Made by a program: the position numbers and the translations under genes. Below, piece by piece: positions 1-64,000 of a DNA stretch of 64,000 bases. Every line of letters begins with the position of its first letter. The stretch's first letter is position 1. The notes under the pieces were generated by a model. That model was not told the origin of the DNA. It saw nothing but the letters and a program-made list of their open reading frames with translations, and did not search any database. The DNA comes from a bacterium 336/3 (GTDB taxonomy: Bacteria > Bacteroidota > Bacteroidia > Cytophagales > Thermonemataceae): NCBI GenBank assembly GCA_001281695.1, contig LJIE01000001.1, forward strand, positions 1,998,586 to 2,062,585, given 5' to 3'.

Positions 1-2
1 CA

Positions 3-854
3 TTATTCTATGCACAAAACTTATTAGCTCAAGACATTCCTAAAGAACTTGTAGTTGCCATTGGACATACACAAATGGATAAAAAAGGTGCAGAAGTAGA
101 TAAATTATTACAAGAGTATCTTGCAAAAAAATTAGCAATGCCTGTAAAAGTCTATTACCCAAAGAATATCTTTGAAATGTTAGATAAGATAGATAGCAGT
201 AAAGTTCATGTAGTAGATATTAACCCTTTCGGATATGTAATGGCATCTTTAAATGGAAAAGTGGATGTGATAGCTATTAGAGGTGATAAAAACAAACAAG
301 TAGAAACCTACAATAGTTGTATTTTGGTCAATTCCAAATCACCTATCAAAAAGATTGAAGATATTAAAAAATTAGGCTCTAAACTTGAAATGACATTTGT
401 AAATGCTGCTTCTACCTCTGGGCATTTGGTACCAAGATTATACTTTAACTCTATTAATTTAGATGTCGAAACTGTATTTAAAGAAGTTAATTTTAAGAAA
501 ACTCATGTTGGTGTAACAGATTATCTAAAAACAAACCCCAATGCAGTAGGAGCTTGTGCCTATAACTTCTTCCAAGACCAAATCGCTGAAGGGAAAATTA
601 AAAAAGAAGATTTTCGTATTTTATGGAAATCTCCAAATATTCCTCATGGACCTGTGGCAGCTTTGAAAAACCTAAATCCTACTTTGAGAAACAAAATTCA
701 AGAAGCATACTTGGCAATACCCACAGAAGCCCCTGAATTATGGAAAATTATGCTTGCAAACTGGTTGCAAAACCCGAAAATACTACTTATATCAAAGGTT
801 CTGATGAAGCATTTAACTCTTTACGCAAAATCACCAACGAAGCGGACGATTTAA
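3..854 (+). CDS. PhnD-type phosphate/phosphonate ABC transporter substrate-binding protein, 5' partial, C-terminal frameshift
   Basis: The reading frame is open from the left edge, so the gene starts upstream. The first visible codons read LFYAQNLLAQD, the end of a signal peptide, followed by a mature start of the type KELVVAIGHTQ. The rest has the PhnD/TauT periplasmic-binding fold: the DINPFGYVMA segment, the SxSGHLVPR ligand loop and the VGACAYN segment typical of phosphonate/phosphite binding proteins. Such proteins capture oxyanions outside the inner membrane for an ABC permease, whose genes are not in the window. After about base 776 this frame gives an atypical basic tail (ILLISKVLMK) and stops at 854. 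The -1 frame instead reads NTTYIKGSDEAFNSL and stops at 883, a better C-terminus. A frameshift or sequence error near 773-780 is therefore likely. The family is clear; the exact ligand is not known. Confidence 0.8.
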   Translation, partial: LFYAQNLLAQDIPKELVVAIGHTQMDKKGAEVDKLLQEYLAKKLAMPVKVYYPKNIFEMLDKIDSSKVHVVDINPFGYVMASLNGKVDVIAIRGDKNKQVETYNSCILVNSKSPIKKIEDIKKLGSKLEMTFVNAASTSGHLVPRLYFNSINLDVETVFKEVNFKKTHVGVTDYLKTNPNAVGACAYNFFQDQIAEGKIKKEDFRILWKSPNIPHGPVAALKNLNPTLRNKIQEAYLAIPTEAPELWKIMLANWLQNPKILLISKVLMKHLTLYAKSPTKRTI

Positions 855-883
855 TACTCATTTTAAATTTTTATAGAGAATAA
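773..883 (+). other. out-of-frame C-terminal continuation of the PhnD-like gene
   Basis: Reading from 773 in the frame one base back from the main one gives PENTTYIKGSDEAFNSLRKI and then an acidic tail, ending in TAA at 881-883. This is more protein-like than the basic tail of the main frame. It suggests one base is missing or added in the run CCCGAAAATACT (773-784), either in the genome or in the sequence data. Confidence 0.55.
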
Positions 884-919
884 CCTTTAAAATATTTTAT
901 CTTCAAATGTTTAGAATAA

Positions 920-953
920 AAAAAGCCTTTCCTGTATCTAGGAAAGGCTTTTT
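920..953. terminator. bidirectional terminator between convergent genes
   Basis: A 14-bp perfect stem (AAAAAGCCTTTCCT at 920-933 with AGGAAAGGCTTTTT at 940-953) surrounds a 6-nt loop and has A and T runs on both sides. It serves the PhnD-like gene on the plus strand and the YjbR-like gene on the minus strand. The stop codon of the latter lies inside the stem. Confidence 0.85.
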
Positions 954-1297
954 AGTTCATCTTGTAGTTTTTTAGTTAGACTTGCTACTACTAAATTATA
1001 GGAATCATCAATCCACTCTAAAACAAGCTTTTGAGGTTTTATACTTTCCACAAGAATTGTATTCCAATGTTTTTTATTCATATGGTATCCAGGGCGTACA
1101 CCATCATATTGTTCTCTGAGCTCAACAGCTTTTTCAGGCTCACATTTTAAATTAATAGAAAAAACTTCACGATCTAAGCCTGTTAGAGCAAACATTTTCC
1201 CCATTACTTTAAATACAAGTGTTACATTATCAAAAGGAAATTCTTCTGTAACACCTTTCTTTTTAATACAGTAATTTCTGAAATCTTCAATATCCAT
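938..1297 (-). CDS. MmcQ/YjbR family protein
   Basis: This 119-aa protein has the typical length and features of the MmcQ/YjbR family (CyaY-like fold). The opening is MDIEDFRNYCIKKKGVTEEF, followed by FPFDNVTLVFKVMGKMFAL and the conserved PGYHMNKKHWNTI segment with its tryptophan, and a C-terminal helix containing SYNLVVASL. Family members are small cytosolic proteins thought to bind DNA, and the cellular role is unsettled. The gene converges on the PhnD-like gene and shares a terminator with it. The ATG at 1297 is the only sensible start, because the domain begins at residue 1. Assignment to the family is firm; no specific function is claimed. Confidence 0.88.
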   Translation of the reverse strand: MDIEDFRNYCIKKKGVTEEFPFDNVTLVFKVMGKMFALTGLDREVFSINLKCEPEKAVELREQYDGVRPGYHMNKKHWNTILVESIKPQKLVLEWIDDSYNLVVASLTKKLQDELKSLS

Positions 1298-1338
1298 CTT
1301 TACAATGAGTATTTAATAACATTTATAATTTGGTATTC

Positions 1339-2094
1339 TTATCTTTTCTTATCCAACTCCCCAAATACTTTCTGTAAAAGAGCTGTAGTACGAGCTAAGG
1401 GTGTATTTCTGATTTTTTGCTCTTCTTGAGCAATACGCCAAAATAAACCATCTAATGCTTTTTGAGTAGTATATGCTCCCAAATCGCTGTTAATAGGTTG
1501 TCTTACATTTACAAGAGCTCCAGCAGGAGAATTAGCTAATTTATTGTAAGGGGTTGTAATAGCTTGCCATGCTTGTGTTGCACCTACTTTACTCAATGAA
1601 GCATTGATTTTAGGAGCATAAGCTTGGGTAAGCTTTTGTAAGGTTTTTTCTTTAAGGTAATTTGTTGCTGCATTTTCATTACCAAATAAAATATTTTTAG
1701 CATCTGTAATACTCATAGAAGTAATAGCATCTACAAAAATAGGTTTGGCTTCATTGGCAGCATCTTCGGCTGCTCTATTCATCTTCAGTACTGCTTCATC
1801 TACCAATTTCTGTCCTTGAGGAATATTTTTGACAATCAAATCTTGTACTTTTTGGGCTTCAGGTGGAAGCAATAATTTAATAGCCTGATTACCAAAGTAT
1901 CCATCCATTTTGATAAGCTCATTTACGCCATTGCCAATCCCTTGATTGAGAGCTTCTTTTAGTCCACTGGCTATATCTGCCTCAGTAAGAGGTTGGCCCG
2001 TGGCAGTAGTGGGCAGATTAGAAGCAACTTGCTGGAGGGTAGCACAAGAATGTAAAAATGTAAAACCAATCAGGAATAAGGCTATTTTTTTCAT
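1339..2094 (-). CDS. DUF4197 family lipoprotein
   Basis: A 251-aa exported protein. The N-terminus MKKIALFLIGFTFLHSC is a lipoprotein signal with a lipobox ending in Cys17. The body matches the DUF4197 family: LTEADIASGLKEALNQGI, then FGNQAIKLLLPPEAQKV, the SITDAKNILFG segment, and a final conserved DGLFWRIAQEEQKIR. These proteins are widespread in Bacteroidota and Proteobacteria, are expected in the periplasm or on a membrane face, and have no known biochemical role. Most of the protein is predicted helical. The gene stands between two minus-strand genes with separate terminators, so it is probably transcribed alone. Confidence 0.88.
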   Translation of the reverse strand: MKKIALFLIGFTFLHSCATLQQVASNLPTTATGQPLTEADIASGLKEALNQGIGNGVNELIKMDGYFGNQAIKLLLPPEAQKVQDLIVKNIPQGQKLVDEAVLKMNRAAEDAANEAKPIFVDAITSMSITDAKNILFGNENAATNYLKEKTLQKLTQAYAPKINASLSKVGATQAWQAITTPYNKLANSPAGALVNVRQPINSDLGAYTTQKALDGLFWRIAQEEQKIRNTPLARTTALLQKVFGELDKKR

Positions 2095-2123
2095 AAAGAA
2101 AAGATGTTTTTGTTTAAAAAAGA

Positions 2124-2163
2124 AAAACTACAAACCTATACGAAAAAACAGATTTGTAGTTTT
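2124..2163 (-). terminator. rho-independent terminator of the DUF1573 gene
   Basis: Arms AAAACTACAAA (2124-2134) and TTTGTAGTTTT (2153-2163) pair perfectly around an 18-nt loop. On the minus strand the stem is followed by a T-rich run. It lies just past the stop of the DUF1573 gene and before the start of the DUF4197 gene. Confidence 0.65.
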
Positions 2164-2183
2164 GTTTAAGCTATGAATATTTT

Positions 2184-2924
2184 TTAGAATCCAAAAGGAT
2201 TTTTTTGAGCATTTTCTTTCATGGGAGAGGCTTCCATCACATTTGCTTTGAGTTGTAAACGATGTGTAGGGCTTTTTCCATCATTAGAAGTGATATACAC
2301 TTCATCTACAATATTTCCTTTCTGACGAGGAGTATATTTAATTTCTAAAATATAAGATTCCTTGGGTTTTAAAGTTCTTGTACCACTATGAGTAATACAA
2401 TTACAATCACTTCTGATGCCAGAAATAGCTAAATCGCTTGTTCCTGTATTGGTAATAACAAATTTTTGTAAAGCGGTTTGTCCAATTTGCAAACTACCAA
2501 TATTAGCAACTGTACGGTCAAGAGTAAGTGCAGCAGCCGAAGCAGCTACAGCAGCTTTGGGGTTTACAAAACCCTTGATATACAACACTTTTACTGGTTC
2601 TTCGCTGTTGGTACGAACTGTGATACTTTTATGAAAAGCATTGGGACGACCTTGGCTACTATACGAAACACTTATTTTACCACTTTTACCAGGAGCAATA
2701 GGTTCTTTGGTATAAGATGGACTCGTACAACCACAAGAAGGCTCTACAGATTGCAAAATAAGAGGTGTTTTTCCTCTGTTTTTGAATACAAAATCGTAAG
2801 TAGCTACTTTTCCTTCATCAAAAGTACCAAAATCATGGGTTTCTTTCTCAAATTCTATAATACTTTGAGCATGAATGAACGTAAAAGCAAACAACAATAA
2901 AATAACAAGGCTTATCTTCTTCAT
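2184..2924 (-). CDS. DUF1573 domain protein, secreted
   Basis: The protein begins MKKISLVILLLFAFTFIHAQ, a clear signal peptide, which supports the ATG at 2924. The longer reading from 2945 would only add seven residues before the signal. The mature part holds two Ig-like (ASH/MSP-type) DUF1573 repeats. The first starts at FEKETHDFGTFDEG and contains the hallmark SCGCTSP. The second starts near NIGSLQIGQTA and contains SDCNCITHS. DUF1573 proteins are abundant exported proteins of Bacteroidota with unknown partners. The Cys pairs CGC and CNC may form disulfides or bind metal, which is inference. The gene is followed by its own hairpin terminator. Confidence 0.88.
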   Translation of the reverse strand: MKKISLVILLLFAFTFIHAQSIIEFEKETHDFGTFDEGKVATYDFVFKNRGKTPLILQSVEPSCGCTSPSYTKEPIAPGKSGKISVSYSSQGRPNAFHKSITVRTNSEEPVKVLYIKGFVNPKAAVAASAAALTLDRTVANIGSLQIGQTALQKFVITNTGTSDLAISGIRSDCNCITHSGTRTLKPKESYILEIKYTPRQKGNIVDEVYITSNDGKSPTHRLQLKANVMEASPMKENAQKNPFGF

Positions 2925-2982
2925 AATCTTATAATTTTTGGGCAATTTACGAAAAAATCTTTTTATAAGCTATTTTCTCCTC

Positions 2983-2990
2983 TAATTTTG
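2983..2990 (+). promoter_or_regulatory. possible -7 box for the carotenoid desaturase gene
   Basis: TAATTTTG fits the Bacteroidota -7 consensus TAnnTTTG and lies 57 bases before the ATG at 3048. No TTG is present at the expected -33 distance, so this is a weak call. Confidence 0.3.
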
Positions 2991-3047
2991 TAACCAAAAT
3001 GACTTTTAAAAGGTTCATACAAATCAGGAGCCAATTTTTATATATTC

Positions 3048-4508
3048 ATGAAAAAAGCAGGTATCATTGGAGCAGGCATTGCTGGTATCGCAACAGCCAT
3101 TAGATTAGCAAATAAAGGGTATAAAGTAGATGTTTTTGAGGCAAACTCTTATGTGGGAGGCAAACTCTCCGAAATACAATTGGGAGCGTATCGTTTTGAT
3201 GCAGGACCTTCTCTATTTACCATGCCTCATCTTATAGAAGATTTATTTCAAATTTCTAAAAAGAACATTCAAGATTATTTTCAGTATTCAAAACTTGAAA
3301 CCATCTGTAAATATTTTTATGAAGATGGAACAATTTTAGAAGCTCATGCAGACAAAAGAAAATTTGCTCAAGAAGTGGAGCAGAAACTAGGTGAACCCAA
3401 AGAAAAAATCCTGAAATACCTTCAAAAGAGTGCTAAAAAATATGAAATTACAGAGAGTTTGTTTCTCAAAAGGTCATTACACAAGTTAGAAACATGGCTC
3501 AATAAGGAGGCTTTTAGAGGGTATATGAATATCCATACCTTAGAAGTTTTCAAAACGATGAATGAAGCAAATAAATCTGCTTTCAAAAATCCAAAATTGG
3601 TACAATTGTTCAATCGGTTTGCAACTTACAATGGCTCTGACCCATACCAAACACCTGCAACGCTTACCATTATACCTCATTTAGAACATAATATTGGAGC
3701 TTTCTTTCCAAAAGGAGGAATGTATGCCATTACTAAAAGTTTGGCTCGTTTGGCAGAAGATTTGGGTGTAAAGTTTCATCTCAATTCTAAGGTTCAGGAA
3801 ATTATTACAGAAAAAAATAAAGTAAAAGGCTTGAAAATTAACGATGCTATTTTGGACTTTGATTTGATTATCAGCAACATGGATATGGTAGCAACGTATA
3901 AATATTTATTACCTCATGCTCACCATCCTCAAAAACTACTTTCTCAGCCCAAATCAAGCTCTGCACTGATTTTTTATTGGGGTATCAAACGAGAATTTCC
4001 TGAATTAAAGGTTCATAATATCTTTTTTAGCAATCATTACGAGGAGGAATTTAAGCATATTTTTAAACATAAAACCATTTATCAAGACCCTACCATTTAC
4101 GTAAATATTGGTTCAAAAGGAGAGCCTCAAGATGCTCCACAAGGTTCAGAAACATGGTTTGTTATGATAAATACACCCAACAATGAAGAACAGGATTGGG
4201 ACACACTCATCACAGAAGCTCGAAAAAATATTCTTGAAAAACTTTCTAGGCTGTTAAAAACAGATATAGAATCTTTGATAGAAGTAGAAAGCATTCTTGA
4301 TCCTCGAACCATCGAATCGAGAACTTCCAGTTCGCAAGGAGCTTTGTATGGAAATAGTTCCAATAATCGTTATGCAGCATTTTTAAGGCATGCCAATTTC
4401 TCCAAAGAGTTTGATAATCTGTATTTTGTAGGAGGAAGTGTACACCCTGGAGGAGGAATACCTCTTTGCCTTTCTTCAGCTGCTATTACAGCAAACCTGA
4501 TTCAATAA
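3048..4508 (+). CDS. CrtI/CrtD-type carotenoid desaturase (FAD-dependent)
   Basis: This 486-aa flavoprotein belongs to the phytoene desaturase family. The N-terminal Rossmann dinucleotide motif is GIIGAGIAGIATAIRLA, followed by FEANSYVGGKLSE and the family segment YRFDAGPSLFTMPHL. The C-terminus has the second FAD-binding region VGGSVHPGGGIPLCLSSAAI. The wording of the N-terminal part is closer to 1-hydroxycarotenoid 3,4-desaturases (CrtD) than to CrtI of Bacteroidota; this is judged from memory of the families. Members act at the membrane on C40 carotenoids, and here the likely product would be a yellow-orange pigment such as a flexixanthin or saproxanthin type. No other carotenoid gene is adjacent. 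The gene ends in a strong terminator. Confidence 0.82.
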   Translation: MKKAGIIGAGIAGIATAIRLANKGYKVDVFEANSYVGGKLSEIQLGAYRFDAGPSLFTMPHLIEDLFQISKKNIQDYFQYSKLETICKYFYEDGTILEAHADKRKFAQEVEQKLGEPKEKILKYLQKSAKKYEITESLFLKRSLHKLETWLNKEAFRGYMNIHTLEVFKTMNEANKSAFKNPKLVQLFNRFATYNGSDPYQTPATLTIIPHLEHNIGAFFPKGGMYAITKSLARLAEDLGVKFHLNSKVQEIITEKNKVKGLKINDAILDFDLIISNMDMVATYKYLLPHAHHPQKLLSQPKSSSALIFYWGIKREFPELKVHNIFFSNHYEEEFKHIFKHKTIYQDPTIYVNIGSKGEPQDAPQGSETWFVMINTPNNEEQDWDTLITEARKNILEKLSRLLKTDIESLIEVESILDPRTIESRTSSSQGALYGNSSNNRYAAFLRHANFSKEFDNLYFVGGSVHPGGGIPLCLSSAAITANLIQ

Positions 4509-4510
4509 AA

Positions 4511-4538
4511 AAAGAGTTAGCATACTTGCTAACTCTTT
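4511..4538. terminator. terminator after the carotenoid desaturase gene
   Basis: A 12-bp perfect stem (AAAGAGTTAGCA with TGCTAACTCTTT) and a 4-nt loop lie between convergent genes. A-rich and T-rich flanks make it usable from both sides. Confidence 0.8.
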
Positions 4539-4559
4539 ATGTGTAAACTTAATTAATCT

Positions 4560-7160
4560 CTATTTTTGGGCTTTCTCTATTTTATATACAATATGCTCTC
4601 TATGAGCTTTTGTTGCAGCATCACCTCCAGTGGTAGCTTTCAACATTCTTTTGATTTTATTTAACTCATACAAAGCTACAGATTGAGCTGGATACACATA
4701 AAAAGAAAGTCTATCCAAACCAGCAATAGCAAGTAATCTACCTATATACTCAATTTGTAAGTTTTGACGGAAGGTATTTACATTACCTCCTAAATCAGCT
4801 TTGAAAAGAGCATCTGTCAAATCTCCCATCATATCAGCCAATTTATAGCCATTTCCATAATGTTCTGAGTTTAAGATACGTTGCTGAGTAACAGGGCTTA
4901 ATAAATGTGTGAGTATATTTCCATACATTGCCAAAACTCTTTCATTGATACGAGGATCTTCACCACGACCAAAGAAATTAAATCCACGACGTTGTTGTTG
5001 TAAGTAGTTATACAAATCTACTGGAGCTTTCATTGCATCAGGAGCAAATACTTGCTCTGTGAGTATTTTCATAGCTCTTTTTTGATCTGCTGTAGAAACA
5101 GGCGTATAAGGTTGTGTAGCCCCTTTTTGTCCTACAAAACCTCTATCTACATATACACCACCAATATAACGTGAAATGGCATTGGCAGAGTTGAATTTCT
5201 GAGCTGTTAAGGCAAAATAACGTATCAAAAGCTCATCATAAGATTGATTTTGGAAGTTTTTAAGGTGATTCTCTTTTAGTTTAGGTAATAGATTATCTAC
5301 CATTTTCATTCTTTCAGAACCATAACGAATCATATCAGAAGATTGGTCATAAATCATAACTCTTGGGTCAATACCACTAAATGAGCTACGCATATCATCA
5401 GCATCATTGCCAAATGTAAGTTCGGGTTCAGTAGAACGAGCCAGAACTCTTTCTAAACGTTGTTTTTCAGCATTTGCATCAGAGAGTGTACCATAGGCAA
5501 ATTCAATAGCCCAATTATCGTAAGGACCAGGTTTTGTTGTGTAATATTGACCTTGCTTTTCTCTATCTAAAGCTACATTTGGTAATGGATAATCCATTAC
5601 AGAACCTTGTAAGCCTACTTTTTTAGTAATTTCTTCATTATGTATATTATCAGGGCTGTGTAATTGTGTTGCTTTCATGTTATGGTTAAGCCCCAAAGTA
5701 TGTCCCATTTCATGCAATACCAAATAATAAATTTGCTCTTCTGTGTATTTTTTAATATCGTCATCTGTACCACCTAACAACTGCACAGCCGAAAGACCGA
5801 ATACATTGTGTACTTGCATGTGATGCCCTAAAGAACAGAACTGATGATTTTTGTGATACTTAGCAAACTCTTGTTCTTGTTCCAAAAGATTATTGTTGAG
5901 AGCTGCTGTCTCAAAAATCTTATTGCTTCTCATAGAGTTGATAATGAAAGTATATTCTAACATAATATCAGCACCCAAAATTTGTCCTGTTCTTGGATTT
6001 ACAAATGAAGGTCCGTAACCACCAAAAGGAGGTTGGGGAGAAGATGTCCAACGCAATACATTATAACGAATATCTCCAGCATCCCAAGTAGCTGTATCAG
6101 GTTGAACTTTAATTTCTACAGCATTCTTAAAACCTGCTTTTTCAAAAGATTCATTCCAAGCTAAACCTGCCTTTTTAATAGTTTCTCTAAATTCGACAGG
6201 TGTTGTTTTTTCAATCCAAAATACAATAGGTTCTACAGGTTCTGAAAGAGCAGCACTTGGGTTTTTCTTTTTAAGATTCCACTTGTGTACAAAATCTCTG
6301 AAATTTGTACTAGATTTACTTGTAAGATCTGTAACTTGTGTTGTAAAATAACCAACTCTTGGATCATCAAATGTAGAAATAAAGTCATTTTGAGGCATTT
6401 CTATCAAACTATGTTGAGACTTGATAGTAATGAAACGATTATCCACTACTGCATCACTGGTTGCACCTTGTGGAGCAGGGTTGTCATAAGTGTATTCAAC
6501 TACTACATCTGTATTTTTAGGATAATTTCTGATTCCTCCATATTTGGTTTTATCTCTATTTAAATTTCCTAATCTAAAACCTTGATAAGTAGGAGGGTAG
6601 TTTGGTTTAATGGGAGAAACATCTTCACCTAAAAACACCTTATCAGCCTTGATAAGAATTTCACCTTTTTCTTTATCTTCTACTTCTATTTTTTCTGAAA
6701 GCATGATAGCATTTCCAATATTGGCATCAGCAGCTTTTGATAGGGCATTGTTGGGGTCAAAATAAAAGCTTGTGTTTATATTGATAAATTCTATTCTATC
6801 ATAATATCGTTTAATGGTAAATACTTTGTTATCTCTAAAATTTCCACGATAATTTCCTCCTTCCAGTACTCCATCAGTAGTAAAACTAAAATAGATAAAT
6901 TCTTTACCTATTTGTTCTTTTTTGATAAGCATATACACAGAACCATCTTTTTCATCTTGATATAAATTGAAAAGCCCATTAGATGCTTTACACTTCCCTA
7001 TAACAGAAGCTATTGTTTTAGGTGGTGGAGATTGCTGAGTCTGAGTAGTTACTTGGGCATCTTTGCCCTTCTTTTTCTTGTCTTTTTTTTGGGCTGTGGC
7101 ACCAAGCGATATAAAAAAGCATGCCACTAAAAGCCATGAAAATGTGTATTTAATTTTCAT
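4560..7160 (-). CDS. secreted zinc-dependent metalloprotease (DUF5117/DUF5118/DUF4953 type)
   Basis: An 866-aa exported protease. It starts with a signal peptide (LLVACFFISLGATAQ), then a Lys-rich linker and a domain with SVIGKCKASNGLFNLYQ that fits the DUF5118/DUF5117 N-terminal part. The catalytic motif HEMGHTLGLNHN (about residues 481-492) is an extended metzincin-like HExxHxxGxxH site. Downstream SVMDYPLPN is the likely Met-turn. This layout is that of the 'zinc-dependent metalloprotease' family common in Bacteroidota, usually 800-900 aa, so the gene is full length. It should act in the periplasm or outside the cell. No T9SS sorting domain is visible at the C-terminus. Substrates are unknown. 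The gene is alone between a shared terminator and a long upstream spacer. Confidence 0.88.
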   Translation of the reverse strand: MKIKYTFSWLLVACFFISLGATAQKKDKKKKGKDAQVTTQTQQSPPPKTIASVIGKCKASNGLFNLYQDEKDGSVYMLIKKEQIGKEFIYFSFTTDGVLEGGNYRGNFRDNKVFTIKRYYDRIEFININTSFYFDPNNALSKAADANIGNAIMLSEKIEVEDKEKGEILIKADKVFLGEDVSPIKPNYPPTYQGFRLGNLNRDKTKYGGIRNYPKNTDVVVEYTYDNPAPQGATSDAVVDNRFITIKSQHSLIEMPQNDFISTFDDPRVGYFTTQVTDLTSKSSTNFRDFVHKWNLKKKNPSAALSEPVEPIVFWIEKTTPVEFRETIKKAGLAWNESFEKAGFKNAVEIKVQPDTATWDAGDIRYNVLRWTSSPQPPFGGYGPSFVNPRTGQILGADIMLEYTFIINSMRSNKIFETAALNNNLLEQEQEFAKYHKNHQFCSLGHHMQVHNVFGLSAVQLLGGTDDDIKKYTEEQIYYLVLHEMGHTLGLNHNMKATQLHSPDNIHNEEITKKVGLQGSVMDYPLPNVALDREKQGQYYTTKPGPYDNWAIEFAYGTLSDANAEKQRLERVLARSTEPELTFGNDADDMRSSFSGIDPRVMIYDQSSDMIRYGSERMKMVDNLLPKLKENHLKNFQNQSYDELLIRYFALTAQKFNSANAISRYIGGVYVDRGFVGQKGATQPYTPVSTADQKRAMKILTEQVFAPDAMKAPVDLYNYLQQQRRGFNFFGRGEDPRINERVLAMYGNILTHLLSPVTQQRILNSEHYGNGYKLADMMGDLTDALFKADLGGNVNTFRQNLQIEYIGRLLAIAGLDRLSFYVYPAQSVALYELNKIKRMLKATTGGDAATKAHREHIVYKIEKAQK

Positions 7161-7469
7161 AAGAGAATATGGGTTTTATTAATTTTACTAATGAACGTTT
7201 AGAGATACAATTATGGTATTTTTTTTGTATAAATTTTATAAAAAAATATGTATTGCTATAAAATCATGTAACCAATCATGAATTATAGACGTAAAGAGCT
7301 TAAAAAATGACCACATTTTTTTTTAACGAAAAAAAAATGGTTACCTTTAATACAATTTTCAGAATATACATGAAAAAATCTCTTGAATCTTTATATTCTA
7401 CAATAAAATAACCTCAAACTTGTTATGTGTTATAATTATTACTTAAAGAGAATCATAAAAGCGAAACTT
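7161..7469. other. 309-bp AT-rich spacer between divergent genes
   Basis: The spacer separates the divergently read metalloprotease and the giant T9SS protein and so must hold both promoters. It contains long A and T runs (for example around 7317-7338), but no convincing hairpin, RNA gene or clear TAnnTTTG box with a -33 partner was seen. Confidence 0.5.
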
Positions 7470-10400
7470 ATGAGAATTACGAATTACCAAAGTAAAACAA
7501 CACCCCAAAAATCTCCATTTGGGACTTTACTCAAAGTGTTGGTAGTATTACTAGCTTCTTTTTCATTTGATAAAGCATGGGGGCAACTGAGTATTACAGC
7601 CAAGGATACTCCATTTACTATTGACTTTACCACAACTCTAGGAGGGGTAAATAACGGTACATTCAATGGAAATGCTAACCTAGCTGTTGCTGCTCCTGGT
7701 GCAGGACAGCTTAATTCTAATGGTTGGCATTTTGTAGATGATGGAGCTGCTTCTGGTTCTGCCGTTGTTTTTGGCGGAACACCTACTGCTTTGGGTAAAG
7801 GAACGATAATTGGTGCTGCTACCAATGATGGTGCAGGACAAGGTTGGTATGCTCAAAATGTGGGGGGGACTGGTAATATAGCCCTTTATTGGCAACCTCA
7901 AGGAGCTTTTGCTACTTCTGGTATGGTAACATTACAAGTTACAAATAATACTGGTTCTACAGTTAGCAATTTAGATTTATCTTATAGAATTAGAGAAATC
8001 AATAATAGAGATGGTACCAATGGTATTAAGTTATTTACATCTACGGATAATGTAACTTATACAGCTGTTACATCATTAGATTATACATCTATTAATGCAG
8101 AGCCTGCAGCTACCATCAATATTACAGGTATTACAAGAGGAGCAACTACTGTCATTACACATGCATCTGGAGCAAATTCTGGTATAGCAGTGAATGATAT
8201 AATATTCTTCAATAATTCAGTTGGAGGAACAACACAATTGCGTAGAATGTCAGGAGTTGTACTTGCTACAACTGCTACTACAACTACTGTTGCAATTAAC
8301 TCTGCAGCATTTGGTAATTTTACATCAGGAGGACAATTTGTAGAAGTAAATACATTAGAAACTGTTCGTAGAACAACTGTATCACCTGGTGGAGGTATTC
8401 CTAATGGTGGTAGTGTGTTTATTCGTTGGTTTTTAGATGGAACAGGACAAGATGAACTTTCTATTGATGATATATCTTTTGTAGCAGATGCTGAAGGCTT
8501 GGTACTCACCAACCCCAATGTCTCAACTGTAATTGATTTTGACAATACATTAACGAATGTAAATAATTCATTATTTACAGCTCCTGCAACATTGTCTGTG
8601 GTAACACCTGCCGCAGGGCAACTTAACAGAGCAACATGGAGTTTTACCAATGATGGAGCAGGTACAGAAACACAATTTTCTTCTGCATTTGGTGTAGATG
8701 GTACAGCTGGACAAGGTATTTCGGCTGGTACTGTTGCAACAGATGGATGGTATGCTTTTAATGTTCCAGATGTAAATTCTCTTTCAGGGGCAACTTCAAG
8801 GGCACTGGGTTGGCAGTCCAATACAGGTTTTGCTACCAATGGAGCTGTTACACTTAAAGTAACCAATAATACAGGAACTACTATACAAGATTTTAGAATT
8901 AGTTATAATGTATGGGAACTCAATAATACGGCTGTTTCAAATAGAGTCAGAGTTCTTGTTTCAACTACCAACAATGGTGCGGCAGGTAGTTATATATTGG
9001 TACCAGGTAGTACTCATAACAGTGTGGCAGCAGCAGCAGGTGCACCTGCATGGGTAGGGTCTTTATATAACTTAACAGCACGCAGTGCCATAGGAGCATT
9101 GAGCATACCTAATGGAGGTTCTTTGTTTCTTAGATTTTATTTAGACAATAATGGTACAAACGCTGAAGGGGATGAAATGGCAATTGATGATATTAGCATC
9201 ATTGCATCAGTTGCACCTCTTACAAGTATCAATCTAAACCGAGGCATACTTTGGGCTTATGATGGTTTTGACTATTATGAAACATTAGGCCAAGTTGGTG
9301 ATATTGATAATGATGGTGTAAATGACCCAACAGGTTTTAAAGGAATATTAACAAGATTCAGTAATTTTGGTGTAGCACCTATTGACTTACATGGTGTAAC
9401 AACAAACTCTACTGATAATAGATATACTAATAGAAACGGATTTTCTACATTAGGTTGGGCAGGAGATTGGTTGGCAACAGCTAACCCTAATACACTTGTT
9501 AGTAATGTGCAAGTTACTCCAGGGCAAGATGCTGGAATAGTTGGTGTTGTGAATGTAAAGCCAACCATTCCCATTACAAGTGCTTCTGAGCAACGAAGTT
9601 TAGTAAACTCTGGTATGTATGTAGAGGGTGGGAATGGACAAGTAACAGGTAGAAGAATTCAAACCAGTACAGGTGGATATGCCTTCCAATATACAGCTAC
9701 AAGTACTACAAACTTCCAACCTTGTACAAGTTTATCAGGTGATTGCCCATCTATTAGTCCTATTAGACATAATACAGATGTACGAGCTGTTACGCATATT
9801 GCGACAGCAGCAAATCAATTGGCAGGTGATAACTTAAAATGGACTCATACTAATAATACAAGATTGGGTGCTGAAGGCTCTACAGTTTGGGTAGGCGTAA
9901 TGCTTAGAAAGAACTTCAATAATAATGATCCTATATTTATTTCTTTGCATAGAAATGGTAATGTATTTACTCCAGGAACAGGTACTAATGAAGTCCAAAT
10001 TGGATATTTTGGAGGAACAAATGCTGACGGTACAGATGCTGATGGTTTTAGACATTGGGGTGTAAGAGTAGGAGGTGTATTGACAAAAGGAACAAGTGTA
10101 AACAGCCGTATTACTACTGCTCAAATGATTAACGCTGGTTTAACAGGGCAACCACAACCTACTACACCTGAAGAGAGAGTGTTCGATTTATTGGTAGCTC
10201 GTATTGATTTTGCTGAAGGAACAGCTGCTTCTGTTGTAGATGCGGCAGGCTTAACAACTCCTGATAACTCTTATGCATCAAACCACAGAGTACGCTTGTA
10301 TATAATTAGAGATATAGCAAGAGATAATGCAAGCCCTAATGTAGATTCTTACCCATTGGTTGCAAACCCTGCGGGTTATTCGGCAGACCAAGGTAAAATA

Positions 10401-13175
10401 TTGGATGATTTAGGAGATGATATTACTGATACTGATGGAGCTGGTGGAGATGACTTTGTACAGCATGTAGAAGTAGATGTAACAGTACCTGCAGCAACAG
10501 ATATTTCATTTCACTCTATGGCATACTCTCCAGGAGCAAATGCAGATGCGAGTGCTATGGATGAATTCCGTTTAGGAGGTAGTTTTAGCCAAGCAGCTTT
10601 AAATTCTCCTGTAATCAGTTTAGTACGTGGTTTGTGTAGTGCCAATGGAGGTACCATAGGCTTGCAATCTTACCAAGGTGGTAATTTTGGTGAAGCACAG
10701 TGTTTAGATGCAAACGGTAATCCTGTGGCTTGTGCAGGTGGAACTGTAACACAAGCTACTTCTACTACTACAGGTACACAAGAAATTTATGATGCAGCTA
10801 TTAATGATATTTGGGGCAGTGCAACTCCCAATAGTACTCTTTTTAATACCTACAATGGTATTCATCCTTCTTATCCTAATGATGCTGTTGCAAACCATGT
10901 AGTAAGAGCTGGTGGAGGAACATTATTATTTAATGGAGGACCTACTTATAGAAATATCAGTGGTGGAGTTTATAATTATCAATTAAATATTGGTTCAGGA
11001 CCTAATGATAATAACTACCTCATTGGTACTCAATCAAGACATAGTTTTGGACCTGCTTGGGTAGGTTTTTATGATAATAGCCCTAATAGAAATGGATATT
11101 TGATGAGTATCAATGCTGCTTATGCTCGTGGCAAATTCTTTGACCAAACAATTTCTGGACTTTGTGCAGATACTCAATATGAATTTTCTGTAGATATTAT
11201 CAATGTGTTGAGAGATACAAGAGTAATTACAAATGAAAGTCCTTATGTTCCTTTAGCTTTCGGGTTTGGAAATTATGGAGGCTCAGTTTTTGTTGCAACA
11301 GATACTTGTGACCCTTCTGTTGAGCCTGGTTGTGCACAGTTTAGTCGCCCTGGTAGTACAGGTAGTACCATTGGTTTGGGTTCTGTAACTCGTGGTGGTA
11401 CAGGTGCTGCTGGTACAACTTCTGGAGGTGGAGGTAATAACAGAGCATACTCTTTAAATCCTGAAATAGATTTTGCTTTGAATGAAAGCCCAATTTATAC
11501 AGTACCAGTTTCTATCCCTAATGATAAAACATGGCATAGAGTAGGTCTTACTTTTGTAACCAAAGCAAATCTTTCTCAAGCTTTGAACTTATCTATGAGA
11601 AACTTAGCTCCTGGTGGTATGGGTAATGACTTAGCTATAGACAATGTAAGTTTCCGTCCTTGTGGTTCTTACTCTCGCTTGATAGATGAAACAACAGTTT
11701 GTGCAAATGCTGGTGGACCAACAGATGGTAGAATCCAAACAATTATTGGAAAAGCAGGAAATAGCTATAGCAACTCGAAAGTAAGATTCCAGAAATGGAC
11801 TCCTTTCCCTTATCCAATCGGTCTTTTAATTACAAACGTAACAAATACAGGGGCACCTACTATTATTACAGTTGCTAATGGTGGTGGAGCAAACGATTTT
11901 GCTGGAACTTATCGTGTACCTGTGGGTGCTGAAGTTGCCTTATTCGATTTGACAGGTCTTCCAATTAATAACACTACAGCAATTGTTACAGCTAAAACAG
12001 CTAATACCATTACTATTGGAAGTACTAATGCAGTAGCTTATCCTGGTAATACAGGTGTATTACAGGTAACAGCTTTACCTGATGCACTGATTACAAGTAT
12101 TTCACAAACAAACCCAGTAGTAGTAACATTAAGTGGTACAACAGGTGATGATATAGCTTTGAATACATTTGTAAGTTTCTCTGGAGTTACAGGTATGACC
12201 CAAATCAATGGGTTAGCAGGAAGAGTTACTTCTAAAACGTCTAATACAATTACCATAGGTTCAATCAATGCTTCTGCTTTTTCTGCTTATACAGGCTCTA
12301 CAACAGAAAGAATAGCAATCTCTCATCCTAGTGATGATATAGATGGTGATGCAATAGCAGATGAAACAGAGTGGATAGATATGGATTTTAACCCTTATGA
12401 TGGTAAAAATTATACAGTAGTGGATGTAATCACGACACCAACAGAGTATCAAACAGATTTAATTCCTATTACACCTGTGGCTTTACCAAGAACCATTACA
12501 CAATACAATGTATTTTATTCTAATGGTACAAACTTCAGGTCTATGTTTGCAGGTAATGAGGCTAACTTGTTAGATGATTCTGGTAAGTGTAGATTTATCA
12601 TCCCTGGTTTCCAAACCAATTGTAGTATCTTACCAGCAACAGGAGGAAGATTAAGAGCTAAAAACACAAATGATGGAATTCAATTGAATTGGAATGCTTT
12701 TCAAGAAAATGCTGATGTAAAATATGTTTTAGAGCGTTCTTATGATGCTAAAAACTATGTAGCCATTGCTGATTACACAGCTCTTAATAAAGATGAGTAT
12801 AAGCATTTAGATGGAGCACCATTTGTGGGTAAAAACTATTACAGAATCAAGATTGTAGAAAGTAAAGGAAGTTTCTATTATACCAATGTTGCTACTGCTG
12901 ATTGGGGTAATAAAAATGCTTTGAGTATATATCCTAACCCTGCAAATGATAAAGTAAATGTTACATTCTCAACTGATTTTGCTCAAGACCAAGCAGTAAC
13001 GGTAAGAGTCTTGAACATGATGGGTAGCCAAGTAAAAAATAAAAACTATACTTTGGCAGGTGGAGAAAGAAATTTAGAAATTAATACACAAGATTTACCT
13101 GAAGGACTTTATTTATTAGAAATCAAGATTGGAGATATAGATAAAATAGTTCATAAGATGGTAATTAAACGCTAA
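7470..13175 (+). CDS. giant secreted multidomain protein with T9SS type A sorting domain
   Basis: A 1901-aa surface or secreted protein. The ATG at 7470 is chosen because the signal peptide follows directly (VLVVLLASFSFDKAWGQ). Residues about 41-340 and 350-580 are two copies of a jelly-roll-like domain, each opening with an IDF...T..NVNN motif and closing with AIDDIS or SIDDIS. A LamG-like middle part follows (about 590-1060), then a carbohydrate-binding-like domain ending LAIDNVSFRPCG (about 1120-1410). Three FCCH-like modules occur at about residues 216-294, 1452-1536 and 1540-1619. Near the end an FN3-like segment (YVLERSYDAKNYVAI) precedes the T9SS type A domain (SIYPNPANDKVNV to the final VIKR). 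The protein should cross the outer membrane by T9SS and be cleaved or anchored outside. It is followed five bases later by the next secreted-protein gene. The ligand is unknown. Confidence 0.88.
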   Translation: MRITNYQSKTTPQKSPFGTLLKVLVVLLASFSFDKAWGQLSITAKDTPFTIDFTTTLGGVNNGTFNGNANLAVAAPGAGQLNSNGWHFVDDGAASGSAVVFGGTPTALGKGTIIGAATNDGAGQGWYAQNVGGTGNIALYWQPQGAFATSGMVTLQVTNNTGSTVSNLDLSYRIREINNRDGTNGIKLFTSTDNVTYTAVTSLDYTSINAEPAATINITGITRGATTVITHASGANSGIAVNDIIFFNNSVGGTTQLRRMSGVVLATTATTTTVAINSAAFGNFTSGGQFVEVNTLETVRRTTVSPGGGIPNGGSVFIRWFLDGTGQDELSIDDISFVADAEGLVLTNPNVSTVIDFDNTLTNVNNSLFTAPATLSVVTPAAGQLNRATWSFTNDGAGTETQFSSAFGVDGTAGQGISAGTVATDGWYAFNVPDVNSLSGATSRALGWQSNTGFATNGAVTLKVTNNTGTTIQDFRISYNVWELNNTAVSNRVRVLVSTTNNGAAGSYILVPGSTHNSVAAAAGAPAWVGSLYNLTARSAIGALSIPNGGSLFLRFYLDNNGTNAEGDEMAIDDISIIASVAPLTSINLNRGILWAYDGFDYYETLGQVGDIDNDGVNDPTGFKGILTRFSNFGVAPIDLHGVTTNSTDNRYTNRNGFSTLGWAGDWLATANPNTLVSNVQVTPGQDAGIVGVVNVKPTIPITSASEQRSLVNSGMYVEGGNGQVTGRRIQTSTGGYAFQYTATSTTNFQPCTSLSGDCPSISPIRHNTDVRAVTHIATAANQLAGDNLKWTHTNNTRLGAEGSTVWVGVMLRKNFNNNDPIFISLHRNGNVFTPGTGTNEVQIGYFGGTNADGTDADGFRHWGVRVGGVLTKGTSVNSRITTAQMINAGLTGQPQPTTPEERVFDLLVARIDFAEGTAASVVDAAGLTTPDNSYASNHRVRLYIIRDIARDNASPNVDSYPLVANPAGYSADQGKILDDLGDDITDTDGAGGDDFVQHVEVDVTVPAATDISFHSMAYSPGANADASAMDEFRLGGSFSQAALNSPVISLVRGLCSANGGTIGLQSYQGGNFGEAQCLDANGNPVACAGGTVTQATSTTTGTQEIYDAAINDIWGSATPNSTLFNTYNGIHPSYPNDAVANHVVRAGGGTLLFNGGPTYRNISGGVYNYQLNIGSGPNDNNYLIGTQSRHSFGPAWVGFYDNSPNRNGYLMSINAAYARGKFFDQTISGLCADTQYEFSVDIINVLRDTRVITNESPYVPLAFGFGNYGGSVFVATDTCDPSVEPGCAQFSRPGSTGSTIGLGSVTRGGTGAAGTTSGGGGNNRAYSLNPEIDFALNESPIYTVPVSIPNDKTWHRVGLTFVTKANLSQALNLSMRNLAPGGMGNDLAIDNVSFRPCGSYSRLIDETTVCANAGGPTDGRIQTIIGKAGNSYSNSKVRFQKWTPFPYPIGLLITNVTNTGAPTIITVANGGGANDFAGTYRVPVGAEVALFDLTGLPINNTTAIVTAKTANTITIGSTNAVAYPGNTGVLQVTALPDALITSISQTNPVVVTLSGTTGDDIALNTFVSFSGVTGMTQINGLAGRVTSKTSNTITIGSINASAFSAYTGSTTERIAISHPSDDIDGDAIADETEWIDMDFNPYDGKNYTVVDVITTPTEYQTDLIPITPVALPRTITQYNVFYSNGTNFRSMFAGNEANLLDDSGKCRFIIPGFQTNCSILPATGGRLRAKNTNDGIQLNWNAFQENADVKYVLERSYDAKNYVAIADYTALNKDEYKHLDGAPFVGKNYYRIKIVESKGSFYYTNVATADWGNKNALSIYPNPANDKVNVTFSTDFAQDQAVTVRVLNMMGSQVKNKNYTLAGGERNLEINTQDLPEGLYLLEIKIGDIDKIVHKMVIKR

Positions 13176-13180
13176 GAATT

Positions 13181-15334
13181 ATGAAAAGGATTTTTTGTCT
13201 GATAGTTTTTGGTATGATGTTGGCAATAAATGTTACAGGTCAGTCTGTAACATTTACTCCCTCCAGTATTACAACCCCTAACGTTGGGCTGGGACTATTG
13301 CAATATGAAATAAATACTACAAATGTACCCATAGTGCCTAATATTAGGATTAACTTATCAGGATTTAGTTGTACCCCACTTACCTATGATTGGCAAACAG
13401 TGGCCTATACTCCTGTTTTTACTGGAACAACAAATCCTCAATTTAGACATCCTATATTTGCAGCCCCTGTTGCAGACCCTCCACCAAATTCAACTGCGGC
13501 AGCTAACAGAGCTCAATACAGAATATTTGGCCCAGGTATTTATACACTCAGACTTTGTGTATCAGCATGTGGTGGAACCCAAACAGCTTGTGGTGAAGTT
13601 CAAATTGTGGCTCAACCCTTAGCCAATGTAAATCCATTGGTATCATTTGAAGATATTAATGAACTGACATTACCAGTTGGAGGAAGTGAACAATTGGATG
13701 TAACAGTAGAAGATATTACAGACCAACATAGTTTTACATGGTCTCAGGCGGGAACAAATCCTATGGCTTTGACTTTGCCCAATGGAGGAAGTGCTATTAA
13801 TGTTACAAGAGGTTCATCACCAACATTATCACAATTAAACCTTTCAGCTATCAATAAACCTGGGAATTACTGTTTTACTGTTGATGCAGCAGATGAAAGG
13901 AGTGGAACAGGAACAGCCACAGAATGTTTCTTGGTCAAACCAAATACTAGTACTTTGGCTATTAATATCACACAGCCAGGAGGTCCACCTGACCCCAGTG
14001 TGTTGTTTACCCCTGTAAACAATGTACCTTTGAATGCTGAGATTACAGGAATAAATACCTTTAATGATAGGATACTTTATACATGGTCACAGATAGCAGG
14101 ACCTACCACTATTACTTTACCAACTCCAGCATACACAGCCAATATAGCAAGTATTCCAGTAGCAAGTACTACATTTACAGTTCCAGCCTTGAATTTGAAT
14201 GCTTTGGCTTATGGGACATACACTTTGAGACTGAGGGCAGAAGATGAGTATTACCCAGGAACTTTTGTAGAACAAGATATTACTTTTACTGTCAAACCTC
14301 CTGAAAGTAACTTGGATGTAACAGTAACACCTTCTGCAGTGACAACCATAGACCCTTATAGCGATTTTGCAATTAGTGGTAAAGTAACAGGAATAAATGT
14401 TGGGAGTGATGTGATACGTACTTATTGGAGACAAGATGCTACCAACCCTGAACAATTAAGTGCTGCACCTTTTAACTTAACTGCTGCAAGCCCTAAGTCT
14501 ATCCCTTTGGGTACAACTGAGGAAAACTCGAATGGAACACTTGTAAAAAAGATAAGAGAAGGTAGATATATATTTTGGTACGTGGCAAGAGATAGCTTCT
14601 ATAATACAGCCGATTCTGCTAAAGTAGAAATATTGGTAGAACCAGGGAAAAGTACGTTTTCTGTTAGTATTGATCCAAATCAGGAAACATCCTTGACCTC
14701 TGTAGAGGTTAGAAGTATATTTATAAATCTGAATAAAGAAGAAATAGGCTCTTTTGAAATAAAAGGCACTGTAACAGGTATTAGTGATAAAACTGATTAT
14801 GTTGTAACTTATTGGCGTTCTGAGTATGTACCAGAAGCAGAAGCTACCAATACAAATCAGCCAACATTACCTAATACTATCAGTAATCCCAAAAACATAC
14901 CATTAGGAACAACTTCAGATAATGGTACAGTAACTCTTACACCAAGCAATGCAGGAATAGGAGTACATACATTCTGGTTTGTAGCTCGTGATACTTTTTA
15001 TGGTACTGCCGATTCTGTTTCTGTTAAAGTTAATATCGGAAGATTGGTTGAAATAATACCCTCAGTAGCATTCTCGCCCAATGGAGATGGACAAAATGAT
15101 ATTTGGAGAGTAAGTAATATAGAAGGCTTCCCTGAGGTGGGTGTAAAAATTGTAAATGAAAGAGGAGAAATAGTTTTTGAAACAGATTCGGTTGCTCAGC
15201 TTCCTGATAAAGGTTGGGATGGAAGAAGAAAAGATGGAAGATTTGCAAGTGAAGGAGCTTACTATTACGAGTTTTTCAATACACGAGAGCAAAACAAAAA
15301 ACTCAATGTAGGTAGTTTTGTCATTGTTCGGTAA
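13181..15334 (+). CDS. secreted Ig/PKD-like repeat protein with T9SS type B (CHU_C) sorting domain
   Basis: A 717-aa exported protein. The signal peptide is KRIFCLIVFGMMLAINVTGQ. The body is built of beta-rich, PKD/Ig-like segments with Cys pairs (SGFSCTPLTYDW, CVSACGGTQTACGE). Two copies of a module of about 120 residues lie at about 375-488 and 491-622, each ending in a FWYVARDSFY- or FWFVARDTFY-type strand. The C-terminal about 95 residues are a gliding-motility-type CHU_C domain: VAFSPNGDGQND, IVNERGEIVFE, WDGR, GAYYYEF. That domain directs T9SS export by the type B route. The gene starts five bases after the giant T9SS gene and is probably cotranscribed with it, ending at a strong terminator. 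It is paralogous to the next gene, which has a different sorting domain. Function may be adhesion or scaffold, which is inference. Confidence 0.87.
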   Translation: MKRIFCLIVFGMMLAINVTGQSVTFTPSSITTPNVGLGLLQYEINTTNVPIVPNIRINLSGFSCTPLTYDWQTVAYTPVFTGTTNPQFRHPIFAAPVADPPPNSTAAANRAQYRIFGPGIYTLRLCVSACGGTQTACGEVQIVAQPLANVNPLVSFEDINELTLPVGGSEQLDVTVEDITDQHSFTWSQAGTNPMALTLPNGGSAINVTRGSSPTLSQLNLSAINKPGNYCFTVDAADERSGTGTATECFLVKPNTSTLAINITQPGGPPDPSVLFTPVNNVPLNAEITGINTFNDRILYTWSQIAGPTTITLPTPAYTANIASIPVASTTFTVPALNLNALAYGTYTLRLRAEDEYYPGTFVEQDITFTVKPPESNLDVTVTPSAVTTIDPYSDFAISGKVTGINVGSDVIRTYWRQDATNPEQLSAAPFNLTAASPKSIPLGTTEENSNGTLVKKIREGRYIFWYVARDSFYNTADSAKVEILVEPGKSTFSVSIDPNQETSLTSVEVRSIFINLNKEEIGSFEIKGTVTGISDKTDYVVTYWRSEYVPEAEATNTNQPTLPNTISNPKNIPLGTTSDNGTVTLTPSNAGIGVHTFWFVARDTFYGTADSVSVKVNIGRLVEIIPSVAFSPNGDGQNDIWRVSNIEGFPEVGVKIVNERGEIVFETDSVAQLPDKGWDGRRKDGRFASEGAYYYEFFNTREQNKKLNVGSFVIVR

Positions 15335-15350
15335 GATTTTAAATACAACG

Positions 15351-15376
15351 AAAAGCCAAAGGAAACTTTGGCTTTT
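15351..15376 (+). terminator. rho-independent terminator after the type B sorted protein
   Basis: An 11-bp perfect stem AAAAGCCAAAG / CTTTGGCTTTT with a GAAA tetraloop and a following T run. It separates the two paralogous genes, so the downstream copy probably has its own promoter or is read through at a lower level. Confidence 0.85.
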
Positions 15377-15401
15377 TTAACAATATAAACTTGAAAACAT
15401 T

Positions 15402-17192
15402 ATGCAACGAGTACTTTATCTTATTTTATGTGTTTTGGGGATAAATACGCATTTATCTGCTCAATCGGTTTCTTTTACTCCTACTACACTTGTAACAGAG
15501 AATGTTGGATTGGGGTTATTAATGTATGAAATTAATACTACTGATATACCAGTAGTTCCCAATATAAAAGCAAATGTATCAGGGTTTAGTTGTAGTGAAC
15601 TAACTTATGATTGGGAAACAGTTGATTATATTCCATCGTTTATTGGAACAACATTTCCTCAATTTAGATCACCTATATTTACTGCCTTTACTGTTAATCC
15701 AGCACCAAACTCAACGGATGCTGCTAAGAGAGCTCAATACAGAATATTAGGACCTGGGCTTTATACAATTAGATTATGTGTATCAGCTTGTAATGGAACA
15801 GAAATAGCTTGTAATGAGGTAAAAATCATAGCAAGACCTTTGACTAATACATTGCCTAAAATTACATTTGAAACTATCTCAGAATTAGTTTTACCTATAA
15901 ATGCTACGGAACAATTTGATGTAAAAGTAGAGGATTGTACAGACCAACATAACTTTTCTTGGTCACAATCTGCCTCAAATCCTGTGGCTCTAAGCCTTCC
16001 TAATGGAGGAAATACTATTAATGTATCAAGAGGCTCTGATACAACCTTGTCACAATTAAATCTTTCAGGAATTAATAAACCTGGGAATTATTGTTATACA
16101 GTTACAGCCATCGATGAAAGAGGAGGGGATAGCACCCAAACAAAATGTTTTTTGGTAAAACCAAACACCAGTAATTTAGGAATAACGATTAATACACCTG
16201 ACCCTAATTTACTTGTTTCGCCTGTGAATAATGTACCCTTAAATGCTCAAATTACAGGAATAAACTTGTATAACGATAAAATCCGATATACATGGACACA
16301 AGTAGCAGGACCTTCACAAATTAGCTTACCTAATTCTAGTTATACAGCAAATATCAATGATATACCTGTAACAAGCAGTACATTCAATGTTCCTGTTTTG
16401 AATCTAAATAACTTATTATCGGGGACTTACACTTTGAAACTAAGAGTTGAAGACGAATATTATTCAGGAACTTTTATAGAACAAAATGTAACATTTTTTG
16501 TAAAACCTGCTGAAAGCAATTTGGTGGTTTCTACTAATCCAACTCAAGAAACAACACTCTTTAAAGTGCCTAATCAAGGGTTTTTGTTTGCTGGAAGTCA
16601 AAGTCCTGATGCCAATACTCCTTTTGTTGTGAAAGGTACAGTTTCTGGTATTCATCCACAGTCTGGGGCAATTACAACTTATTGGCGTTTAGAACCAGAA
16701 CAAGTAGATGAAACTGACTCTGATAATATTATATTCCCTATTTTTACAAACTTTAATTTTAAAAACTTACCCATAGGAGCAACTACAAACACAGATGAAC
16801 TAGCTTTTAAATATGATGAAATAAAAGTAGGGACGTATAAATTCAGATATTTGGCAAAAGATAATTTTTATGGAACAGAAGTTTCTACTTTTGTAAGAAT
16901 ATATATTGAAAAATTGATACTAAGAGGAGATCTGATAGAAGCCAACCCAAACCCTGCAAATAAAGAAATCAGTTTGGTTTTTGTAAGAGATGAAGACACC
17001 AATAAAGAAATTAGTATAGAAATATCAGATATGATGGGAAAAGTGGTGTTTATACAAAAGCATCAAATGAGCTTTGGAGAAAGAAAATTGATATTAGATA
17101 CACAAAAAATTCCAAACGGTTTTTATGTTTTAAAAGTAAGAAATAATTTTGGAGATGAAATTAACAAAAGAATCATTATAGAACACGAATAA
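15402..17192 (+). CDS. secreted Ig/PKD-like repeat protein with T9SS type A sorting domain, paralog of the upstream gene
   Basis: A 596-aa exported protein. The signal peptide is LYLILCVLGINTHLSAQ. Residues 1 to about 370 follow the upstream 717-aa protein almost position by position: NVGLGLL, SGFSC, AQYRILGPGLYTIRLCVSAC, FSWSQSASNP, NKPGNYCYTV, KLRVEDEYYSGTF. It keeps only one copy of the 120-residue module (about 372-506, ending FRYLAKDNFYGTE). The sorting domain is not CHU_C but a type A Por-like domain, opening with IEANPNPANKEISLVF and ending with GFYVLKVRNNFGDEINKR. The pair is thus a tandem duplication with exchange of the C-terminal domain and loss or gain of a module. It probably acts at the cell surface; no enzymatic motif is visible. 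Confidence 0.87.
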   Translation: MQRVLYLILCVLGINTHLSAQSVSFTPTTLVTENVGLGLLMYEINTTDIPVVPNIKANVSGFSCSELTYDWETVDYIPSFIGTTFPQFRSPIFTAFTVNPAPNSTDAAKRAQYRILGPGLYTIRLCVSACNGTEIACNEVKIIARPLTNTLPKITFETISELVLPINATEQFDVKVEDCTDQHNFSWSQSASNPVALSLPNGGNTINVSRGSDTTLSQLNLSGINKPGNYCYTVTAIDERGGDSTQTKCFLVKPNTSNLGITINTPDPNLLVSPVNNVPLNAQITGINLYNDKIRYTWTQVAGPSQISLPNSSYTANINDIPVTSSTFNVPVLNLNNLLSGTYTLKLRVEDEYYSGTFIEQNVTFFVKPAESNLVVSTNPTQETTLFKVPNQGFLFAGSQSPDANTPFVVKGTVSGIHPQSGAITTYWRLEPEQVDETDSDNIIFPIFTNFNFKNLPIGATTNTDELAFKYDEIKVGTYKFRYLAKDNFYGTEVSTFVRIYIEKLILRGDLIEANPNPANKEISLVFVRDEDTNKEISIEISDMMGKVVFIQKHQMSFGERKLILDTQKIPNGFYVLKVRNNFGDEINKRIIIEHE

Positions 17193-17213
17193 AAGAGAGC
17201 CTTTGCTCTCTTT
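17192..17213. terminator. terminator between convergent genes
   Basis: A 9-bp stem AAAGAGAGC / GCTCTCTTT with a 4-nt loop directly after the stop of the type A sorted protein, followed by a T run on the plus strand. It also precedes the end of the minus-strand FAD oxidoreductase. Confidence 0.75.
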
Positions 17214-17218
17214 TTATT

Positions 17219-18349
17219 TTAATAAGACTTTCCGTGAGTAAGTTTAATTAATGACTGTATCACAAAAGGCAGATGTTTGAGTGTCCCGATAGCCATATTG
17301 CTGGTGGTTGTACCTCCAAAAAGATTATTTTGTAAGAATCTGCCTATTTTCATTCGGAGAGCAAAAGTGTTGTTCCAATCCTTTTGATAGGCTTGTTCCA
17401 TTGTATTTCTATTGAAAGAGCCATTAAGAAAATTTAAAATGTATTTGTGTAAAATATGTGATGCTTGCATAGCCATGGTCATGCCGTTGCCACAAAGAGG
17501 CGTTATCATGCCTGCCGAATCGCCAAGCATGAGCATATGATTTTCAATGATGGGTTTTGAGGCAAAACTAATCTGTGAGATAGTAAGAGGCTTTTCGTAC
17601 ACAAACTGAGCTTCTGAGAAATATTTTTTAAGAAATGGATTTTGAAAAATGATGTTTTTCTCCATTTCGGCAATAGAACTGTTATTTCTTGTAAGATTCT
17701 GACTTTCTGAAAGATAACACAAGCAATATTTATCTCCTTCAATTTTAGAAATACCACAATAACCACCTGAAAAATTATGAAGTTCAATGACGTCATCAGG
17801 AAAATCGAGGCGTATGTGATATTTAACGCCTATAAACTGTTTAGAAGCATTTTTGGTTTCTTTTGCAAAATCTCGGTTTAAGAAAATATCCAAGTTGGAA
17901 CGTTTGCCAAAAGCTCCACAAACAAGTTTAAATATATGTTCTTGTGTAGAAGTTTTAAGTATAAAAATATCCTCTTTTTCTTGAAAAGAAATATTTTCTA
18001 CATTTTCATAAATAATTTTTACACCAGATTTGAGGGCTAATTCTGCCAAGAGATTATCCAATGTGTATCTGCTTATCCCAAAACCACCTGTTTTCATGGG
18101 TTGCTCTAAAAAAGAACCGTTGGGGGCAGATACTCGTAGCTTTTTGATAAGAGGTAACTCTAAAGATTGTAGAGAAAGCCCTAAACGTTCTAAAAAGTCC
18201 CAAGACTCAATAGCGATGTACTCTCCACAAACTCTATGAAAGGGATATTGTTTTTTCTCAAATAAAATGGTTTCTATACCTTTTTGGGCAAGCTGGATGG
18301 CTAAAGTAAGCCCTGCAAGCCCACCACCTACAATACCAACAGGTTGCAT
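17219..18349 (-). CDS. FAD-dependent oxidoreductase, geranylgeranyl reductase / monooxygenase type
   Basis: A 376-aa flavoprotein. The N-terminus has the FAD Rossmann motif GIVGGGLAGLTLAIQLA and then FHRVCGEYIAIES, the family motif of geranylgeranyl-reductase-like and halogenase-like oxidoreductases. A second FAD motif is MLGDSAGMITPLCGNGMTMA near residues 275-295. Members reduce isoprenoid double bonds or hydroxylate aromatic and lipid substrates, so the substrate here stays open. In other Bacteroidota such genes often accompany polyketide or aryl-polyene pigment genes, but none are present here. Two bases separate it from the upstream lipoprotein gene, so both are likely one transcript, diverging from the LuxE-like gene. 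Complete in length. Confidence 0.8.
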   Translation of the reverse strand: MQPVGIVGGGLAGLTLAIQLAQKGIETILFEKKQYPFHRVCGEYIAIESWDFLERLGLSLQSLELPLIKKLRVSAPNGSFLEQPMKTGGFGISRYTLDNLLAELALKSGVKIIYENVENISFQEKEDIFILKTSTQEHIFKLVCGAFGKRSNLDIFLNRDFAKETKNASKQFIGVKYHIRLDFPDDVIELHNFSGGYCGISKIEGDKYCLCYLSESQNLTRNNSSIAEMEKNIIFQNPFLKKYFSEAQFVYEKPLTISQISFASKPIIENHMLMLGDSAGMITPLCGNGMTMAMQASHILHKYILNFLNGSFNRNTMEQAYQKDWNNTFALRMKIGRFLQNNLFGGTTTSNMAIGTLKHLPFVIQSLIKLTHGKSY

Positions 18350-18350
18350 A

Positions 18351-18956
18351 TTAAGGATTCACAAATATTGCTGAAGTCATTATAGTATTGCTTTTATTTA
18401 AAGCTTTATCATAAATAAAAACTTCAAATTTTATACTGTCTTTTTTATTTAATTTAGTAGGGTCAGGAATGTTGGAATCATTGTATAAATCACTGATTGT
18501 TGGTGGTTCATAGAAAAGCTCCCCTTCAATAGGACTGGGACGAGCATTTTCTAATAATGGAGGAACACGCCCATGTATGTTCGCTTCAATATTGTTGTTA
18601 GGAGGAGATAAGAACATTGTAAAACGTTCATATTCTCCTGAAAATTTATTTCTTCTATAAATGGTACAATAATAATTGTAATAAAATGGATTTCTACTTT
18701 TATCAGGCAAGAAAGGAGCAAAATTACCAGTTGTATCGCTTGTTGTAAGCCCAATATCTCCATTTCCATCTCTAAATTTAATACCTATTATTACAGAATC
18801 ACCAGGTAATCCAGAATTTGGGTCAATAAAACTTTTCTTGACAATAGAACTAAAACTAATAGAAGGTTGAGAAGGAAATTCGGGTTTGATAATACACGAA
18901 GAAAACCCTAATATTGTAAAAATGGTTATCAAAGAATATAAAAATAGTTTTCTCAT
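18351..18956 (-). CDS. putative lipoprotein of unknown function
   Basis: A 201-aa exported protein with lipobox signal LFLYSLITIFTILGFSSC (Cys21), so it is probably lipid-anchored. The mature part is beta-rich and contains GIKFRDGNGDIGL, a motif seen often in uncharacterised Bacteroidota lipoproteins, and DSIKFEVFIYDKALNKSN near the end. No enzyme motif is visible. It lies two bases upstream of the FAD oxidoreductase gene, and its start codon is only eight bases from the divergent LuxE-like gene, so each promoter must overlap the other gene's coding sequence or lie inside it. I do not recognise a specific family. Confidence 0.75.
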   Translation of the reverse strand: MRKLFLYSLITIFTILGFSSCIIKPEFPSQPSISFSSIVKKSFIDPNSGLPGDSVIIGIKFRDGNGDIGLTTSDTTGNFAPFLPDKSRNPFYYNYYCTIYRRNKFSGEYERFTMFLSPPNNNIEANIHGRVPPLLENARPSPIEGELFYEPPTISDLYNDSNIPDPTKLNKKDSIKFEVFIYDKALNKSNTIMTSAIFVNP

Positions 18957-18964
18957 ATTATTGT

Positions 18965-19948
18965 ATGCAATTAGAAGATTTTAAAGAACACATTTTGAAT
19001 ATCAAACCCGAAGATTTTGAAGTTTTGGCTCTTGAAATTTTTCAGTTTCAACTCCATTATAACACAATTTATGCCCAGTTTGTTAAAAATTTGGGTGTAA
19101 ATATCTCAAATATAAAAAAGTTAGAGCAAATTCCATGCTTGCCTATCGAATTCTTTAAATTTTATTCTGTTCGTTCTATCCAAGAGCCACATCAAGTCAT
19201 TTTTGAGAGTAGTGGAACCACACAAATCTCTAAAAGCAAACATTATCTAACAGATACCAATTTTTATACTCAAAACAGTATTAGGCTTTTTGAACAGACT
19301 TATGGAAGTCTTGAAAACTATCATATTTTAGCTTTGTTACCCTCTTATTTGGAGCAGGGGGCTTCTTCATTGGTTTTTATGATAGAATGCTTTATAGAAG
19401 CCAGTAAATCGGAATATGCAGGGTTTTATTTGTACGATTATGAAAAGCTTTTTAAAACCATTGAAACAATTAGAAAGCAAAATAACAGAAAAATATTGCT
19501 TGTGGGTGTTACTTTTGCCCTTTTAGATTTGGCAGAAAATAGCCATATTGACCTTTCAGATGTGATTTTGATGGAAACGGGAGGCATGAAGGGGCGTAGA
19601 AAAGAAATGATACGTGAAGAAATCCATGAGATTTTGCAAAATAAACTACAAGTAAAGGCTGTTCATTCGGAGTATGGTATGACGGAATTAATTTCACAGG
19701 CATATTCGAAGGGGCAAGGTATTTTTGAAATGCCTGCAACTATGCGAATCTTGCTTAGAGAAGTTAATGATCCTCTGACTTACACACAAAAACGAGGTGT
19801 TATCAATGTGATAGATTTGGCTAATATTGAAACCTGTGCTTTTATTGCGACTCAAGATTTAGGAACAATTTTAGAAAATAATCAGTTTATGGTTTTAGGA
19901 CGTTCTGACAATACAGAACAACGAGGTTGCAATCTGATGATACAATAA
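18965..19948 (+). CDS. LuxE-like acyl-protein synthetase
   Basis: A 327-aa member of the LuxE/acyl-protein synthetase group of the ANL adenylate-forming superfamily. The P-loop-like adenylation motif FESSGTTQISKSKH (about residues 80-93) matches the family's SSGTTG core. Further conserved stretches are ETGGMKGRRKEM, which binds the nucleotide in family members, and HSEYGMTELISQAY. Such enzymes activate a carboxylic acid as acyl-AMP and transfer it to a protein or thioester carrier. No LuxC reductase is adjacent. The downstream ferredoxin starts five bases later and the SiaC-like gene twelve bases after that, so the three genes look like an operon. The acyl substrate cannot be told from the sequence. 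Confidence 0.82.
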   Translation: MQLEDFKEHILNIKPEDFEVLALEIFQFQLHYNTIYAQFVKNLGVNISNIKKLEQIPCLPIEFFKFYSVRSIQEPHQVIFESSGTTQISKSKHYLTDTNFYTQNSIRLFEQTYGSLENYHILALLPSYLEQGASSLVFMIECFIEASKSEYAGFYLYDYEKLFKTIETIRKQNNRKILLVGVTFALLDLAENSHIDLSDVILMETGGMKGRRKEMIREEIHEILQNKLQVKAVHSEYGMTELISQAYSKGQGIFEMPATMRILLREVNDPLTYTQKRGVINVIDLANIETCAFIATQDLGTILENNQFMVLGRSDNTEQRGCNLMIQ

Positions 19949-19952
19949 AAAC

Positions 19953-20288
19953 ATGGCGATAATTCTTGATATTAAAAATTTAAACCAAAAAACTATTTTA
20001 CTTTCCGAAAAAAAAACTATTTTGCATTCACTTGCTGAAAATAATATTGATTGGATGCAAGCCTGTGGTGCAAAAGGGAGATGCACTACTTGTAAAATGA
20101 TAATTTTGGAAGGAGAGGAGTATTTAAACTCTCTTACAGAAGCAGAAAATAAGTTTCTGGCTCAAGAACGCCTAAAGCCTCATGAAAGACTTGCTTGCCA
20201 AGCAATGCCCTTAGAAAATGAAAAAGCTACAATTAGCGTGAAAGTGCCCAAAATATATCAATTACCCCATATTGAATACCAAGACTAA
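19953..20288 (+). CDS. 2Fe-2S ferredoxin
   Basis: A 111-aa plant-type 2Fe-2S ferredoxin. The cluster ligands are Cys38, Cys44 and Cys47 in ACGAKGRCTTCK, and Cys82 in ERLACQAM, which is the CX5CX2CX(n)C pattern of this fold. It is a small soluble electron carrier. It is read five bases behind the LuxE-like gene, so a redox step linked to acyl activation is possible (inference). The GAKGRCTTC form resembles ferredoxins fused to or serving methyltransferase/adenylate-cyclase-type and RamA-like proteins less than those of FAD reductases, but that comparison is from memory. Confidence 0.88.
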   Translation: MAIILDIKNLNQKTILLSEKKTILHSLAENNIDWMQACGAKGRCTTCKMIILEGEEYLNSLTEAENKFLAQERLKPHERLACQAMPLENEKATISVKVPKIYQLPHIEYQD

Positions 20289-20300
20289 AAAACAAAACTT

Positions 20301-20678
20301 ATGGAAAGTTTAGTAATCGAAAAAACCAATAGAACCCCTAAAGTGAATTTTGACACCCTCACAGGCGTTTTTGAAATGGCTGGCAGATCAATTCCTGAAA
20401 ATGCACCAGCTTTTTATAATCCTATTTTAGACTGGCTAGAACAATGTAAACAAAAAAGTAATATCAGTTCTATTCAGGCTGTTTTCAAATTAGAATACTT
20501 TAATACAGCTTCATCAAAGCTAATTTTAGATGTATTCAAAAAATTAGAAACCTTCAAAGAAAAAGGCAAATTGGTATCTGTACAATGGTATTACGACCCC
20601 AAAGATGAAGATATGCAAGATGCAGGAAAAGACTTCAAAGATATTATCGCATTGCCTTTTGAACTATTCCAAATGTAG
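20301..20678 (+). CDS. SiaC/DUF1987 family regulatory phosphoprotein
   Basis: A 125-aa protein of the DUF1987/SiaC family. Recognisable parts are the start TNRTPKVNFDTLTGVFEMAGRS, then NAPAFYNPILDWLEQ, and the LEYFNTASSKLILDVFKKL segment, whose Thr/Ser is the residue phosphorylated in SiaC of Pseudomonas by the kinase SiaB and dephosphorylated by SiaA. SiaC controls a diguanylate cyclase there. Neither SiaA/B nor a GGDEF protein is in this window, so the partner is unknown. It is the last gene after the ferredoxin and is followed by a hairpin terminator. The family call is firm; the role in this organism is inferred. Confidence 0.85.
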   Translation: MESLVIEKTNRTPKVNFDTLTGVFEMAGRSIPENAPAFYNPILDWLEQCKQKSNISSIQAVFKLEYFNTASSKLILDVFKKLETFKEKGKLVSVQWYYDPKDEDMQDAGKDFKDIIALPFELFQM

Positions 20679-20725
20679 TTTTTGAGAGAATAAATTTCAG
20701 ACGTGAGATATTAGATTAAAATATG

Positions 20726-20758
20726 CTCCCACATTTCAAAACTGTGGGAGTTGTTTTT
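20726..20758 (+). terminator. rho-independent terminator of the LuxE-ferredoxin-SiaC operon
   Basis: An 8-bp stem CTCCCACA / TGTGGGAG with a 9-nt loop, followed by TTGTTTTTT. It lies between the SiaC-like gene and bcp. Confidence 0.8.
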
Positions 20759-20794
20759 TGTTATCACTACAAAACAATTTTAACATAAAGACTT

Positions 20795-21259
20795 ATGATA
20801 CAAAAAGGTGAAAAAGCTCCTTTATTTGAAGGTAAAGATGAAAATGGCAATACCATCAAACTCAAAGATTTTTTAGGTAAAAAGAAAAAAACAGTCCTTT
20901 ATTTTTATCCAAAAGATGATACTTCTGGCTGTACGGCTCAGGCTTGTAATTTGAGAGATAATTATGAAGCTCTTTTGGAAAAAGGTTATCAGATTATAGG
21001 GGTGAGTGTAGATGATGAGAAATCGCATCAGAAATTTATTAAAAAATATGAATTGCCTTTCCCACTTGTCGCTGATACTGACCATACTATTGTGGAAGCT
21101 TATGGCGTTTGGAAAGAAAAAAGCATGTATGGTAGAAAATATATGGGAACTGTAAGAGTTACATTTGTGATTGATAGTAAGGGAGTTGTAGAAGAAGTGA
21201 TAGACAAAGTAAAAACAGCAGACCATACCACTCAGATTTTAGAAGGGAGTACGAAGTAG
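20795..21259 (+). CDS. bcp: thioredoxin-dependent peroxiredoxin, BCP type
   Basis: A 154-aa peroxiredoxin of the BCP/PrxQ subfamily, with normal length. The active site YPKDDTSGCTAQACNLRD places the peroxidatic Cys at 46 and the resolving Cys at 51, as in atypical two-Cys BCP enzymes. The segment YGVWKEKSMYGRKYMGTVR is also typical. The enzyme reduces hydrogen peroxide and organic hydroperoxides in the cytoplasm using thioredoxin. The gene has its own upstream terminator-bounded spacer and lies 52 bases ahead of xerD. Confidence 0.93.
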   Translation: MIQKGEKAPLFEGKDENGNTIKLKDFLGKKKKTVLYFYPKDDTSGCTAQACNLRDNYEALLEKGYQIIGVSVDDEKSHQKFIKKYELPFPLVADTDHTIVEAYGVWKEKSMYGRKYMGTVRVTFVIDSKGVVEEVIDKVKTADHTTQILEGSTK

Positions 21260-21311
21260 TTAGACAGAAGGTTTTAGATACTAATAATTATCCATTGTTC
21301 ACCAAAAAGGC

Positions 21312-22208
21312 ATGAATTGGCAGATTTATACAGAGCAGTTTAAAAACTATTTGAAACTTGAAAGAGGTTTTGCAGAAAACTCTTTAGATGCGTATTTGCG
21401 TGATGTAGTAAAATTCAGAGAGTATGCTCAAAGTCAGGAATGGACAAGTCCAGAGAAAATAACACATCATCAAATTCAAGATTTTTTGGTGTATCTCAAT
21501 GAATTGGGTATTGCAGAGGCTTCACAGGCTCGTGTACTTTCAGGAATCAAGGCTTTTTATAAATTCTTGTTTTTAGAAAATGTCATGCAACAAGATCCTT
21601 CCTATTTAATTGAAGCCCCAAAATTGGCTCGTAAACTACCTGATACACTTTCGTATGAAGAAATAGAAAAACTACTTGCTGCTATAGATTTATCAACGCC
21701 TGAAGGTACAAGAAATAGAGCCATTTTAGAGGTTTTGTATAGTTGTGGGCTTCGTGTGTCAGAACTGACAGAATTGACACTTTCACAACTTTATTTTGAT
21801 ATAGGTTTTTTGAAAGTAATAGGAAAAGGTAATAAAGAACGTTTTGTACCCATTGGTAAAGATGCCATTAAATACACCAAAATGTATTTGGAACATATCA
21901 GAAACCATCTAGATATACCCAAAGGCTACGAAAATTATGTATTCTTAAATAGAAGAGGTAAAAACCTTTCAAGAGTTTTTATATTTATGATTATCAAGGA
22001 ATTAGCCCAGAAAATCTCTTTGAACAAAACTATCAGTCCACATACTTTTAGACATAGTTTTGCTACACATTTGTTGGAGGGTGGGGCAGATTTGAGAGCT
22101 ATTCAGGAAATGCTTGGACACGAGTCTATTACGACCACAGAAATTTATACTCATTTGGATAAAGACTACTTGCGTCAGACTATTCAGCAGTTTCATCCAA
22201 GAAGTTAA
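21312..22208 (+). CDS. xerD: tyrosine recombinase XerD
   Basis: A 298-aa tyrosine recombinase of the XerC/XerD type. The N-terminal SAM-like DNA-binding domain (FKNYLKLERGFAENSLDAY) is followed by the catalytic domain. All catalytic residues are present: Arg148 in SCGLRVSEL, Lys172 in GKGNKER, His244 and Arg247 in HTFRHSFATH, His270 in MLGHESI, and Tyr279 in EIYTHLD. XerD with XerC resolves chromosome dimers at dif sites near the terminus. No mobile-element border or integrase-type extension is seen, and the size and single-copy housekeeping context (bcp, secA) speak for the core enzyme. XerC itself is not in the window, so XerC versus XerD rests on general resemblance. Confidence 0.9.
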   Translation: MNWQIYTEQFKNYLKLERGFAENSLDAYLRDVVKFREYAQSQEWTSPEKITHHQIQDFLVYLNELGIAEASQARVLSGIKAFYKFLFLENVMQQDPSYLIEAPKLARKLPDTLSYEEIEKLLAAIDLSTPEGTRNRAILEVLYSCGLRVSELTELTLSQLYFDIGFLKVIGKGNKERFVPIGKDAIKYTKMYLEHIRNHLDIPKGYENYVFLNRRGKNLSRVFIFMIIKELAQKISLNKTISPHTFRHSFATHLLEGGADLRAIQEMLGHESITTTEIYTHLDKDYLRQTIQQFHPRS

Positions 22209-22244
22209 AAAAATAAGGCGTATTGAAAATACGCCTTATTTTTT
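22208..22244. terminator. strong bidirectional terminator between xerD and secA
   Basis: A 17-bp perfect stem (core AATAAGGCGTATT / AATACGCCTTATT) with a 3-nt loop and A/T-rich ends. The secA stop codon (complement of 22243-22245) touches the stem, and the xerD stop lies just before it. Confidence 0.88.
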
Positions 22245-25200
22245 AGTCTATTAGCACACATTTGTTATTTGCCAAATCTTCTTCCACTTTCTTGTATTTC
22301 ACATCTCTAAGTACCTTACCGTCATGATACATCACATTTACTTTTTGGTTTCTATCCGCAATTTTTTGTGATTTCATGGGTTGTAATTTTACATCATGCT
22401 CAGGAGTAGGGTCGTAATACTCATTGCTTGCTGAAGAGATGTATTCTTCTTTTTGCATTTTGATTTTCTTGTTTTGGTTTTCCTGAACTTTTATTTCTTG
22501 AACCATTTGAGGTTCTTGTTCAGGGACAACCACATGTGAACGCATCAAGAATGAAATAATATCTTTGTTTACTCTCGTAATGAAGGTTTTGAATAACTGG
22601 AAGGATTCAAATTTGTAAATTAAAAGAGGATCTTTTTGTTCATAACTAGCCATTTGTACGGACTGTTTCAAATCGTCCATATCACGCAAATGTTCTTTCC
22701 ACTCTTGATCGATGATAGCAAGTGTAGCTACCTTTTCGAGTTCCTTGATAACCTCAGTTCCTTTACTTTCTAATGCTTTTTTGAAATCAACTTCTAAGAA
22801 AATTTGCTTTCTACCATCACCAAAAGGAATACCAATATTTTGGAATCTGCCTTGAGTTGCTTCGTATTGAGCTTCTAAACCAGAATAAAGCCCTTCAAGA
22901 AGTTGTTGATTTTTAGATTTATAATATTCGACAATCTGACGATATAATTTACTGATAAAGTTTGCTGTATTTTTTGAAGTAAACTCAGATGCTTGAATAT
23001 CAGGAGTGAAACCAAACGTAGAGATAAATTCTAATTCAAAATTTTCAAAATTATCAGGTGTTTGCATAGACTCTACAGTCTGCTTACAAACCTCATACAT
23101 CATAGTATAAAGGTCAATTTGTAATCTATCACCAAATAAAGCGTTTCTACGGCGTTTATAAATTTGCTCACGTTGTACGTTCATCACATCATCGTATTCG
23201 AGCAAACGCTTACGCATGCCAAAGTTATTTTCTTCTACTTTTTTCTGAGCTCTTTCAATAGATTTAGTCACCCAAGAGTGCTGAATTACTTCACCTTCTT
23301 TCAAGCCCATTCTGTCCATTACTTTAGCAATACGGTCAGAACCAAATAAACGCATCAGTTGATCTTCCAAACTCACAAAAAACTGTGATGTTCCTGGATC
23401 TCCTTGACGACCAGCACGACCTCTAAGCTGTCTATCTACTCTACGAGACTCATGGCGTTCTGTACCAATAATAGCCAAACCACCAGCAGCCTTCGATTCT
23501 GCTGTCAGTTTAATATCCGTACCACGACCAGCCATGTTGGTAGCAATGGTAACTGTACCAGGTAAACCTGCTAAAGCAACTACTTCAGCTTCTTTTTGAT
23601 TTTGTTTTGCGTTCAAAACTTGGTGTTTGATTTTACGCATAGCAAGCATTCTGCTGAGTAATTCAGAAATCTCGACAGAGGTAGTACCCACAAGTACAGG
23701 TCTGCCTTTTTCAGTCAGTTGTACAATTTCCTCAATTACAGCATTGAATTTTTCACGCATTGTCTTGAATACCAAGTCATTGCTATCTTTTCTTGAAATC
23801 GCTCTGTTGGTAGGAATTACTACCACATCCAATTTGTAAATTTCCCATAATTCACCTGCTTCTGTTTCTGCTGTACCTGTCATACCTGCCAGTTTGTGGT
23901 ACATACGGAAATAATTTTGAAGCGTAACAGTAGCATACGTTTGAGTAGCTTGTTCTATTTTTACGTTTTCTTTAGCTTCTAAGGCTTGATGTAAACCATC
24001 AGAATAACGTCTGCCTTCCATCACACGACCAGTCTGCTCATCTACAATCTTCACTTCACCTTCTACAATGATGTATTCCACATCTTTCTCGAACATACAA
24101 TATGCCTTCAAAAGTTGGTTTATAATATGAATACGCTCAGCTTTGATGCTATAATCTGAAATCAAAGATTCTTTTTGGTGTGCTTTATCTTCAAGAGATA
24201 GGCTTGTACTATTTTCAATTTTAGCTATTTCAGAACCAATATCAGGTAATACGAAGAAATTGGAGTCTTCGCTGGTAGTAGTAATTAAATCCAAACCTTT
24301 TTGAGTAAGCTCAATCTGATTGTTTTTTTCTTCAATTGTAAAAAACAAAGGACTATCAGCCTCAGGCATCAGTTTTTGGTTATCTGCCAAATAAATAGCT
24401 TCTGTTTTCTGTAAAAGAGTTTTCATACCTGTTTCTCCAAGAAACTTGATGAGGGGTTTACTTTTTGGCAAACCTCTGAAAGCTCTAAACAAAGCCAATC
24501 CACCTTCTTTGGACTCACCTGCTTGTATTTTCTTTTTGGCATCTGTCAAAAACTCATTGATAGCTTGTTTTTGAGCATTTACGAGTCTTTCAATACGTGG
24601 TTTAAGAGCATAAAACATCTCTTCTTGTCCTGTTTTACTCACAGGTCCAGCAATAATTAGAGGAGTACGGGCATCATCAATCAATACGGAGTCCACCTCA
24701 TCGACCATTGCATAATGCAATTTGCGTTGCACCAGTTGGTCAGGGCTATTAACCATGTTATCACGCAGATAGTCAAAACCAAATTCGTTGTTTGTTCCGT
24801 AAGTAATATCTGCTAAGTAAGCATTTCTGCGAGCTTGTGAGTTGGGTTGATGTTTATCAATACAATCAACTCTCAAACCATGAAACTCAAATAGGGGAGC
24901 CATCCACTCACTATCCCTGCGAGCAAGGTAGTCGTTTACAGTTACAATATGTACGCCTTTTCCAGCTAAAGCATTTAAAAATGCAGGGAAAGAAGCTACC
25001 AAAGTTTTACCTTCACCTGTCGCCATTTCGGCTACTCTACCTTTATGAAGTACCACACCACCAATAATCTGCACATCATAGTGCATCATATCCCAAGTGA
25101 TACGGTTACCTGCTGCTATCCAAGAGTTTTTCCAAACAGCTTTGCTGTCTCTGATTTCTACATTATCTTTTCTTGTAGAAATTTCTTTGTCAAAATCTGA

Positions 25201-25608
25201 AGCTGTTACTTCTAATTCTATATTTTCTTTGAAACGACGAGCTGTTTCTTTTACAATAGCAAATGCTTGAGGAAGAATTTCTTCTAAAACTACTTCAAGT
25301 TGTTTATCGTGTTCTTTTCCTAATTCATCAATTCTATTGAAAATCTTTTCTTGATCTAAAACACCCATTTGTGGATTGTCAGCAATTTGCTTTTTTAAAT
25401 CAGCAATTTGACTATCAATGTCTTTTAGCTTTTCTTGTATATAATTTTTCAGTTCTTGAGTTTTCTGACGCAAACCATCATTGGAGACTTCTCTGAGTTT
25501 TGCAAATTCGATATTGACTGTACCAATATAAGGTTGTAACTCTTTACGGTCTTTTTCTACTTTAGAACCCACCAATTTGGCGAGGGCATTTACAATAAAA
25601 TTAGCCAT
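22243..25608 (-). CDS. secA: preprotein translocase ATPase SecA
   Basis: A 1121-aa SecA, the motor that drives unfolded proteins through SecYEG. The Walker A motif is MATGEGKT (about residues 190-197) and the DEAD-box-like Walker B is DEVDSVLIDDARTP. The preprotein-binding and helical scaffold parts follow, with NMAGRGTDIKL and GRAGRQGDPGTSQFF from the second nucleotide-binding domain. It is longer than E. coli SecA (901 aa), as usual in Bacteroidota, with extra residues in the N-terminal helical region and around the VFALVNAQKQ... insertion. The C-terminus ends NNKCVLID and lacks the zinc-binding Cys cluster found in E. coli. The ATG at 25608 begins the conserved MANFIVNALAKLVGSK start. A single-gene transcript bounded by a terminator. 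Confidence 0.97.
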   Translation of the reverse strand: MANFIVNALAKLVGSKVEKDRKELQPYIGTVNIEFAKLREVSNDGLRQKTQELKNYIQEKLKDIDSQIADLKKQIADNPQMGVLDQEKIFNRIDELGKEHDKQLEVVLEEILPQAFAIVKETARRFKENIELEVTASDFDKEISTRKDNVEIRDSKAVWKNSWIAAGNRITWDMMHYDVQIIGGVVLHKGRVAEMATGEGKTLVASFPAFLNALAGKGVHIVTVNDYLARRDSEWMAPLFEFHGLRVDCIDKHQPNSQARRNAYLADITYGTNNEFGFDYLRDNMVNSPDQLVQRKLHYAMVDEVDSVLIDDARTPLIIAGPVSKTGQEEMFYALKPRIERLVNAQKQAINEFLTDAKKKIQAGESKEGGLALFRAFRGLPKSKPLIKFLGETGMKTLLQKTEAIYLADNQKLMPEADSPLFFTIEEKNNQIELTQKGLDLITTTSEDSNFFVLPDIGSEIAKIENSTSLSLEDKAHQKESLISDYSIKAERIHIINQLLKAYCMFEKDVEYIIVEGEVKIVDEQTGRVMEGRRYSDGLHQALEAKENVKIEQATQTYATVTLQNYFRMYHKLAGMTGTAETEAGELWEIYKLDVVVIPTNRAISRKDSNDLVFKTMREKFNAVIEEIVQLTEKGRPVLVGTTSVEISELLSRMLAMRKIKHQVLNAKQNQKEAEVVALAGLPGTVTIATNMAGRGTDIKLTAESKAAGGLAIIGTERHESRRVDRQLRGRAGRQGDPGTSQFFVSLEDQLMRLFGSDRIAKVMDRMGLKEGEVIQHSWVTKSIERAQKKVEENNFGMRKRLLEYDDVMNVQREQIYKRRRNALFGDRLQIDLYTMMYEVCKQTVESMQTPDNFENFELEFISTFGFTPDIQASEFTSKNTANFISKLYRQIVEYYKSKNQQLLEGLYSGLEAQYEATQGRFQNIGIPFGDGRKQIFLEVDFKKALESKGTEVIKELEKVATLAIIDQEWKEHLRDMDDLKQSVQMASYEQKDPLLIYKFESFQLFKTFITRVNKDIISFLMRSHVVVPEQEPQMVQEIKVQENQNKKIKMQKEEYISSASNEYYDPTPEHDVKLQPMKSQKIADRNQKVNVMYHDGKVLRDVKYKKVEEDLANNKCVLID

Positions 25609-25939
25609 TTGTATGAATTAGTTAATATATTACGCAATTAAGAATAAAGTTTGCTTTCCACAAAATTTTGGTGCAATCCTTTTCGGACTGCAAATTTAAT
25701 ACTTTTTTTCGTTTTTGTGGATAATTTTTTCAAAAACTGACAAAATGGCTGGAATATATTTGTAATTGTTAAATTTTAATAAAATATGAAAAATTCAAAG
25801 AGATCCTTAGCTACATTTTTGTAGAGTTATACTTAAAACTCAATCAATGCTGATAATCTTGGGCTAAAAAAAAATCAAAAATTTCATCCGTTTTTATCTA
25901 CTCATTTGTCAAAGCTATATTATTCACTAAAAATAATAT
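25609..25939. other. 331-bp AT-rich spacer between secA and a quinone reductase
   Basis: The spacer lies between divergent genes and must hold both promoters. TATATTTG at 25755-25762 fits the -7 consensus on the plus strand but has no -33 partner at the right distance. A perfect DnaA-box sequence TGTGGATAA is at 25716-25724, and a weaker TTTCCACA lies near 25654. No hairpin or RNA gene was recognised. Confidence 0.5.
25716..25724 (-). promoter_or_regulatory. single consensus DnaA box
   Basis: TGTGGATAA is the exact reverse complement of the DnaA box TTATCCACA. It is the only full match noticed in intergenic DNA of this window, so it may be chance or a site for DnaA control of secA. Confidence 0.3.
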
Positions 25940-26944
25940 ATGTATATGACAACAACCATGAAACAGGTGCAACTTAAACAGTATGGCTCACCTGACGAAT
26001 TAAAACTCATAGAAACAAATATTCCTCAACCCAAAACGGGTGAGGTAGTTATTAAGGTAGAAGCTATTGGAGTAAACTACTCTGATACACTACGTAGACG
26101 AAACCAGTATTTTCAACCTACACCATTACCTTATATTTTGGGTTCAGAAGCTGTTGGACAAATTGTTTCAGTGGGTGATGTAGTAACAGAACCTTATGGC
26201 GTTGGAACAAGAGTTTTGGCTATTCTTCCATTTGGTGGAGGATATTCAGAATATGTTTCTGCCATAGCACAATATTGTGTTCCTCTTCCACCTCATATTG
26301 ACTCAAAAACAGCCACAGCTATCTTTGTGCAAGGAACAACAGCACAACTAATGATTTCACAATTTGCTAAAGACCTGAAAGATAAAACTGTTCTCATCAA
26401 TGCTGCTGCTGGAGGTGTGGGTTCTTTACTGGTTCAGTTGGCAAAACTCAATGGTGCAAAAGTAATTGCAACAAGTAGCTCAGACGAAAAACTCAAAGTA
26501 GCTAAAGCTCATGGAGCAGATGAAACTATCAACTATTCTAAAGAAAATTGGAGTGAAAAAGTGAAATCAGCCAACAATGGACAAGGTGTAGATATTGCTT
26601 TTGAAATGGTAGGAGGGAACATTTATAATGAAACTGTAAAATCGTTGGCTCAAGGTGGACACCTTATTGTGTATGGTTGTGCAAGTGGTATTCAAGGGCA
26701 AGTACATCCTGAATATTTTGTTGATGAAAATATCAGTCAATCAGGTTTCAACTTGGCTTTTTACATTACTAATAAGATGCCACTATGGCAAGAAGCATTG
26801 GGAACGATTATAGAGCTGATAGCTCAGGGAAAATTAAAAATTGAAACTCCTAAAACTTTTACTTTGTCTGATGTTGCTGAAGCTCATAGACAAATTGAAG
26901 CAAGACAAACCACAGGAAAAGTAGTATTAACCACAAACCATTAA
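25940..26944 (+). CDS. NADPH:quinone oxidoreductase family protein (zinc-less MDR)
   Basis: A 334-aa medium-chain dehydrogenase/reductase of the quinone-reductase subgroup. It has the GroES-like N-terminal domain (IGVNYSDTLRRR), the NADPH Rossmann motif INAAAGGVGSLLVQLAK, and the final HRQIEARQTTGKVVLTTN segment. The structural-zinc Cys motif of alcohol dehydrogenases is missing, as expected for quinone/enone reductases. Three ATGs lie close together at 25940, 25946 and 25958; the conserved domain starts at the third (MKQVQLKQYG), so a start at 25958 is equally possible. The next gene begins four bases after its stop, so it may lead the following operon. Substrate unknown. Confidence 0.85.
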   Translation: MYMTTTMKQVQLKQYGSPDELKLIETNIPQPKTGEVVIKVEAIGVNYSDTLRRRNQYFQPTPLPYILGSEAVGQIVSVGDVVTEPYGVGTRVLAILPFGGGYSEYVSAIAQYCVPLPPHIDSKTATAIFVQGTTAQLMISQFAKDLKDKTVLINAAAGGVGSLLVQLAKLNGAKVIATSSSDEKLKVAKAHGADETINYSKENWSEKVKSANNGQGVDIAFEMVGGNIYNETVKSLAQGGHLIVYGCASGIQGQVHPEYFVDENISQSGFNLAFYITNKMPLWQEALGTIIELIAQGKLKIETPKTFTLSDVAEAHRQIEARQTTGKVVLTTNH

Positions 26945-26948
26945 GAAA

Positions 26949-27542
26949 ATGAAAAAATCAATTTTATATATCGCTATTCTTGTTATCGCAACGATTGCTG
27001 TTGCATTTACAACAAGTACAGATAAGGAACTGAAAAACAAATTGGAAAAACTTTCAGGAATTTATGCAGATGCTAAACCATATGCTTATGGACAGGCTTG
27101 GGGCAGAAGAGTATTTACTTTTGATAAGGGAAGATGGACTCTTCATTTTACGCTTGCCCTTGACCCTGAAATGAAAATGCAGGTTTTCCAATTCAGAACT
27201 TTGGGAACATATAAAATTCAGGATAAATCAAATAAAATCCCCAACACCTATCATGCTTTATTTTTTGAAGAAAAGAAATTTTTAACCTTAAAAACAAAGG
27301 ATGAGAATTTAATCAAAGCATTTGGTTTTACACCTTGTAATATGATTATAGATGTAGAACAAGATGTATCTGCAAGTGGTTGTAGTGCATGGAAATCAGT
27401 TAAAGAGTGTCCAGGAGATTATGATTTGCTTTCATTAGACTCAGAAGGTAAATTATATTTTGGAAATCGTCCACAAGATAATGATATGTGTAGTCCTGAA
27501 AAACGACCTACATCCTTAACGCCACCAGTTATTAAAATATGA
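26949..27542 (+). CDS. secreted protein of unknown function, possible APCDD1-like domain
   Basis: A 197-aa exported protein with N-terminal signal or anchor (SILYIAILVIATIAVAFT). The mature part has the segment GIYADAKPYAYGQAWGRRVF, an aromatic-rich beta region, and Cys residues in FTPCNM, SASGCSAWKS, KECPGDYD and DMCSPEKRPTSL. The pattern resembles bacterial relatives of the APCDD1 domain, but this is a recollection and not certain. The likely location is the periplasm or inner membrane. It overlaps the next short gene by four bases (ATGA) and follows the quinone reductase by four bases, so it belongs to a compact operon that ends with a sigma factor. Confidence 0.7.
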   Translation: MKKSILYIAILVIATIAVAFTTSTDKELKNKLEKLSGIYADAKPYAYGQAWGRRVFTFDKGRWTLHFTLALDPEMKMQVFQFRTLGTYKIQDKSNKIPNTYHALFFEEKKFLTLKTKDENLIKAFGFTPCNMIIDVEQDVSASGCSAWKSVKECPGDYDLLSLDSEGKLYFGNRPQDNDMCSPEKRPTSLTPPVIKI

Positions 27543-27697
27543 AATCATTTCAAGCAATATTAATAGGGATTTCATTGGGTTTTATGGTACTATTACTTGT
27601 ATTTTACTACCTCAATAAATATTCATTCATTCCTGTTTTTGCATTTTTTAGCATCATTCTTTTTGTAATAAGCATACTTTTAAAGCCAAAAAAATGA
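27539..27697 (+). CDS. small two-helix membrane protein (52 aa)
   Basis: An ORF of 52 codons that begins with ATG overlapping the stop of the previous gene (ATGA at 27539-27542) and ends with TGA overlapping the ATG of the next gene (27694-27697). The product starts MKSFQAILIGISLGFMVLLL and has two hydrophobic helices split by YYLNKYSFIPV, ending LLKPKK. The overlaps on both sides and the clean membrane pattern support a real gene. It probably sits in the inner membrane. No family was recognised. It may be translationally coupled to its neighbours. Confidence 0.7.
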   Translation: MKSFQAILIGISLGFMVLLLVFYYLNKYSFIPVFAFFSIILFVISILLKPKK

Positions 27698-28089
27698 AAA
27701 CATTATTTAAAAATTCGCTATACAGTTTTCAATTGTTAGTTGAGAAGCCATCCATTATATTCTTTGATTGGACAGATAAAACAACAGAAATGAATTATGA
27801 AGATTTTCAAGCAGCTTGCAATAATTTTGCAGGTTTTGCATGGGAATACCAGTCAAAACACTTATTGGTAGATACTTGCAAATTTAACTTTCAGTTACCA
27901 GAAGAGTTTACAATTTGGCGTGAAGAAGAATTGAATCCACGTTATTATAAGTTAGGTGTCTATAAATTTGCTTATATTACTAAACCAGAGTTTTTACCGT
28001 TTATGAAGGACATTCCTGCTGAAAATGGTAAATTTGAAACACGAAACTTCATTACTTTTCAAGAAGCGATAAATTGGCTAAACAACTGA
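27694..28089 (+). CDS. STAS/SpoIIAA-like hypothetical protein
   Basis: A 131-aa soluble protein. The pattern IIFFDWTDKTTEMNYEDFQAA followed by HLLVDTCKFNFQLPEEF and a closing FITFQEAINWLNN resembles the SpoIIAA/STAS-like fold (beta-alpha repeats) used by regulatory proteins in many Bacteroidota. No catalytic residues are visible. It overlaps the 52-aa membrane protein by four bases and is followed one base later by the sigma factor gene, so a regulatory role with the sigma factor is possible but inferred. The exact family is uncertain. Confidence 0.6.
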   Translation: MKTLFKNSLYSFQLLVEKPSIIFFDWTDKTTEMNYEDFQAACNNFAGFAWEYQSKHLLVDTCKFNFQLPEEFTIWREEELNPRYYKLGVYKFAYITKPEFLPFMKDIPAENGKFETRNFITFQEAINWLNN

Positions 28090-28090
28090 T

Positions 28091-28924
28091 ATGAAGAACA
28101 CAGAAACATTGAAAAATGCGTTGAGTGGAGATATCAACGCATTTCAAACTCTTTTTGCTGAATTTCAAAATCATTTGAAATCTTACTTGTATAGACTCCT
28201 TGCCAATCGCAATGATGCAGAAGACATTACACACGATACGTTTATCAAGGGTTTTGACAAACTTTCAACCTTTAAAGGGGAGTCATCTCTAAAAACTTGG
28301 ATATTTCAAATAGCGACTCATTTGGCATACAATTATTTACAACGACAAAAAAGATGGACACCCAATGTAAGTGAAAAAGCTAAAAAATTGGTGCTTGAAA
28401 ACCCTTCGTTACGAAACGAGATTGTGAAAGTTCATGAAACAGCCACAGATGCAAAGTATGATATGAAAGAGCATATTGATACTTGTTTTACTTGTATCTC
28501 AAAAAATTTACCCATAGAAAATCAAATAGCCATCATACTCAAAGATGTATATGATTTCTCAGTTTCTGAAATATGTTTGATACTTGATAAAACTGAGGGT
28601 GTTATAAAATACTTATTACAAGATGGAAGAAAAACCATGATAGATATTTTTGATAATCGTTGTGCATTAATCAATAAAAATGGTGTATGTCATCAGTGTT
28701 CGGAGTTAAATGGCTGGTTTAATCCAAAAGAAAATCAACAACAAGCTCTTATGGAATTGGATATGGTAAAAGGTTCAAAAAAGTATAATCGTGAAGAATT
28801 GTATTATATGAGAACTACACTTATCAAAGTAATTGACCCTTTGCGTTCAAAGGGTTCAGAGTTACAAGAAATTTTAATGAAGTGCAATCGTATGGCAATG
28901 GATGAAATTCCAATACAAAACTGA
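28091..28924 (+). CDS. ECF-type sigma factor with Cys-containing C-terminal extension
   Basis: A 277-aa sigma-70 family protein. Region 2 is at about residues 20-90 (DAEDITHDTFIKGF, LKTWIFQIATHLAYNYLQRQ) and region 4 at about 135-185 (IENQIAIILKDVYDFSVSEIC). It is about 90 residues longer than a usual ECF factor. The extension holds Cys191, Cys200 and Cys203 (CALINKNGVCHQC), and the linker holds Cys132 and Cys135 (CFTC). The pattern CxxC with C...CxxC could bind zinc or sense redox state (inference). No anti-sigma gene was recognised beside it, but the upstream operon has secreted, membrane and STAS-like proteins that could take that role. It is preceded by one base of spacing from the STAS-like gene. 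Confidence 0.88.
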   Translation: MKNTETLKNALSGDINAFQTLFAEFQNHLKSYLYRLLANRNDAEDITHDTFIKGFDKLSTFKGESSLKTWIFQIATHLAYNYLQRQKRWTPNVSEKAKKLVLENPSLRNEIVKVHETATDAKYDMKEHIDTCFTCISKNLPIENQIAIILKDVYDFSVSEICLILDKTEGVIKYLLQDGRKTMIDIFDNRCALINKNGVCHQCSELNGWFNPKENQQQALMELDMVKGSKKYNREELYYMRTTLIKVIDPLRSKGSELQEILMKCNRMAMDEIPIQN

Positions 28925-28962
28925 ATACTTTCATATAAGCCTTAAATTCATTTTTCTGATAT

Positions 28963-29706
28963 TTACACTATTAGCAAATCGCAATACCAAAAACCTGTAT
29001 CAAAAGGTTTTTGGTTTTCTTCTTTTTCACCACATTCATAACCATCATCATTATTTTTTGGAGTAGGCGTATAGGTTTGGTGTACTATTTCACCAATTTG
29101 AAAAGAAACAGGTTTTTGAAAAATAGGTCCATCATAAACAAACGTATGAAACTCACCATTTTCGCCACAAGGGTCAACATGAGAAGGTAAATCTTTCAGA
29201 AAATCTTCATCAATTACCCTTCCTACAAAACTTTTATCCAAATATTTTTCGTTTACACAGGTTATAATGGTTTTAAAACCTAAATCTAAAAACTCCCTGA
29301 TAAGTTCTTTGGTAGATTGTTTCCAGAGTGGGAAAACACCTTTTAAATGAATTTTAGCTAACTGATTTTCACGATAAGTCCGTAAATCTTCTAAAAAAAT
29401 ATCTCCAAAAACTGAAACACTTGCTCCCTGATTTTTTAAAACTGTAAGGGTTTCAATCATCTGTTTTTCATAGACCTCCATCGTGGGCATTTCGGGAATC
29501 ATGAGTTTTTGAAGTGGGATTCCAATACTTTGAGCTTGTAACTCCAAAAGTTCAGTTCGTACGCCATGCATCGAAATACGCTGATATTGCTCGCTCACGC
29601 TTGTCAGCAAGCACAAAATGTCATATTCTTGGCTTTGTAATAATTTGAACAAGGCGAGTGAGGAGTCTTTTCCTCCACTCCAATTGAAAATAGCTTTTTG
29701 TTTCAT
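28963..29706 (-). CDS. Dph6-like ATP pyrophosphatase (diphthine-ammonia ligase family)
   Basis: The start at 29706 is used because it begins directly before the conserved MKQKAIFNWSGGKDSSLALF. A start at 29748 would overlap the upstream gene and add an odd leader. The product is 247 aa. The PP-loop motif SGGKDS marks an adenylating N-type ATP pyrophosphatase. Other family parts are SMHGVRTELLELQ, FGDIFLEDLRTYRE, and NEKYLDKSFVGRVID. DPCGENGEFHTFVYDGPIF is the C-terminal family signature. In eukaryotes Dph6 amidates diphthine; bacteria lack diphthamide, so the substrate of bacterial members is unknown. It sits four bases after the upstream membrane protein gene. Confidence 0.85.
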   Translation of the reverse strand: MKQKAIFNWSGGKDSSLALFKLLQSQEYDILCLLTSVSEQYQRISMHGVRTELLELQAQSIGIPLQKLMIPEMPTMEVYEKQMIETLTVLKNQGASVSVFGDIFLEDLRTYRENQLAKIHLKGVFPLWKQSTKELIREFLDLGFKTIITCVNEKYLDKSFVGRVIDEDFLKDLPSHVDPCGENGEFHTFVYDGPIFQKPVSFQIGEIVHQTYTPTPKNNDDGYECGEKEENQKPFDTGFWYCDLLIV

Positions 29707-29710
29707 GATG

Positions 29711-30358
29711 TTATAATATAATATTTTTGGTATAAAAAGATTTTCCACTTGAAAATATTAATTGTTTCTGCCCTTGATATTCAGTTATTCTGACATTAAA
29801 GTCTTTTAAGGCGTAAACAAATGAATTTTTGATGCTAGAAAGTAGAGTCGTATCAAGATGATATTCTATGGGTACATTTTCAAAAACTTGATAAGTCTGA
29901 AAAGTATATTTGGTATCTACAAAGGTAACAAAGCCATATACAAACACTCTTGTTTGGTAATGATTATCTTGATACCCAAAAGAATAGTTTTGATAAGGAA
30001 TATAATCTTGAGTAATTGGAGGAAACCAAATAAGAAAAAAAGAAGCTAATATGAGAGTAAGTCCAACAGGGATAAAACCTAATATGCTTAAAACTTTTAT
30101 ATATGATTTTTTAACTCTAAATCCTAACAGTAACCAAAGACAAACAGAAAAATATTCTAAAGAAAAAATAATGTAATCAGGAAAATTTCCTTGAATGGAA
30201 TATCCAAAACTCCAAAAAAGATTATGGATAAAAAAGAAGATACTAAATCCAATTAAGTATTTTTTATAAGATTGAAATATAACATTTTCTATAATGAGAT
30301 TGCTAATGACTGGAGCAAGGATAAACGTAAAAATATATAAAATGTAAATAAAAAGCAT
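29711..30358 (-). CDS. multi-helix membrane protein of unknown function
   Basis: A 215-aa membrane protein. About four hydrophobic helices are visible (FIYILYIFTFILAPVI, YLIGFSIFFFIHNLFW, YIIFSLEYFSVCLWLLLGF, VLSILGFIPVGLTLILASFFLI), followed by a soluble C-terminal half of about 90 residues rich in aromatic residues (SFGYQDNHYQTRVFVYGF). No family was recognised. It is read just upstream of the Dph6-like gene, with four bases between, so both probably form one transcript. The inner membrane with the C-terminal domain in the periplasm is one possible topology, inferred only. Confidence 0.7.
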   Translation of the reverse strand: MLFIYILYIFTFILAPVISNLIIENVIFQSYKKYLIGFSIFFFIHNLFWSFGYSIQGNFPDYIIFSLEYFSVCLWLLLGFRVKKSYIKVLSILGFIPVGLTLILASFFLIWFPPITQDYIPYQNYSFGYQDNHYQTRVFVYGFVTFVDTKYTFQTYQVFENVPIEYHLDTTLLSSIKNSFVYALKDFNVRITEYQGQKQLIFSSGKSFYTKNIIL

Positions 30359-30401
30359 ATAAACAGAAGAAAACTCAAATGTAGAATTATAATTTCAAAA
30401 C

Positions 30402-30434
30402 AAAAAAAGAGACATTTATAAATGCCTCTTTTAA
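30402..30434 (-). terminator. terminator of the PepSY-TonB receptor operon
   Basis: A stem AAAAAGAG / CTCTTTT with an inner AT-rich stem (CATTT / AATG) lies after the stop of the PepSY protein gene on the minus strand. The interior has mismatches, so it is a moderate call. Confidence 0.55.
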
Positions 30435-30461
30435 TAAAATAGTTTTGTAGTGTAAAATCTC

Positions 30462-31010
30462 TTAAGCTAAGAATATCAAAAATATCAAAGGAAATAACAA
30501 ACCTGCAACAGCCAATTTCCAACCTCTCGATTTGAATGAAAGTTTCCCCTTAGGCAACACAAACATACCTGTAACGGCAATGGTAATTAATGAAAGTCCA
30601 AAAATATCAGAATAATAAATCCACCAATTGGAAGTATTTTTATGTAAACCCATCATTTGGCTGATGATAGGCGTTTTTCTAAACTCAGTAGCTTCTCCTT
30701 TCCCTGTTTTCATATCAATTTCTATTTCGTGGCGTTCACAATTGATGCGAAGTTTATCGTTTTTGAGAGTATGTCTTCTAAATTTATCTTTGATTTTTAA
30801 TTCATTAGAAACAAATCCTTTTACAAAAGCCTCTGTAATCTCCGATTCTTTGGGCAGTTGTGTCTGAAACTCTTTTGTTTCAATGGTGTATTTTTCTGCA
30901 TGCCATTGGTCTCTGTGGTTCATCAGTATTCCCGAAAAGGCAAAAGAAATGATTAAACCTACATAAAAATACCCTAAATCTCTGTGAATAGAACGAATTG
31001 TCATTTTCAT
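30462..31010 (-). CDS. PepSY-associated transmembrane protein
   Basis: A 182-aa membrane protein. The start IRSIHRDLGYFYVGLIISFAFSG is the PepSY-associated TM helix region typical of iron-linked reductase-like proteins. The soluble middle holds the PepSY-like segment HEIEIDMKTGKGEATEFRK. Then come LMGLHKNTSNWWIYYSDIFG, a TM helix, and a final hydrophobic helix (VAGLLFPLIFLIFL). It is shorter than full PepSY_TM proteins (about 350-400 aa). It lies 15 bases behind the TonB-dependent receptor gene on the same strand. In siderophore loci such proteins are thought to reduce or release ferric iron at the inner membrane. The His and Trp residues fit a haem-like role only loosely. Confidence 0.8.
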   Translation of the reverse strand: MKMTIRSIHRDLGYFYVGLIISFAFSGILMNHRDQWHAEKYTIETKEFQTQLPKESEITEAFVKGFVSNELKIKDKFRRHTLKNDKLRINCERHEIEIDMKTGKGEATEFRKTPIISQMMGLHKNTSNWWIYYSDIFGLSLITIAVTGMFVLPKGKLSFKSRGWKLAVAGLLFPLIFLIFLA

Positions 31011-31025
31011 TGAACTTAAAACTGA

Positions 31026-33155
31026 TTAAAATGTAAAACCTAATTGAACTGAAAAATTGGCAGGTGTAATCGGATTTAAGCTGTTATCATCATGAATGTT
31101 ATAGTTTAATTCATTGAAAATATTCGCTAATTTTCCGTTTAATCGCCAATTTTTGTATTCATAACCCACTACAAAATCTACCAAGAAGTAATTGGAAAGA
31201 GGAATGAGTTTGAACGTATCGTTATCTACGGTTAAACGAGTAGAACGCCCCGCAAATCTACTACCAAAATATTGACTAATGACACCTACATTCAGATTTT
31301 TTAATGTACCTTGAGAAAATGTATAACTGATACTAGCATTGGCTGTGTTTTTGGGATTGTAACGAAGCTCACTACCAATGACATAGATGTTGCTTTGTGT
31401 ATATTTGGTTTCGTTGAAACTATATCCAAACATCACAGAAAGGTTTTTGATAGGCTTGAAAACAGCATCTACCTCAATACCCTTCGATTTTGTTTCGCCT
31501 GCCAGTTCTCTGATATTAGCGTTTGTATTGCCATTGATAAGAGATGTTTGAGCCAAATTACTATTGATAATTTGATAGGCTGTTACATTGAATTGTAGTT
31601 TTTCAGAGAATAATCGGTTTTTAATACCCACTTCGTATTGGTCTATGATAGAGGGACTTAAAGCATTTCCGTTGATATCAACACCTGTATTTAGTGAAAA
31701 AGAGTTTGAGTAGCTCGCAAATACAGTATGTTTTTTGTTCGGTTGAAGAATAATACCCAATTTAGGAGAAAATGGTTTATCTGTTTTTTCTGTTGAGGTA
31801 AGTGTATTGACACCATAAGTAAATACATCGGAAATGGATTTAATTTGGTTATAACGTATTCCTACAAACAACTTTACGTACTTAGGAAAACTAATTAGGT
31901 CTTGGGCATACACCCCATAACGATTAATAGGGTTTTTTGTAGCTGTACTTGGGTCTAAATTAGGTATAGTAGGTTGTGCATTAGGGTCATAATCTTGAAA
32001 AATATTGATTTCATCGTAATTGGAGAAGGTTCTATAGGCAGTTGTATTGGTAATAAAACGCTCTGCATCTGCACCCACAAGAGCCTGATGTTCAATGGCT
32101 CCAGTTTTAAAACTCACATTGGCATCTATTTGTTGGATAAAATAGGTATCATTGTTTGTGGAACGCTGAATACTTCTACGCCAAGTACCATTTGTTTGGA
32201 TAATTCCACCTGAAGCGTTAGGTCTTGTGTTAGAAAATAAGTCTGTGGCATAATTTCTAAAGCCCATCAAGGCATTGAGATGCCATTTTTCTGAAATCTG
32301 CCAGTCGTATCTGGCTGAAGCATAGCCTTGTTCAGCGTTGTATTTGCCCCAAGTAACACCCAGAAATCTTTCTCTGGGAATATCCACAACCTCATAATTG
32401 ATGATTCCTGCTCCAAAATCGGGAATGGTACTGCTCTTGATGTAGTCTCCTTCTAGTAAAAGAGTAGAATTGTCTGAAATTTTAAAAAGTAAGGATGGAT
32501 TTACATAAAAAGTATTGGAGTTTACATATTTTCGGAAACTCTGAGCTTGTTGATGTGAAGCGTTGAGCCTGAATGCAATGGTTTTTTCTTTATTCAGTGA
32601 GCCATATACATCTATTTGAGGTTTATAGTTCTCAAAACTACCTACTGTAAGGCTGGCATTTCCTCCAAAATTGAATTTTGGTTTTTTTGTAATGATATTT
32701 AAAACACCTCCAGGAGCAACATTCCCATATTCGATGGCTGTATTGCCTTTCAAAATTTCTACTTTTTCAATGCCACTCATTTCTATTTTCATTCCATTAA
32801 AAAAACGGATACCATTCTTGAATGTATTGGTGGTAGAAATATTAGAACCTCTGGAAGCTATTTCTTCCTGATAACCACCTGTATTGCCCATAATGTAAAT
32901 ACCATTCACATTTTTAAGAACATCTGTAAGGTTCATAATTTGTTGTTCTCGAAGTATTTTATTGTCTAAAACACTCATAGCTTGAGGCAAATCCATTTCT
33001 TCTAACTTATTCTTAGAAACTTTAGAAGTTTTGATAATAGAACCATTGACAGAGATTTCTTCAATGGCTTCTTGACGAGTGGAGTCTTTGGTTTGGCTTT
33101 GAGCCAAAACCAAAGAACTCATACAAATAAAAGCTGGTAGAAGTATATATTTCAT
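31026..33155 (-). CDS. TonB-dependent siderophore receptor
   Basis: A 709-aa outer membrane receptor. The signal peptide is LLPAFICMSSLVLAQ. The plug domain has LEEMDLPQAMSVLDNKIL, VNGIYIMGNTGGYQEEIASRG and IEKVEILKGNTAIEYGNVAPGG. The beta-barrel follows, ending in the expected aromatic residue (FSVQLGFTF). The size and plug motifs match the FhuA/FecA-like siderophore receptor group. It should bind a ferric siderophore and import it with TonB energy. The gene lies between the PepSY protein and an AraC-type regulator, an arrangement like PchR-controlled iron uptake. A -7 like box on the minus strand sits at 33192-33199. The specific siderophore cannot be told. Confidence 0.93.
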   Translation of the reverse strand: MKYILLPAFICMSSLVLAQSQTKDSTRQEAIEEISVNGSIIKTSKVSKNKLEEMDLPQAMSVLDNKILREQQIMNLTDVLKNVNGIYIMGNTGGYQEEIASRGSNISTTNTFKNGIRFFNGMKIEMSGIEKVEILKGNTAIEYGNVAPGGVLNIITKKPKFNFGGNASLTVGSFENYKPQIDVYGSLNKEKTIAFRLNASHQQAQSFRKYVNSNTFYVNPSLLFKISDNSTLLLEGDYIKSSTIPDFGAGIINYEVVDIPRERFLGVTWGKYNAEQGYASARYDWQISEKWHLNALMGFRNYATDLFSNTRPNASGGIIQTNGTWRRSIQRSTNNDTYFIQQIDANVSFKTGAIEHQALVGADAERFITNTTAYRTFSNYDEINIFQDYDPNAQPTIPNLDPSTATKNPINRYGVYAQDLISFPKYVKLFVGIRYNQIKSISDVFTYGVNTLTSTEKTDKPFSPKLGIILQPNKKHTVFASYSNSFSLNTGVDINGNALSPSIIDQYEVGIKNRLFSEKLQFNVTAYQIINSNLAQTSLINGNTNANIRELAGETKSKGIEVDAVFKPIKNLSVMFGYSFNETKYTQSNIYVIGSELRYNPKNTANASISYTFSQGTLKNLNVGVISQYFGSRFAGRSTRLTVDNDTFKLIPLSNYFLVDFVVGYEYKNWRLNGKLANIFNELNYNIHDDNSLNPITPANFSVQLGFTF

Positions 33156-33191
33156 ATTTTGGTTTATTTAGACTAAATATAAATAATGACA

Positions 33192-33199
33192 CAAAAGTA
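33192..33199 (-). promoter_or_regulatory. possible -7 box for the TonB receptor gene
   Basis: On the minus strand this reads TACTTTTG, fitting TAnnTTTG, 37 bases before the receptor start. There is no TTG at the expected -33 spacing. Confidence 0.3.
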
Positions 33200-33260
33200 T
33201 AAATACTTCTTACGCTGTATTTGTCAAATCAGGAAATTGATTTGGTAAATCGGAAAAAAA

Positions 33261-34001
33261 TTAATGTTCTACAAGGCTGGGACTAATCCCAAAATAGTTT
33301 TTATAGGCTTTGCTGAAGCTACTCAGAGAGGAATAACCCACCAATTCAGCAATTTCAATGAGTTTTTTATCAGAATTTTTTAAAAAATGTTCAGCTTTGA
33401 GCATTCTGTTTTCCAAAACGAAATCAAAAATAGTACATCCATATAACTCTTTAAAACCCTTTTTGAGATAACATTGGTTAGTTCCAACAGTTTGGGCGAT
33501 CTCAGGAATTGTAAGTTTTTCGTGTAAATGCTCCTGAATATACTGATGAGCATGTTTTACTTTTGTTGTTTCAGTTGTCTTTTGGGATAGTCCACATTGT
33601 GTACAGCCACAATGAGATTCATAAAAATGATTGTTTTTAAACAGATAATGAATTAAGTATAGAATCTGACTTTCTAAGAAAATCTCTCGTTCAATGCCCT
33701 TTAAATCACAATGAATCATGTCCAATAATTTTCCTTGTACGTTACAGCAAATGCTTTCTTGTCTGGTAACAAGCAGGGTAGAAGTTTTGTATCTTTCCAG
33801 ATAATGTTTTTCAAGTTCAATGGTTATATTATAATAAGCACCATTAAGGTCAAAAACACAGGAAGTTGGATTTAAAAAGTATTGTAGGAGGTAACTATGA
33901 GCTTTTTCTTGGATATTTACACAAGATTCTCCTTCAAAAATTTGTTGTTGGATAGAAAGATGAATCTGAGAATGAATATGTTCGAAATCTGTGGAAACCA
34001 T
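33261..34001 (-). CDS. AraC-family regulator, PchR-like
   Basis: A 246-aa regulator. The C-terminal AraC domain has two helix-turn-helix units: LTIPEIAQTVGTNQCYLKKGFKELYG, then KLIEIAELVGYSSLSSFSKAYKNYFGISP. The N-terminal part is a sensor-like region ending in the Cys-rich segment ESHCGCTQCGLS (Cys131, Cys133, Cys136). PchR and its relatives control siderophore uptake genes when the ferric siderophore is present. The gene lies upstream of the TonB receptor on the same strand, across a 105-bp spacer, which is the usual target position. The Cys cluster may bind iron or another metal (inference). Confidence 0.87.
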   Translation of the reverse strand: MVSTDFEHIHSQIHLSIQQQIFEGESCVNIQEKAHSYLLQYFLNPTSCVFDLNGAYYNITIELEKHYLERYKTSTLLVTRQESICCNVQGKLLDMIHCDLKGIEREIFLESQILYLIHYLFKNNHFYESHCGCTQCGLSQKTTETTKVKHAHQYIQEHLHEKLTIPEIAQTVGTNQCYLKKGFKELYGCTIFDFVLENRMLKAEHFLKNSDKKLIEIAELVGYSSLSSFSKAYKNYFGISPSLVEH

Positions 34002-34078
34002 TTGGTAGGGTTTAGCGAGCTAAAAATGCAGGCAAATGTAAAAAATATTTTTTATTTTTAATTATTCTAAATAAAAAT

Positions 34079-34110
34079 AAAAAGTGTGAGTTTAACACCC
34101 ACACTTTTTT
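34079..34110. terminator. terminator-like hairpin after the secreted unknown protein
   Basis: A 10-bp stem AAAAAGTGTG / CACACTTTTT with an 11-nt loop and flanking A/T runs. It lies after the stop of the minus-strand gene at 34137, upstream of the AraC gene start at 34001. Confidence 0.65.
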
Positions 34111-34136
34111 TGTTAGCAATAAAGAATTTTAATGTC

Positions 34137-34643
34137 TTAAAAACTACCAATATTCATTACTTTAGGAGTTTTGATGGTAGAATGGTTTTCAGGAACAACA
34201 ATACTCACAGGGGCTGGCATTCCTTGTTTGGGATCTTTTTTATCAATCCAAATTTTATAAATAGTTCCAGCTACAGCCGAAGCCCCATAACCCGAGCCAC
34301 CTGTTTTAGAAACATTTACTCGTGTAACTTTGACAGGTTGAGCATAAAACTTAATATTATTGAAGTCCTTTTTGAGTGAAAAAGGTTGAACTGTTTGCCT
34401 TAATGTTACATTTACAGGGTCTTCGTTTATCAAACCACCTCCAGCAATACTTGTAAAACGCTGAGCACATTCATCTAAATCTTTGGAAGAGGTCAGAATA
34501 TTCACATATTCTTCCAAAACCTGTTTTACTTCAGCAGGTAGTTTTGAAACAGCAATATCTCCTGCCTTACTTTGAGCAAATGAAGTTTGTAGTCCTATCA
34601 CTACAAAGCACCACAATACAAATCTGATTCTTTGCATAACCAT
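34137..34643 (-). CDS. secreted protein of unknown function
   Basis: A 168-aa exported protein with signal peptide MQRIRFVLWCFVVIGLQTSF, AQ following. The start could also be the second ATG three residues in. The mature part contains SKLPAEVKQVLEEYVNILTS, DLDECAQRFTSIAGGGLINE and a beta-rich end (GTIYKIWIDKKDPKQG). No family or catalytic motif was recognised. Two Cys do not form an obvious site. It is downstream of the DUF3592 gene on the same strand with 23 bases between and is closed by a hairpin, so they may be cotranscribed. Confidence 0.7.
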   Translation of the reverse strand: MVMQRIRFVLWCFVVIGLQTSFAQSKAGDIAVSKLPAEVKQVLEEYVNILTSSKDLDECAQRFTSIAGGGLINEDPVNVTLRQTVQPFSLKKDFNNIKFYAQPVKVTRVNVSKTGGSGYGASAVAGTIYKIWIDKKDPKQGMPAPVSIVVPENHSTIKTPKVMNIGSF

Positions 34644-34666
34644 TTGTTTTTTAGTTAAATAAAAAT

Positions 34667-35512
34667 TTAAGAAGTCATCATCTTATAAAAAATAAGTAAT
34701 TCAATCAAAACAGTTAAAGGCAATAAAAGAAATAAAGCACTCGGAAATAGAGAGTAATCCTCTAAAGAACCATCACTCAATATTTTAGGGCGACCAGGCA
34801 AAGCATCTTTTAAAACAGCTTTTGTAGGCTCTTGAGGTAGATAAAATAACATCTCTTGAGCTTCATCTAACAAATGCTCAGGCTGGTGCGAAGAGGCTGT
34901 AACAGTATAGCTTTTATCACCTACCATCATTTCAAAATACAATCTCATTACTCTTCGTCCATTGATTTTGGTATTGGTTGCTTCACTTCGGATATACTTC
35001 CCATACCCAATCATGCCATATTTTAAAATTTTTAAGTTTTTTAAACCTGTAAGGACACCAAACACAGCAAAACCTAATCCAATACATGGAAAAATAGCAG
35101 TAAAAACAACAAACATACCAAAGGGTTCTTTTCTAAGATTTTCAATGCGGGAATAGGTAGGTTTTTCTGTCAAATAAATAATAGTAGGAGTATCGCCTAC
35201 TTGGTATTGTCCAGAATAGCCATACGAAACGCCTGTTTGTTTAGTATCTTTGTTATCTGAAAATTCATAATAATAAGCATAAATTCTGTTTTTATTCTCT
35301 TTACTGTTAGTTGCCCCAATAGTAGTAATAATTCCTTGTGTTTTAGGGCTATCAGGTTTAAACTTCCAATCCGAAAAATCGGCAAAACCTACAAAAACAA
35401 TGACAAAAATAAGCCCCAAAGCCATTATAGAAAAACCAACAATAGATGAAACATCACCAAAAAGAACTCTGATTTTCAAGCCCAAAGGGATAAATCTTTC
35501 TTTAGAATACAT
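34667..35512 (-). CDS. DUF3592 membrane protein
   Basis: A 281-aa membrane protein from the ATG at 35512 (MYSKERFIPLGLKIR). The upstream ATG at 35599 adds a long hydrophobic leader and is less likely. The protein has an N-terminal helix (FSIMALGLIFVIVFVGFA), a DUF3592-like beta domain (TQGIITTIGATNSKENKNRI, YYYEFSD, VGDTPTIIYL), a second helix pair (FVVFTAIFPCIGLGFAVFG), a second beta domain and a final helix (FPSALFLLLPLTVLIELLIFY). DUF3592 is a widespread family of unknown function. The protein likely spans the inner membrane three or four times. Confidence 0.75.
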   Translation of the reverse strand: MYSKERFIPLGLKIRVLFGDVSSIVGFSIMALGLIFVIVFVGFADFSDWKFKPDSPKTQGIITTIGATNSKENKNRIYAYYYEFSDNKDTKQTGVSYGYSGQYQVGDTPTIIYLTEKPTYSRIENLRKEPFGMFVVFTAIFPCIGLGFAVFGVLTGLKNLKILKYGMIGYGKYIRSEATNTKINGRRVMRLYFEMMVGDKSYTVTASSHQPEHLLDEAQEMLFYLPQEPTKAVLKDALPGRPKILSDGSLEDYSLFPSALFLLLPLTVLIELLIFYKMMTS

Positions 35513-35624
35513 AAAAGAATAATGGAAAAAAGTTATTTCAAATATATAAAAATGAAGTAAAAAAACTACTATTTGAATGTTTTCTTTTGTATGTTGCAAA
35601 TAAAATATTGTCTAATAGTATGAT

Positions 35625-36173
35625 ATGGAATCTGTTTTAGAAAAGTTAGAAGCTCATCTTTCTCTTAAGAGAACAGAGTTTTACAATAAACTTCAACTAG
35701 GGATAGAAACTTCCCAAATAGAAAAAATTGAAAAACTGTTTCAAAAAAACCTTCCTGAAGATTTAAAAAAATTGTATTTATGGAAAAATGGGCAACCTGA
35801 GAAACTCTATGAGACTTTCGTTAATAATTCTATGATGATTCCTCTTGAAAAATCTCTCGAAATAGCCCAAAACCTGACAGCAATGATAGGGAAAGATTTT
35901 GATAGAGAAAATTGGTGGAATAAAGATTGGATTCCACTATTTCATAATGGTAGAGGCGATTATATCTGTTATGATATGGAAGGAACATTTACAGGAAAAA
36001 AAGGACAAATATTACAACATAATCACGATTATGAAGCGAGAAATGTACTAGCACCAAGTTTAGAAGCTTTTTTAGAGGCTATCAACGCTTTCTATGACCA
36101 AACACCTAAAGAACAATTTGATGAGTATTTTAAAGTATCATTAGAGGCTTATCCCAAACGATTCAAAGTTTAA
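35625..36173 (+). CDS. SMI1/KNR4 family protein
   Basis: A 182-aa soluble protein of the SMI1/KNR4 (SUKH) superfamily. Key parts are IEKIEKLFQKNLPEDLKKLY with WKNGQ, the middle WIPLFHNGRGDYICYDMEG, and LAPSLEAFLEAINAF. SUKH proteins often act as immunity proteins against secreted toxins, but many in Bacteroidota are stand-alone with unknown partners. No toxin-like neighbour is seen: the next gene encodes a DUF5682 protein. It diverges from the DUF3592 gene. The family call is firm; an immunity role is only a possibility. Confidence 0.85.
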   Translation: MESVLEKLEAHLSLKRTEFYNKLQLGIETSQIEKIEKLFQKNLPEDLKKLYLWKNGQPEKLYETFVNNSMMIPLEKSLEIAQNLTAMIGKDFDRENWWNKDWIPLFHNGRGDYICYDMEGTFTGKKGQILQHNHDYEARNVLAPSLEAFLEAINAFYDQTPKEQFDEYFKVSLEAYPKRFKV

Positions 36174-36290
36174 AAATAAATATTTGAAAATGAGTTTTTT
36201 ATATTTTGACATGAATTTGCCTTAAATGTTTCATTTCATATTTTCTTTTTCTTTTATATCTTGCCTTCAAACTTTATAATCAGAAACTCC

Positions 36291-38642
36291 ATGAAACTAC
36301 ATATTTTAGGTATCAGACACCACGGCGTAGGTTCTGCAAAATATATAGCTGAAGCTCTTGCTGCCCTTAAACCTGATATTGTTTTGGTAGAAGGTCCTCC
36401 TGAACTAGATTCTGTAACTTCTTGGATTACTCATAAAGAAATGAAGCCACCTGTTTCGGTGCTTGCCTATAATATCGATGAACCTTCACAGGCTGTTTTT
36501 TACCCGTTTACACATTTTTCTCCTGAGTGGCAGGCAATTACGTATGCCCTCAAGAATGATATAAAAGTGCAAATGATGGATTTGCCCTTAAGCCACAGTT
36601 TTGGGATAGAACTTGCCAAAAGAGCTGAACAACAAAAGCTTTTGGAAGAACAAATGGCTAAAGAAGCTGAAAACGCTGAAAATGAACCCAAAGATACTCT
36701 AGAAAACGAAACTGAAAATACAACAGCTACTCCTGAAGAAATCATTCCAGAATATGTTCCCAAAGACCCTATCAGCCATTTGGCAGAATTGGCAGGTTAT
36801 GACGATTCAGAGCTTTGGTGGGAACATCATTTTGAGCAAAACCATATCAAAGGTTCTTGGGAAGACCATTTTGAGGCTGTTTTTGAAGCCATGAAAGTCT
36901 TAAGAGAAAACTTGGAAAATCATGCTTCTCAAAGAGATGATGCACGAGAGGCTTATATGCGAAAGCTTATCAGAGAAGCTAAAAAGCAAGGATTTAAAAC
37001 GGCTGTAGTGATTTGTGGTGCTTGGCATGCTCCTGTATTAGAAAATTTTGAAGATAAGCAAGTTACCAAACAAGATGAGGAAATGCTCAAGCCTTTACCT
37101 AAAACAAATGTGGGTTGTACTTGGATTCCTTGGACAAATACACGTTTGAGTATGTTTACAGGCTATGGAGCTGGTATTGTTTCGCCAGGTTGGTATGATC
37201 ACCTCTGGAAATATCCCAAAGACAAAGGTACTCGCTGGCTCTCGAAGGTTGCCAGACTTTTCAGAGATAAAGATATGGATACCTCTACAGCTCATGTTAT
37301 AGAGGCTTTTAGGCTTGCTGAAGCACTCGCTTCTATGCGAGATCTCTCTCGCCCAGGACTGATGGAACTCAACGAGGCAACCCAATCTGTCATTTGTTTT
37401 GGAGATAAAATACTACTTAAACTCATTGAAGAAGAGCTAATTGTAGCCAAAGTAATGGGGAAAGTACCCAGCGATTTACCTAAATTGCCTATTCAGGCAG
37501 ATTTTGAGAGTAGATCCCAGAAAAATCGTCTGGATGTCAAGGATTTAGATAAAACATACGAACTCGACTTACGCAAAGATTTAGATTTGAGTAAAAGTGT
37601 CTTTTTACATCAATTGCAAATATTGGGTATCAATTGGGCTCGAAAGCAATATACTTCAGGTAAAGGAACATTCAAAGAAAGTTGGTTTACACGCTGGAAG
37701 CCCGAAATGGTGATAGACTTGATTGAAAAAGGTTTTTGGGGAAATACTGTTGAAAAAGCTTCTACACAATATTTACTAGATAGCATCAAAGACAATCAGA
37801 GTATTGCAGAACTCTCCAATATTGTAAAAGAAAAGGCTTTTCCTGCTAAAATTTATGAGGCAATAGACAAAATTCTTGTTAAAATAACAGAATTATCCTC
37901 TATCTCAGCAGATGTGATTGAACTAATGGGAGCATTGCCCAATTTGGTAGATACAGGTCGTTATGGCGATGTTCGTGTTCGTGAGGGCGACAGAACAGTC
38001 ATCAATGCACTCGTAGATACATTTGTTCGCCGTATTTGTATTGGTTTGCCCAATACAGCGTATGGTTTGGACGAAAAAAATTCATATAGTCTTTTTGAGA
38101 ACATCAAAAAAGTAGATGAAGCTATCCAACTTTTTCAAATTGAAGAATTGGCAGAAATTTGGTATAAGGCTCTTAAAGTGATTTTGCATAAAGAAGGCAT
38201 AAATGGAATTATTGTGGGTTGTGTGTGTCGTTTGCTTTTAGATGCTAAAGAAATTAGTCCTGATGAAACTGCTAACGAATTTTCGCAAGCTCTTTCAGTA
38301 GGAAACACCCCAATGGCTTCGGCTGCATGGCTCGAAGGCTTTTTAAAGGGCAGTGGTATGATACTTATCTACGACCATACTCTTTGGAATATTTTGTATT
38401 TGTGGGTAGCTCACTTAGAACAGCCTACATTTATAGAACTCATGCCAATTTTAAGGCGTACGTTCTCTAAATTTGAAGTCCCAGAACGCAAACAAATTGG
38501 AGAAAAAGCAAAACATGGAGCAGTACAAGCTCAAGATTTGCTTGTGGAAACAGGAGAGTCTTTGCATACATCGCCATTGTTTGATGAAGAAAGAGCCTTG
38601 AAGGTTTTAGAGCCACTGAAAGCAATTTTAGGAATAGGATAA
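36291..38642 (+). CDS. DUF5682 family protein
   Basis: A 783-aa protein. The start at 36291 is chosen because the conserved domain begins with MKLHILGIRHHGVGSAKY. The segment at 36261-36290 has only a TTG codon. The N-terminal part resembles TIKI/EreA/TraB-like proteins: RHHGVGS, VLVEGPPELDS and VVICGAWHAPVL. An acidic insertion (about residues 120-165, rich in Glu) interrupts it. The rest is mostly helical with LMGALPNLVDTGRYGDVRV. DUF5682 genes usually sit in a cluster with a MoxR-type AAA ATPase, a VWA-domain protein and a SWIM zinc-finger protein. None of those are within this window. Biochemical role unknown. Confidence 0.85.
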   Translation: MKLHILGIRHHGVGSAKYIAEALAALKPDIVLVEGPPELDSVTSWITHKEMKPPVSVLAYNIDEPSQAVFYPFTHFSPEWQAITYALKNDIKVQMMDLPLSHSFGIELAKRAEQQKLLEEQMAKEAENAENEPKDTLENETENTTATPEEIIPEYVPKDPISHLAELAGYDDSELWWEHHFEQNHIKGSWEDHFEAVFEAMKVLRENLENHASQRDDAREAYMRKLIREAKKQGFKTAVVICGAWHAPVLENFEDKQVTKQDEEMLKPLPKTNVGCTWIPWTNTRLSMFTGYGAGIVSPGWYDHLWKYPKDKGTRWLSKVARLFRDKDMDTSTAHVIEAFRLAEALASMRDLSRPGLMELNEATQSVICFGDKILLKLIEEELIVAKVMGKVPSDLPKLPIQADFESRSQKNRLDVKDLDKTYELDLRKDLDLSKSVFLHQLQILGINWARKQYTSGKGTFKESWFTRWKPEMVIDLIEKGFWGNTVEKASTQYLLDSIKDNQSIAELSNIVKEKAFPAKIYEAIDKILVKITELSSISADVIELMGALPNLVDTGRYGDVRVREGDRTVINALVDTFVRRICIGLPNTAYGLDEKNSYSLFENIKKVDEAIQLFQIEELAEIWYKALKVILHKEGINGIIVGCVCRLLLDAKEISPDETANEFSQALSVGNTPMASAAWLEGFLKGSGMILIYDHTLWNILYLWVAHLEQPTFIELMPILRRTFSKFEVPERKQIGEKAKHGAVQAQDLLVETGESLHTSPLFDEERALKVLEPLKAILGIG

Positions 38643-38673
38643 AACAACAACTATAAAATATTCAATTTTAAAG

Positions 38674-38707
38674 TGCTAAATGGTAAACTTTCCTTTTCCA
38701 TTTAGCA
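38674..38707. terminator. hairpin after the DUF5682 gene
   Basis: Arms TGCTAAATGG and CCATTTAGCA (10 bp each) around a 14-nt loop. It may act as a terminator. The TGCTAAATGG core resembles the repeats found near 60480 and 61760. Confidence 0.6.
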
Positions 38708-38737
38708 TTTACTATTTAAAACTTACAATTCAAATTC

Positions 38738-39358
38738 ATGGCAAAAAAGAAATATTATGTAGTTTGGAAGGGAAGGCAGGCTGGTATTTATGATTCTTGG
38801 GACAAATGTCAAGAACAAGTTTCAGGCTTCACAGATGCCAAATACAAATCTTTTGAAAGTCAAACAGATGCCCAAAAGGCTTTTAAACAAGGCTACTCAC
38901 AACATATAGGTAAAGAAGCCACTGTTAAGAAAAAAACAGAAATTAAAATACCCTATAAAGAATGTTTATGTGTAGATGCTGCCTGCAATATGCAAACAGG
39001 CGATATGGAGTACAGAGGCGTTCATTATCCATCTGGTAAAGTGATTTTCCACCAAAAAGATTTTAAAGATTCTACCAACAATATTGGTGAATTTTTGGCA
39101 ATAGTACATGGGTTGGCTTTTTTACTCAAAAACAATGTACAAATGCCCATTTACTCTGATAGCAAAACGGCTCTTGCTTGGCTTAGAAACAAACATTGTA
39201 AAACAGAACAAGCTGAAACAAAGCAAAATGAAGACGTTTTTGAACTGATAGACAGAGCAGAAAAATGGTTACAAGAAAATGATTACAAGCATATCCCTGT
39301 ACTCAAGTGGGAAACAGATACTTGGGGTGAAATCCCTGCTGATTTTGGAAGAAAATAA
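38738..39358 (+). CDS. ribonuclease H with viroplasmin N-terminal domain
   Basis: A 206-aa RNase H. The first about 50 residues are a viroplasmin-like RNA/DNA-hybrid-binding domain: KKYYVVWKGRQAGIYDSW, then KYKSFESQTDAQKAF. The catalytic domain has acidic residues in VDAACNM (Asp), NIGEFLAI (Glu), IYSDSKTAL (Asp) and ETDTWGE (Asp), matching the DEDD set of RNase H1. It removes RNA from RNA:DNA hybrids such as primers and R-loops. The architecture is that of many Bacteroidota and eukaryote-like RNase H1. Full length; alone on the plus strand between DUF5682 and thyA. Confidence 0.88.
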   Translation: MAKKKYYVVWKGRQAGIYDSWDKCQEQVSGFTDAKYKSFESQTDAQKAFKQGYSQHIGKEATVKKKTEIKIPYKECLCVDAACNMQTGDMEYRGVHYPSGKVIFHQKDFKDSTNNIGEFLAIVHGLAFLLKNNVQMPIYSDSKTALAWLRNKHCKTEQAETKQNEDVFELIDRAEKWLQENDYKHIPVLKWETDTWGEIPADFGRK

Positions 39359-39493
39359 TATTTATTTAAGGGGTTTATTGTGGTGAAATTTTGAGAAAAG
39401 AAAAAAGAGTATAAACTTATCCTTTTTCTTTATTCCTTTCTCCTAAAAACTATAATATCTACAAAGCATAAATAAAAATTATTAAAAAAATGC

Positions 39494-39501
39494 TAATTTT
39501 G
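39494..39501 (+). promoter_or_regulatory. possible -7 box of thyA
   Basis: TAATTTTG fits TAnnTTTG and lies 38 bases ahead of the thyA ATG. A -33 TTG is not present at the expected spacing. Confidence 0.35.
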
Positions 39502-39539
39502 CAACCAAATACCCATTACTCATATCTTTATACTATTTT

Positions 39540-40334
39540 ATGAAGCAATATCACGACCTTTTAGAACATATTTTAAATACAGGAACTCAAAAAACCGACA
39601 GAACAGGAACAGGAACAGTCAGCGTATTTGGCTATCAAATGCGTTTCGATTTGAACGAAGGTTTTCCGTTGGTTACGACTAAAAAAGTACATACAAAATC
39701 TATTATTCATGAACTACTTTGGTTTCTGAATGGCGATACGAATATCAAATACCTCAAAGATAATAATGTAAGCATTTGGGATGAGTGGGCAGATGAAAAC
39801 GGAAATCTAGGACCTGTTTATGGCAAACAATGGCGTAGCTGGCAAACTCGTCAGGGTGGGACAATAGACCAAATCTCTGATGCTATCAAGCAACTCAAAA
39901 CCAACCCTGACTCAAGAAGAATCATGGTTTCGGCATGGAATGTAGAAGATTTACCAGCCATGAAACTCATGCCTTGCCATGCTTTATTTCAGTTTTATGT
40001 GGCTGATGGCAAACTTTCTTGTCAGTTGTATCAACGTTCAGCAGATGTATTTCTAGGTGTGCCTTTCAATATTGCTTCGTATGCCTTGCTGACTATGATG
40101 TTTGCACAAGTTTGTGATTTAGAATTGGGGGATTTTATTTGGACAGGAGGAGATACACACTTGTATCTGAACCATTTGGAGCAGGCTCGTTTACAGTTAT
40201 CAAGAGATTTTCGTCCATTACCTACTATGAAAATTAACCCTGATGTAAAAGATATTTTCAGTTTCAAATACCAAGATTTTACACTTGAAAACTACAATCC
40301 ACACCCTGCCATCAAAGCAGAAGTGAGTGTTTAG
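39540..40334 (+). CDS. thyA: thymidylate synthase ThyA
   Basis: A 264-aa folate-dependent thymidylate synthase, the same length as the E. coli enzyme. The catalytic Cys146 lies in [12 protein letters not shown]. Other fixed parts are [15 protein letters not shown] (phosphate and substrate loop), [30 protein letters not shown] and [11 protein letters not shown]. It methylates dUMP to dTMP with methylene-tetrahydrofolate. A clean ATG at 39540 begins [12 protein letters not shown]. The downstream HExxH protein gene begins nine bases after the stop, so it may be cotranscribed. No dihydrofolate reductase is adjacent. Confidence 0.97.
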
Positions 40335-40342
40335 ATATATTT

Positions 40343-41140
40343 ATGAAAAATCCTATTCGTAGAAATAAAAATATAGGAACAAGCAAACAAGGAATCAAGA
40401 AGCAATCTATTTTTAGATTGCCTTTCGATTCCAAAAAAATGCTGGATTTTTACGAAAAATTAGGTAGATACAAAAAATTAGAAATAGATTTAGAGAATAA
40501 AAATATATTATTTGTTGTAGAAAGTACAAAAAAGGATTTTATTTATACGTGTAGTATTGAAGATATTGTTCATATATTAAAATCAGTCGATTTTAAATAT
40601 TGGGAGGCATTAGAAATGGTTGTATTAAGACAACCTAAGAAAAAAGAAATTTTTATTTCACCTGTTTGGGGGAGACTTATTTATTCATATTCTTTTGAAA
40701 ATCAATATAAAAAAGCGATTATTTTAGAGAGTATTAATTGTTCTAAAAAGCTTAAATGGTCTAAAAAATTAGATATAGACAATCAGAAAGAATTGGATAG
40801 ATTAAAAAGAGACGGACACCTCATTCTTGAAAAAAAGAATCAATACGACATACAAATCAATATTGACAGTGCTCGTAATACACAGTTATACAGAACTTTA
40901 TTACATGAAATAGGTCATTTGTATCATTTTGCCATTACAGAAAAAGAAACATATAAGAATTTTTTATCATCTGAAAAAGAAAATTTTGCTTACCAGTTTT
41001 CAGATAGAATGAAAAAAGAATTGGAAGAGAAACAAATAATACCTTTTAAAAGAAAACTAAATATGGAATTCTTACAGAATTATAAACTAAATCAAGAAGA
41101 CTTTGAAGTGCCTGAATTAAACAAAAACCTCCAATCATAA
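40343..41140 (+). CDS. putative zincin-like metallopeptidase of unknown family
   Basis: A 265-aa protein with no signal peptide. It has the sequence LLHEIGHLYHF (His188, Glu189, His192), a HExxH zinc site. The nearby EKENFAYQFSDR could supply the third ligand, as in some minimal gluzincin-like peptidases (inference). The rest is Lys-rich and does not match a family known to me. It lies nine bases after thyA. The N-terminus is basic (PIRRNKNIGTSKQGIKK). It could be a cytosolic protease or a degenerate one. No prodomain or signal peptide is seen, and the basic, Lys-rich composition stands out from its neighbours. Confidence 0.6.
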   Translation: MKNPIRRNKNIGTSKQGIKKQSIFRLPFDSKKMLDFYEKLGRYKKLEIDLENKNILFVVESTKKDFIYTCSIEDIVHILKSVDFKYWEALEMVVLRQPKKKEIFISPVWGRLIYSYSFENQYKKAIILESINCSKKLKWSKKLDIDNQKELDRLKRDGHLILEKKNQYDIQINIDSARNTQLYRTLLHEIGHLYHFAITEKETYKNFLSSEKENFAYQFSDRMKKELEEKQIIPFKRKLNMEFLQNYKLNQEDFEVPELNKNLQS

Positions 41141-41211
41141 GTTTATGAGTGATGAATGATAAAAAAAATATTGTTCATCGATAAGTGTTCACAGATAATT
41201 GTTAAAATATT

Positions 41212-41322
41212 ATGCCTTTCAAATACGCAGCCATCCTAATATTTACCCTTACCGCCTTAATTTGCGGAATAGGCTACTATTTAGATTACAGAGACAAACA
41301 CCCTAAAAAGAAAAAATCCTAA
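41212..41322 (+). CDS. small single-helix membrane protein (36 aa)
   Basis: An ORF of 36 codons, ATG at 41212 and TAA at 41320-41322. The product is MPFKYAAILIFTLTALICGI followed by GYYLDYRDKHPKKKKS, i.e. one hydrophobic helix with a Cys and a basic tail. It lies 11 bases before dxr on the same strand. The membrane pattern and close spacing suggest a real gene, possibly cotranscribed with dxr. No function is known to me. Confidence 0.6.
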   Translation: MPFKYAAILIFTLTALICGIGYYLDYRDKHPKKKKS

Positions 41323-41333
41323 TTTTATTTTTT

Positions 41334-42494
41334 ATGCAAAAGAAAAGAGTTGCTATTTTAGGCTCTACTGGCTCTATTGGTACACAAGCCTTAGAAGTGA
41401 TAGCTGCCAATCCCCATATTTTTGAAGTAGAAGTCCTAACAGCTCAAAATAATGCAGATTTGCTCATTGAACAAAGTTTGCAGTTCAAACCCAATACGGT
41501 TGTTATCGCCAACGACACACTTTATAATAAAGTGGCAGAAGCTCTACAACCCCATGATATAAAGGTATTTGCAGGAGCAAATGCTCTAAAATCTGTGGTA
41601 CAGATGGAAACTGTGGATATTGTTCTGACTGCCCTTGTTGGTTTTGCAGGCTTAGAGCCTACACTCAAAGCCATTGAAGCCAGAAAACCCATTGCACTTG
41701 CCAACAAAGAAACACTTGTAGTGGCTGGGGCTATCATTACCGAAATGACAGAACGCTATAAAGTGCCTATTTTGCCTGTGGACTCTGAGCATTCGGCTAT
41801 TTTTCAGTGTTTGGCTGGAGAATTTCACAATAAAATCGAAAAAATTATCCTGACAGCTTCTGGTGGACCTTTCAGAGGTAAAAAAAGAGAAGATTTAATA
41901 AATGTTACCAAAGCCCAAGCTCTTAAACATCCCAATTGGTCTATGGGGGCTAAAATTACTATTGACTCAGCTTCACTGATGAACAAGGGTTTGGAAGTAA
42001 TAGAAGCTAAGTGGCTTTTTTATTTAGAACCTTCTGAAATTGAAGTGATTGTTCACCCTCAATCCATTATACACTCTATTGTACAGTTTGAAGATGGCTC
42101 TATGAAGGCTCAGATGGGTTTACCCGATATGAAACTGCCCATTCAGTATGCACTTGCATATCCAAATCGTATCGCTTCTGATTTTCCAAGATTTGATTTT
42201 ACAAAATATCCCAGTCTTACTTTTGAGCAACCCGATATAGAAACCTTTCGTAATTTGGGGCTTGCTTTTGAGGCTCTTAAAATGGGTGGAAATGCTCCTT
42301 GCATTCTCAATGCAGCCAATGAAATAGCTGTTGAACTATTTCTAAAAGATGAAATAGGCTTTTTACAGATGTCTGATTTAGTAGAAAAATGTGTGCAAAA
42401 AATAGACTTTATCCAAAACCCTACAATTGAAAATTTGCTACAAACAGATACTTTTACACGTCAAAAAGCAAGAGAATGGAGTAGAGAGGTATAA
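41334..42494 (+). CDS. dxr: 1-deoxy-D-xylulose-5-phosphate reductoisomerase
   Basis: A 386-aa enzyme of the MEP isoprenoid pathway. The NADPH-binding motif is AILGSTGSIGTQALEVIA. The substrate-binding part includes LANKETLVVAG and PVDSEHSAIFQ. A further fixed stretch is TASGGPFRGK, then WSMGAKITIDSASLMNKGLEVIEAKWLF, and the catalytic-site segment VHPQSIIHSIVQF. It converts DXP to 2-C-methyl-erythritol 4-phosphate in the cytoplasm and so feeds precursors to carotenoids and quinones. Typical length, complete. It follows the small membrane ORF by 11 bases and precedes the rhomboid gene. Confidence 0.97.
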   Translation: MQKKRVAILGSTGSIGTQALEVIAANPHIFEVEVLTAQNNADLLIEQSLQFKPNTVVIANDTLYNKVAEALQPHDIKVFAGANALKSVVQMETVDIVLTALVGFAGLEPTLKAIEARKPIALANKETLVVAGAIITEMTERYKVPILPVDSEHSAIFQCLAGEFHNKIEKIILTASGGPFRGKKREDLINVTKAQALKHPNWSMGAKITIDSASLMNKGLEVIEAKWLFYLEPSEIEVIVHPQSIIHSIVQFEDGSMKAQMGLPDMKLPIQYALAYPNRIASDFPRFDFTKYPSLTFEQPDIETFRNLGLAFEALKMGGNAPCILNAANEIAVELFLKDEIGFLQMSDLVEKCVQKIDFIQNPTIENLLQTDTFTRQKAREWSREV

Positions 42495-42500
42495 AAAAAC

Positions 42501-42530
42501 TTGTTTCTCTGAAAAAAAAATATAATTTTG
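42501..42530 (+). promoter_or_regulatory. Bacteroidota-type promoter of the rhomboid gene
   Basis: TTG at 42501-42503 and TAATTTTG at 42523-42530 are separated by 19 bases, matching the TTG-N19-TAnnTTTG form. The -7 box lies 37 bases before the ATG of the rhomboid protein. This is the best promoter match seen in the window. Confidence 0.55.
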
Positions 42531-42567
42531 TGATAGTTACCTCTAATTAAACGCTATCACATTTTTT

Positions 42568-43164
42568 ATGAAAATAACTTACAATGCACCCTTTACACTT
42601 ACTTTTGCTTTGGTGGCTACCATCATAAGAGTTTTAGGTGATGATGTAACCAAAGGTTTTTTTGCAGTAGGCAATACCATGGATGTGAGTAATCCTATAG
42701 ATTACTTCAGGCTTTTCTCACATGCCATAGGGCATGCCAATTGGGATCACTTATTTGGAAACTTCTCTTTAATTCTAATTATTGGACCTATTCTTGAAGA
42801 AAAATATGGTACAAAATTACTCTTGCTCATGTCGTTTGTAACAGCCCTTATTACAGGAATTTTGAACGTTACTTTTATGAGCAATGGCTTATATGGAGCA
42901 AGTGGTATTGTATTTATGATGATTTTACTTGCTTCTTTTACCAACATGAAAGCAAAAGTTATTCCTCTTACATTTATTTTGGTATTAGTTTTGTATATAG
43001 GTAGAGAAGTTTGGAATAGTTTTGGAGAAAACCACGTTTCACAATTTGCTCATATTTTTGGGGGCTTATGTGGTAGCATATTTGGTTTTTTTATTGGTAA
43101 TCTTACAGACAAAGGTTCTACTATCAATACAACCCCAACAAAAACAAATACACCCAGTTTTTAA
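42568..43164 (+). CDS. rhomboid family intramembrane serine protease
   Basis: A 198-aa six-helix membrane protein of the rhomboid family. The catalytic Ser112 lies in YGASGIVF (GxSG), and the paired His162 is in FAHIFGGLCGS of the last helix. The HxxxN motif before the second helix (HLFGNF, His61 and Asn65) is also present. These proteases cut within the membrane near the top of the bilayer. The protein is a minimal six-TM form without extra domains. The coding end is followed by 25 bases and then the chagasin-like gene. A good promoter precedes it. Substrates unknown. Confidence 0.9.
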   Translation: MKITYNAPFTLTFALVATIIRVLGDDVTKGFFAVGNTMDVSNPIDYFRLFSHAIGHANWDHLFGNFSLILIIGPILEEKYGTKLLLLMSFVTALITGILNVTFMSNGLYGASGIVFMMILLASFTNMKAKVIPLTFILVLVLYIGREVWNSFGENHVSQFAHIFGGLCGSIFGFFIGNLTDKGSTINTTPTKTNTPSF

Positions 43165-43189
43165 ATTTTCACAAACAAAAATATCAATC

Positions 43190-43597
43190 ATGAAATCAGT
43201 TGTTTTATCAGTTTTATTCTCTTTAATGTTGTCTGTTGTTTACGCCCAAGACGAAACAAAACCTTTTAAACCCGAAAAAGGCATGGTGAATCTTTCTTCA
43301 TTAGGAACAAAGAAAGTTACCTTAAAAGTAGGTCAGAAGGCTTACATTCAATACAAGATGCATGCTTCAGTAGGCATTTGGGCTGATGTAACGAGTTCGG
43401 ATGAGTCAGTGCTAAAAATAGTTAAAACACATACTCGTTTTCACCAAAAACAAGTTGCAGGTATGGCAGGTGGAGATGCATCTACTGTAACAGTAATTTT
43501 TCAGGCAGTTAAGGCTGGAAATTCGCAAGTAAAATGTATCAATAAATTTCGTTCAGAAATTGAAAAAGAAACAGAAGTTGCTATTGAAGTGAAATAA
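43190..43597 (+). CDS. secreted chagasin-like / Ig-like protein
   Basis: The ATG at 43190 is chosen because MKSVVLSVLFSLMLSVVYAQ follows, a clear signal peptide. The product is 135 aa. The mature part is one Ig-like domain: KKVTLKVGQKAYIQYKM, then a loop with SSDESVLKIVK, and GMAGGDASTVTVIFQAVKAG. This pattern is near that of chagasin-type (MEROPS I42) cysteine-protease inhibitors, whose loops carry similar VGQ and G-G-T-FxA elements, but the RPW loop is not clear here (NKFRSEIEK instead). It may be an inhibitor or just an exported Ig-like domain. It lies 24 bases before an astacin protease gene, so they may be one transcript. Confidence 0.65.
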   Translation: MKSVVLSVLFSLMLSVVYAQDETKPFKPEKGMVNLSSLGTKKVTLKVGQKAYIQYKMHASVGIWADVTSSDESVLKIVKTHTRFHQKQVAGMAGGDASTVTVIFQAVKAGNSQVKCINKFRSEIEKETEVAIEVK

Positions 43598-43621
43598 TCA
43601 TCATCATCAAAAACAAAAAGT

Positions 43622-45055
43622 ATGAAAAAATTGATTAGTACACTATGTATCATTTTTTTGGGGTATTGGGCTTTTGCACAAGAACAATACAGTTACGATT
43701 TACCCCCCGAAAAGTCAAAAGCTATCAGTAAAAAAGCTATTACTACACAACTACCATTTAGCAAAAATCCTTCAAAAATTGAAGTAGATGTGGTAGGGAA
43801 AAATATGTTTTTTGAAGGAGATATAGCTGTTGTAGAAACTGCTAAAGCAAAAGCTGTAGGTATCAAAGGCGATAACTATCGTTGGACAAACGCTATTGTT
43901 CCATACAAAATTGCAGATGGACATCCCAGAAAAGAGTTAATCTTACAAGCTATTGAGCACATCAATGCAAAAACCAATGTTTGTATTGTGCCACAAAGCT
44001 CAGAAGCAAATTATGTGGAGTTCGTCAATCAGGATAATGGTTGTTGGTCGTATGTAGGTATGATAGGAGGCAAGCAAGTAATTAATGTGAGTGTTAATTG
44101 TCCTTTTGGTTCAGTTGTACACGAAATATGCCATGCAATGGGTATGTGGCACGAACACACCCGACCTGATAGAGATAAATATGTGAAAATCAATTGGGAT
44201 AATATTCCAGAACAAAATAAGCATAATTATGAAGCAAGAACTTATGATAATAGTTTAGAATTTGGAAATTATGACTATGACTCTATTATGCACTATGGAG
44301 CATATGGTTTTAGTATCAATGGGCAACCCACCATCTCTTGTACATCTACATGTAATATCGGACAAAGAGAGGGCTTGAGTAAAGGAGATATTGAAGCTCT
44401 TAACGAAATGTATCCCAAAGCTGGGTGTAGTAATAATACCAATGTTCAAAATGGTAAAAAATTTGATATGGAAACCACTTACATTTTACCTGAAAAACTA
44501 AAACAAGCAAAAATAACGCTTGAAATAAATAATACACGTCAAGAGTTAAATTTGAGTCAAGACGGAAATTTAAGAGGCATACTAAAGTTTAATCTGCCCA
44601 AAGAAGGTAAATATTTATATAAAATTACAGTGGAAAGTACCAATCAAAATGGACAAGCTAAGACGAAATCTATAACAGGTGAAACATGGATTTCGGCTAA
44701 TAAACAGTATGAAGTAGCAAATACTCTTGACCCTGTAGGTGATATAAATAATCTGGTGCTTCAAGAAAGCACAGAGTTACCTGTAATGGTAAAACAAGGA
44801 GCAACTATTTATAATAGTACAGACAAAGAGTTAGAGTTTGAGCTTAGCGATGATAACCTTACTTGGCGTAAGGAAAAATTATCTTCTAAATCAGGGAAAA
44901 AATATAAATTTGGAGCAGGAAAGCAACTCTATGGTTATCTGAGAGTAGCCACTGAAAACAAAGGATATATCTATTATCAAGTGTTATTACCACGAGAATA
45001 CCAATTATTTTGGAACGAAACCCGACTGCGTTGGGACTTGACAGAACAAGAATAA
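43622..45055 (+). CDS. secreted astacin-family metalloprotease (M12A)
   Basis: A 477-aa exported protease. Signal peptide ISTLCIIFLGYWAFAQ, then a propeptide (about residues 22-82), and the astacin domain starting near YRWTNAIVPYKI. The zinc motif HEICHAMGMWHEHTRPDRD (His167 to His177) and the Met-turn SIMHYG (221-226) are complete, so it should be active. After about residue 260 follows a beta-rich C-terminal part with unknown role. Astacins act outside the cell or in the periplasm on proteins or peptide hormones in animals; in bacteria they may be nutritional or surface-related. A terminator follows the gene. Adjacent to the chagasin-like gene. Confidence 0.92.
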   Translation: MKKLISTLCIIFLGYWAFAQEQYSYDLPPEKSKAISKKAITTQLPFSKNPSKIEVDVVGKNMFFEGDIAVVETAKAKAVGIKGDNYRWTNAIVPYKIADGHPRKELILQAIEHINAKTNVCIVPQSSEANYVEFVNQDNGCWSYVGMIGGKQVINVSVNCPFGSVVHEICHAMGMWHEHTRPDRDKYVKINWDNIPEQNKHNYEARTYDNSLEFGNYDYDSIMHYGAYGFSINGQPTISCTSTCNIGQREGLSKGDIEALNEMYPKAGCSNNTNVQNGKKFDMETTYILPEKLKQAKITLEINNTRQELNLSQDGNLRGILKFNLPKEGKYLYKITVESTNQNGQAKTKSITGETWISANKQYEVANTLDPVGDINNLVLQESTELPVMVKQGATIYNSTDKELEFELSDDNLTWRKEKLSSKSGKKYKFGAGKQLYGYLRVATENKGYIYYQVLLPREYQLFWNETRLRWDLTEQE

Positions 45056-45058
45056 TCA

Positions 45059-45092
45059 AAAAAGGCTGTTGGTATCACTAACAGCCTTTTTT
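45059..45092 (+). terminator. rho-independent terminator of the astacin gene
   Basis: A stem AAAAAGGCTGTT / AACAGCCTTTTT with a 9-nt loop and a T run. It ends the chagasin-like/astacin transcript. Confidence 0.85.
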
Positions 45093-45146
45093 ATGATACA
45101 ATGAAACAAAATAAATATTGAGGTGTTTTATTCATAAAAAACAGAC

Positions 45147-46121
45147 ATGCTTTATCTGAAAAATATTTCAAAATCTTATCAGGAGCAAAATGTTGCTTTA
45201 AAAAATATTAATTTAGAAATAAAACAAGGTGAAATGGTTTTTGTGGTAGGAGAAAGTGGTTCGGGAAAAAGTACCTTAATCAAGATCATGGCTGGCATAC
45301 TCAATCCTGATGGTGAAAATCCAAGCATTTACCTAGATCAAGAGAAATTATACCCAACGATAGAAAAATTGATTGCGGGTTATCCATCTATCAAAATACT
45401 TCAGCAAAATAACCCACTTTTGCCATTTCATAATGTTTTTGAGAATTTGAGAATTCCTTTACGCAGTTTTACAAAAGAATATCAAGAAAAAAGAATTCGT
45501 GAACTACTGAAACTCTGTCATCTCGAAAAAGCTGCTCAAAAGCTTCCTAGAGAACTCTCAGGTGGGCAATTACAACGCATTGCATTGGCACAGACATTGG
45601 CAGATGAACCTTCTATTTTACTTTTGGATGAGCCTTTTAGCCACCTTGATACTTTCACCAAAAATACTATCAGAGAGGATATTTTTAGAATTTTACGAAA
45701 ACATAAAATTACTACTGTTTGCATCAGCCACGATACGCAAGAGGCTTTGAGTTATGCAGATAGAATCATTGTGATGAAAGATGGAAAAATTATACAGCAA
45801 GGTACACCCGAAATGCTTTATCAATGCCCTAAAAACAGCTATATAGCTACACTTTTTGGAAATGAAAATATTTTAAGCCCCGAATTTTCTGAAAATTACT
45901 GGCAAAAACCACAAAAAGCTTGTATTCGGACTGAGCATATCAAAATTTCTCAAATACCTACTCTATGGGAAGCTACTATCCAAACCCAAAAATATGTTGG
46001 TAAAGGCTACGAAGTACTTTGTACCATTGGAAAGCAGAAAATAAAAATGTTTAGTCCTCAAAAAATAGCGAAAAAAAGCATTTTTATAGAAATAGATGAA
46101 AAAAACATTCATTTCTTCTAA
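45147..46121 (+). CDS. ABC transporter ATP-binding protein, PotA/CysA type
   Basis: A 324-aa ATPase. Walker A GESGSGKST, Q-loop ILQQNNPLL, signature LSGGQLQRIALAQ, Walker B ILLLDEPFSHLD and the switch His in ISHDTQEAL are all present. The C-terminal about 90 residues (after ATLFGNENIL) are a TOBE-like beta domain, ending NIHFF, as in polyamine, sulfate and ion importers. No permease or binding-protein gene is adjacent, so the partners lie elsewhere. The domain order and length suit an importer of the PotA, CysA or ModC kind, but the substrate is not known. Confidence 0.87.
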   Translation: MLYLKNISKSYQEQNVALKNINLEIKQGEMVFVVGESGSGKSTLIKIMAGILNPDGENPSIYLDQEKLYPTIEKLIAGYPSIKILQQNNPLLPFHNVFENLRIPLRSFTKEYQEKRIRELLKLCHLEKAAQKLPRELSGGQLQRIALAQTLADEPSILLLDEPFSHLDTFTKNTIREDIFRILRKHKITTVCISHDTQEALSYADRIIVMKDGKIIQQGTPEMLYQCPKNSYIATLFGNENILSPEFSENYWQKPQKACIRTEHIKISQIPTLWEATIQTQKYVGKGYEVLCTIGKQKIKMFSPQKIAKKSIFIEIDEKNIHFF

Positions 46122-46162
46122 AAAATCTTTAAAAGAATATGTACTATATTATCAGATTTTCA

Positions 46163-46170
46163 TATTTTTG
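46163..46170 (+). promoter_or_regulatory. possible -7 box of the OmpA-like gene
   Basis: TATTTTTG fits TAnnTTTG and lies 49 bases ahead of the ATG at 46220. No -33 TTG is in the right place. Confidence 0.3.
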
Positions 46171-46219
46171 ACTTCAAAATTAAAAACATATTTAACAACA
46201 TAAAACACGATATAATTTT

Positions 46220-46957
46220 ATGAGTACAAATCCTAAAAATGATCAGGAAGATGAAGATGTAGTAGCACTTTGGTGGATATTTGGTGGTTTAATTGTGGTG
46301 TTCGGACTTACTTGGTTTGCCTATAAACTCAAAGATTATAAATCAGGGACACCTATTGCAAGTTATTTTTCTTCGGAAAAAGCAAATACTGATACCATTA
46401 AAGTAGAAACTCCTGTAAAAAAAGATGAACATGAAGGACACGACCATGCAGGACATGACCACAGCCATACCAAACACGCTATCGTCAAAGAAGAATTGGG
46501 TAAATTCAAAGAAGACAAACTTCCTGATGGTATAACCCTTGAAATCCCTGAGTTGGGTATCGAAAGTAAATTGCTTGCTTTTATCAAAGATAACACCAAA
46601 CCAGTAGATAAAACGACTTGGTTCGATTTTGATAGATTATTATTTGAAACGGGTAGCTCTAAACTCAAACCCGAATCGCAAGAGCAATTAGAAAATATTG
46701 TAAAAATCTTGAAGGCATATCCTAATGTGGAAATTAAGATTGGAGGCTATACTGATAATGTAGGAAACCCTGCAAACAATCTAAAACTTTCTCAGGAAAG
46801 AGCAGATGCTGTAAAAGCTGAAATGGTAAAATTAGGCGTTACAGATACTCGTGTAGCATCTGAAGGCTATGGAGACCAGTTCCCTGTGGCTGATAATAAT
46901 ACAGAAGAAGGAAGAGACAAAAATCGTAGAGTTTCTGTAAGAGTTACTAAAAAATAA
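46220..46957 (+). CDS. OmpA-like protein with His-rich linker
   Basis: A 245-aa protein with one N-terminal transmembrane helix (ALWWIFGGLIVVFGLTWFAY), a linker, and a C-terminal OmpA domain of about 110 residues (FDFDRLLFETGSSKL, GGYTDNVGNPANN, NRRVSVRVTKK) that should bind peptidoglycan. The linker at residues 71-86 is HEGHDHAGHDHSHTKH, a dense His/Asp motif that could bind zinc or nickel. The TM helix and lack of a cleavable signal suggest inner-membrane anchoring with the OmpA domain in the periplasm. The His-rich segment is unusual for this family. A terminator follows. Confidence 0.88.
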   Translation: MSTNPKNDQEDEDVVALWWIFGGLIVVFGLTWFAYKLKDYKSGTPIASYFSSEKANTDTIKVETPVKKDEHEGHDHAGHDHSHTKHAIVKEELGKFKEDKLPDGITLEIPELGIESKLLAFIKDNTKPVDKTTWFDFDRLLFETGSSKLKPESQEQLENIVKILKAYPNVEIKIGGYTDNVGNPANNLKLSQERADAVKAEMVKLGVTDTRVASEGYGDQFPVADNNTEEGRDKNRRVSVRVTKK

Positions 46958-46978
46958 AAAGAATAATATTTTAATTTT

Positions 46979-47010
46979 AAAAGCCTAAATGCTTCGCATT
47001 TGGGCTTTTA
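46979..47010 (+). terminator. rho-independent terminator of the OmpA-like gene
   Basis: A hairpin with stem AAAAGCC.AAATGC / GCATTT.GGCTTTT, a 3-nt loop (TTC) and one G-T pair, lying between the OmpA-like gene and queA and followed by TATTTT. Confidence 0.8.
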
Positions 47011-47027
47011 TTTTGAGAAAAATTACC

Positions 47028-47035
47028 TAATTTTG
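47028..47035 (+). promoter_or_regulatory. possible -7 box of queA
   Basis: TAATTTTG fits TAnnTTTG, 36 bases ahead of the TTG start of queA. No -33 partner at the normal spacing. Confidence 0.3.
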
Positions 47036-47071
47036 CAAAAAAGATAGTAAAAACTAAAAATCACGATTACC

Positions 47072-48271
47072 TTGGAATCCTTCAATCTACAAGATTATAT
47101 TTACGATTTACCTACACACAAAATAGCCCAACAACCACTTGCCAAACGAGATGATGCTAAATTGTTGGTTTATCAACATGAAACTATCAAAGACTATACT
47201 TTTCATCAAATCCCTGATTTGTTGCCTGCTGATAGTTTTTTATTTTTCAATAATACTAAAGTAATTCCAGCTCGTTTGTTTTTTACAAAACCTACAGGAG
47301 CAACGATTGAAATATTTTTATTAGAGGCAAAAGAGCCCTCTAATATTGTAGCTATTACAATGGAGGCTAAAAAAAGGTGTGTGTGGAATTGTATGATAGG
47401 CAATCGAAAACGTTTCAAGGAAGCTCTACACCAAGAATTAACCATAGAAAACCAAACTTTGCATCTGCAAGTCAATTTGCTGGAGGAAAATGAAGTGGAA
47501 TTTGTTTGGGATAATGATGCTATTTCTTTTGCTGAAATTTTGCATTATTTGGGAAAATTGCCTCTACCACCTTACATCAAACGAGAAGCTCAAAAATCTG
47601 ATGAAGAACGTTATCAAACTGTTTTTGCAGAAAAGGAGGGAGCTGTGGCTGCTCCAACAGCCAGTTTGCATTTTACAGAAGAAGTGCTTGAAAAACTGCA
47701 ACAAAAAGGGATTCTTTATGATTTCCTGACGCTTCATGTGGGGGCTGGTACATTTCAGCCTGTCAAAGAAACAGACGATTTCAGAAACCATACCATGCAT
47801 GCAGAACAAATAGTGGTTTCCAAGAAAAATATTGAAAATATTCTCCAAAATCTTGATAAAACCATTGTGGCAGTAGGTACAACAGGCATGCGTACCCTTG
47901 AGAGTATTTATTGGTTTGGAGCAAAAATTATTGACCAAAATATCACAGATACAACTATTTGGGTTGAAAAACTACTGCCTTACAGCATTCAATCACCTGC
48001 TTCACCCAAAGAGGCATTGGAAGCCATTTTGGATTTGATGCAAAAAAATAATTTGGAAGAGCTTAGAGGACAAACAGAAATCTTTATTTTTCCAAGTTAT
48101 AGGTTTAAAATATGTAAAGGACTCATTACAAATTTTCACATGCCCGAAACTACACTTATTTTGCTTGTAGCTTCTTTTATGGGTCAAAATTGGCGAAAAG
48201 TTTATGAACATGCTTTAAATAATGAATACCGTTTTTTAAGCTATGGAGATTCCTCTTTACTCTTAATCTAA
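47072..48271 (+). CDS. queA: tRNA preQ1(34) S-adenosylmethionine ribosyltransferase-isomerase QueA
   Basis: A 399-aa QueA with a TTG start, chosen because it begins the conserved N-terminal YDLPTHKIAQQPLAKRDDAK without a better ATG. It transfers the ribosyl part of AdoMet to preQ1 in the tRNA anticodon, the penultimate step of queuosine synthesis. Fixed parts seen are FNNTKVIPARLF, GKLPLPPYIKRE, QTVFAEKEGAVAAPTASLHF, LTLHVGAGTFQPVK, HAEQIVVS, VGTTGMRTLES and LITNFHMPETTLILLVASFMG. Full length compared with the family's 340-400 aa. Located just before dnaA. A -7 like box lies upstream. Confidence 0.96.
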   Translation: MESFNLQDYIYDLPTHKIAQQPLAKRDDAKLLVYQHETIKDYTFHQIPDLLPADSFLFFNNTKVIPARLFFTKPTGATIEIFLLEAKEPSNIVAITMEAKKRCVWNCMIGNRKRFKEALHQELTIENQTLHLQVNLLEENEVEFVWDNDAISFAEILHYLGKLPLPPYIKREAQKSDEERYQTVFAEKEGAVAAPTASLHFTEEVLEKLQQKGILYDFLTLHVGAGTFQPVKETDDFRNHTMHAEQIVVSKKNIENILQNLDKTIVAVGTTGMRTLESIYWFGAKIIDQNITDTTIWVEKLLPYSIQSPASPKEALEAILDLMQKNNLEELRGQTEIFIFPSYRFKICKGLITNFHMPETTLILLVASFMGQNWRKVYEHALNNEYRFLSYGDSSLLLI

Positions 48272-48465
48272 ATTTTTTTTAAAAATAATAATTTGATTAT
48301 AAAGCTTTTGTAGTTTTTTGAGAGCTTTTAAAAAAAACTTAACTTTCAGTTGTGAAATTTTTTTAGCACTTTTGTTCCCCTGATTTAAAAAAAATACGTA
48401 TTTAGTATATAAATAAATAACTACAGACAACGACTGTGCTTAAAACTTCAATTTTCCATAATCCG
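48272..48465. other. AT-rich spacer upstream of dnaA
   Basis: The spacer has long A and T runs but no TTATCCACA-type DnaA box was found. It gives no support for oriC at this place, though the dnaA promoter should lie here. Confidence 0.45.
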
Positions 48466-49908
48466 ATGATAAAAGACCATAGAGTAGTATGGGAAAATTG
48501 CCTACGTGTAATTCAGCAGTATCTGCCTGAGCATACCTTCAAGACTTGGTTTGGTCCTGTGGTACCTGTCAGTCTTCATAATAATATCTTAACAATACAA
48601 GTACCCAGCCCATTCTATTATGAATGGATAGAAGAAAACTATGTAGATATTTTACGTAAAGCTATAGACCAAGAATTGGGTGCAGAAGGAAAACTTGAAT
48701 ATTCGCTTGTTGTGGATAAAGGAAATGCTGAAAGCCTTCCCAAAACCATGACCGTTCCTAATAATAAAATTGAATTGGACATCAAAAGTAAAGAAGAAAA
48801 GCCCAATCACGATTTGCAGAAACGTAAACAGCAAATCATGAAAGAGCATGATGCTTTTTTTAGAGATATTCAATTCAATGAAAATTATACATTCGATAAT
48901 TTTGTAGAAGGAGACTGTAATAGATTGGCTCGTTCAGCAGGTTTTGCTGTAGCTAAAAAACCTGGGGTAACAGCATTCAACCCTTTGATGTTGTATGGAG
49001 GTGTAGGACTTGGTAAAACGCATTTGGTACAAGCTATTGCCAATCATGTTCGATTCAATTCTCCTGAAAAAATAGTAGTTTATATTTCTTCCGAAAAGTT
49101 TGTTAATCAGTTTATTGAAGAGCTTAAAAGCAATAATCTTCAAAAACTTACAAATTTTTATCTTAAAATAGATGTATTGATCATTGATGACGTTCAGTTT
49201 CTTTCAGGAAAAGAACGTACACAGGAAATGTTTTTCCATATCTTCAATCATTTACATCAACATGGCAAGCAAATCATCATGACAAGTGACCGTCCTCCAA
49301 AGGAACTTCAAGGCTTGGAAGATAGATTGCTTTCTCGTTTCAAGTGGGGACTTACAGCGGATGTACAACAACCCGATTTTGAAACAAGAGTTGCTATTAT
49401 TCATAGAAAACTTCAAAATGAAGGCATTAGCATCAGTTATGATGTAATTGATTATCTTGCTCATAGCATTGATAGTAATATTAGAGAGTTGGAAGGAGTA
49501 ATTGTTTCATTAATGGCAAGGTCAAACCTTGATAGAAGAGAAATAGATGTACAACTTGCTAAAGAAACTGTAAGACATATTGTTAAGAAAGTAGATGATC
49601 GCCGTCCTGATGATGTAGAAGTAGGTATAGATTCTATTCAAAGAACTGTTTGTCAATATTTTGGTGTAACAGAAGAAGAACTAAAAGGAAAAGCAAGAAC
49701 CAAAGCTTTGGCACTTGCTCGTCAAATGGCTATGTATTTGTGTAAAGAATATACAGAGTTTTCTTTGAAAGCGATTGGGTTTCATTTTGGGGGTAGAGAT
49801 CATAGTACAGTGATTCATGCGATACAAACCATCAGTGATTTGAGAGAAGTAGATAGCAGTGTTCGTAATGATGTAGCAGCACTCATGAAGATTTTAAATA
49901 AAAGATAA
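48466..49908 (+). CDS. dnaA: chromosomal replication initiator DnaA
   Basis: A 480-aa DnaA. The ATG at 48466 is used, since the conserved domain I starts right after it (VVWENCLRVIQQYLPEHTFKTWF). A GTG at 48436 would add ten residues and cannot be excluded. Domain III has Walker A GGVGLGKTHLVQAIA, Walker B VLIIDDVQFLSGK and the sensor parts ITSDRPP-like MTSDRPPKELQGLEDRL. Domain IV ends with the DNA-binding signature GRDHSTVIHA. It opens the origin and recruits the helicase. The gene lies between queA and a ComA-like gene, not beside dnaN or recF, as is common in Bacteroidota. Confidence 0.97.
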   Translation: MIKDHRVVWENCLRVIQQYLPEHTFKTWFGPVVPVSLHNNILTIQVPSPFYYEWIEENYVDILRKAIDQELGAEGKLEYSLVVDKGNAESLPKTMTVPNNKIELDIKSKEEKPNHDLQKRKQQIMKEHDAFFRDIQFNENYTFDNFVEGDCNRLARSAGFAVAKKPGVTAFNPLMLYGGVGLGKTHLVQAIANHVRFNSPEKIVVYISSEKFVNQFIEELKSNNLQKLTNFYLKIDVLIIDDVQFLSGKERTQEMFFHIFNHLHQHGKQIIMTSDRPPKELQGLEDRLLSRFKWGLTADVQQPDFETRVAIIHRKLQNEGISISYDVIDYLAHSIDSNIRELEGVIVSLMARSNLDRREIDVQLAKETVRHIVKKVDDRRPDDVEVGIDSIQRTVCQYFGVTEEELKGKARTKALALARQMAMYLCKEYTEFSLKAIGFHFGGRDHSTVIHAIQTISDLREVDSSVRNDVAALMKILNKR

Positions 49909-49935
49909 TATTAAGAATTATAAATCAGCTAAATA

Positions 49936-50706
49936 ATGAATTATAACCTTCAGCATGTGCCTGAACGTTCAGGCAAACCTCGTCAATCAGGTCTTACGAT
50001 GGTAATGGATAAAGGATTGAGTGTAAGAGAAATCGAAGATATGTTAGAAGTAGCAGGCGATCATATAGATGTTGTGAAACTAGGTTGGGCAACCTCTTAT
50101 GTTAGTGCTAATTTGCAAAGAAAATTAGATGCTTATAAAGCAGCCAATATTCCTACTTATTTTGGAGGAACTCTATTTGAAGCTTTTATCGTTAGAAAAC
50201 AATTTGACGATTATAAAAGATTGATCGACAGATACCAAATGCCTTATGTTGAAGTTTCTGATGGTTCCATTGAACTCCCACACGAAGAAAAATGTAATTA
50301 TATCAGTGAATTAGCTAAACAAGTTACAGTACTTTCTGAGGTAGGTTCTAAAGATGCTGAAAAAATATTGGCACCTTATCAGTGGATTGAACTTATGCAA
50401 GCAGAATTGCAAGCAGGAGCTTGGAAGGTAATAGGTGAAGCGAGAGAATCAGGTACTGTAGGGCTTTTTAGAGATTCTGGAGAAGTACGCCAAGGACTTG
50501 TGAAAGAGATTATTCACACTATTCCAGCTGAGAAAATTATTTGGGAGGCACCTCAAAAATCACAACAAGTTTGGTTCGTAAAACTACTTGGGGCAAATGT
50601 AAATCTTGGAAATATAGCTCCCAATGAAGTGATATCTGTAGAAACTATTCGTTTAGGGCTACGAGGAGATACATTTAGTCATTTTCTCCCAAAAGAACTT
50701 TTATAA
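49936..50706 (+). CDS. phosphosulfolactate synthase (ComA family)
   Basis: A 256-aa TIM-barrel-type protein of the phosphosulfolactate synthase family. Parts seen include KPRQSGLTMVMDKGLSVRE, VKLGWATSYV, PTYFGGTLFEAF, PYVEVSDGSIELP, EVGSKD, VIGEARESGTVGLFR, and IIWEAPQKSQQVWFVKLLGANVNLGNI. In archaea ComA adds sulfite to phosphoenolpyruvate on the way to coenzyme M. In Bacteroidota the product could feed cysteate and sulfonolipids such as capnine, important for gliding in this group, but that is inferred. It lies 27 bases after dnaA and ends at a strong terminator. No further sulfolactate genes are seen here. Confidence 0.88.
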   Translation: MNYNLQHVPERSGKPRQSGLTMVMDKGLSVREIEDMLEVAGDHIDVVKLGWATSYVSANLQRKLDAYKAANIPTYFGGTLFEAFIVRKQFDDYKRLIDRYQMPYVEVSDGSIELPHEEKCNYISELAKQVTVLSEVGSKDAEKILAPYQWIELMQAELQAGAWKVIGEARESGTVGLFRDSGEVRQGLVKEIIHTIPAEKIIWEAPQKSQQVWFVKLLGANVNLGNIAPNEVISVETIRLGLRGDTFSHFLPKELL

Positions 50707-50711
50707 AACAG

Positions 50712-50739
50712 AGGCTCGTATTGTTACGAGCCTTTTTTC
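50712..50739. terminator. terminator after the ComA-like gene
   Basis: A 9-bp perfect stem AGGCTCGTA / TACGAGCCT with a 4-nt loop and a T run. It lies between convergent genes. Confidence 0.85.
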
Positions 50740-50751
50740 TTTATTAATACA

Positions 50752-50970
50752 TTAGTTTTTTTTAGTAGGATAATCTTCATAAAAAGCCTCATCAAAAGTT
50801 AAGTGACTAGGCTCACCTTTTTTGAGTACAATCAAAATTAAACCAATCACAATAAGAGGAGAAAATAAGTACATGATAGCTGTAATGTACTCTGGTGTCC
50901 AGTAGAGTGTAGTGGCATATATCAAAAGATATATGGTAGCTAAAAAAATGGGAATACGAATCTTTTTCAT
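50752..50970 (-). CDS. small two-helix membrane protein (72 aa)
   Basis: A 72-aa product with two hydrophobic helices (RIPIFLATIYLLIYATTLYW and ITAIMYLFSPLIVIGLILIV) and a soluble tail HLTFDEAFYEDYPTKKN. The start ATG at 50970 gives a basic first helix (KKIR), normal for inner-membrane insertion. It diverges from the J-domain gene and converges on the ComA-like gene terminator. I do not recognise a family. The gene is supported by its composition and by filling the gap cleanly. Confidence 0.65.
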   Translation of the reverse strand: MKKIRIPIFLATIYLLIYATTLYWTPEYITAIMYLFSPLIVIGLILIVLKKGEPSHLTFDEAFYEDYPTKKN

Positions 50971-51004
50971 AACAATAAACTTTTACTAATAAGCTGAAAG
51001 TCAT

Positions 51005-51012
51005 TATCTTTG
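51005..51012 (+). promoter_or_regulatory. possible -7 box of the J-domain membrane protein gene
   Basis: TATCTTTG fits TAnnTTTG and sits 22 bases before the ATG at 51035, with no clear -33 element. Confidence 0.35.
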
Positions 51013-51034
51013 TTTTTAAATTCTGTAAATAATT

Positions 51035-52054
51035 ATGATTGATATACCTAGGTATTACCAGCTCTTAGGAGTGAATGAAAAAGATAGTCTGGCTAAAATC
51101 AAACAAGCCTATTTTGATAAAACCAAAGAAATTCATCATCAATATGCAACATCTCAGGAGGCTCAAGAAGCTTTTATAGCCCTTACAGAGGCTTATGAAG
51201 TAGTTTCAGGAAAAATGCAAAGGAAACTCAAGTCAAAAAGCTTTGATTATGAAACTTGGATTAAAGAAGTGAAGAATAAAGCAGATTTTTATGCTGAGAA
51301 AAAACATGAAGACTTTGAGAAATTTATCAATGAAGACTATAATTATCTGGCTCTTGTAAGAATAGGGGGAATGGTTGGGATGATATTAGCTTTAACTTTT
51401 ATTCCATTTATACTGTATATAGGATATGTCAAAGATTTTTTCTGGGGTTCTGTTTTTGTAGTAGTCATTACACTTCCAATTACAGGTCATTTGGTATATT
51501 ATGGGTTAGATAGCTTAAAAATGGGAAATTTAAATGATGCTATACAAACTATTGTTACCAATATAATATTTCAAATAGTTGGATTAAGTGTAATCAATGT
51601 TGTTGTTTTTTTAAGAATAGGTTTACAAACGCTTATTACACTACAAACTTATGCATTAATATATCTTTTGTCAATACTTGTTGCTTTTGTTGTTGCACAA
51701 TGGGTATATCCTCTTAAAAAGACATCTAAAAAATATCTTTATATATTTGCTTTAGTACCTTTTGTAATGAGTTTATTTTTATGTTTCAATTATTTTTTTA
51801 GCTCATATCCTACACAAGAAACCTATCAATATCATGTTCATTTACAATATTATAAAAATAGGAGACCTAAAGTAAGCTCAAAAATTACATTAAAGTATGA
51901 TGGATATGAGAAATATGGTGAGTACATAGGCTTACAAGTTTTTTGGGACTACAAACCCATAGAAAGCTCAAGTAATATTCGTTATACATTTAAACAAGGG
52001 CTTTTTGGTATCAGAGTTATGACTGATTATGAGTTTTCTCCTGATGAAAAGTAA
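51035..52054 (+). CDS. membrane protein with degenerate J domain
   Basis: A 339-aa protein. The first about 60 residues look like a DnaJ J domain: YYQLLGVNEKDSLAKIKQAY, a helix II and then AFIALTEAYEVVS. The HPD tripeptide needed to stimulate DnaK ATPase is replaced by HHQ (residues 34-36). About six hydrophobic segments follow (IGGMVGMILALTFIPFILYI, VFVVVITLPITGHLVYY and others), then a soluble C-terminal domain from about residue 262. It may be a J-like docking protein that does not act through DnaK. The function is unknown. The next gene begins six bases later. Confidence 0.75.
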   Translation: MIDIPRYYQLLGVNEKDSLAKIKQAYFDKTKEIHHQYATSQEAQEAFIALTEAYEVVSGKMQRKLKSKSFDYETWIKEVKNKADFYAEKKHEDFEKFINEDYNYLALVRIGGMVGMILALTFIPFILYIGYVKDFFWGSVFVVVITLPITGHLVYYGLDSLKMGNLNDAIQTIVTNIIFQIVGLSVINVVVFLRIGLQTLITLQTYALIYLLSILVAFVVAQWVYPLKKTSKKYLYIFALVPFVMSLFLCFNYFFSSYPTQETYQYHVHLQYYKNRRPKVSSKITLKYDGYEKYGEYIGLQVFWDYKPIESSSNIRYTFKQGLFGIRVMTDYEFSPDEK

Positions 52055-52060
52055 AAAATT

Positions 52061-52492
52061 ATGCCAAACTATATCAATTACATCAACATTTTAAAACACC
52101 CACAATTTGCATTTTGTCAGCCTACAGCTGATACAGATGTGGCATGGTTTTATTTGAATTCCACAGAATCTATATGGCATGAGATACACATAGATTATTT
52201 TACTGTCAAAGCCTCTATACATTATTTTATTAGAAAAAATAAAATAAATCTGCACATTGAAATACCATTTGAAACCCCTTTGCCTGAACAAACTCCTCAA
52301 GAAAGAGAAGAGCTTGCTTGGCAGAGATTTTCTATCTGGATAGATACCCCTCAAAATGCTCAAAGCTATACCTCAAAACCAAAAGAGTCTTTGAAATATA
52401 GTCTTTGGGATACATTTGATAAAGGTTTTTTCTTTGATTATCAGGAGGGTATGTTACTGGGTTTTTATACTAATTTTTGGGATGCTGATTAA
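52061..52492 (+). CDS. hypothetical protein
   Basis: A 143-aa soluble protein, without signal peptide or TM helix. The first part MPNYINYINILKHPQFAFCQ is followed by PTADTDVAWFYLNSTES and a beta-rich middle with SIHYFIRKNKINLHIEIPFE. No family or active-site motif was recognised. It lies six bases after the J-domain gene, so it may be cotranscribed, and its end overlaps the end of the convergent permease gene by four bases. A function cannot be assigned. Confidence 0.6.
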   Translation: MPNYINYINILKHPQFAFCQPTADTDVAWFYLNSTESIWHEIHIDYFTVKASIHYFIRKNKINLHIEIPFETPLPEQTPQEREELAWQRFSIWIDTPQNAQSYTSKPKESLKYSLWDTFDKGFFFDYQEGMLLGFYTNFWDAD

Positions 52493-53856
52493 ACGCTAGT
52501 TTCTTCTTTACTTTTAAATAAAAAATACACAGGCACACCTGAAAGAATAATCAAGAAACCATAACGAGTATAAGGGATTTCTACAAGCCAAATAATACTG
52601 ATAACAGTTACCAAAATAAGATACAAAGCAGGCAAATAAGGGTATAACAATGCTTTATATGGGCGGGGAGCATCTGGCATTTTTTTACGTAAAATAAAAA
52701 TTGCTAAAATCGTAAGGAAATAGAAAAGCATCACAGCAAACATTACATAATCTAATAAGTCGCCATAAGCACCTGAAAGGCACAACACCGAAGCCCAAGC
52801 TGCTTGTACATACAAAGCATTCTGAGGTACATCATTTTTGTTTAGTTTACCCAAAGCCGAAAAGAAAATGCCATCTTTTGCCATTGCATAATACACTCTT
52901 GCCCCAGAAAGAATACAACCATTATCAGAGCTAAACGTTGAAACCATAATCAAGACACTCATCAGAATCAGACCGACACTTCCAAAAACACTGCTGATAG
53001 AGGTAGTTGCCACCAATTCGGCTTTCTGAATCTCAGGTAAGGGGAGAGCCACCAAATAGCCAATGTTGGTAAGGAGATAAATAACTGTAACAAGCCCTGT
53101 TCCAAGAGCTAAACTTCTGGGAATAGTTTTTTCAGGGTTTACAATTTCATCACCTGCAAAACTAATATTATTCCATGCATCACTCGAAAATAACGAGCCT
53201 ACCATTGCCACAGCAAAAATAGGCATCATGGCTGTCCAAGAAATGTTTTCAGGCATTGACCAATATTTTCCAAAATTTTGAGCAATGGCTTCAGGATTAC
53301 GTCCAAAAATGAAAATAACAATGAGTAAAACAAACAATGCTATCATCTTGGTACTTCCAAACCAATTTTGAATGAGTGTGCCATAGCGTACACCTTTACT
53401 ATTAATAAAGGAAAGTAACCAAATAATACCAATTGCTAAAAGTTGATTAGAGCCTACTTTAAACTTGCCTAATTCAAAAACGATATTAGTCTTATGAAAC
53501 AAAGGAACAAGCTCTCCAAAGGCATTAGAAAAGGCTACAGCAACAGCTGCGATTGTTCCTGTTTGGATAACTCCAAGAACTGTCCAACCATACAAAAAGG
53601 CAACAAGTTTATTATATGTTTTTCGTAAGAATACAAACTGTCCACCTGCTTGGGGCATCATGGCAGCCAACTCTCCATAACTTAAAGCTCCTGTCATGGT
53701 GATAAGCCCTGTAACAAGCCAAACAAGCAATAACAATGAAACAGATTGAACTTTTTGTGCAATGCCCGCACTGACAATAAAAATACCGGAGCCAATCATG
53801 GTGCCAGCTACCAGCATGACGGCATCAAATAAACGAATTTCTTTACGAAAAGACAT
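52489..53856 (-). CDS. APC family amino acid permease
   Basis: A 455-aa permease from the ATG at 53856 (MSFRKEIRLFDAVMLVAGTM). The longer start at 53901 adds a non-conserved leader. Twelve hydrophobic helices fit the amino acid-polyamine-organocation superfamily. The first helix holds the substrate-binding unwound motif MIGSGIF. Further parts are GALSYGELAAMMPQAGGQFVFLRK, SFINSKGVRYG, AWNNISFAGDEIVNPEKTIPRSL and ARVYYAMAKDGIFFSALGKLN. The layout and size fit the LAT-like subgroup of exchangers and permeases. It transports amino acids at the inner membrane; the exact substrate is unknown. Stand-alone. Confidence 0.88.
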   Translation of the reverse strand: MSFRKEIRLFDAVMLVAGTMIGSGIFIVSAGIAQKVQSVSLLLLVWLVTGLITMTGALSYGELAAMMPQAGGQFVFLRKTYNKLVAFLYGWTVLGVIQTGTIAAVAVAFSNAFGELVPLFHKTNIVFELGKFKVGSNQLLAIGIIWLLSFINSKGVRYGTLIQNWFGSTKMIALFVLLIVIFIFGRNPEAIAQNFGKYWSMPENISWTAMMPIFAVAMVGSLFSSDAWNNISFAGDEIVNPEKTIPRSLALGTGLVTVIYLLTNIGYLVALPLPEIQKAELVATTSISSVFGSVGLILMSVLIMVSTFSSDNGCILSGARVYYAMAKDGIFFSALGKLNKNDVPQNALYVQAAWASVLCLSGAYGDLLDYVMFAVMLFYFLTILAIFILRKKMPDAPRPYKALLYPYLPALYLILVTVISIIWLVEIPYTRYGFLIILSGVPVYFLFKSKEETSV

Positions 53857-53957
53857 ACAATAAAATTTGGATAGTAAAACCTTTGAGTTGATTTTAGGCA
53901 AAGGTATAAATTATCTCAAGCTCTCCAAAAAAATGCCTTTTTTGCAAAGAAAAATAA

Positions 53958-54575
53958 TCACCTTCTAATCACCTTAAAAGCCATATCCCTACCATGTCCT
54001 TGCATAATAGCTAAATTTATCCAAGCGAGTGCAAAAGACTCAAGCAGAGCCACTTTGTCATCACCTCCAAAATCCCAACATGCTCCAAAACCTGCATCTA
54101 AGGCTAATTGTTTAGCTACTTCTTTGCCTTTTACAGAGTTTCCAGCCACAAACATATCAATGCCTTCACCTTTGTAAACAGGGTTTTGCATATTTTCAAA
54201 ACCTGTTGAGTTAAAGCATTTTACAATCTCTGTTTCAGGTAAAAAATGTTTAAGAGCTTCAAAAGAACTTGTAAAACCTTCGGGGCGTGTACGAACAGCA
54301 TTCATGGCATCAATGACTATCTTACCTGAAACATAAGGCTTAATTTGCTCTGCAATGCTTTCAGAGGCTTGTGGAACGGCTGCTATCAAAATAACTTCAG
54401 CTTCTTTTGAACTATCTACAAGGGTATGTAAACTTGTATTTGGGTTTTCCAGAAGGTGTTTGTCTTCAAATTTGGAAAGGTCTCTTGTACCTAAAAATAT
54501 TTGGTGTCCTGCTTTAGCCCATTGTGTAGCCAAAGCTCCACCTACATTGCCTGTTCCAATAATTGCTATTTTCAT
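53958..54575 (-). CDS. NAD(P)-binding protein, NADPH-dependent F420 reductase-like
   Basis: A 205-aa Rossmann-fold protein. The dinucleotide motif is IAIIGTGNVGGALATQWAKAG, and the segment FLGTRD has the Arg used by NADPH-binding members. Further parts are LIAAVPQASES, GKIVIDAMNAVRTRP, and VKCFNSTGFENMQNP. This matches the F420H2:NADP oxidoreductase-like group, which is common outside F420-using bacteria and then acts on other substrates; no F420 gene is here. It is read behind the TMEM175 gene with 17 bases between. Reaction unknown. Confidence 0.82.
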   Translation of the reverse strand: MKIAIIGTGNVGGALATQWAKAGHQIFLGTRDLSKFEDKHLLENPNTSLHTLVDSSKEAEVILIAAVPQASESIAEQIKPYVSGKIVIDAMNAVRTRPEGFTSSFEALKHFLPETEIVKCFNSTGFENMQNPVYKGEGIDMFVAGNSVKGKEVAKQLALDAGFGACWDFGGDDKVALLESFALAWINLAIMQGHGRDMAFKVIRR

Positions 54576-54592
54576 AAAAAATGAGGTTTGAG

Positions 54593-55189
54593 TTAAGAAT
54601 TTGAAATTTCGTTGGATGTTATTTTTTCAGGGATAAAATACATAATTGGTACAATCAGAAGCAAAATGTAAGAAATATATACAGACCACCATCCCACAAT
54701 TGCTGCTGAGGCATAAATACAAACAGCCAGAATATTCTTCTTTAAAATTCTGACCTGAGTTTCTTTTCTTACATGCTCCAATAGTAAATTTTTACGAACA
54801 GCATAACCTCTTAAAAAAGAGAATGAAAGTGCATTCATTAAAAATATAAGACTATAAATGCTAATATTGAGTGCAAGTGTTGGATTGGCTCCCACTAAAT
54901 TTGTTCCAAAAGGAACAAGACTCATCCAAAACAATAAATGGATATTATACCAAAGGCTTTTTCTATCAATCTGTTTGATTTGATGAAATAACTGATGATG
55001 ATTGACCCACATGATTGCCAGTGTCAGAAAACTGAGCATATAAGAAATGATTTTTGGATAAAGTTTGAGAAACTCTACCCAAAAATGATGTTCATTTGGA
55101 ACTTCATTCATTTTTATATCAAATACCATAATGGTGATAATAATGGCTATAATACCATCACTGAAAGCCTCAAGCCTGTTTTTTGTCAT
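54593..55189 (-). CDS. TMEM175-like potassium channel (DUF1211)
   Basis: A 198-aa protein with six hydrophobic helices. The start MTKNRLEAFSDGIIAIIITI is the hallmark RxxxFSDG motif of the bacterial TMEM175/DUF1211 family. Other parts are IMWVNHHQLFHQI and LLFWMSLVPFGTNLVG. The bacterial members form tetrameric potassium-permeable channels with one six-helix repeat, which fits this length. The protein lies in the inner membrane. The neighbouring DUF481 gene is 13 bases upstream on the same strand, so three genes (DUF481, TMEM175, F420-like) may share a transcript. Confidence 0.87.
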   Translation of the reverse strand: MTKNRLEAFSDGIIAIIITIMVFDIKMNEVPNEHHFWVEFLKLYPKIISYMLSFLTLAIMWVNHHQLFHQIKQIDRKSLWYNIHLLFWMSLVPFGTNLVGANPTLALNISIYSLIFLMNALSFSFLRGYAVRKNLLLEHVRKETQVRILKKNILAVCIYASAAIVGWWSVYISYILLLIVPIMYFIPEKITSNEISNS

Positions 55190-55202
55190 AAATAATATTT
55201 AT

Positions 55203-55973
55203 TTATTTACGTATTTGATAGGATAGCCCAAAAGTCAAGATACTGTCAAAATCTTTCTGCCCTAAGGTTACCACACTTTCATAAGTATAAAGATAATTTG
55301 CGGTAAAACTGAATTTTTTAGTCAGAAAAATATCCAAACCTGCTTCTGTTTGCCAACGCAGATTGTTTGTCTTTTCTACTGAAGGCTGCAAAAAACATTC
55401 ATAATGGAAGTTGATCTTATCTTTTACAATTTGGTGCTTTCCAAACAACCACACAGTAGCACGAGGAGTTGCTATTTTTTCAGAGCCATCATATTCATTT
55501 TTGTTGAAAAGACTTTTGCTGAATTCTGTTTGTTCATAAACGCCTGATAAAGCTACTTTGAGGGTAGTTTTTGAGCTTCTTACAATCTGCCAAGTAGCTC
55601 CTATGCCAGTAAAATATCTGAAATCAATATTTCTTCTAAAACTTTTAGAAGCAAAAAACATGACAAAAGGATAAACCGTTCTTTGTGGTTTCCAGTAGAT
55701 AAAATTTCTACTGGATAAATCCTCGTCTGCTTTTTTATTGAAAAAGGCTTGATACAAATAAGCATTTTGTGTTTTAAATACAAGGTGTTCGATAGGAGCT
55801 ACTGTCAAATCGAGTTTGTTTCGGGTGGTAAACATGGCTACATTTCCAGTTTGCCAAGCTCCTGTGATAGCCAATCGGGTTTGTAGACGAACTGTATCAC
55901 TTTCGTTGATTTGGGAATATCCATAAAAGGATACTCCCAAAAAAATACCTATCAGAAATAAATATCGTATCAT
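55203..55973 (-). CDS. DUF481 outer membrane protein
   Basis: A 256-aa outer membrane protein. The signal peptide YLFLIGIFLGVSFYGYSQ is followed by a beta-barrel pattern that fits DUF481 (YdiY-like): LAITGAWQTGNVAMFTTRNK, WKPQRTVYPFVMFF, FRYFTGIGATWQIV, ALSGVYEQTEF and the final aromatic-rich strand FGLSYQIRK. DUF481 proteins are salt-induced outer membrane barrels with unknown function. It precedes the TMEM175 gene by 13 bases. Upstream lies a pair of inverted repeats. Confidence 0.85.
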   Translation of the reverse strand: MIRYLFLIGIFLGVSFYGYSQINESDTVRLQTRLAITGAWQTGNVAMFTTRNKLDLTVAPIEHLVFKTQNAYLYQAFFNKKADEDLSSRNFIYWKPQRTVYPFVMFFASKSFRRNIDFRYFTGIGATWQIVRSSKTTLKVALSGVYEQTEFSKSLFNKNEYDGSEKIATPRATVWLFGKHQIVKDKINFHYECFLQPSVEKTNNLRWQTEAGLDIFLTKKFSFTANYLYTYESVVTLGQKDFDSILTFGLSYQIRK

Positions 55974-56001
55974 ATAACAATAAGAGAAAATTATTTATAC
56001 T

Positions 56002-56082
56002 AAAACCTTATAGGTTTTGATGGATTTTTTACAATTATATATGCTGATTTACAAACACTTAAAATGTAAACCTATAAGGTTT
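56002..56082. repeat. REP-like inverted repeat pair
   Basis: AAACCTTATAGGTTT (56003-56017) and its reverse complement AAACCTATAAGGTTT (56068-56082) flank a 50-base core. Each arm is itself nearly palindromic. This is like interspersed palindromic repeats of Bacteroidota. It lies between the stop of the fusion protein gene and the start of the DUF481 gene and may also act in mRNA stability or termination. Confidence 0.6.
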
Positions 56083-56109
56083 CTGTTGTTTATTTAATAA
56101 TAGTTTCAG

Positions 56110-57618
56110 TTATTTCAAACCAGTAAGTATTTTTACAAACTCAGTAGGATTGACCACAAAAGGCAAATGAGATGTTGGCATTTCAAATGTTTTAGTGATA
56201 GTGCCATTGGCTTTGACCATTCTTTTCTGTAAATCATAACCAACAGCATTGTCTTTGGTGGTATGGATATAATATTTAGGTACTTTATTAAATTTAGCTG
56301 TCAAAATAACTTTTTCGCCTAAAGGTTTAGCTGGTTCAGCTTTATGGTATTTGACAAGCACTTCTTTCATAAAATCAGGGCAATCAGCACATACAGCTTC
56401 TGCAATCATGTCTTTTTTGATTTTGGCTTCTGCAAAATCAGCACTAAATTCTAAAGCTCCACCTACTTTACTTTGCGTATCTGTTTTAGAAAGGCTTAAT
56501 AAATCTTCTCCATTTTTAGGTAAATAAGCAGAAACATACACCAATTTGTCAATTTTATTAGGAATATTTTCAGCAACCTGAGAAACAACAACACCAGCCA
56601 TAGAGTGTCCAACCAGAATTACTTTTCCTTGTTGTGCATTGACAGCATCTGTAACTGTTTTTACATAATCTACAAGGCTTACCTGATTAGAAGCTGTTAA
56701 ATCAATACCATGAGCAGGTAAATTAACCACTACCACATTAGCATTTTTAGCCAATTCATTTCTTACAAAACCCCAAGCACTTTCATCTGCCCAAGCACCA
56801 TGCACAAGTACATAGGTAGGATAGCGTTTTTTGTCTTCTTCTAAAGCTTTTACAACCAATTCGGCAGCAGCAGCACCCGAATTTTGTTGCTGTCCTGTAA
56901 TCAAATTGCCATCACGTACAGCAAATGACGAAAAAGGAGCACCTATTACAAATTTGCTATTAGACATTTTACGAGCTTCATCCTCAATCCTGAAAGGCTG
57001 AATCTTCATGCCTACATAGTTGTCTGCATATTGCTCTTCGCTGCTGGCAAATCCAGTCCATTTTTTACCTTCCACCAAAAATTTACCATTAGAGAGCTTA
57101 GTATTCAATAAAATACAAGTTCCATGACAAATAGCCGCAGAAGGTTTACCAGTTAAATAGAAATCAGCAAAGAATTTTTCTATTTCAGCGTTTTTATACA
57201 TGGTGTACATAGGTCCTTGACCACCACATACAAAAATAGCTTTGTAATCGTTAGGGTTTACAGTAGATATTTTTTTCGTGTTTTTCATCAATTCCATTTT
57301 ACTGGGGTCTTTTTTGAAACCCAAAGAAATGTAATCGAAGGCTGCATATTTGCTGGCATCTTCAGGATCACTGAAAGCGTCAAATTTTACTTCTCCACCA
57401 TTCAAACTGGCAATATCTACACTATAACCAGCTTCACTAAATACCCAATAAGGGTGTGTAACTTCGGCATACCATACACCAATGGGCCAACCTGTTTGTT
57501 TGGAAACAGAAGGGTTGGATACTATCATCAGGATTTTACCCTGATTGCCTGCATTATGTTGTCCAAAAACATTGATGGAAAAAAGCAGAGCAAAAAAACT
57601 TACAATAATTTGTTTCAT
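56110..57618 (-). CDS. secreted DJ-1/PfpI-type domain fused to an alpha/beta hydrolase
   Basis: A 502-aa exported fusion. Signal peptide KQIIVSFFALLFSINVFGQ. Residues about 27-260 are a class I glutamine amidotransferase-like DJ-1/PfpI domain with the nucleophile Cys164 in AAICHGTC and the upstream YKAIFVCGGQGP. Residues about 268-502 form an alpha/beta hydrolase with YVLVHGAWADESAW (oxyanion hole), VILVGHSMAG (nucleophile Ser339) and a closing TSHLPFVVNP (catalytic His). That half resembles methylesterase/hydroxynitrile-lyase-type esterases. Both sites look intact. The two halves are normally separate proteins. It diverges from an HxlR regulator across a palindromic operator. A role in detoxification of reactive carbonyls or similar is possible but not shown. 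Confidence 0.87.
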   Translation of the reverse strand: MKQIIVSFFALLFSINVFGQHNAGNQGKILMIVSNPSVSKQTGWPIGVWYAEVTHPYWVFSEAGYSVDIASLNGGEVKFDAFSDPEDASKYAAFDYISLGFKKDPSKMELMKNTKKISTVNPNDYKAIFVCGGQGPMYTMYKNAEIEKFFADFYLTGKPSAAICHGTCILLNTKLSNGKFLVEGKKWTGFASSEEQYADNYVGMKIQPFRIEDEARKMSNSKFVIGAPFSSFAVRDGNLITGQQQNSGAAAAELVVKALEEDKKRYPTYVLVHGAWADESAWGFVRNELAKNANVVVVNLPAHGIDLTASNQVSLVDYVKTVTDAVNAQQGKVILVGHSMAGVVVSQVAENIPNKIDKLVYVSAYLPKNGEDLLSLSKTDTQSKVGGALEFSADFAEAKIKKDMIAEAVCADCPDFMKEVLVKYHKAEPAKPLGEKVILTAKFNKVPKYYIHTTKDNAVGYDLQKRMVKANGTITKTFEMPTSHLPFVVNPTEFVKILTGLK

Positions 57619-57696
57619 GACTTTTGAGGTTTAATTTTTCACCAAAATAAATAGGTGTACTCTCTAAATTCAAGAGTTTAACCCAAAAGTGCGATA

Positions 57697-57716
57697 CATA
57701 CTTTTTGGAAAGTATG
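57697..57716. promoter_or_regulatory. HxlR-type operator (inverted repeat)
   Basis: CATACTTT and AAAGTATG form an 8-bp perfect inverted repeat with a 4-nt spacer, between the divergent fusion gene (start 57618) and the HxlR gene (start 57768). HxlR regulators usually bind such palindromes and repress adjacent genes. A direct target role is inferred. Confidence 0.65.
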
Positions 57717-57767
57717 GGAAATTTATCTAAAATAGATACTTTATTTGTATCTAAAAGAAATACAACT

Positions 57768-58124
57768 ATGCCCGATTTTATTTACAAAGGAAAAGTGTAC
57801 TACAATCCTGTTCAACTTGCGATGGAGCAAATTGGAGGAGTTTGGAAAATGCCTATTCTTTGGCGTTTGCAAGATGACAATGTAATGCGTTATGGAGAGC
57901 TAAGAAAGTCTATCAAGCATATTTCAGATAAAATGCTTACTACACAATTGCGAGAATTGGAGACAGACGGCTACATCCATAGAGAAGTATATGCTGTAGT
58001 GCCTCCCAGAACGGAATATAGACTCACAGAAAAAGGGAAAAGCGTAATTCCTTTGATTATCCAAATCAGAGAATATGGACTGGAACTGATGAAAGAAGAA
58101 AATATTAGCTATATAAAAGAATAA
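57768..58124 (+). CDS. HxlR family transcriptional regulator
   Basis: The start at 57768 (MPDFIYKGKVYYNPVQLAME) gives 118 aa, normal for HxlR. The longer reading begins with a TTG at 57705 inside the operator, so it is unlikely. The winged helix is clear: GGVWKMPILWRLQDDNVMRYGELRKSI, then HISDKMLTTQLRELETDGYI and REVYAVVPPRTEYRLTEKG. HxlR proteins are dimeric repressors or activators, often redox or electrophile responsive. Any Cys would be needed for that, but this one shows none in the visible sequence. It faces the fusion protein gene across the palindrome. Confidence 0.9.
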   Translation: MPDFIYKGKVYYNPVQLAMEQIGGVWKMPILWRLQDDNVMRYGELRKSIKHISDKMLTTQLRELETDGYIHREVYAVVPPRTEYRLTEKGKSVIPLIIQIREYGLELMKEENISYIKE

Positions 58125-58784
58125 TCAGCGAAGGAACTTTGGTTTCTGAAATACCAAAGTATCTGTTTTTTTTACAAAAAAGCTATCTTTTTGAATAGTA
58201 AAATGAGTTTTAGAAATAAGTAAAGTTTCTTTTTGAGTGAGTTGTTCGGGAGGATAGTAAAACTGCTTAGAATGGGTAATAAATGAGCTATCATTGATTT
58301 TTTCTGTATAACTATCCCAAATAAAACCCATATCTCCCCAGTTATGGACTATATTTTTCTGAATAGATTTGCATTTGCCTAAACTATCAACAAGCCATAA
58401 ATCAGCTATGATAGCACCATTTCCTTCTTGTCTTAAAATAGCAAATAAATGACTGTTTCTAAACCTTCCAAAATACCCATAAACATATAATTTACTGGTA
58501 TAAACATCATAATTAAAATCTGCCAAGCCTAATGTAAAAAGTTCTTGCTCGTTAATTTTATGATTTTGAAGGGTATTAAAATTGATGTAATCCTGAGGCA
58601 ACTCAATTTTTTTCAAATTTTTATATTTTGCTTTTTTGAGCAGACTGTCCAATAGTTGTTTGCCTGAGAGTGCTTCAGCATTTTTTTTGCTTTGTTTGGT
58701 TGTATCTATTTGGGTATTCTCTTGTTTTTTTTGGTTTTCACAAGAGAAAAATATTATTGATATTATCAAAAGCCATTTTGCCAT
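58125..58784 (-). CDS. lipoprotein of unknown function, paralog of the next gene upstream
   Basis: A 219-aa protein with a lipobox signal WLLIISIIFFSC (Cys15). The mature part carries LSGKQLLDSLLKKAKYKNLKKIELP, also found in the neighbouring gene, and later segments HLFAILRQEGNGAIIADLWL and VDSLGKCKSIQKN, again shared. The two genes thus form a tandem pair with about 40 percent visible identity. No known family was recognised. It lies four bases after its paralog and converges directly on the HxlR gene. It probably sits in a membrane facing the periplasm or outside. Confidence 0.75.
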   Translation of the reverse strand: MAKWLLIISIIFFSCENQKKQENTQIDTTKQSKKNAEALSGKQLLDSLLKKAKYKNLKKIELPQDYINFNTLQNHKINEQELFTLGLADFNYDVYTSKLYVYGYFGRFRNSHLFAILRQEGNGAIIADLWLVDSLGKCKSIQKNIVHNWGDMGFIWDSYTEKINDSSFITHSKQFYYPPEQLTQKETLLISKTHFTIQKDSFFVKKTDTLVFQKPKFLR

Positions 58785-58788
58785 AAAA

Positions 58789-59487
58789 CTAAAATTTTAA
58801 CTCTTTATAAGCTAAAGTATCAACTCTTTTTACAAAAAAACTATCTTTTCGAATATAAAAATAAGTTTTGCTTAAAAGTAAAGTGTCTTCTTTTACTGGA
58901 ATCTTATGGGTACATAAATTTTGTGTAATAAATAAACTATCATTTTCCCTGACTGTATAAGAAATGTCAAATATTCCCATATCAGCAAAATAACAAGCCA
59001 GATCCTTTTGTATGCTAATAATTTTCCCCAAAGAATTTACCATCCATAAATCGGAGGCAGATACACCATCTCCACCACGTCTTAAAATTATAAATAAGTG
59101 CTTATCAAAATATTTTCCTAAATAGGCATAAACATGAATATCTGCGATAAATACTTGATATGATTCTAAAACACCCAATTCTTCGCATAAATTCAGAGAT
59201 AATTTTCTTTCATTGTTTTTATCTTCACTCCAAAAGCCATATCCATACCCTTTAGGTATTTCAATCTTTTTCAAATCTCTGTATTTTGCTTTTTTGAGCA
59301 GGCTGTCCAATAATTGTTTGCCTGAAAGGAGTTTAACAGTTTTAGGTGTTTCTTCTTGGGCTTGTTTTACAGTATCTTTCAAGGGGATAGAATCCTTTGT
59401 TTTTACAAAACTTTCTTTCGTGTCACTTTTAGGAGATGCACAAGCAACACACACCAGAATAATCAGAATATAAAAAAGTAGTTTCAT
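58789..59487 (-). CDS. lipoprotein of unknown function, paralog of the next gene downstream
   Basis: A 232-aa protein from the ATG at 59487, with lipobox signal LLFYILIILVCVAC. The longer ORF from 59559 adds 24 residues with no signal. The start overlaps the stop of the radical SAM gene by four bases (ATGA), which suggests translational coupling. The mature part has LSGKQLLDSLLKKAKYRDLKKIEIP, HLFIILRRGGDGVSASDLWMV and NSLGKIISIQKD in common with the downstream paralog. No family is known to me. A link to the radical SAM enzyme is possible. Confidence 0.75.
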   Translation of the reverse strand: MKLLFYILIILVCVACASPKSDTKESFVKTKDSIPLKDTVKQAQEETPKTVKLLSGKQLLDSLLKKAKYRDLKKIEIPKGYGYGFWSEDKNNERKLSLNLCEELGVLESYQVFIADIHVYAYLGKYFDKHLFIILRRGGDGVSASDLWMVNSLGKIISIQKDLACYFADMGIFDISYTVRENDSLFITQNLCTHKIPVKEDTLLLSKTYFYIRKDSFFVKRVDTLAYKELKF

Positions 59488-60467
59488 ACCTTCAAGAGTT
59501 GTTTCCAAGTTCCTTTGATGCGATTGTATTTGAGGGTAGAGGGGAGGGCTTTCCACCAATATTTAGAAATCTCAACTGCAAAAGAGGGTTGCATGTAACA
59601 GTTTATCACACAGCCCTCACAGGCAGGTAATCTGCCTTCTTGGGCAATTATTTTTTGTACTTTTTCAGATTTGTAGAGTTCAAACAAATTGTTTTCAATG
59701 GGTAATTCTTCAACACCCAAATGATAACAAGGTAAAATGAGTTTGTTTTCAGGAGAAATGACAATTGTAGAACTACCAGCCCTGCAAACAGGGTTATTGA
59801 TATGGTTGCCTCCGTCTTTTCTGAGGGCAATAAAGCCTTCGTTTAGGTAAATATTCTTTTTTCGTCCCCAATGGCTTATTTCCTCCAAAGCCTTTTTGGT
59901 AAACTGGTTTCCCACTTTTACTTCATTGTACTCAAAAGCAGGGTTTAAAATAAGAATCAGGTTATTAGGCAGGCAAATATTTTTCCAAAGTGGCTCAATA
60001 TGATGCAAATTGTGTTCAAAAACCGTAAACAAAATATCAGGGCGTTCACCTAGATTTTTAGCAATTTCAATGGATTTCATCACAGATTCAAAACACTTCA
60101 CACCTCGCATTTCATCGTGTTCTTCAGCAACTGAGGAATCCAGAGAAAAATGCAACATATCTACTTTTCCTTTCAACCTTTCAGCTAATTTTGGATAGAG
60201 TAAACCATTGGTTGTGAGAGTAGTAATGAAACCTAGATTTTTGGCTAATTCAAGAATTTTATCAATTTCTCGATGTAACAAAGGCTCTCCACCTGTAAAA
60301 TCAATGACCTTAACACCCAACTTTTTGAGGTCTTTAAGGTTTTTTTCAGCATTTTCGAGTGTAATATATGGCGAAGGGCGTTCCCAAATATCACAAAACC
60401 CGCAAGTTGCATTGCAACGATATGTAACATAGTAATTGCAAAGTATGGGTTTTGTGGTTAAACGCAT
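59484..60467 (-). CDS. radical SAM protein with SPASM-like C-terminus
   Basis: A 327-aa radical SAM enzyme. The cluster motif is CNATCGFC (Cys18, Cys22, Cys25), followed by DFTGGEPLLHRE (the GGEP motif) and FITTLTTNGLLY. The C-terminal third has extra Cys residues: NPVCRAGSS, LILPCYHLG, and LPACEGCVINCYMQ, fitting a SPASM/twitch-like auxiliary cluster. Such enzymes modify peptides, proteins or small molecules. The gene overlaps the lipoprotein gene by four bases and lies behind FtsX-like and ABC genes on the same strand. No RiPP precursor was recognised nearby. The substrate is unknown. Confidence 0.87.
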   Translation of the reverse strand: MRLTTKPILCNYYVTYRCNATCGFCDIWERPSPYITLENAEKNLKDLKKLGVKVIDFTGGEPLLHREIDKILELAKNLGFITTLTTNGLLYPKLAERLKGKVDMLHFSLDSSVAEEHDEMRGVKCFESVMKSIEIAKNLGERPDILFTVFEHNLHHIEPLWKNICLPNNLILILNPAFEYNEVKVGNQFTKKALEEISHWGRKKNIYLNEGFIALRKDGGNHINNPVCRAGSSTIVISPENKLILPCYHLGVEELPIENNLFELYKSEKVQKIIAQEGRLPACEGCVINCYMQPSFAVEISKYWWKALPSTLKYNRIKGTWKQLLKV

Positions 60468-60477
60468 ATTTGAATGA

Positions 60478-60533
60478 TAAATGTTTGAATGCTAAACGCT
60501 AAATTTTTTATCTGGAATCTTATATCTTTTGTC
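60478..60533. repeat. intergenic repeat, copy 1
   Basis: The stretch beginning TAAATGTTTGAATGCTAAAC closely matches the one at 61762. After the shared 20 bases both continue with T-rich tracts and ATCTGGAATCT- or ATTTGGAGTCT-like parts. It lies between the radical SAM gene and the FtsX-like gene. Confidence 0.6.
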
Positions 60534-60552
60534 TATTTTCTAAAATCTAAAA

Positions 60553-61728
60553 CTAATAATTTCTTACCAATCCCCTGATATTCCAAATATTATACAAAGT
60601 TGTTAAGGCAATAAAACCCAATCCTAAGACCAAAACCAATGGTTCAAACAGAGTTAAATGTCCCACACCTCTTGATTGCATGTAGCTATAAAAAGCATAA
60701 ATAGATACACCAATGAGGATAATTCCCAAAACTCCATAAAAAGCAATAAAACGTAAAAAGCTTTTATTGAGATAACCAGAAATCATTTGATGTGTGTAAC
60801 CCAATTGCATCAAAAGTCTGATTTCATCTTTTGATTCACTTAAAATGAGTTTAAAACTCATAGAAATAATCACCAATGAAAGTAACACAAAAGCTACTCC
60901 TAAAACACCCACAATACCCAAAACCTCCATCACTTGTCCTGCTATTTTACTCAAAAGAGTTTTTTCTGTATTTACTTGTAAATTCTTGGTTTTAAGATAT
61001 GTAGCAAGTTCTGGACTGGCAGGGTTTTTTGCTTTGATAACAATTCGGGCAGGGTCTTTGGTTTCACTTGACCCAATTTCTTTGTTTGCCCAATCCAAAA
61101 AAGTTTCAGGGACTAAAATAGAGGGAATGCGTTCCTCAAAACCTACAATTTTCAGTTCGATATTTCTTTCACCTTTACTGCTATAAATGCGAGCTTTCAG
61201 AGCTGGAAAAGTGGGTAACAAACTTTCACTGATGAGGGGCAAATTCTGTGAAGGAGCATACACAAAATTGTATTGGTCAACAAAATCTTTGGGAATAATC
61301 ACAGGTACAAACTTATCTGTGGGTTGCCAGTCCCAATTATTTGGGATTTTTCCCAGCATTTCTTTCTGAATGCTTTCAAAAAATAATTCAGTTTGGAATT
61401 GGAGATAGTCATTTCCGTATGCCCAAACTTTAAAATTTCCTGAACGAAACGAAGCCATCTTGTCTGTGAAGGGTTGTTTTTGAATATCTTGTAAGTCTTC
61501 TTGCGAAAAAGTAGAAGCTCCCAATACATTTAAAACGGTTACTTGTTTGCTGACAATCAGATAATCAGGGAGCTCGGTGTTATTGCTGAATGTTTTTTGG
61601 ATTTGTAAATACACATAAAATGAACTAATAAGTAATACAAAGCCTAATAAAAAGCCAATTCCTGCAAATAGAAATTGTTTTTTGTTTTTTTGAGAACGAA
61701 ATATTTTAGAAAGAATCGGATTGGTCAT
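60553..61728 (-). CDS. FtsX-like ABC transporter permease
   Basis: A 391-aa membrane protein with the FtsX/MacB-type layout: one N-terminal TM helix (FLFAGIGFLLGFVLLISSFYVY), a large periplasmic domain of about 230 residues, and three C-terminal helices (VLGIVGVLGVAFVLLSLVII, FIAFYGVLGIILIGVSIY and LVLVLGLGFIALTTLYNIW). The ABC ATPase gene upstream on the same strand is the natural partner. Such pairs act in lipoprotein release, peptidoglycan hydrolase control or small-molecule export. The role here is unknown. It ends 85 bases before the radical SAM gene. Confidence 0.82.
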   Translation of the reverse strand: MTNPILSKIFRSQKNKKQFLFAGIGFLLGFVLLISSFYVYLQIQKTFSNNTELPDYLIVSKQVTVLNVLGASTFSQEDLQDIQKQPFTDKMASFRSGNFKVWAYGNDYLQFQTELFFESIQKEMLGKIPNNWDWQPTDKFVPVIIPKDFVDQYNFVYAPSQNLPLISESLLPTFPALKARIYSSKGERNIELKIVGFEERIPSILVPETFLDWANKEIGSSETKDPARIVIKAKNPASPELATYLKTKNLQVNTEKTLLSKIAGQVMEVLGIVGVLGVAFVLLSLVIISMSFKLILSESKDEIRLLMQLGYTHQMISGYLNKSFLRFIAFYGVLGIILIGVSIYAFYSYMQSRGVGHLTLFEPLVLVLGLGFIALTTLYNIWNIRGLVRNY

Positions 61729-61761
61729 GTTTAAAATGGTGAATGCTAAATGTTAAAATAG

Positions 61762-61820
61762 TAAATGTTTGAATGCTAAACACTAGTTTTTTTATTTGGA
61801 GTCTTTTATCCTTTCTCTTG
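61762..61820. repeat. intergenic repeat, copy 2
   Basis: The 20-base stretch TAAATGTTTGAATGCTAAAC is identical to the start of copy 1 at 60478. A further partial copy GAATGCTAAATG lies just before it at 61741. It sits between the ABC ATPase gene and the FtsX-like gene. Confidence 0.6.
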
Positions 61821-61838
61821 CATCTTTTTTCCAAAAAA

Positions 61839-62483
61839 TCATCCCAATAACTTTTTTTCATCAAATTGCAGATGATATTCATAGCCTAAAGAAGTCATTA
61901 GGATAGAGGCATTTTGATCTTTTGCTTTTTGAGCAATCAGTTTGGAGGCTTTTTGAATATTCTCTTCATCTAAATGACTAAAAGGTTCATCTAAAAGAAG
62001 AATTTCAAATGGCTGAATCAGTGAACGAATAATGGCAATACGCTGACGCTCCCCATACGAAAGTGTGTGGGCTGGTTTGTGAAGCACATGTGATACACCT
62101 AAAAGTTCAGCATGTTGTTTTAACTCATCATCTTTATTTTCAGGGTACAGGCTTGCTTTTACAAGTAAATTTTCCCATGCTGTAAGCTCCAGAAATAACC
62201 TTAAATCCTGAAAAACAATAGAGAGTTGTTTCTGCCTAATCACAGCCCATTCATCTACAGAAATACTTTTTGTATCTTTGCCATTGAGTTTTACATGACC
62301 AGTAAAATCGCTTCTTAATCCATAAATAATATGCAAAAAAGAAGATTTTCCCTTACCTGACGGTGAATAAACCTGATAACTTTTATGTGGTTGAAGTTCT
62401 AAATGGGTTTGCCACACCTCCGATTTGGGATTGGCAACTCCATGTAAAGGTTCAGGTACTACATTTTCAAAATGAATGAGCAT
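61839..62483 (-). CDS. ABC transporter ATPase, FtsE/LolD-like with non-standard motifs
   Basis: A 214-aa ABC ATPase. The Walker A region reads SPSGKGKSS (residues 40-48), lacking the usual first Gly of GxxGxGKST. The signature is LSYGERQRIAIIRSL instead of LSGGQ, and Walker B is ILLLDEPFSHLD. The Q-loop IVFQDLRLF is present. It keeps the residues needed for nucleotide binding but differs from the classic forms. The switch His near the C-terminus is not obvious (TSLGYEYHL). The permease gene lies 110 bases downstream on the same strand. The first gene of the cluster that includes radical SAM and two lipoproteins. Confidence 0.82.
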   Translation of the reverse strand: MLIHFENVVPEPLHGVANPKSEVWQTHLELQPHKSYQVYSPSGKGKSSFLHIIYGLRSDFTGHVKLNGKDTKSISVDEWAVIRQKQLSIVFQDLRLFLELTAWENLLVKASLYPENKDDELKQHAELLGVSHVLHKPAHTLSYGERQRIAIIRSLIQPFEILLLDEPFSHLDEENIQKASKLIAQKAKDQNASILMTSLGYEYHLQFDEKKLLG

Positions 62484-62688
62484 AAGCTGGTAAAATCAAT
62501 AAAAAATTTAACTTTGTATGTTAGTAATAAACAACTATTACAAATATCTTGCCTATAAGCCAAAATAGTTTTCGGATAAAAAGCGTTTTACAAATAAACT
62601 TAAATTTTACTGAAAATAAGAAACAAGCCCACAAAAAAAGTTGTTAAGTTAGTAATCAAAAAAAAGTTTTAAATCAATAAGAAATCAC

Positions 62689-62931
62689 ATGAAAATTCCA
62701 GCTATCAAAGAATTAGTAGAAAACCAGCCTTTAGAAACACTTAGAATGGCTGAAGAGGCTCTAATCAATGAAGAAACACCCCAAATAGCTATCAAAGGAG
62801 ATGATGAAGGAGAGCAACTCACTCATACCATCGCAGCCATCTGGATTATTGAAAAAATGCAAGAGGAGCAATTAGAGTTTAAAGATGCTCTACGTAAATA
62901 TACCGAAATGGTACGTGGTTGTATCAATTAA
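62689..62931 (+). CDS. small DUF6952-like protein (80 aa)
   Basis: An 80-aa soluble protein: MKIPAIKELVENQPLETLRM, then EALINEETPQIAIKGDDEGE and a helix QLTHTIAAIWIIEKMQEEQL ending in KYTEMVRGCIN. It resembles the DUF6952 family of short Bacteroidota proteins; this is from memory. It contains one Cys near the end. It lies on the plus strand, 125 bases ahead of the first TerD gene. No clear function. Confidence 0.6.
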   Translation: MKIPAIKELVENQPLETLRMAEEALINEETPQIAIKGDDEGEQLTHTIAAIWIIEKMQEEQLEFKDALRKYTEMVRGCIN

Positions 62932-63055
62932 TACAAACTATTTCGTGATATTCAAATAAATTTATACATTAACACTTAAAAAATTTGCAAAAATTACGAA
63001 AAAGCCTTTTTTTGTGGAATATTTTAAGCAATAATACTTATAACACTATTTTATT

Positions 63056-63616
63056 ATGTCCATAGAACTCTCTAAAGGAGCAAGATTAAATCTAAGTAAA
63101 AAAGAGCCAAGTCTTAAAAAAATAATGATTGGTTTGGGGTGGGACTTAAGACCAGGCAATGTTGTAGATTTGGATGCTTCCGTTTTTATGATTGGCAACA
63201 ATGGGAAAATTCCTGCTGATGAGTACTTTGTCTTTTATAATAATCTTAAATCACCTGATGGAGCAATACAACACACAGGCGATAATCGTACTGGAGTAGG
63301 AGATGATGATGATGAGATGATTTTGGCTAATCTTCCAGCTATCAATACCAATATCAAAGAACTGATTTTTGTTGTTAGTATCCATGAAGCTCAAGAAAGA
63401 AAACAACATTTTGGATTGCTTAATAATGCTTATATACGCCTTGTAGATGTAGAAACTAGCAGAGAAATTGTACGTTTCAAACTCGATGAAGCCAATATGA
63501 ACTTTACAGATATGGAATTTGGCAGACTAAAACTAGAAGAAGATGGCTGGCATTTTGTAGCTACAGGTGTTGGTTCGGGTAAAGGCTTACAAGGCTACGT
63601 AGATATATACGCTTAA
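63056..63616 (+). CDS. TerD family protein
   Basis: A 186-aa TerD-domain protein of normal length. The start SIELSKGARLNLSKKEPSLK, the calcium-site stretches VDLDASVFMIG and HTGDNRTGVGDDDDE, and IKELIFVVSIHEAQER are typical. TerD proteins bind calcium and are linked to tellurite resistance and stress or phage responses. The gene is the first of two tandem TerD genes; others of the ter cluster may follow beyond the window. Soluble, cytoplasmic. Confidence 0.93.
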   Translation: MSIELSKGARLNLSKKEPSLKKIMIGLGWDLRPGNVVDLDASVFMIGNNGKIPADEYFVFYNNLKSPDGAIQHTGDNRTGVGDDDDEMILANLPAINTNIKELIFVVSIHEAQERKQHFGLLNNAYIRLVDVETSREIVRFKLDEANMNFTDMEFGRLKLEEDGWHFVATGVGSGKGLQGYVDIYA

Positions 63617-63684
63617 AATTAATAGACTACCAAAATATTCAAACCAAATAATTCTTAATTCATCACTCAAAAATCATCATTTAT

Positions 63685-64000
63685 ATGGCTATTTCTCTAA
63701 AAAAAGGCAATACTTTTAATTTGACTAAAAAAGAACCTACACTTAAAAAAATATTGATAGGCTTAGGTTGGGATGTAAAACCTGGTAATTCTTTAGACCT
63801 CGATTCATCTGTTTTTATGTTGAATGCTTCTGGAAAGCTACCTGAAGATGGTTATTTTGTTTTTTATAATAACTTAAACTCTCCTGATGGCTCTATCAAG
63901 CATACAGGTGATAACCGTACAGGTGCAGGAGACGAAGATGATGAAATGATTTTAGCTAATTTGGATGCTATTGGTGCTAATATCCAAGAAATTTTAATTA
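63685..64000 (+). CDS. TerD family protein, second tandem copy, 3' partial
   Basis: The ATG at 63685 starts MAISLKKGNTFNLTKKEPTL and the frame stays open to the window end (105 full codons). The conserved segments LGWDVKPGNSLDLDSSVF and HTGDNRTGAGDEDDE are aligned with the first TerD copy. It is clearly a paralog with about 60-70 percent identity in the visible part. The 3' end lies outside the window. It is 68 bases behind the first copy, probably in one transcript. Confidence 0.92.
   Translation, partial: MAISLKKGNTFNLTKKEPTLKKILIGLGWDVKPGNSLDLDSSVFMLNASGKLPEDGYFVFYNNLNSPDGSIKHTGDNRTGAGDEDDEMILANLDAIGANIQEILI

Follow-up and report, generated by a model that had tools for sequence, protein, structure and literature searches.

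Tandem T9SS substrates with a common body and different sorting tails: a candidate natural tail replacement in Bacteroidota

Two neighbouring genes in the window (the whole 64,000-nucleotide stretch that was analysed) of a bacterium related to Raineya encode homologous T9SS substrates of 717 and 596 residues, here called 717 and 596, with a type B (CHU_C) sorting domain at the end of 717 and a type A (Por_Secre_tail) one at the end of 596 (Table 1). Since the copies of this protein found by its body in related genomes all have type B tails, and since 717 holds the conserved position, the most plausible reading is that 596 arose by duplication within this lineage, gained an A tail in place of its B tail and retained a single repeat module out of two. 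Our best explanation combines cassette duplication, tail replacement and two display routes for one body, and we consider that, taken whole, it has about an even chance of being correct.

Table 1. Positions in the window of the two substrate genes, their parts, the cassette partner and the hairpins
Feature	Position	Strand	Basis or remarks
1916-aa partner, type A tail, first cassette gene	7425..13175	+	best pairwise candidate source of the 596 tail
Type A CTD of the 1916-aa protein	12927..13166	+	596 tail: best match within the genome in both directions
717-aa type B T9SS substrate	13181..15334	+	ORF; CHU_C tail; BLASTP to 596-aa protein
N-terminal body of 717, residues 22-372	13244..14296	+	PKD/Ig-like beta-sandwich domains
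Module D1 of 717, residues 373-487 (115 aa)	14297..14641	+	
Module D2 of 717, residues 488-620 (133 aa)	14642..15040	+	
Type B (CHU_C) sorting region of 717, residues 621-717	15041..15331	+	Pfam 630-707
Intergenic hairpin between the paralogues, terminator-like	15351..15376	+	11-bp stem, GAAA loop, T-rich 3' arm; -14.0 kcal/mol
596-aa duplicate, type A tail (read as replaced)	15402..17192	+	ORF; Por_Secre_tail; BLASTP to 717-aa protein
N-terminal body of 596, residues 22-368	15465..16505	+	64% identical to 717 body
Sole module D of 596, residues 369-504 (136 aa)	16506..16913	+	bears D2-type insertion
Type A (Por_Secre_tail) sorting region of 596, residues 505-596	16914..17189	+	Pfam 516-593
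Terminator-like hairpin at the 596 end	17191..17214	+	2-nt overlap with stop codon; scan, both strands; -12.0 kcal/mol

The first-pass annotation had described the proteins as nearly collinear over their N-terminal 370 residues, with two copies of a module in 717 and one in 596, and our analysis bears this out. BLASTP aligns them with 281 of 510 residues identical (55%, E 0.0), so the bodies are homologous; the N-terminal bodies share 239 of 371 residues (64%), and homology extends beyond residue 370, ending near residue 487 in 717 and residue 503 in 596. The module counts are also correct (D1 and D2 in 717, a single D in 596). In columns 20-45 of the module alignment 11 of the 12 diagnostic residues of the 596 module are of the D2 type, and the entire module has 19 D1-only and 25 D2-only residues; it cannot clearly be assigned to either D1 or D2.

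The body of 717 matches PF22352 (35.7 bits), and its profile matches the PKD domains of KIAA0319L in the PDB (E 7.9e-8). A first structural model, from two sequences, was poor (mean pLDDT 41), while a second, from five sequences, has a mean pLDDT of 66 and is usable chiefly for the middle of the body, with pLDDT 74-91 in 21 of the 23 ten-residue blocks of region 151-380. The fold matches are strings of Ig, cadherin and complement-like beta-sandwich domains, and with low TM-scores (Foldseek) and a best Z of 10 they indicate no function.

Each tail exceeds the curated cut-offs for its own type. The 717 tail scores 57.8 bits with CHU_C (PF13585, cut-off 27) and 37.5 bits with TIGR04131, just above the cut-off of 35, and the 596 tail scores 50.3 bits with Por_Secre_tail (PF18962, cut-off 27) and 45.3 bits with TIGR04183 (cut-off 23). 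In the profile search neither CHU_C in 596 nor Por_Secre_tail in 717 matched at E <= 1, so the two C-terminal regions do not belong to the same sorting type. In a tree, the 717 tail groups with the relatives' type B tails in one clade (support 100/99). The sorting domains had been described as exchanged; the types do differ, but the change is not reciprocal, the relatives pointing to a one-way change from B to A in 596. In a survey of the window genome, 72 type A and 15 type B proteins over cut-off gave 16 A/B pairs with a common body stretch (E <= 1e-5), by far the strongest being 717 and 596 (56% over 485 aa). The second pairs the type B protein at C2:44120 with the type A protein at C1:2335595 (38% over 253 aa), and the remaining 14 have at most 83 bits each.

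The two tails may provide two routes to the outside. 717 would exit the translocon on a PorP/SprF-type carrier dedicated to it, the likeliest candidates being the two unlinked PorP-SPOR proteins, and would remain bound to this carrier and uncleaved, the SPOR domain tying the complex to peptidoglycan. 596 would exit on PorV, and the sortase PorU would then remove its tail, the body being attached to LPS or released. One body would in this way have two displays, one wall-held, the other covalently attached or shed. Type A tails may lead to anchoring or release, and the window genome encodes PorU (NF033707, 1402.6 bits, cut-off 420) with PorV beside it (NF033709, 392.1 bits, cut-off 90). We infer that 596 is handled by PorV and PorU and is LPS-attached or released, and that 717 is held by a predicted PorP-SPOR carrier that probably tethers it to the cell wall. 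The earlier suggestion that the same body is sent to different places therefore stands well as regards two routes, given the two tail types, the presence of PorV, PorU and PorP and the engineered A/B tail swaps that change destination in Flavobacterium johnsoniae (excerpts of PMC12618676), but a fibre as one of these places is unsupported.

It is possible, if on balance unlikely, that the tail change had little effect, both proteins standing on the outer surface, where they would be redundant forms of one adhesin or add to its dosage. The bodies are 64% identical, and in excerpts of PMC8564354, on Cytophaga hutchinsonii, the outer membrane yielded 48 proteins of type A and 11 of type B, compared with 12 and 2, respectively, detected extracellularly. 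Deletion of porV in that species changed both types, outer-membrane type B proteins falling from 11 to 1 (PMC8564354), which suggests that the routes may not be fully separate. In model species, however, the tail type sets the carrier and, in type A, sortase cleavage, and a swapped tail in F. johnsoniae altered movement and release (excerpts of PMC12618676). The body tree also gives 596 a longer branch than 717 (0.35 vs 0.13), which suggests changed constraint.

The amounts of 717 and 596 may differ, as the two genes are separated by a terminator-like hairpin. The scan gave this hairpin on the minus strand only, and its plus-strand reading was taken from the sequence by eye; overall, the nine hairpins found in the scan are not clearly above shuffles (mean 5.5, sd 2.6). 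A hairpin upstream of 596 would also fit a decaying, non-functional duplicate that gained its A tail by accident, as would the facts that 596 is one module short and that the module it retains has diverged from D2 of 717 (dN 0.62). We regard such decay as improbable, because the frame is open over 596 codons, with a signal peptide (judged by eye) and a full type A domain, and because the body has a dN/dS of about 0.2 at a dS of 1.29.

The direction of the tail change can be read from the relatives. Outside the window genome, a body search recovered four copies from three genomes, one in Raineya orbicola (G003), one in a congener (G004) and two in a Cytophagales MAG (G001), and all four end in CHU_C above cut-off; the two in the MAG are tandem genes. 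Two further tails of the 717-type clade, in genome G005, were retrieved with a type B query and are therefore uninformative on polarity. In the window 717 follows a 1916-residue partner with a type A tail of its own (PF18962, 52.5 bits at residues 1835-1914). This order is kept in G003, in G004, where the partner is a 3' fragment, and in G001, and in all of them, as in the window, the type B gene starts 5 nt past the partner. By gene order 717 is the positional orthologue of the relatives' type B genes. In the body tree 717 and 596 are sisters (support 92/94; the alternatives have AU p of 0.040 and 0.050), and dS between them is 1.29 vs 2.44 to G003. A duplication after the split from R. orbicola is supported by sequence and by the relatives.

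In our reading, the ancestral cassette encoded a type A protein of large size, followed after 5 nt by the gene of an adhesin-like type B protein built of beta-sandwich domains. Sequence and relatives support a tandem duplication of the type B gene in the window's lineage, with the B tail of the downstream copy giving way to an A tail at the domain boundary and its repeat modules going from two to one. Alternatively, the A/B pair may be old and its type A copy lost in the relatives, with no recent swap. There are few relatives to compare, the AU values are borderline, and identity between the 596 tail and the partner tails is low (29-30%), all of which would suit an old pair. The body tree and dS, however, make the duplication younger than the divergence from R. 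orbicola, and both tandem genes of the MAG have B tails, so that we consider an old pair quite improbable.

If the tail of 596 was replaced, the tail of the cassette partner is a lead as its donor. In a comparison of the 596 tail with 75 type A tails the partner has the top score (132), ahead of its G003 orthologue (119) and the next tail (98), with a mean of 64 and sd of 18. A search of eight family genomes with the 596 tail also places the partner first, at 43.6 bits, followed by matches of 39.9 and 30.2. A 75-row tail tree (one very short row omitted), whose bootstrap had not settled, puts 596 in a loose seven-row set with five cassette tails and PorU (92/94). A smaller tail tree does not resolve the position of 596, and in AU tests a clade is neither demonstrated nor rejected (p 0.499 and 0.396). 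A one-step tandem duplication would place the chimaera before the intact copy, whereas it is observed after it, and we therefore claim no mechanism for the tail gain.

An adjoining PorP/SprF gene is common for type B substrates but not universal, and none of the nine PorP/SprF proteins found in the window genome is encoded near 717. In the MAG G001 the cassette order is A-A-B-B-PorP, so that a PorP/SprF gene adjoins it. This PorP has two orthologues in the window genome (G000), both unlinked to the cassette, and one each in G003, G004 and G005. A SPOR domain is found above cut-off in four of the six members of this carrier class, from which two shorter PorP matches are excluded (82 bits in G003 and 73 bits in G005; 314 and 316 aa). 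It is below cut-off in one of the G000 copies (15.0) and in the linked PorP of G001 (18.5 on the tail segment alone, the whole protein being unmatched at E <= 0.01). The carrier class and the 717-type CTD co-occur in the same five of eight family genomes and neither was found in the other three, these being eight related genomes in which four of the five positives are from one genus and one negative is 81% complete. The peptidoglycan-binding domains seen fused to PorP-type carriers are SPOR and, in one case, OmpA. Among the matches listed in the open PMC literature we found no report of a PorP-SPOR fusion.

That 717 might be a moving, SprB-like gliding adhesin and 596 its static form appears very improbable: SprB is indeed type B, and its tail alone directs other proteins to the gliding machinery (excerpts of PMC12618676), but a gliding destination for 717 is unlikely because the Cys-X-Cys motif, a feature of SprF (excerpts of PMC12635249), is in none of the nine PorP/SprF proteins found in the window genome (though a lone cysteine lies close to the end of one PorP-SPOR copy), R. 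orbicola has been reported to lack motility (excerpts of PMC5982127) and the predicted carrier class bears a peptidoglycan-binding domain. Returning to tail replacement, we put forward a fuller scenario that is speculative and rather doubtful. A type B adhesin tied to the wall, perhaps to denuded septal peptidoglycan, through PorP-SPOR may have been duplicated, and one copy redirected to PorV/PorU by capturing the tail of its cassette partner. Natural tail replacement would then be a route to new surface destinations in Bacteroidota.

The pair looks like a natural version of the engineered A/B swap experiment. In the SprB, RemA and AmyB CTD swaps of F. johnsoniae (excerpts of PMC12618676), an A tail is placed on a B protein or the reverse, the body is kept and the tail decides the destination. 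Unlike those laboratory fusions, the change seen here is natural and lies in a tandem duplicate, and its effect on localisation is a prediction. Among the matches listed in the open PMC literature, at the level of titles and abstract openings, no report of a natural A/B tail exchange was found. If our reading is true, two proteins with one body would have two addresses in one genome, as a natural counterpart to the engineered swaps, and a comparison of their locations would reveal the effect of tail type in a native setting.

596 resembles the type A substrates that pass through PorV and PorU in having a type A domain in a genome with both proteins, and differs from them in carrying this domain on a type B body. 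Orphan type B genes, with no adjoining PorP/SprF gene, are known in F. johnsoniae, and 717 is like them in that its carrier would be encoded elsewhere. Unlike theirs, the carrier of 717 is predicted only, by linkage in a relative and by co-occurrence, with SPOR in four of six members of the class. PorP-type carriers with fused peptidoglycan-binding domains could explain how some type B proteins stay static with no separate PorE. A close parallel to the predicted arrangement of 717 is the PG1035-PorP-PorE system of Porphyromonas gingivalis (excerpts of PMC9143113), where a type B protein on a PorP barrel is likewise tied to peptidoglycan; there, however, the tie is the separate protein PorE, whereas here the PorP-like protein carries its own fused peptidoglycan-binding domain.

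The first-pass annotation had claimed that two tandem paralogues in the window differ in their T9SS sorting tails, and this proved to be real. The adjacent 717-aa and 596-aa proteins (717 and 596), encoded on the plus strand, have homologous bodies (281/510 identities, E 0.0; 64% in the N-terminal body), with a type B tail in 717 and a type A tail in 596. The score of each tail is above the curated thresholds of Pfam and NCBIfam, with TIGR04131 clearing its cut-off of 35 by a small margin in 717 (37.5). At E <= 1 neither protein has a listed Pfam or NCBIfam match to the other's tail family. By eye, each begins with a signal peptide. The body contains a PKD domain (Pfam), matches the PKD domains of KIAA0319L in the PDB in a profile search (E 7.9e-8) and is predicted, at medium quality, to form a string of beta-sandwiches; it looks like an adhesin stalk.

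Coordinates of the genes and other features discussed (window positions, or positions in the named locus)
Feature	Location	Strand	Description
Large Met-zincin metalloprotease gene	4560-7160	opposite	DUF4953/DUF5117; just upstream of the cassette
1916-aa protein	7425-13175		type A; upstream of 717
717-aa gene	13181-15334	+	D1 and D2 modules, CHU_C (type B) tail
Hairpin	15351-15376	listed on minus only	T-rich 3' arm; between 717 and 596
596-aa gene	15402-17192	+	one module, Por_Secre_tail (type A) tail
Type B gene ends, G005 (further family genome)	L177 1-1029; L183 2-316		contigs start inside near-identical ends
Type B proteins of two congeners	L013 7931-10114; L014 587-2656		R. orbicola/G004 comparison
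PorP/SprF with C-terminal SPOR or SPOR-like domain	L164 1474-2904; L168 1483-2892; L165 1159-2664; L166 1093-2667; L167 414-1922; L015 10991-12430		six proteins
PorP-OmpA gene	L071 1024-2460 (C1:1650418)		window's genome; neighbouring type B substrate gene at C1:1651458
Weaker second A/B pair	L140 (C2:44120); L108 (C1:2335595)		window's genome; type B tail in L140, type A tail in L108; N-terminal bodies match at 38% over 253 aa

Relatives of the body are rare, occurring in four of 390 genomes sampled across the order (the window's own counted), all of one family. In Raineya orbicola a large type A gene is followed after 5 nt by a single type B gene (727 aa), and in its congener (G004) the end of a large type A gene is followed at the same distance by a type B gene (689 aa). 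In a Cytophagales MAG (G001) the order is a pair of large type A genes, a pair of type B genes (434 and 436 aa) and a PorP/SprF gene. CHU_C is over its cut-off (54.4-68.7 bits) in all four body copies of these three genomes, and both tandem type B genes of the MAG keep their B tails. In the window it is the 717 gene that lies at this conserved 5-nt distance, and the only copy with a type A tail is 596. The body tree groups 717 with 596 as sisters (92/94), and the two alternatives are borderline (AU p 0.040 and 0.050); dS, rough and near saturation, agrees, at 1.29 between the two and 2.44 to R. orbicola. On the simplest account, the type B gene was duplicated in the window's lineage, after which the downstream copy had its B tail replaced by one of type A; B to A in 596 is the likely direction. 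Two further tails of the same clade, one with D1-D2, lie at contig ends in G005; they were retrieved by a type B query with bodies undetected and give no test of direction. G005 appears to carry the type B anchor in two or more copies, unresolved in the assembly.

The pairwise matches of the 596 tail are headed by the tail of the 1916-aa protein, its partner in the cassette (29% identity, 43.6 bits); the R. orbicola orthologue of this partner comes next (39.9 bits), and all others score 30.2 bits or lower. Trees did not settle an origin from the partner. The single module of 596 has the D2-type insertion and is otherwise mixed. Besides the intergenic hairpin, a second hairpin ends 596, and the scan total of nine is not clearly above shuffles (5.5, sd 2.6). 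Between R. orbicola and G004, D1, D2 and the tail are 84-88% identical and the body just 34%, which suggests that the type B anchor was kept and the body on it replaced. The D1-D2-tail unit may have been conserved because, according to a review, type B fusions needed >200 C-terminal residues for secretion (PMC10202324). Module boundaries seem to be where this cassette readily changes, on the N side in G004 and on the C side in the window's genome.

None of the nine PorP/SprF genes found in the window's genome lies beside 717. The 479-aa PorP/SprF protein that ends the MAG cassette has two orthologues in the window's genome (100/100 clade with it) and one each in R. orbicola, G004 and G005. SPOR is over the Pfam cut-off (21 bits) in four of these six (27.1, 29.1, 23.4 and 22.9) and under it in the second copy of the window's genome (15.0) and in the tail segment of the MAG carrier (18.5), the whole of which has no listed SPOR match at E <= 0.01. 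In these six proteins a carrier for type B substrates may be joined to a domain that binds peptidoglycan, and a member of this class is likely to carry 717; SPOR domains are described as binding peptide-stripped peptidoglycan strands, enriched at the septal ring (PMC6895207). Among eight family genomes, which are not independent, the carrier class (E <= 1e-20, at least 220 bits) and the 717-type CTD (at least 76 bits) occur together in five. No such carrier was found in the remaining three, one of them 81% complete, and their best CTD matches score 50, 46 and 29 bits. Cys-X-Cys, which is reported to tie SprF to the gliding track (PMC12635249), occurs in 0/9 PorP/SprF proteins of the window's genome, and R. 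orbicola has been described as non-motile (PMC5982127). A static, wall-tethered type B protein would fit 717 best. Another PorP of the window's genome is likewise fused to a domain of the wall-binding kind, OmpA (58.6 bits), and adjoins a different type B gene; it possibly combines PorP and PorE-like functions in one chain.

The window's genome (4.71 Mb; window contig 4.11 Mb), taken to belong to the Raineya group, encodes 72 tails of type A and 15 of type B that score above cut-off, together with PorV and, beside it, PorU; by gene content, both T9SS delivery routes exist. PorV is reported to take type A substrates off the translocon, and dedicated PorP/SprF carriers to retain type B (PMC12635249, PMC9143113). 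The earlier proposal that the same body is sent different ways stands in part: that 717 and 596 are routed differently can be inferred with good reason, and their destinations are better treated as hypothetical. In tail swaps among SprB, RemA and AmyB of F. johnsoniae, location is described as set by the tail: with a type A tail the protein was either anchored without movement or released, with the type B tail of SprB it travelled with the gliding machinery, and a different type B tail left it in static foci (PMC12618676). In C. hutchinsonii the outer-membrane fraction is reported to have held most detected proteins of both types, and porV deletion to have reduced both types in it (PMC8564354); because of these results, the difference between 717 and 596 may concern anchoring rather than place.
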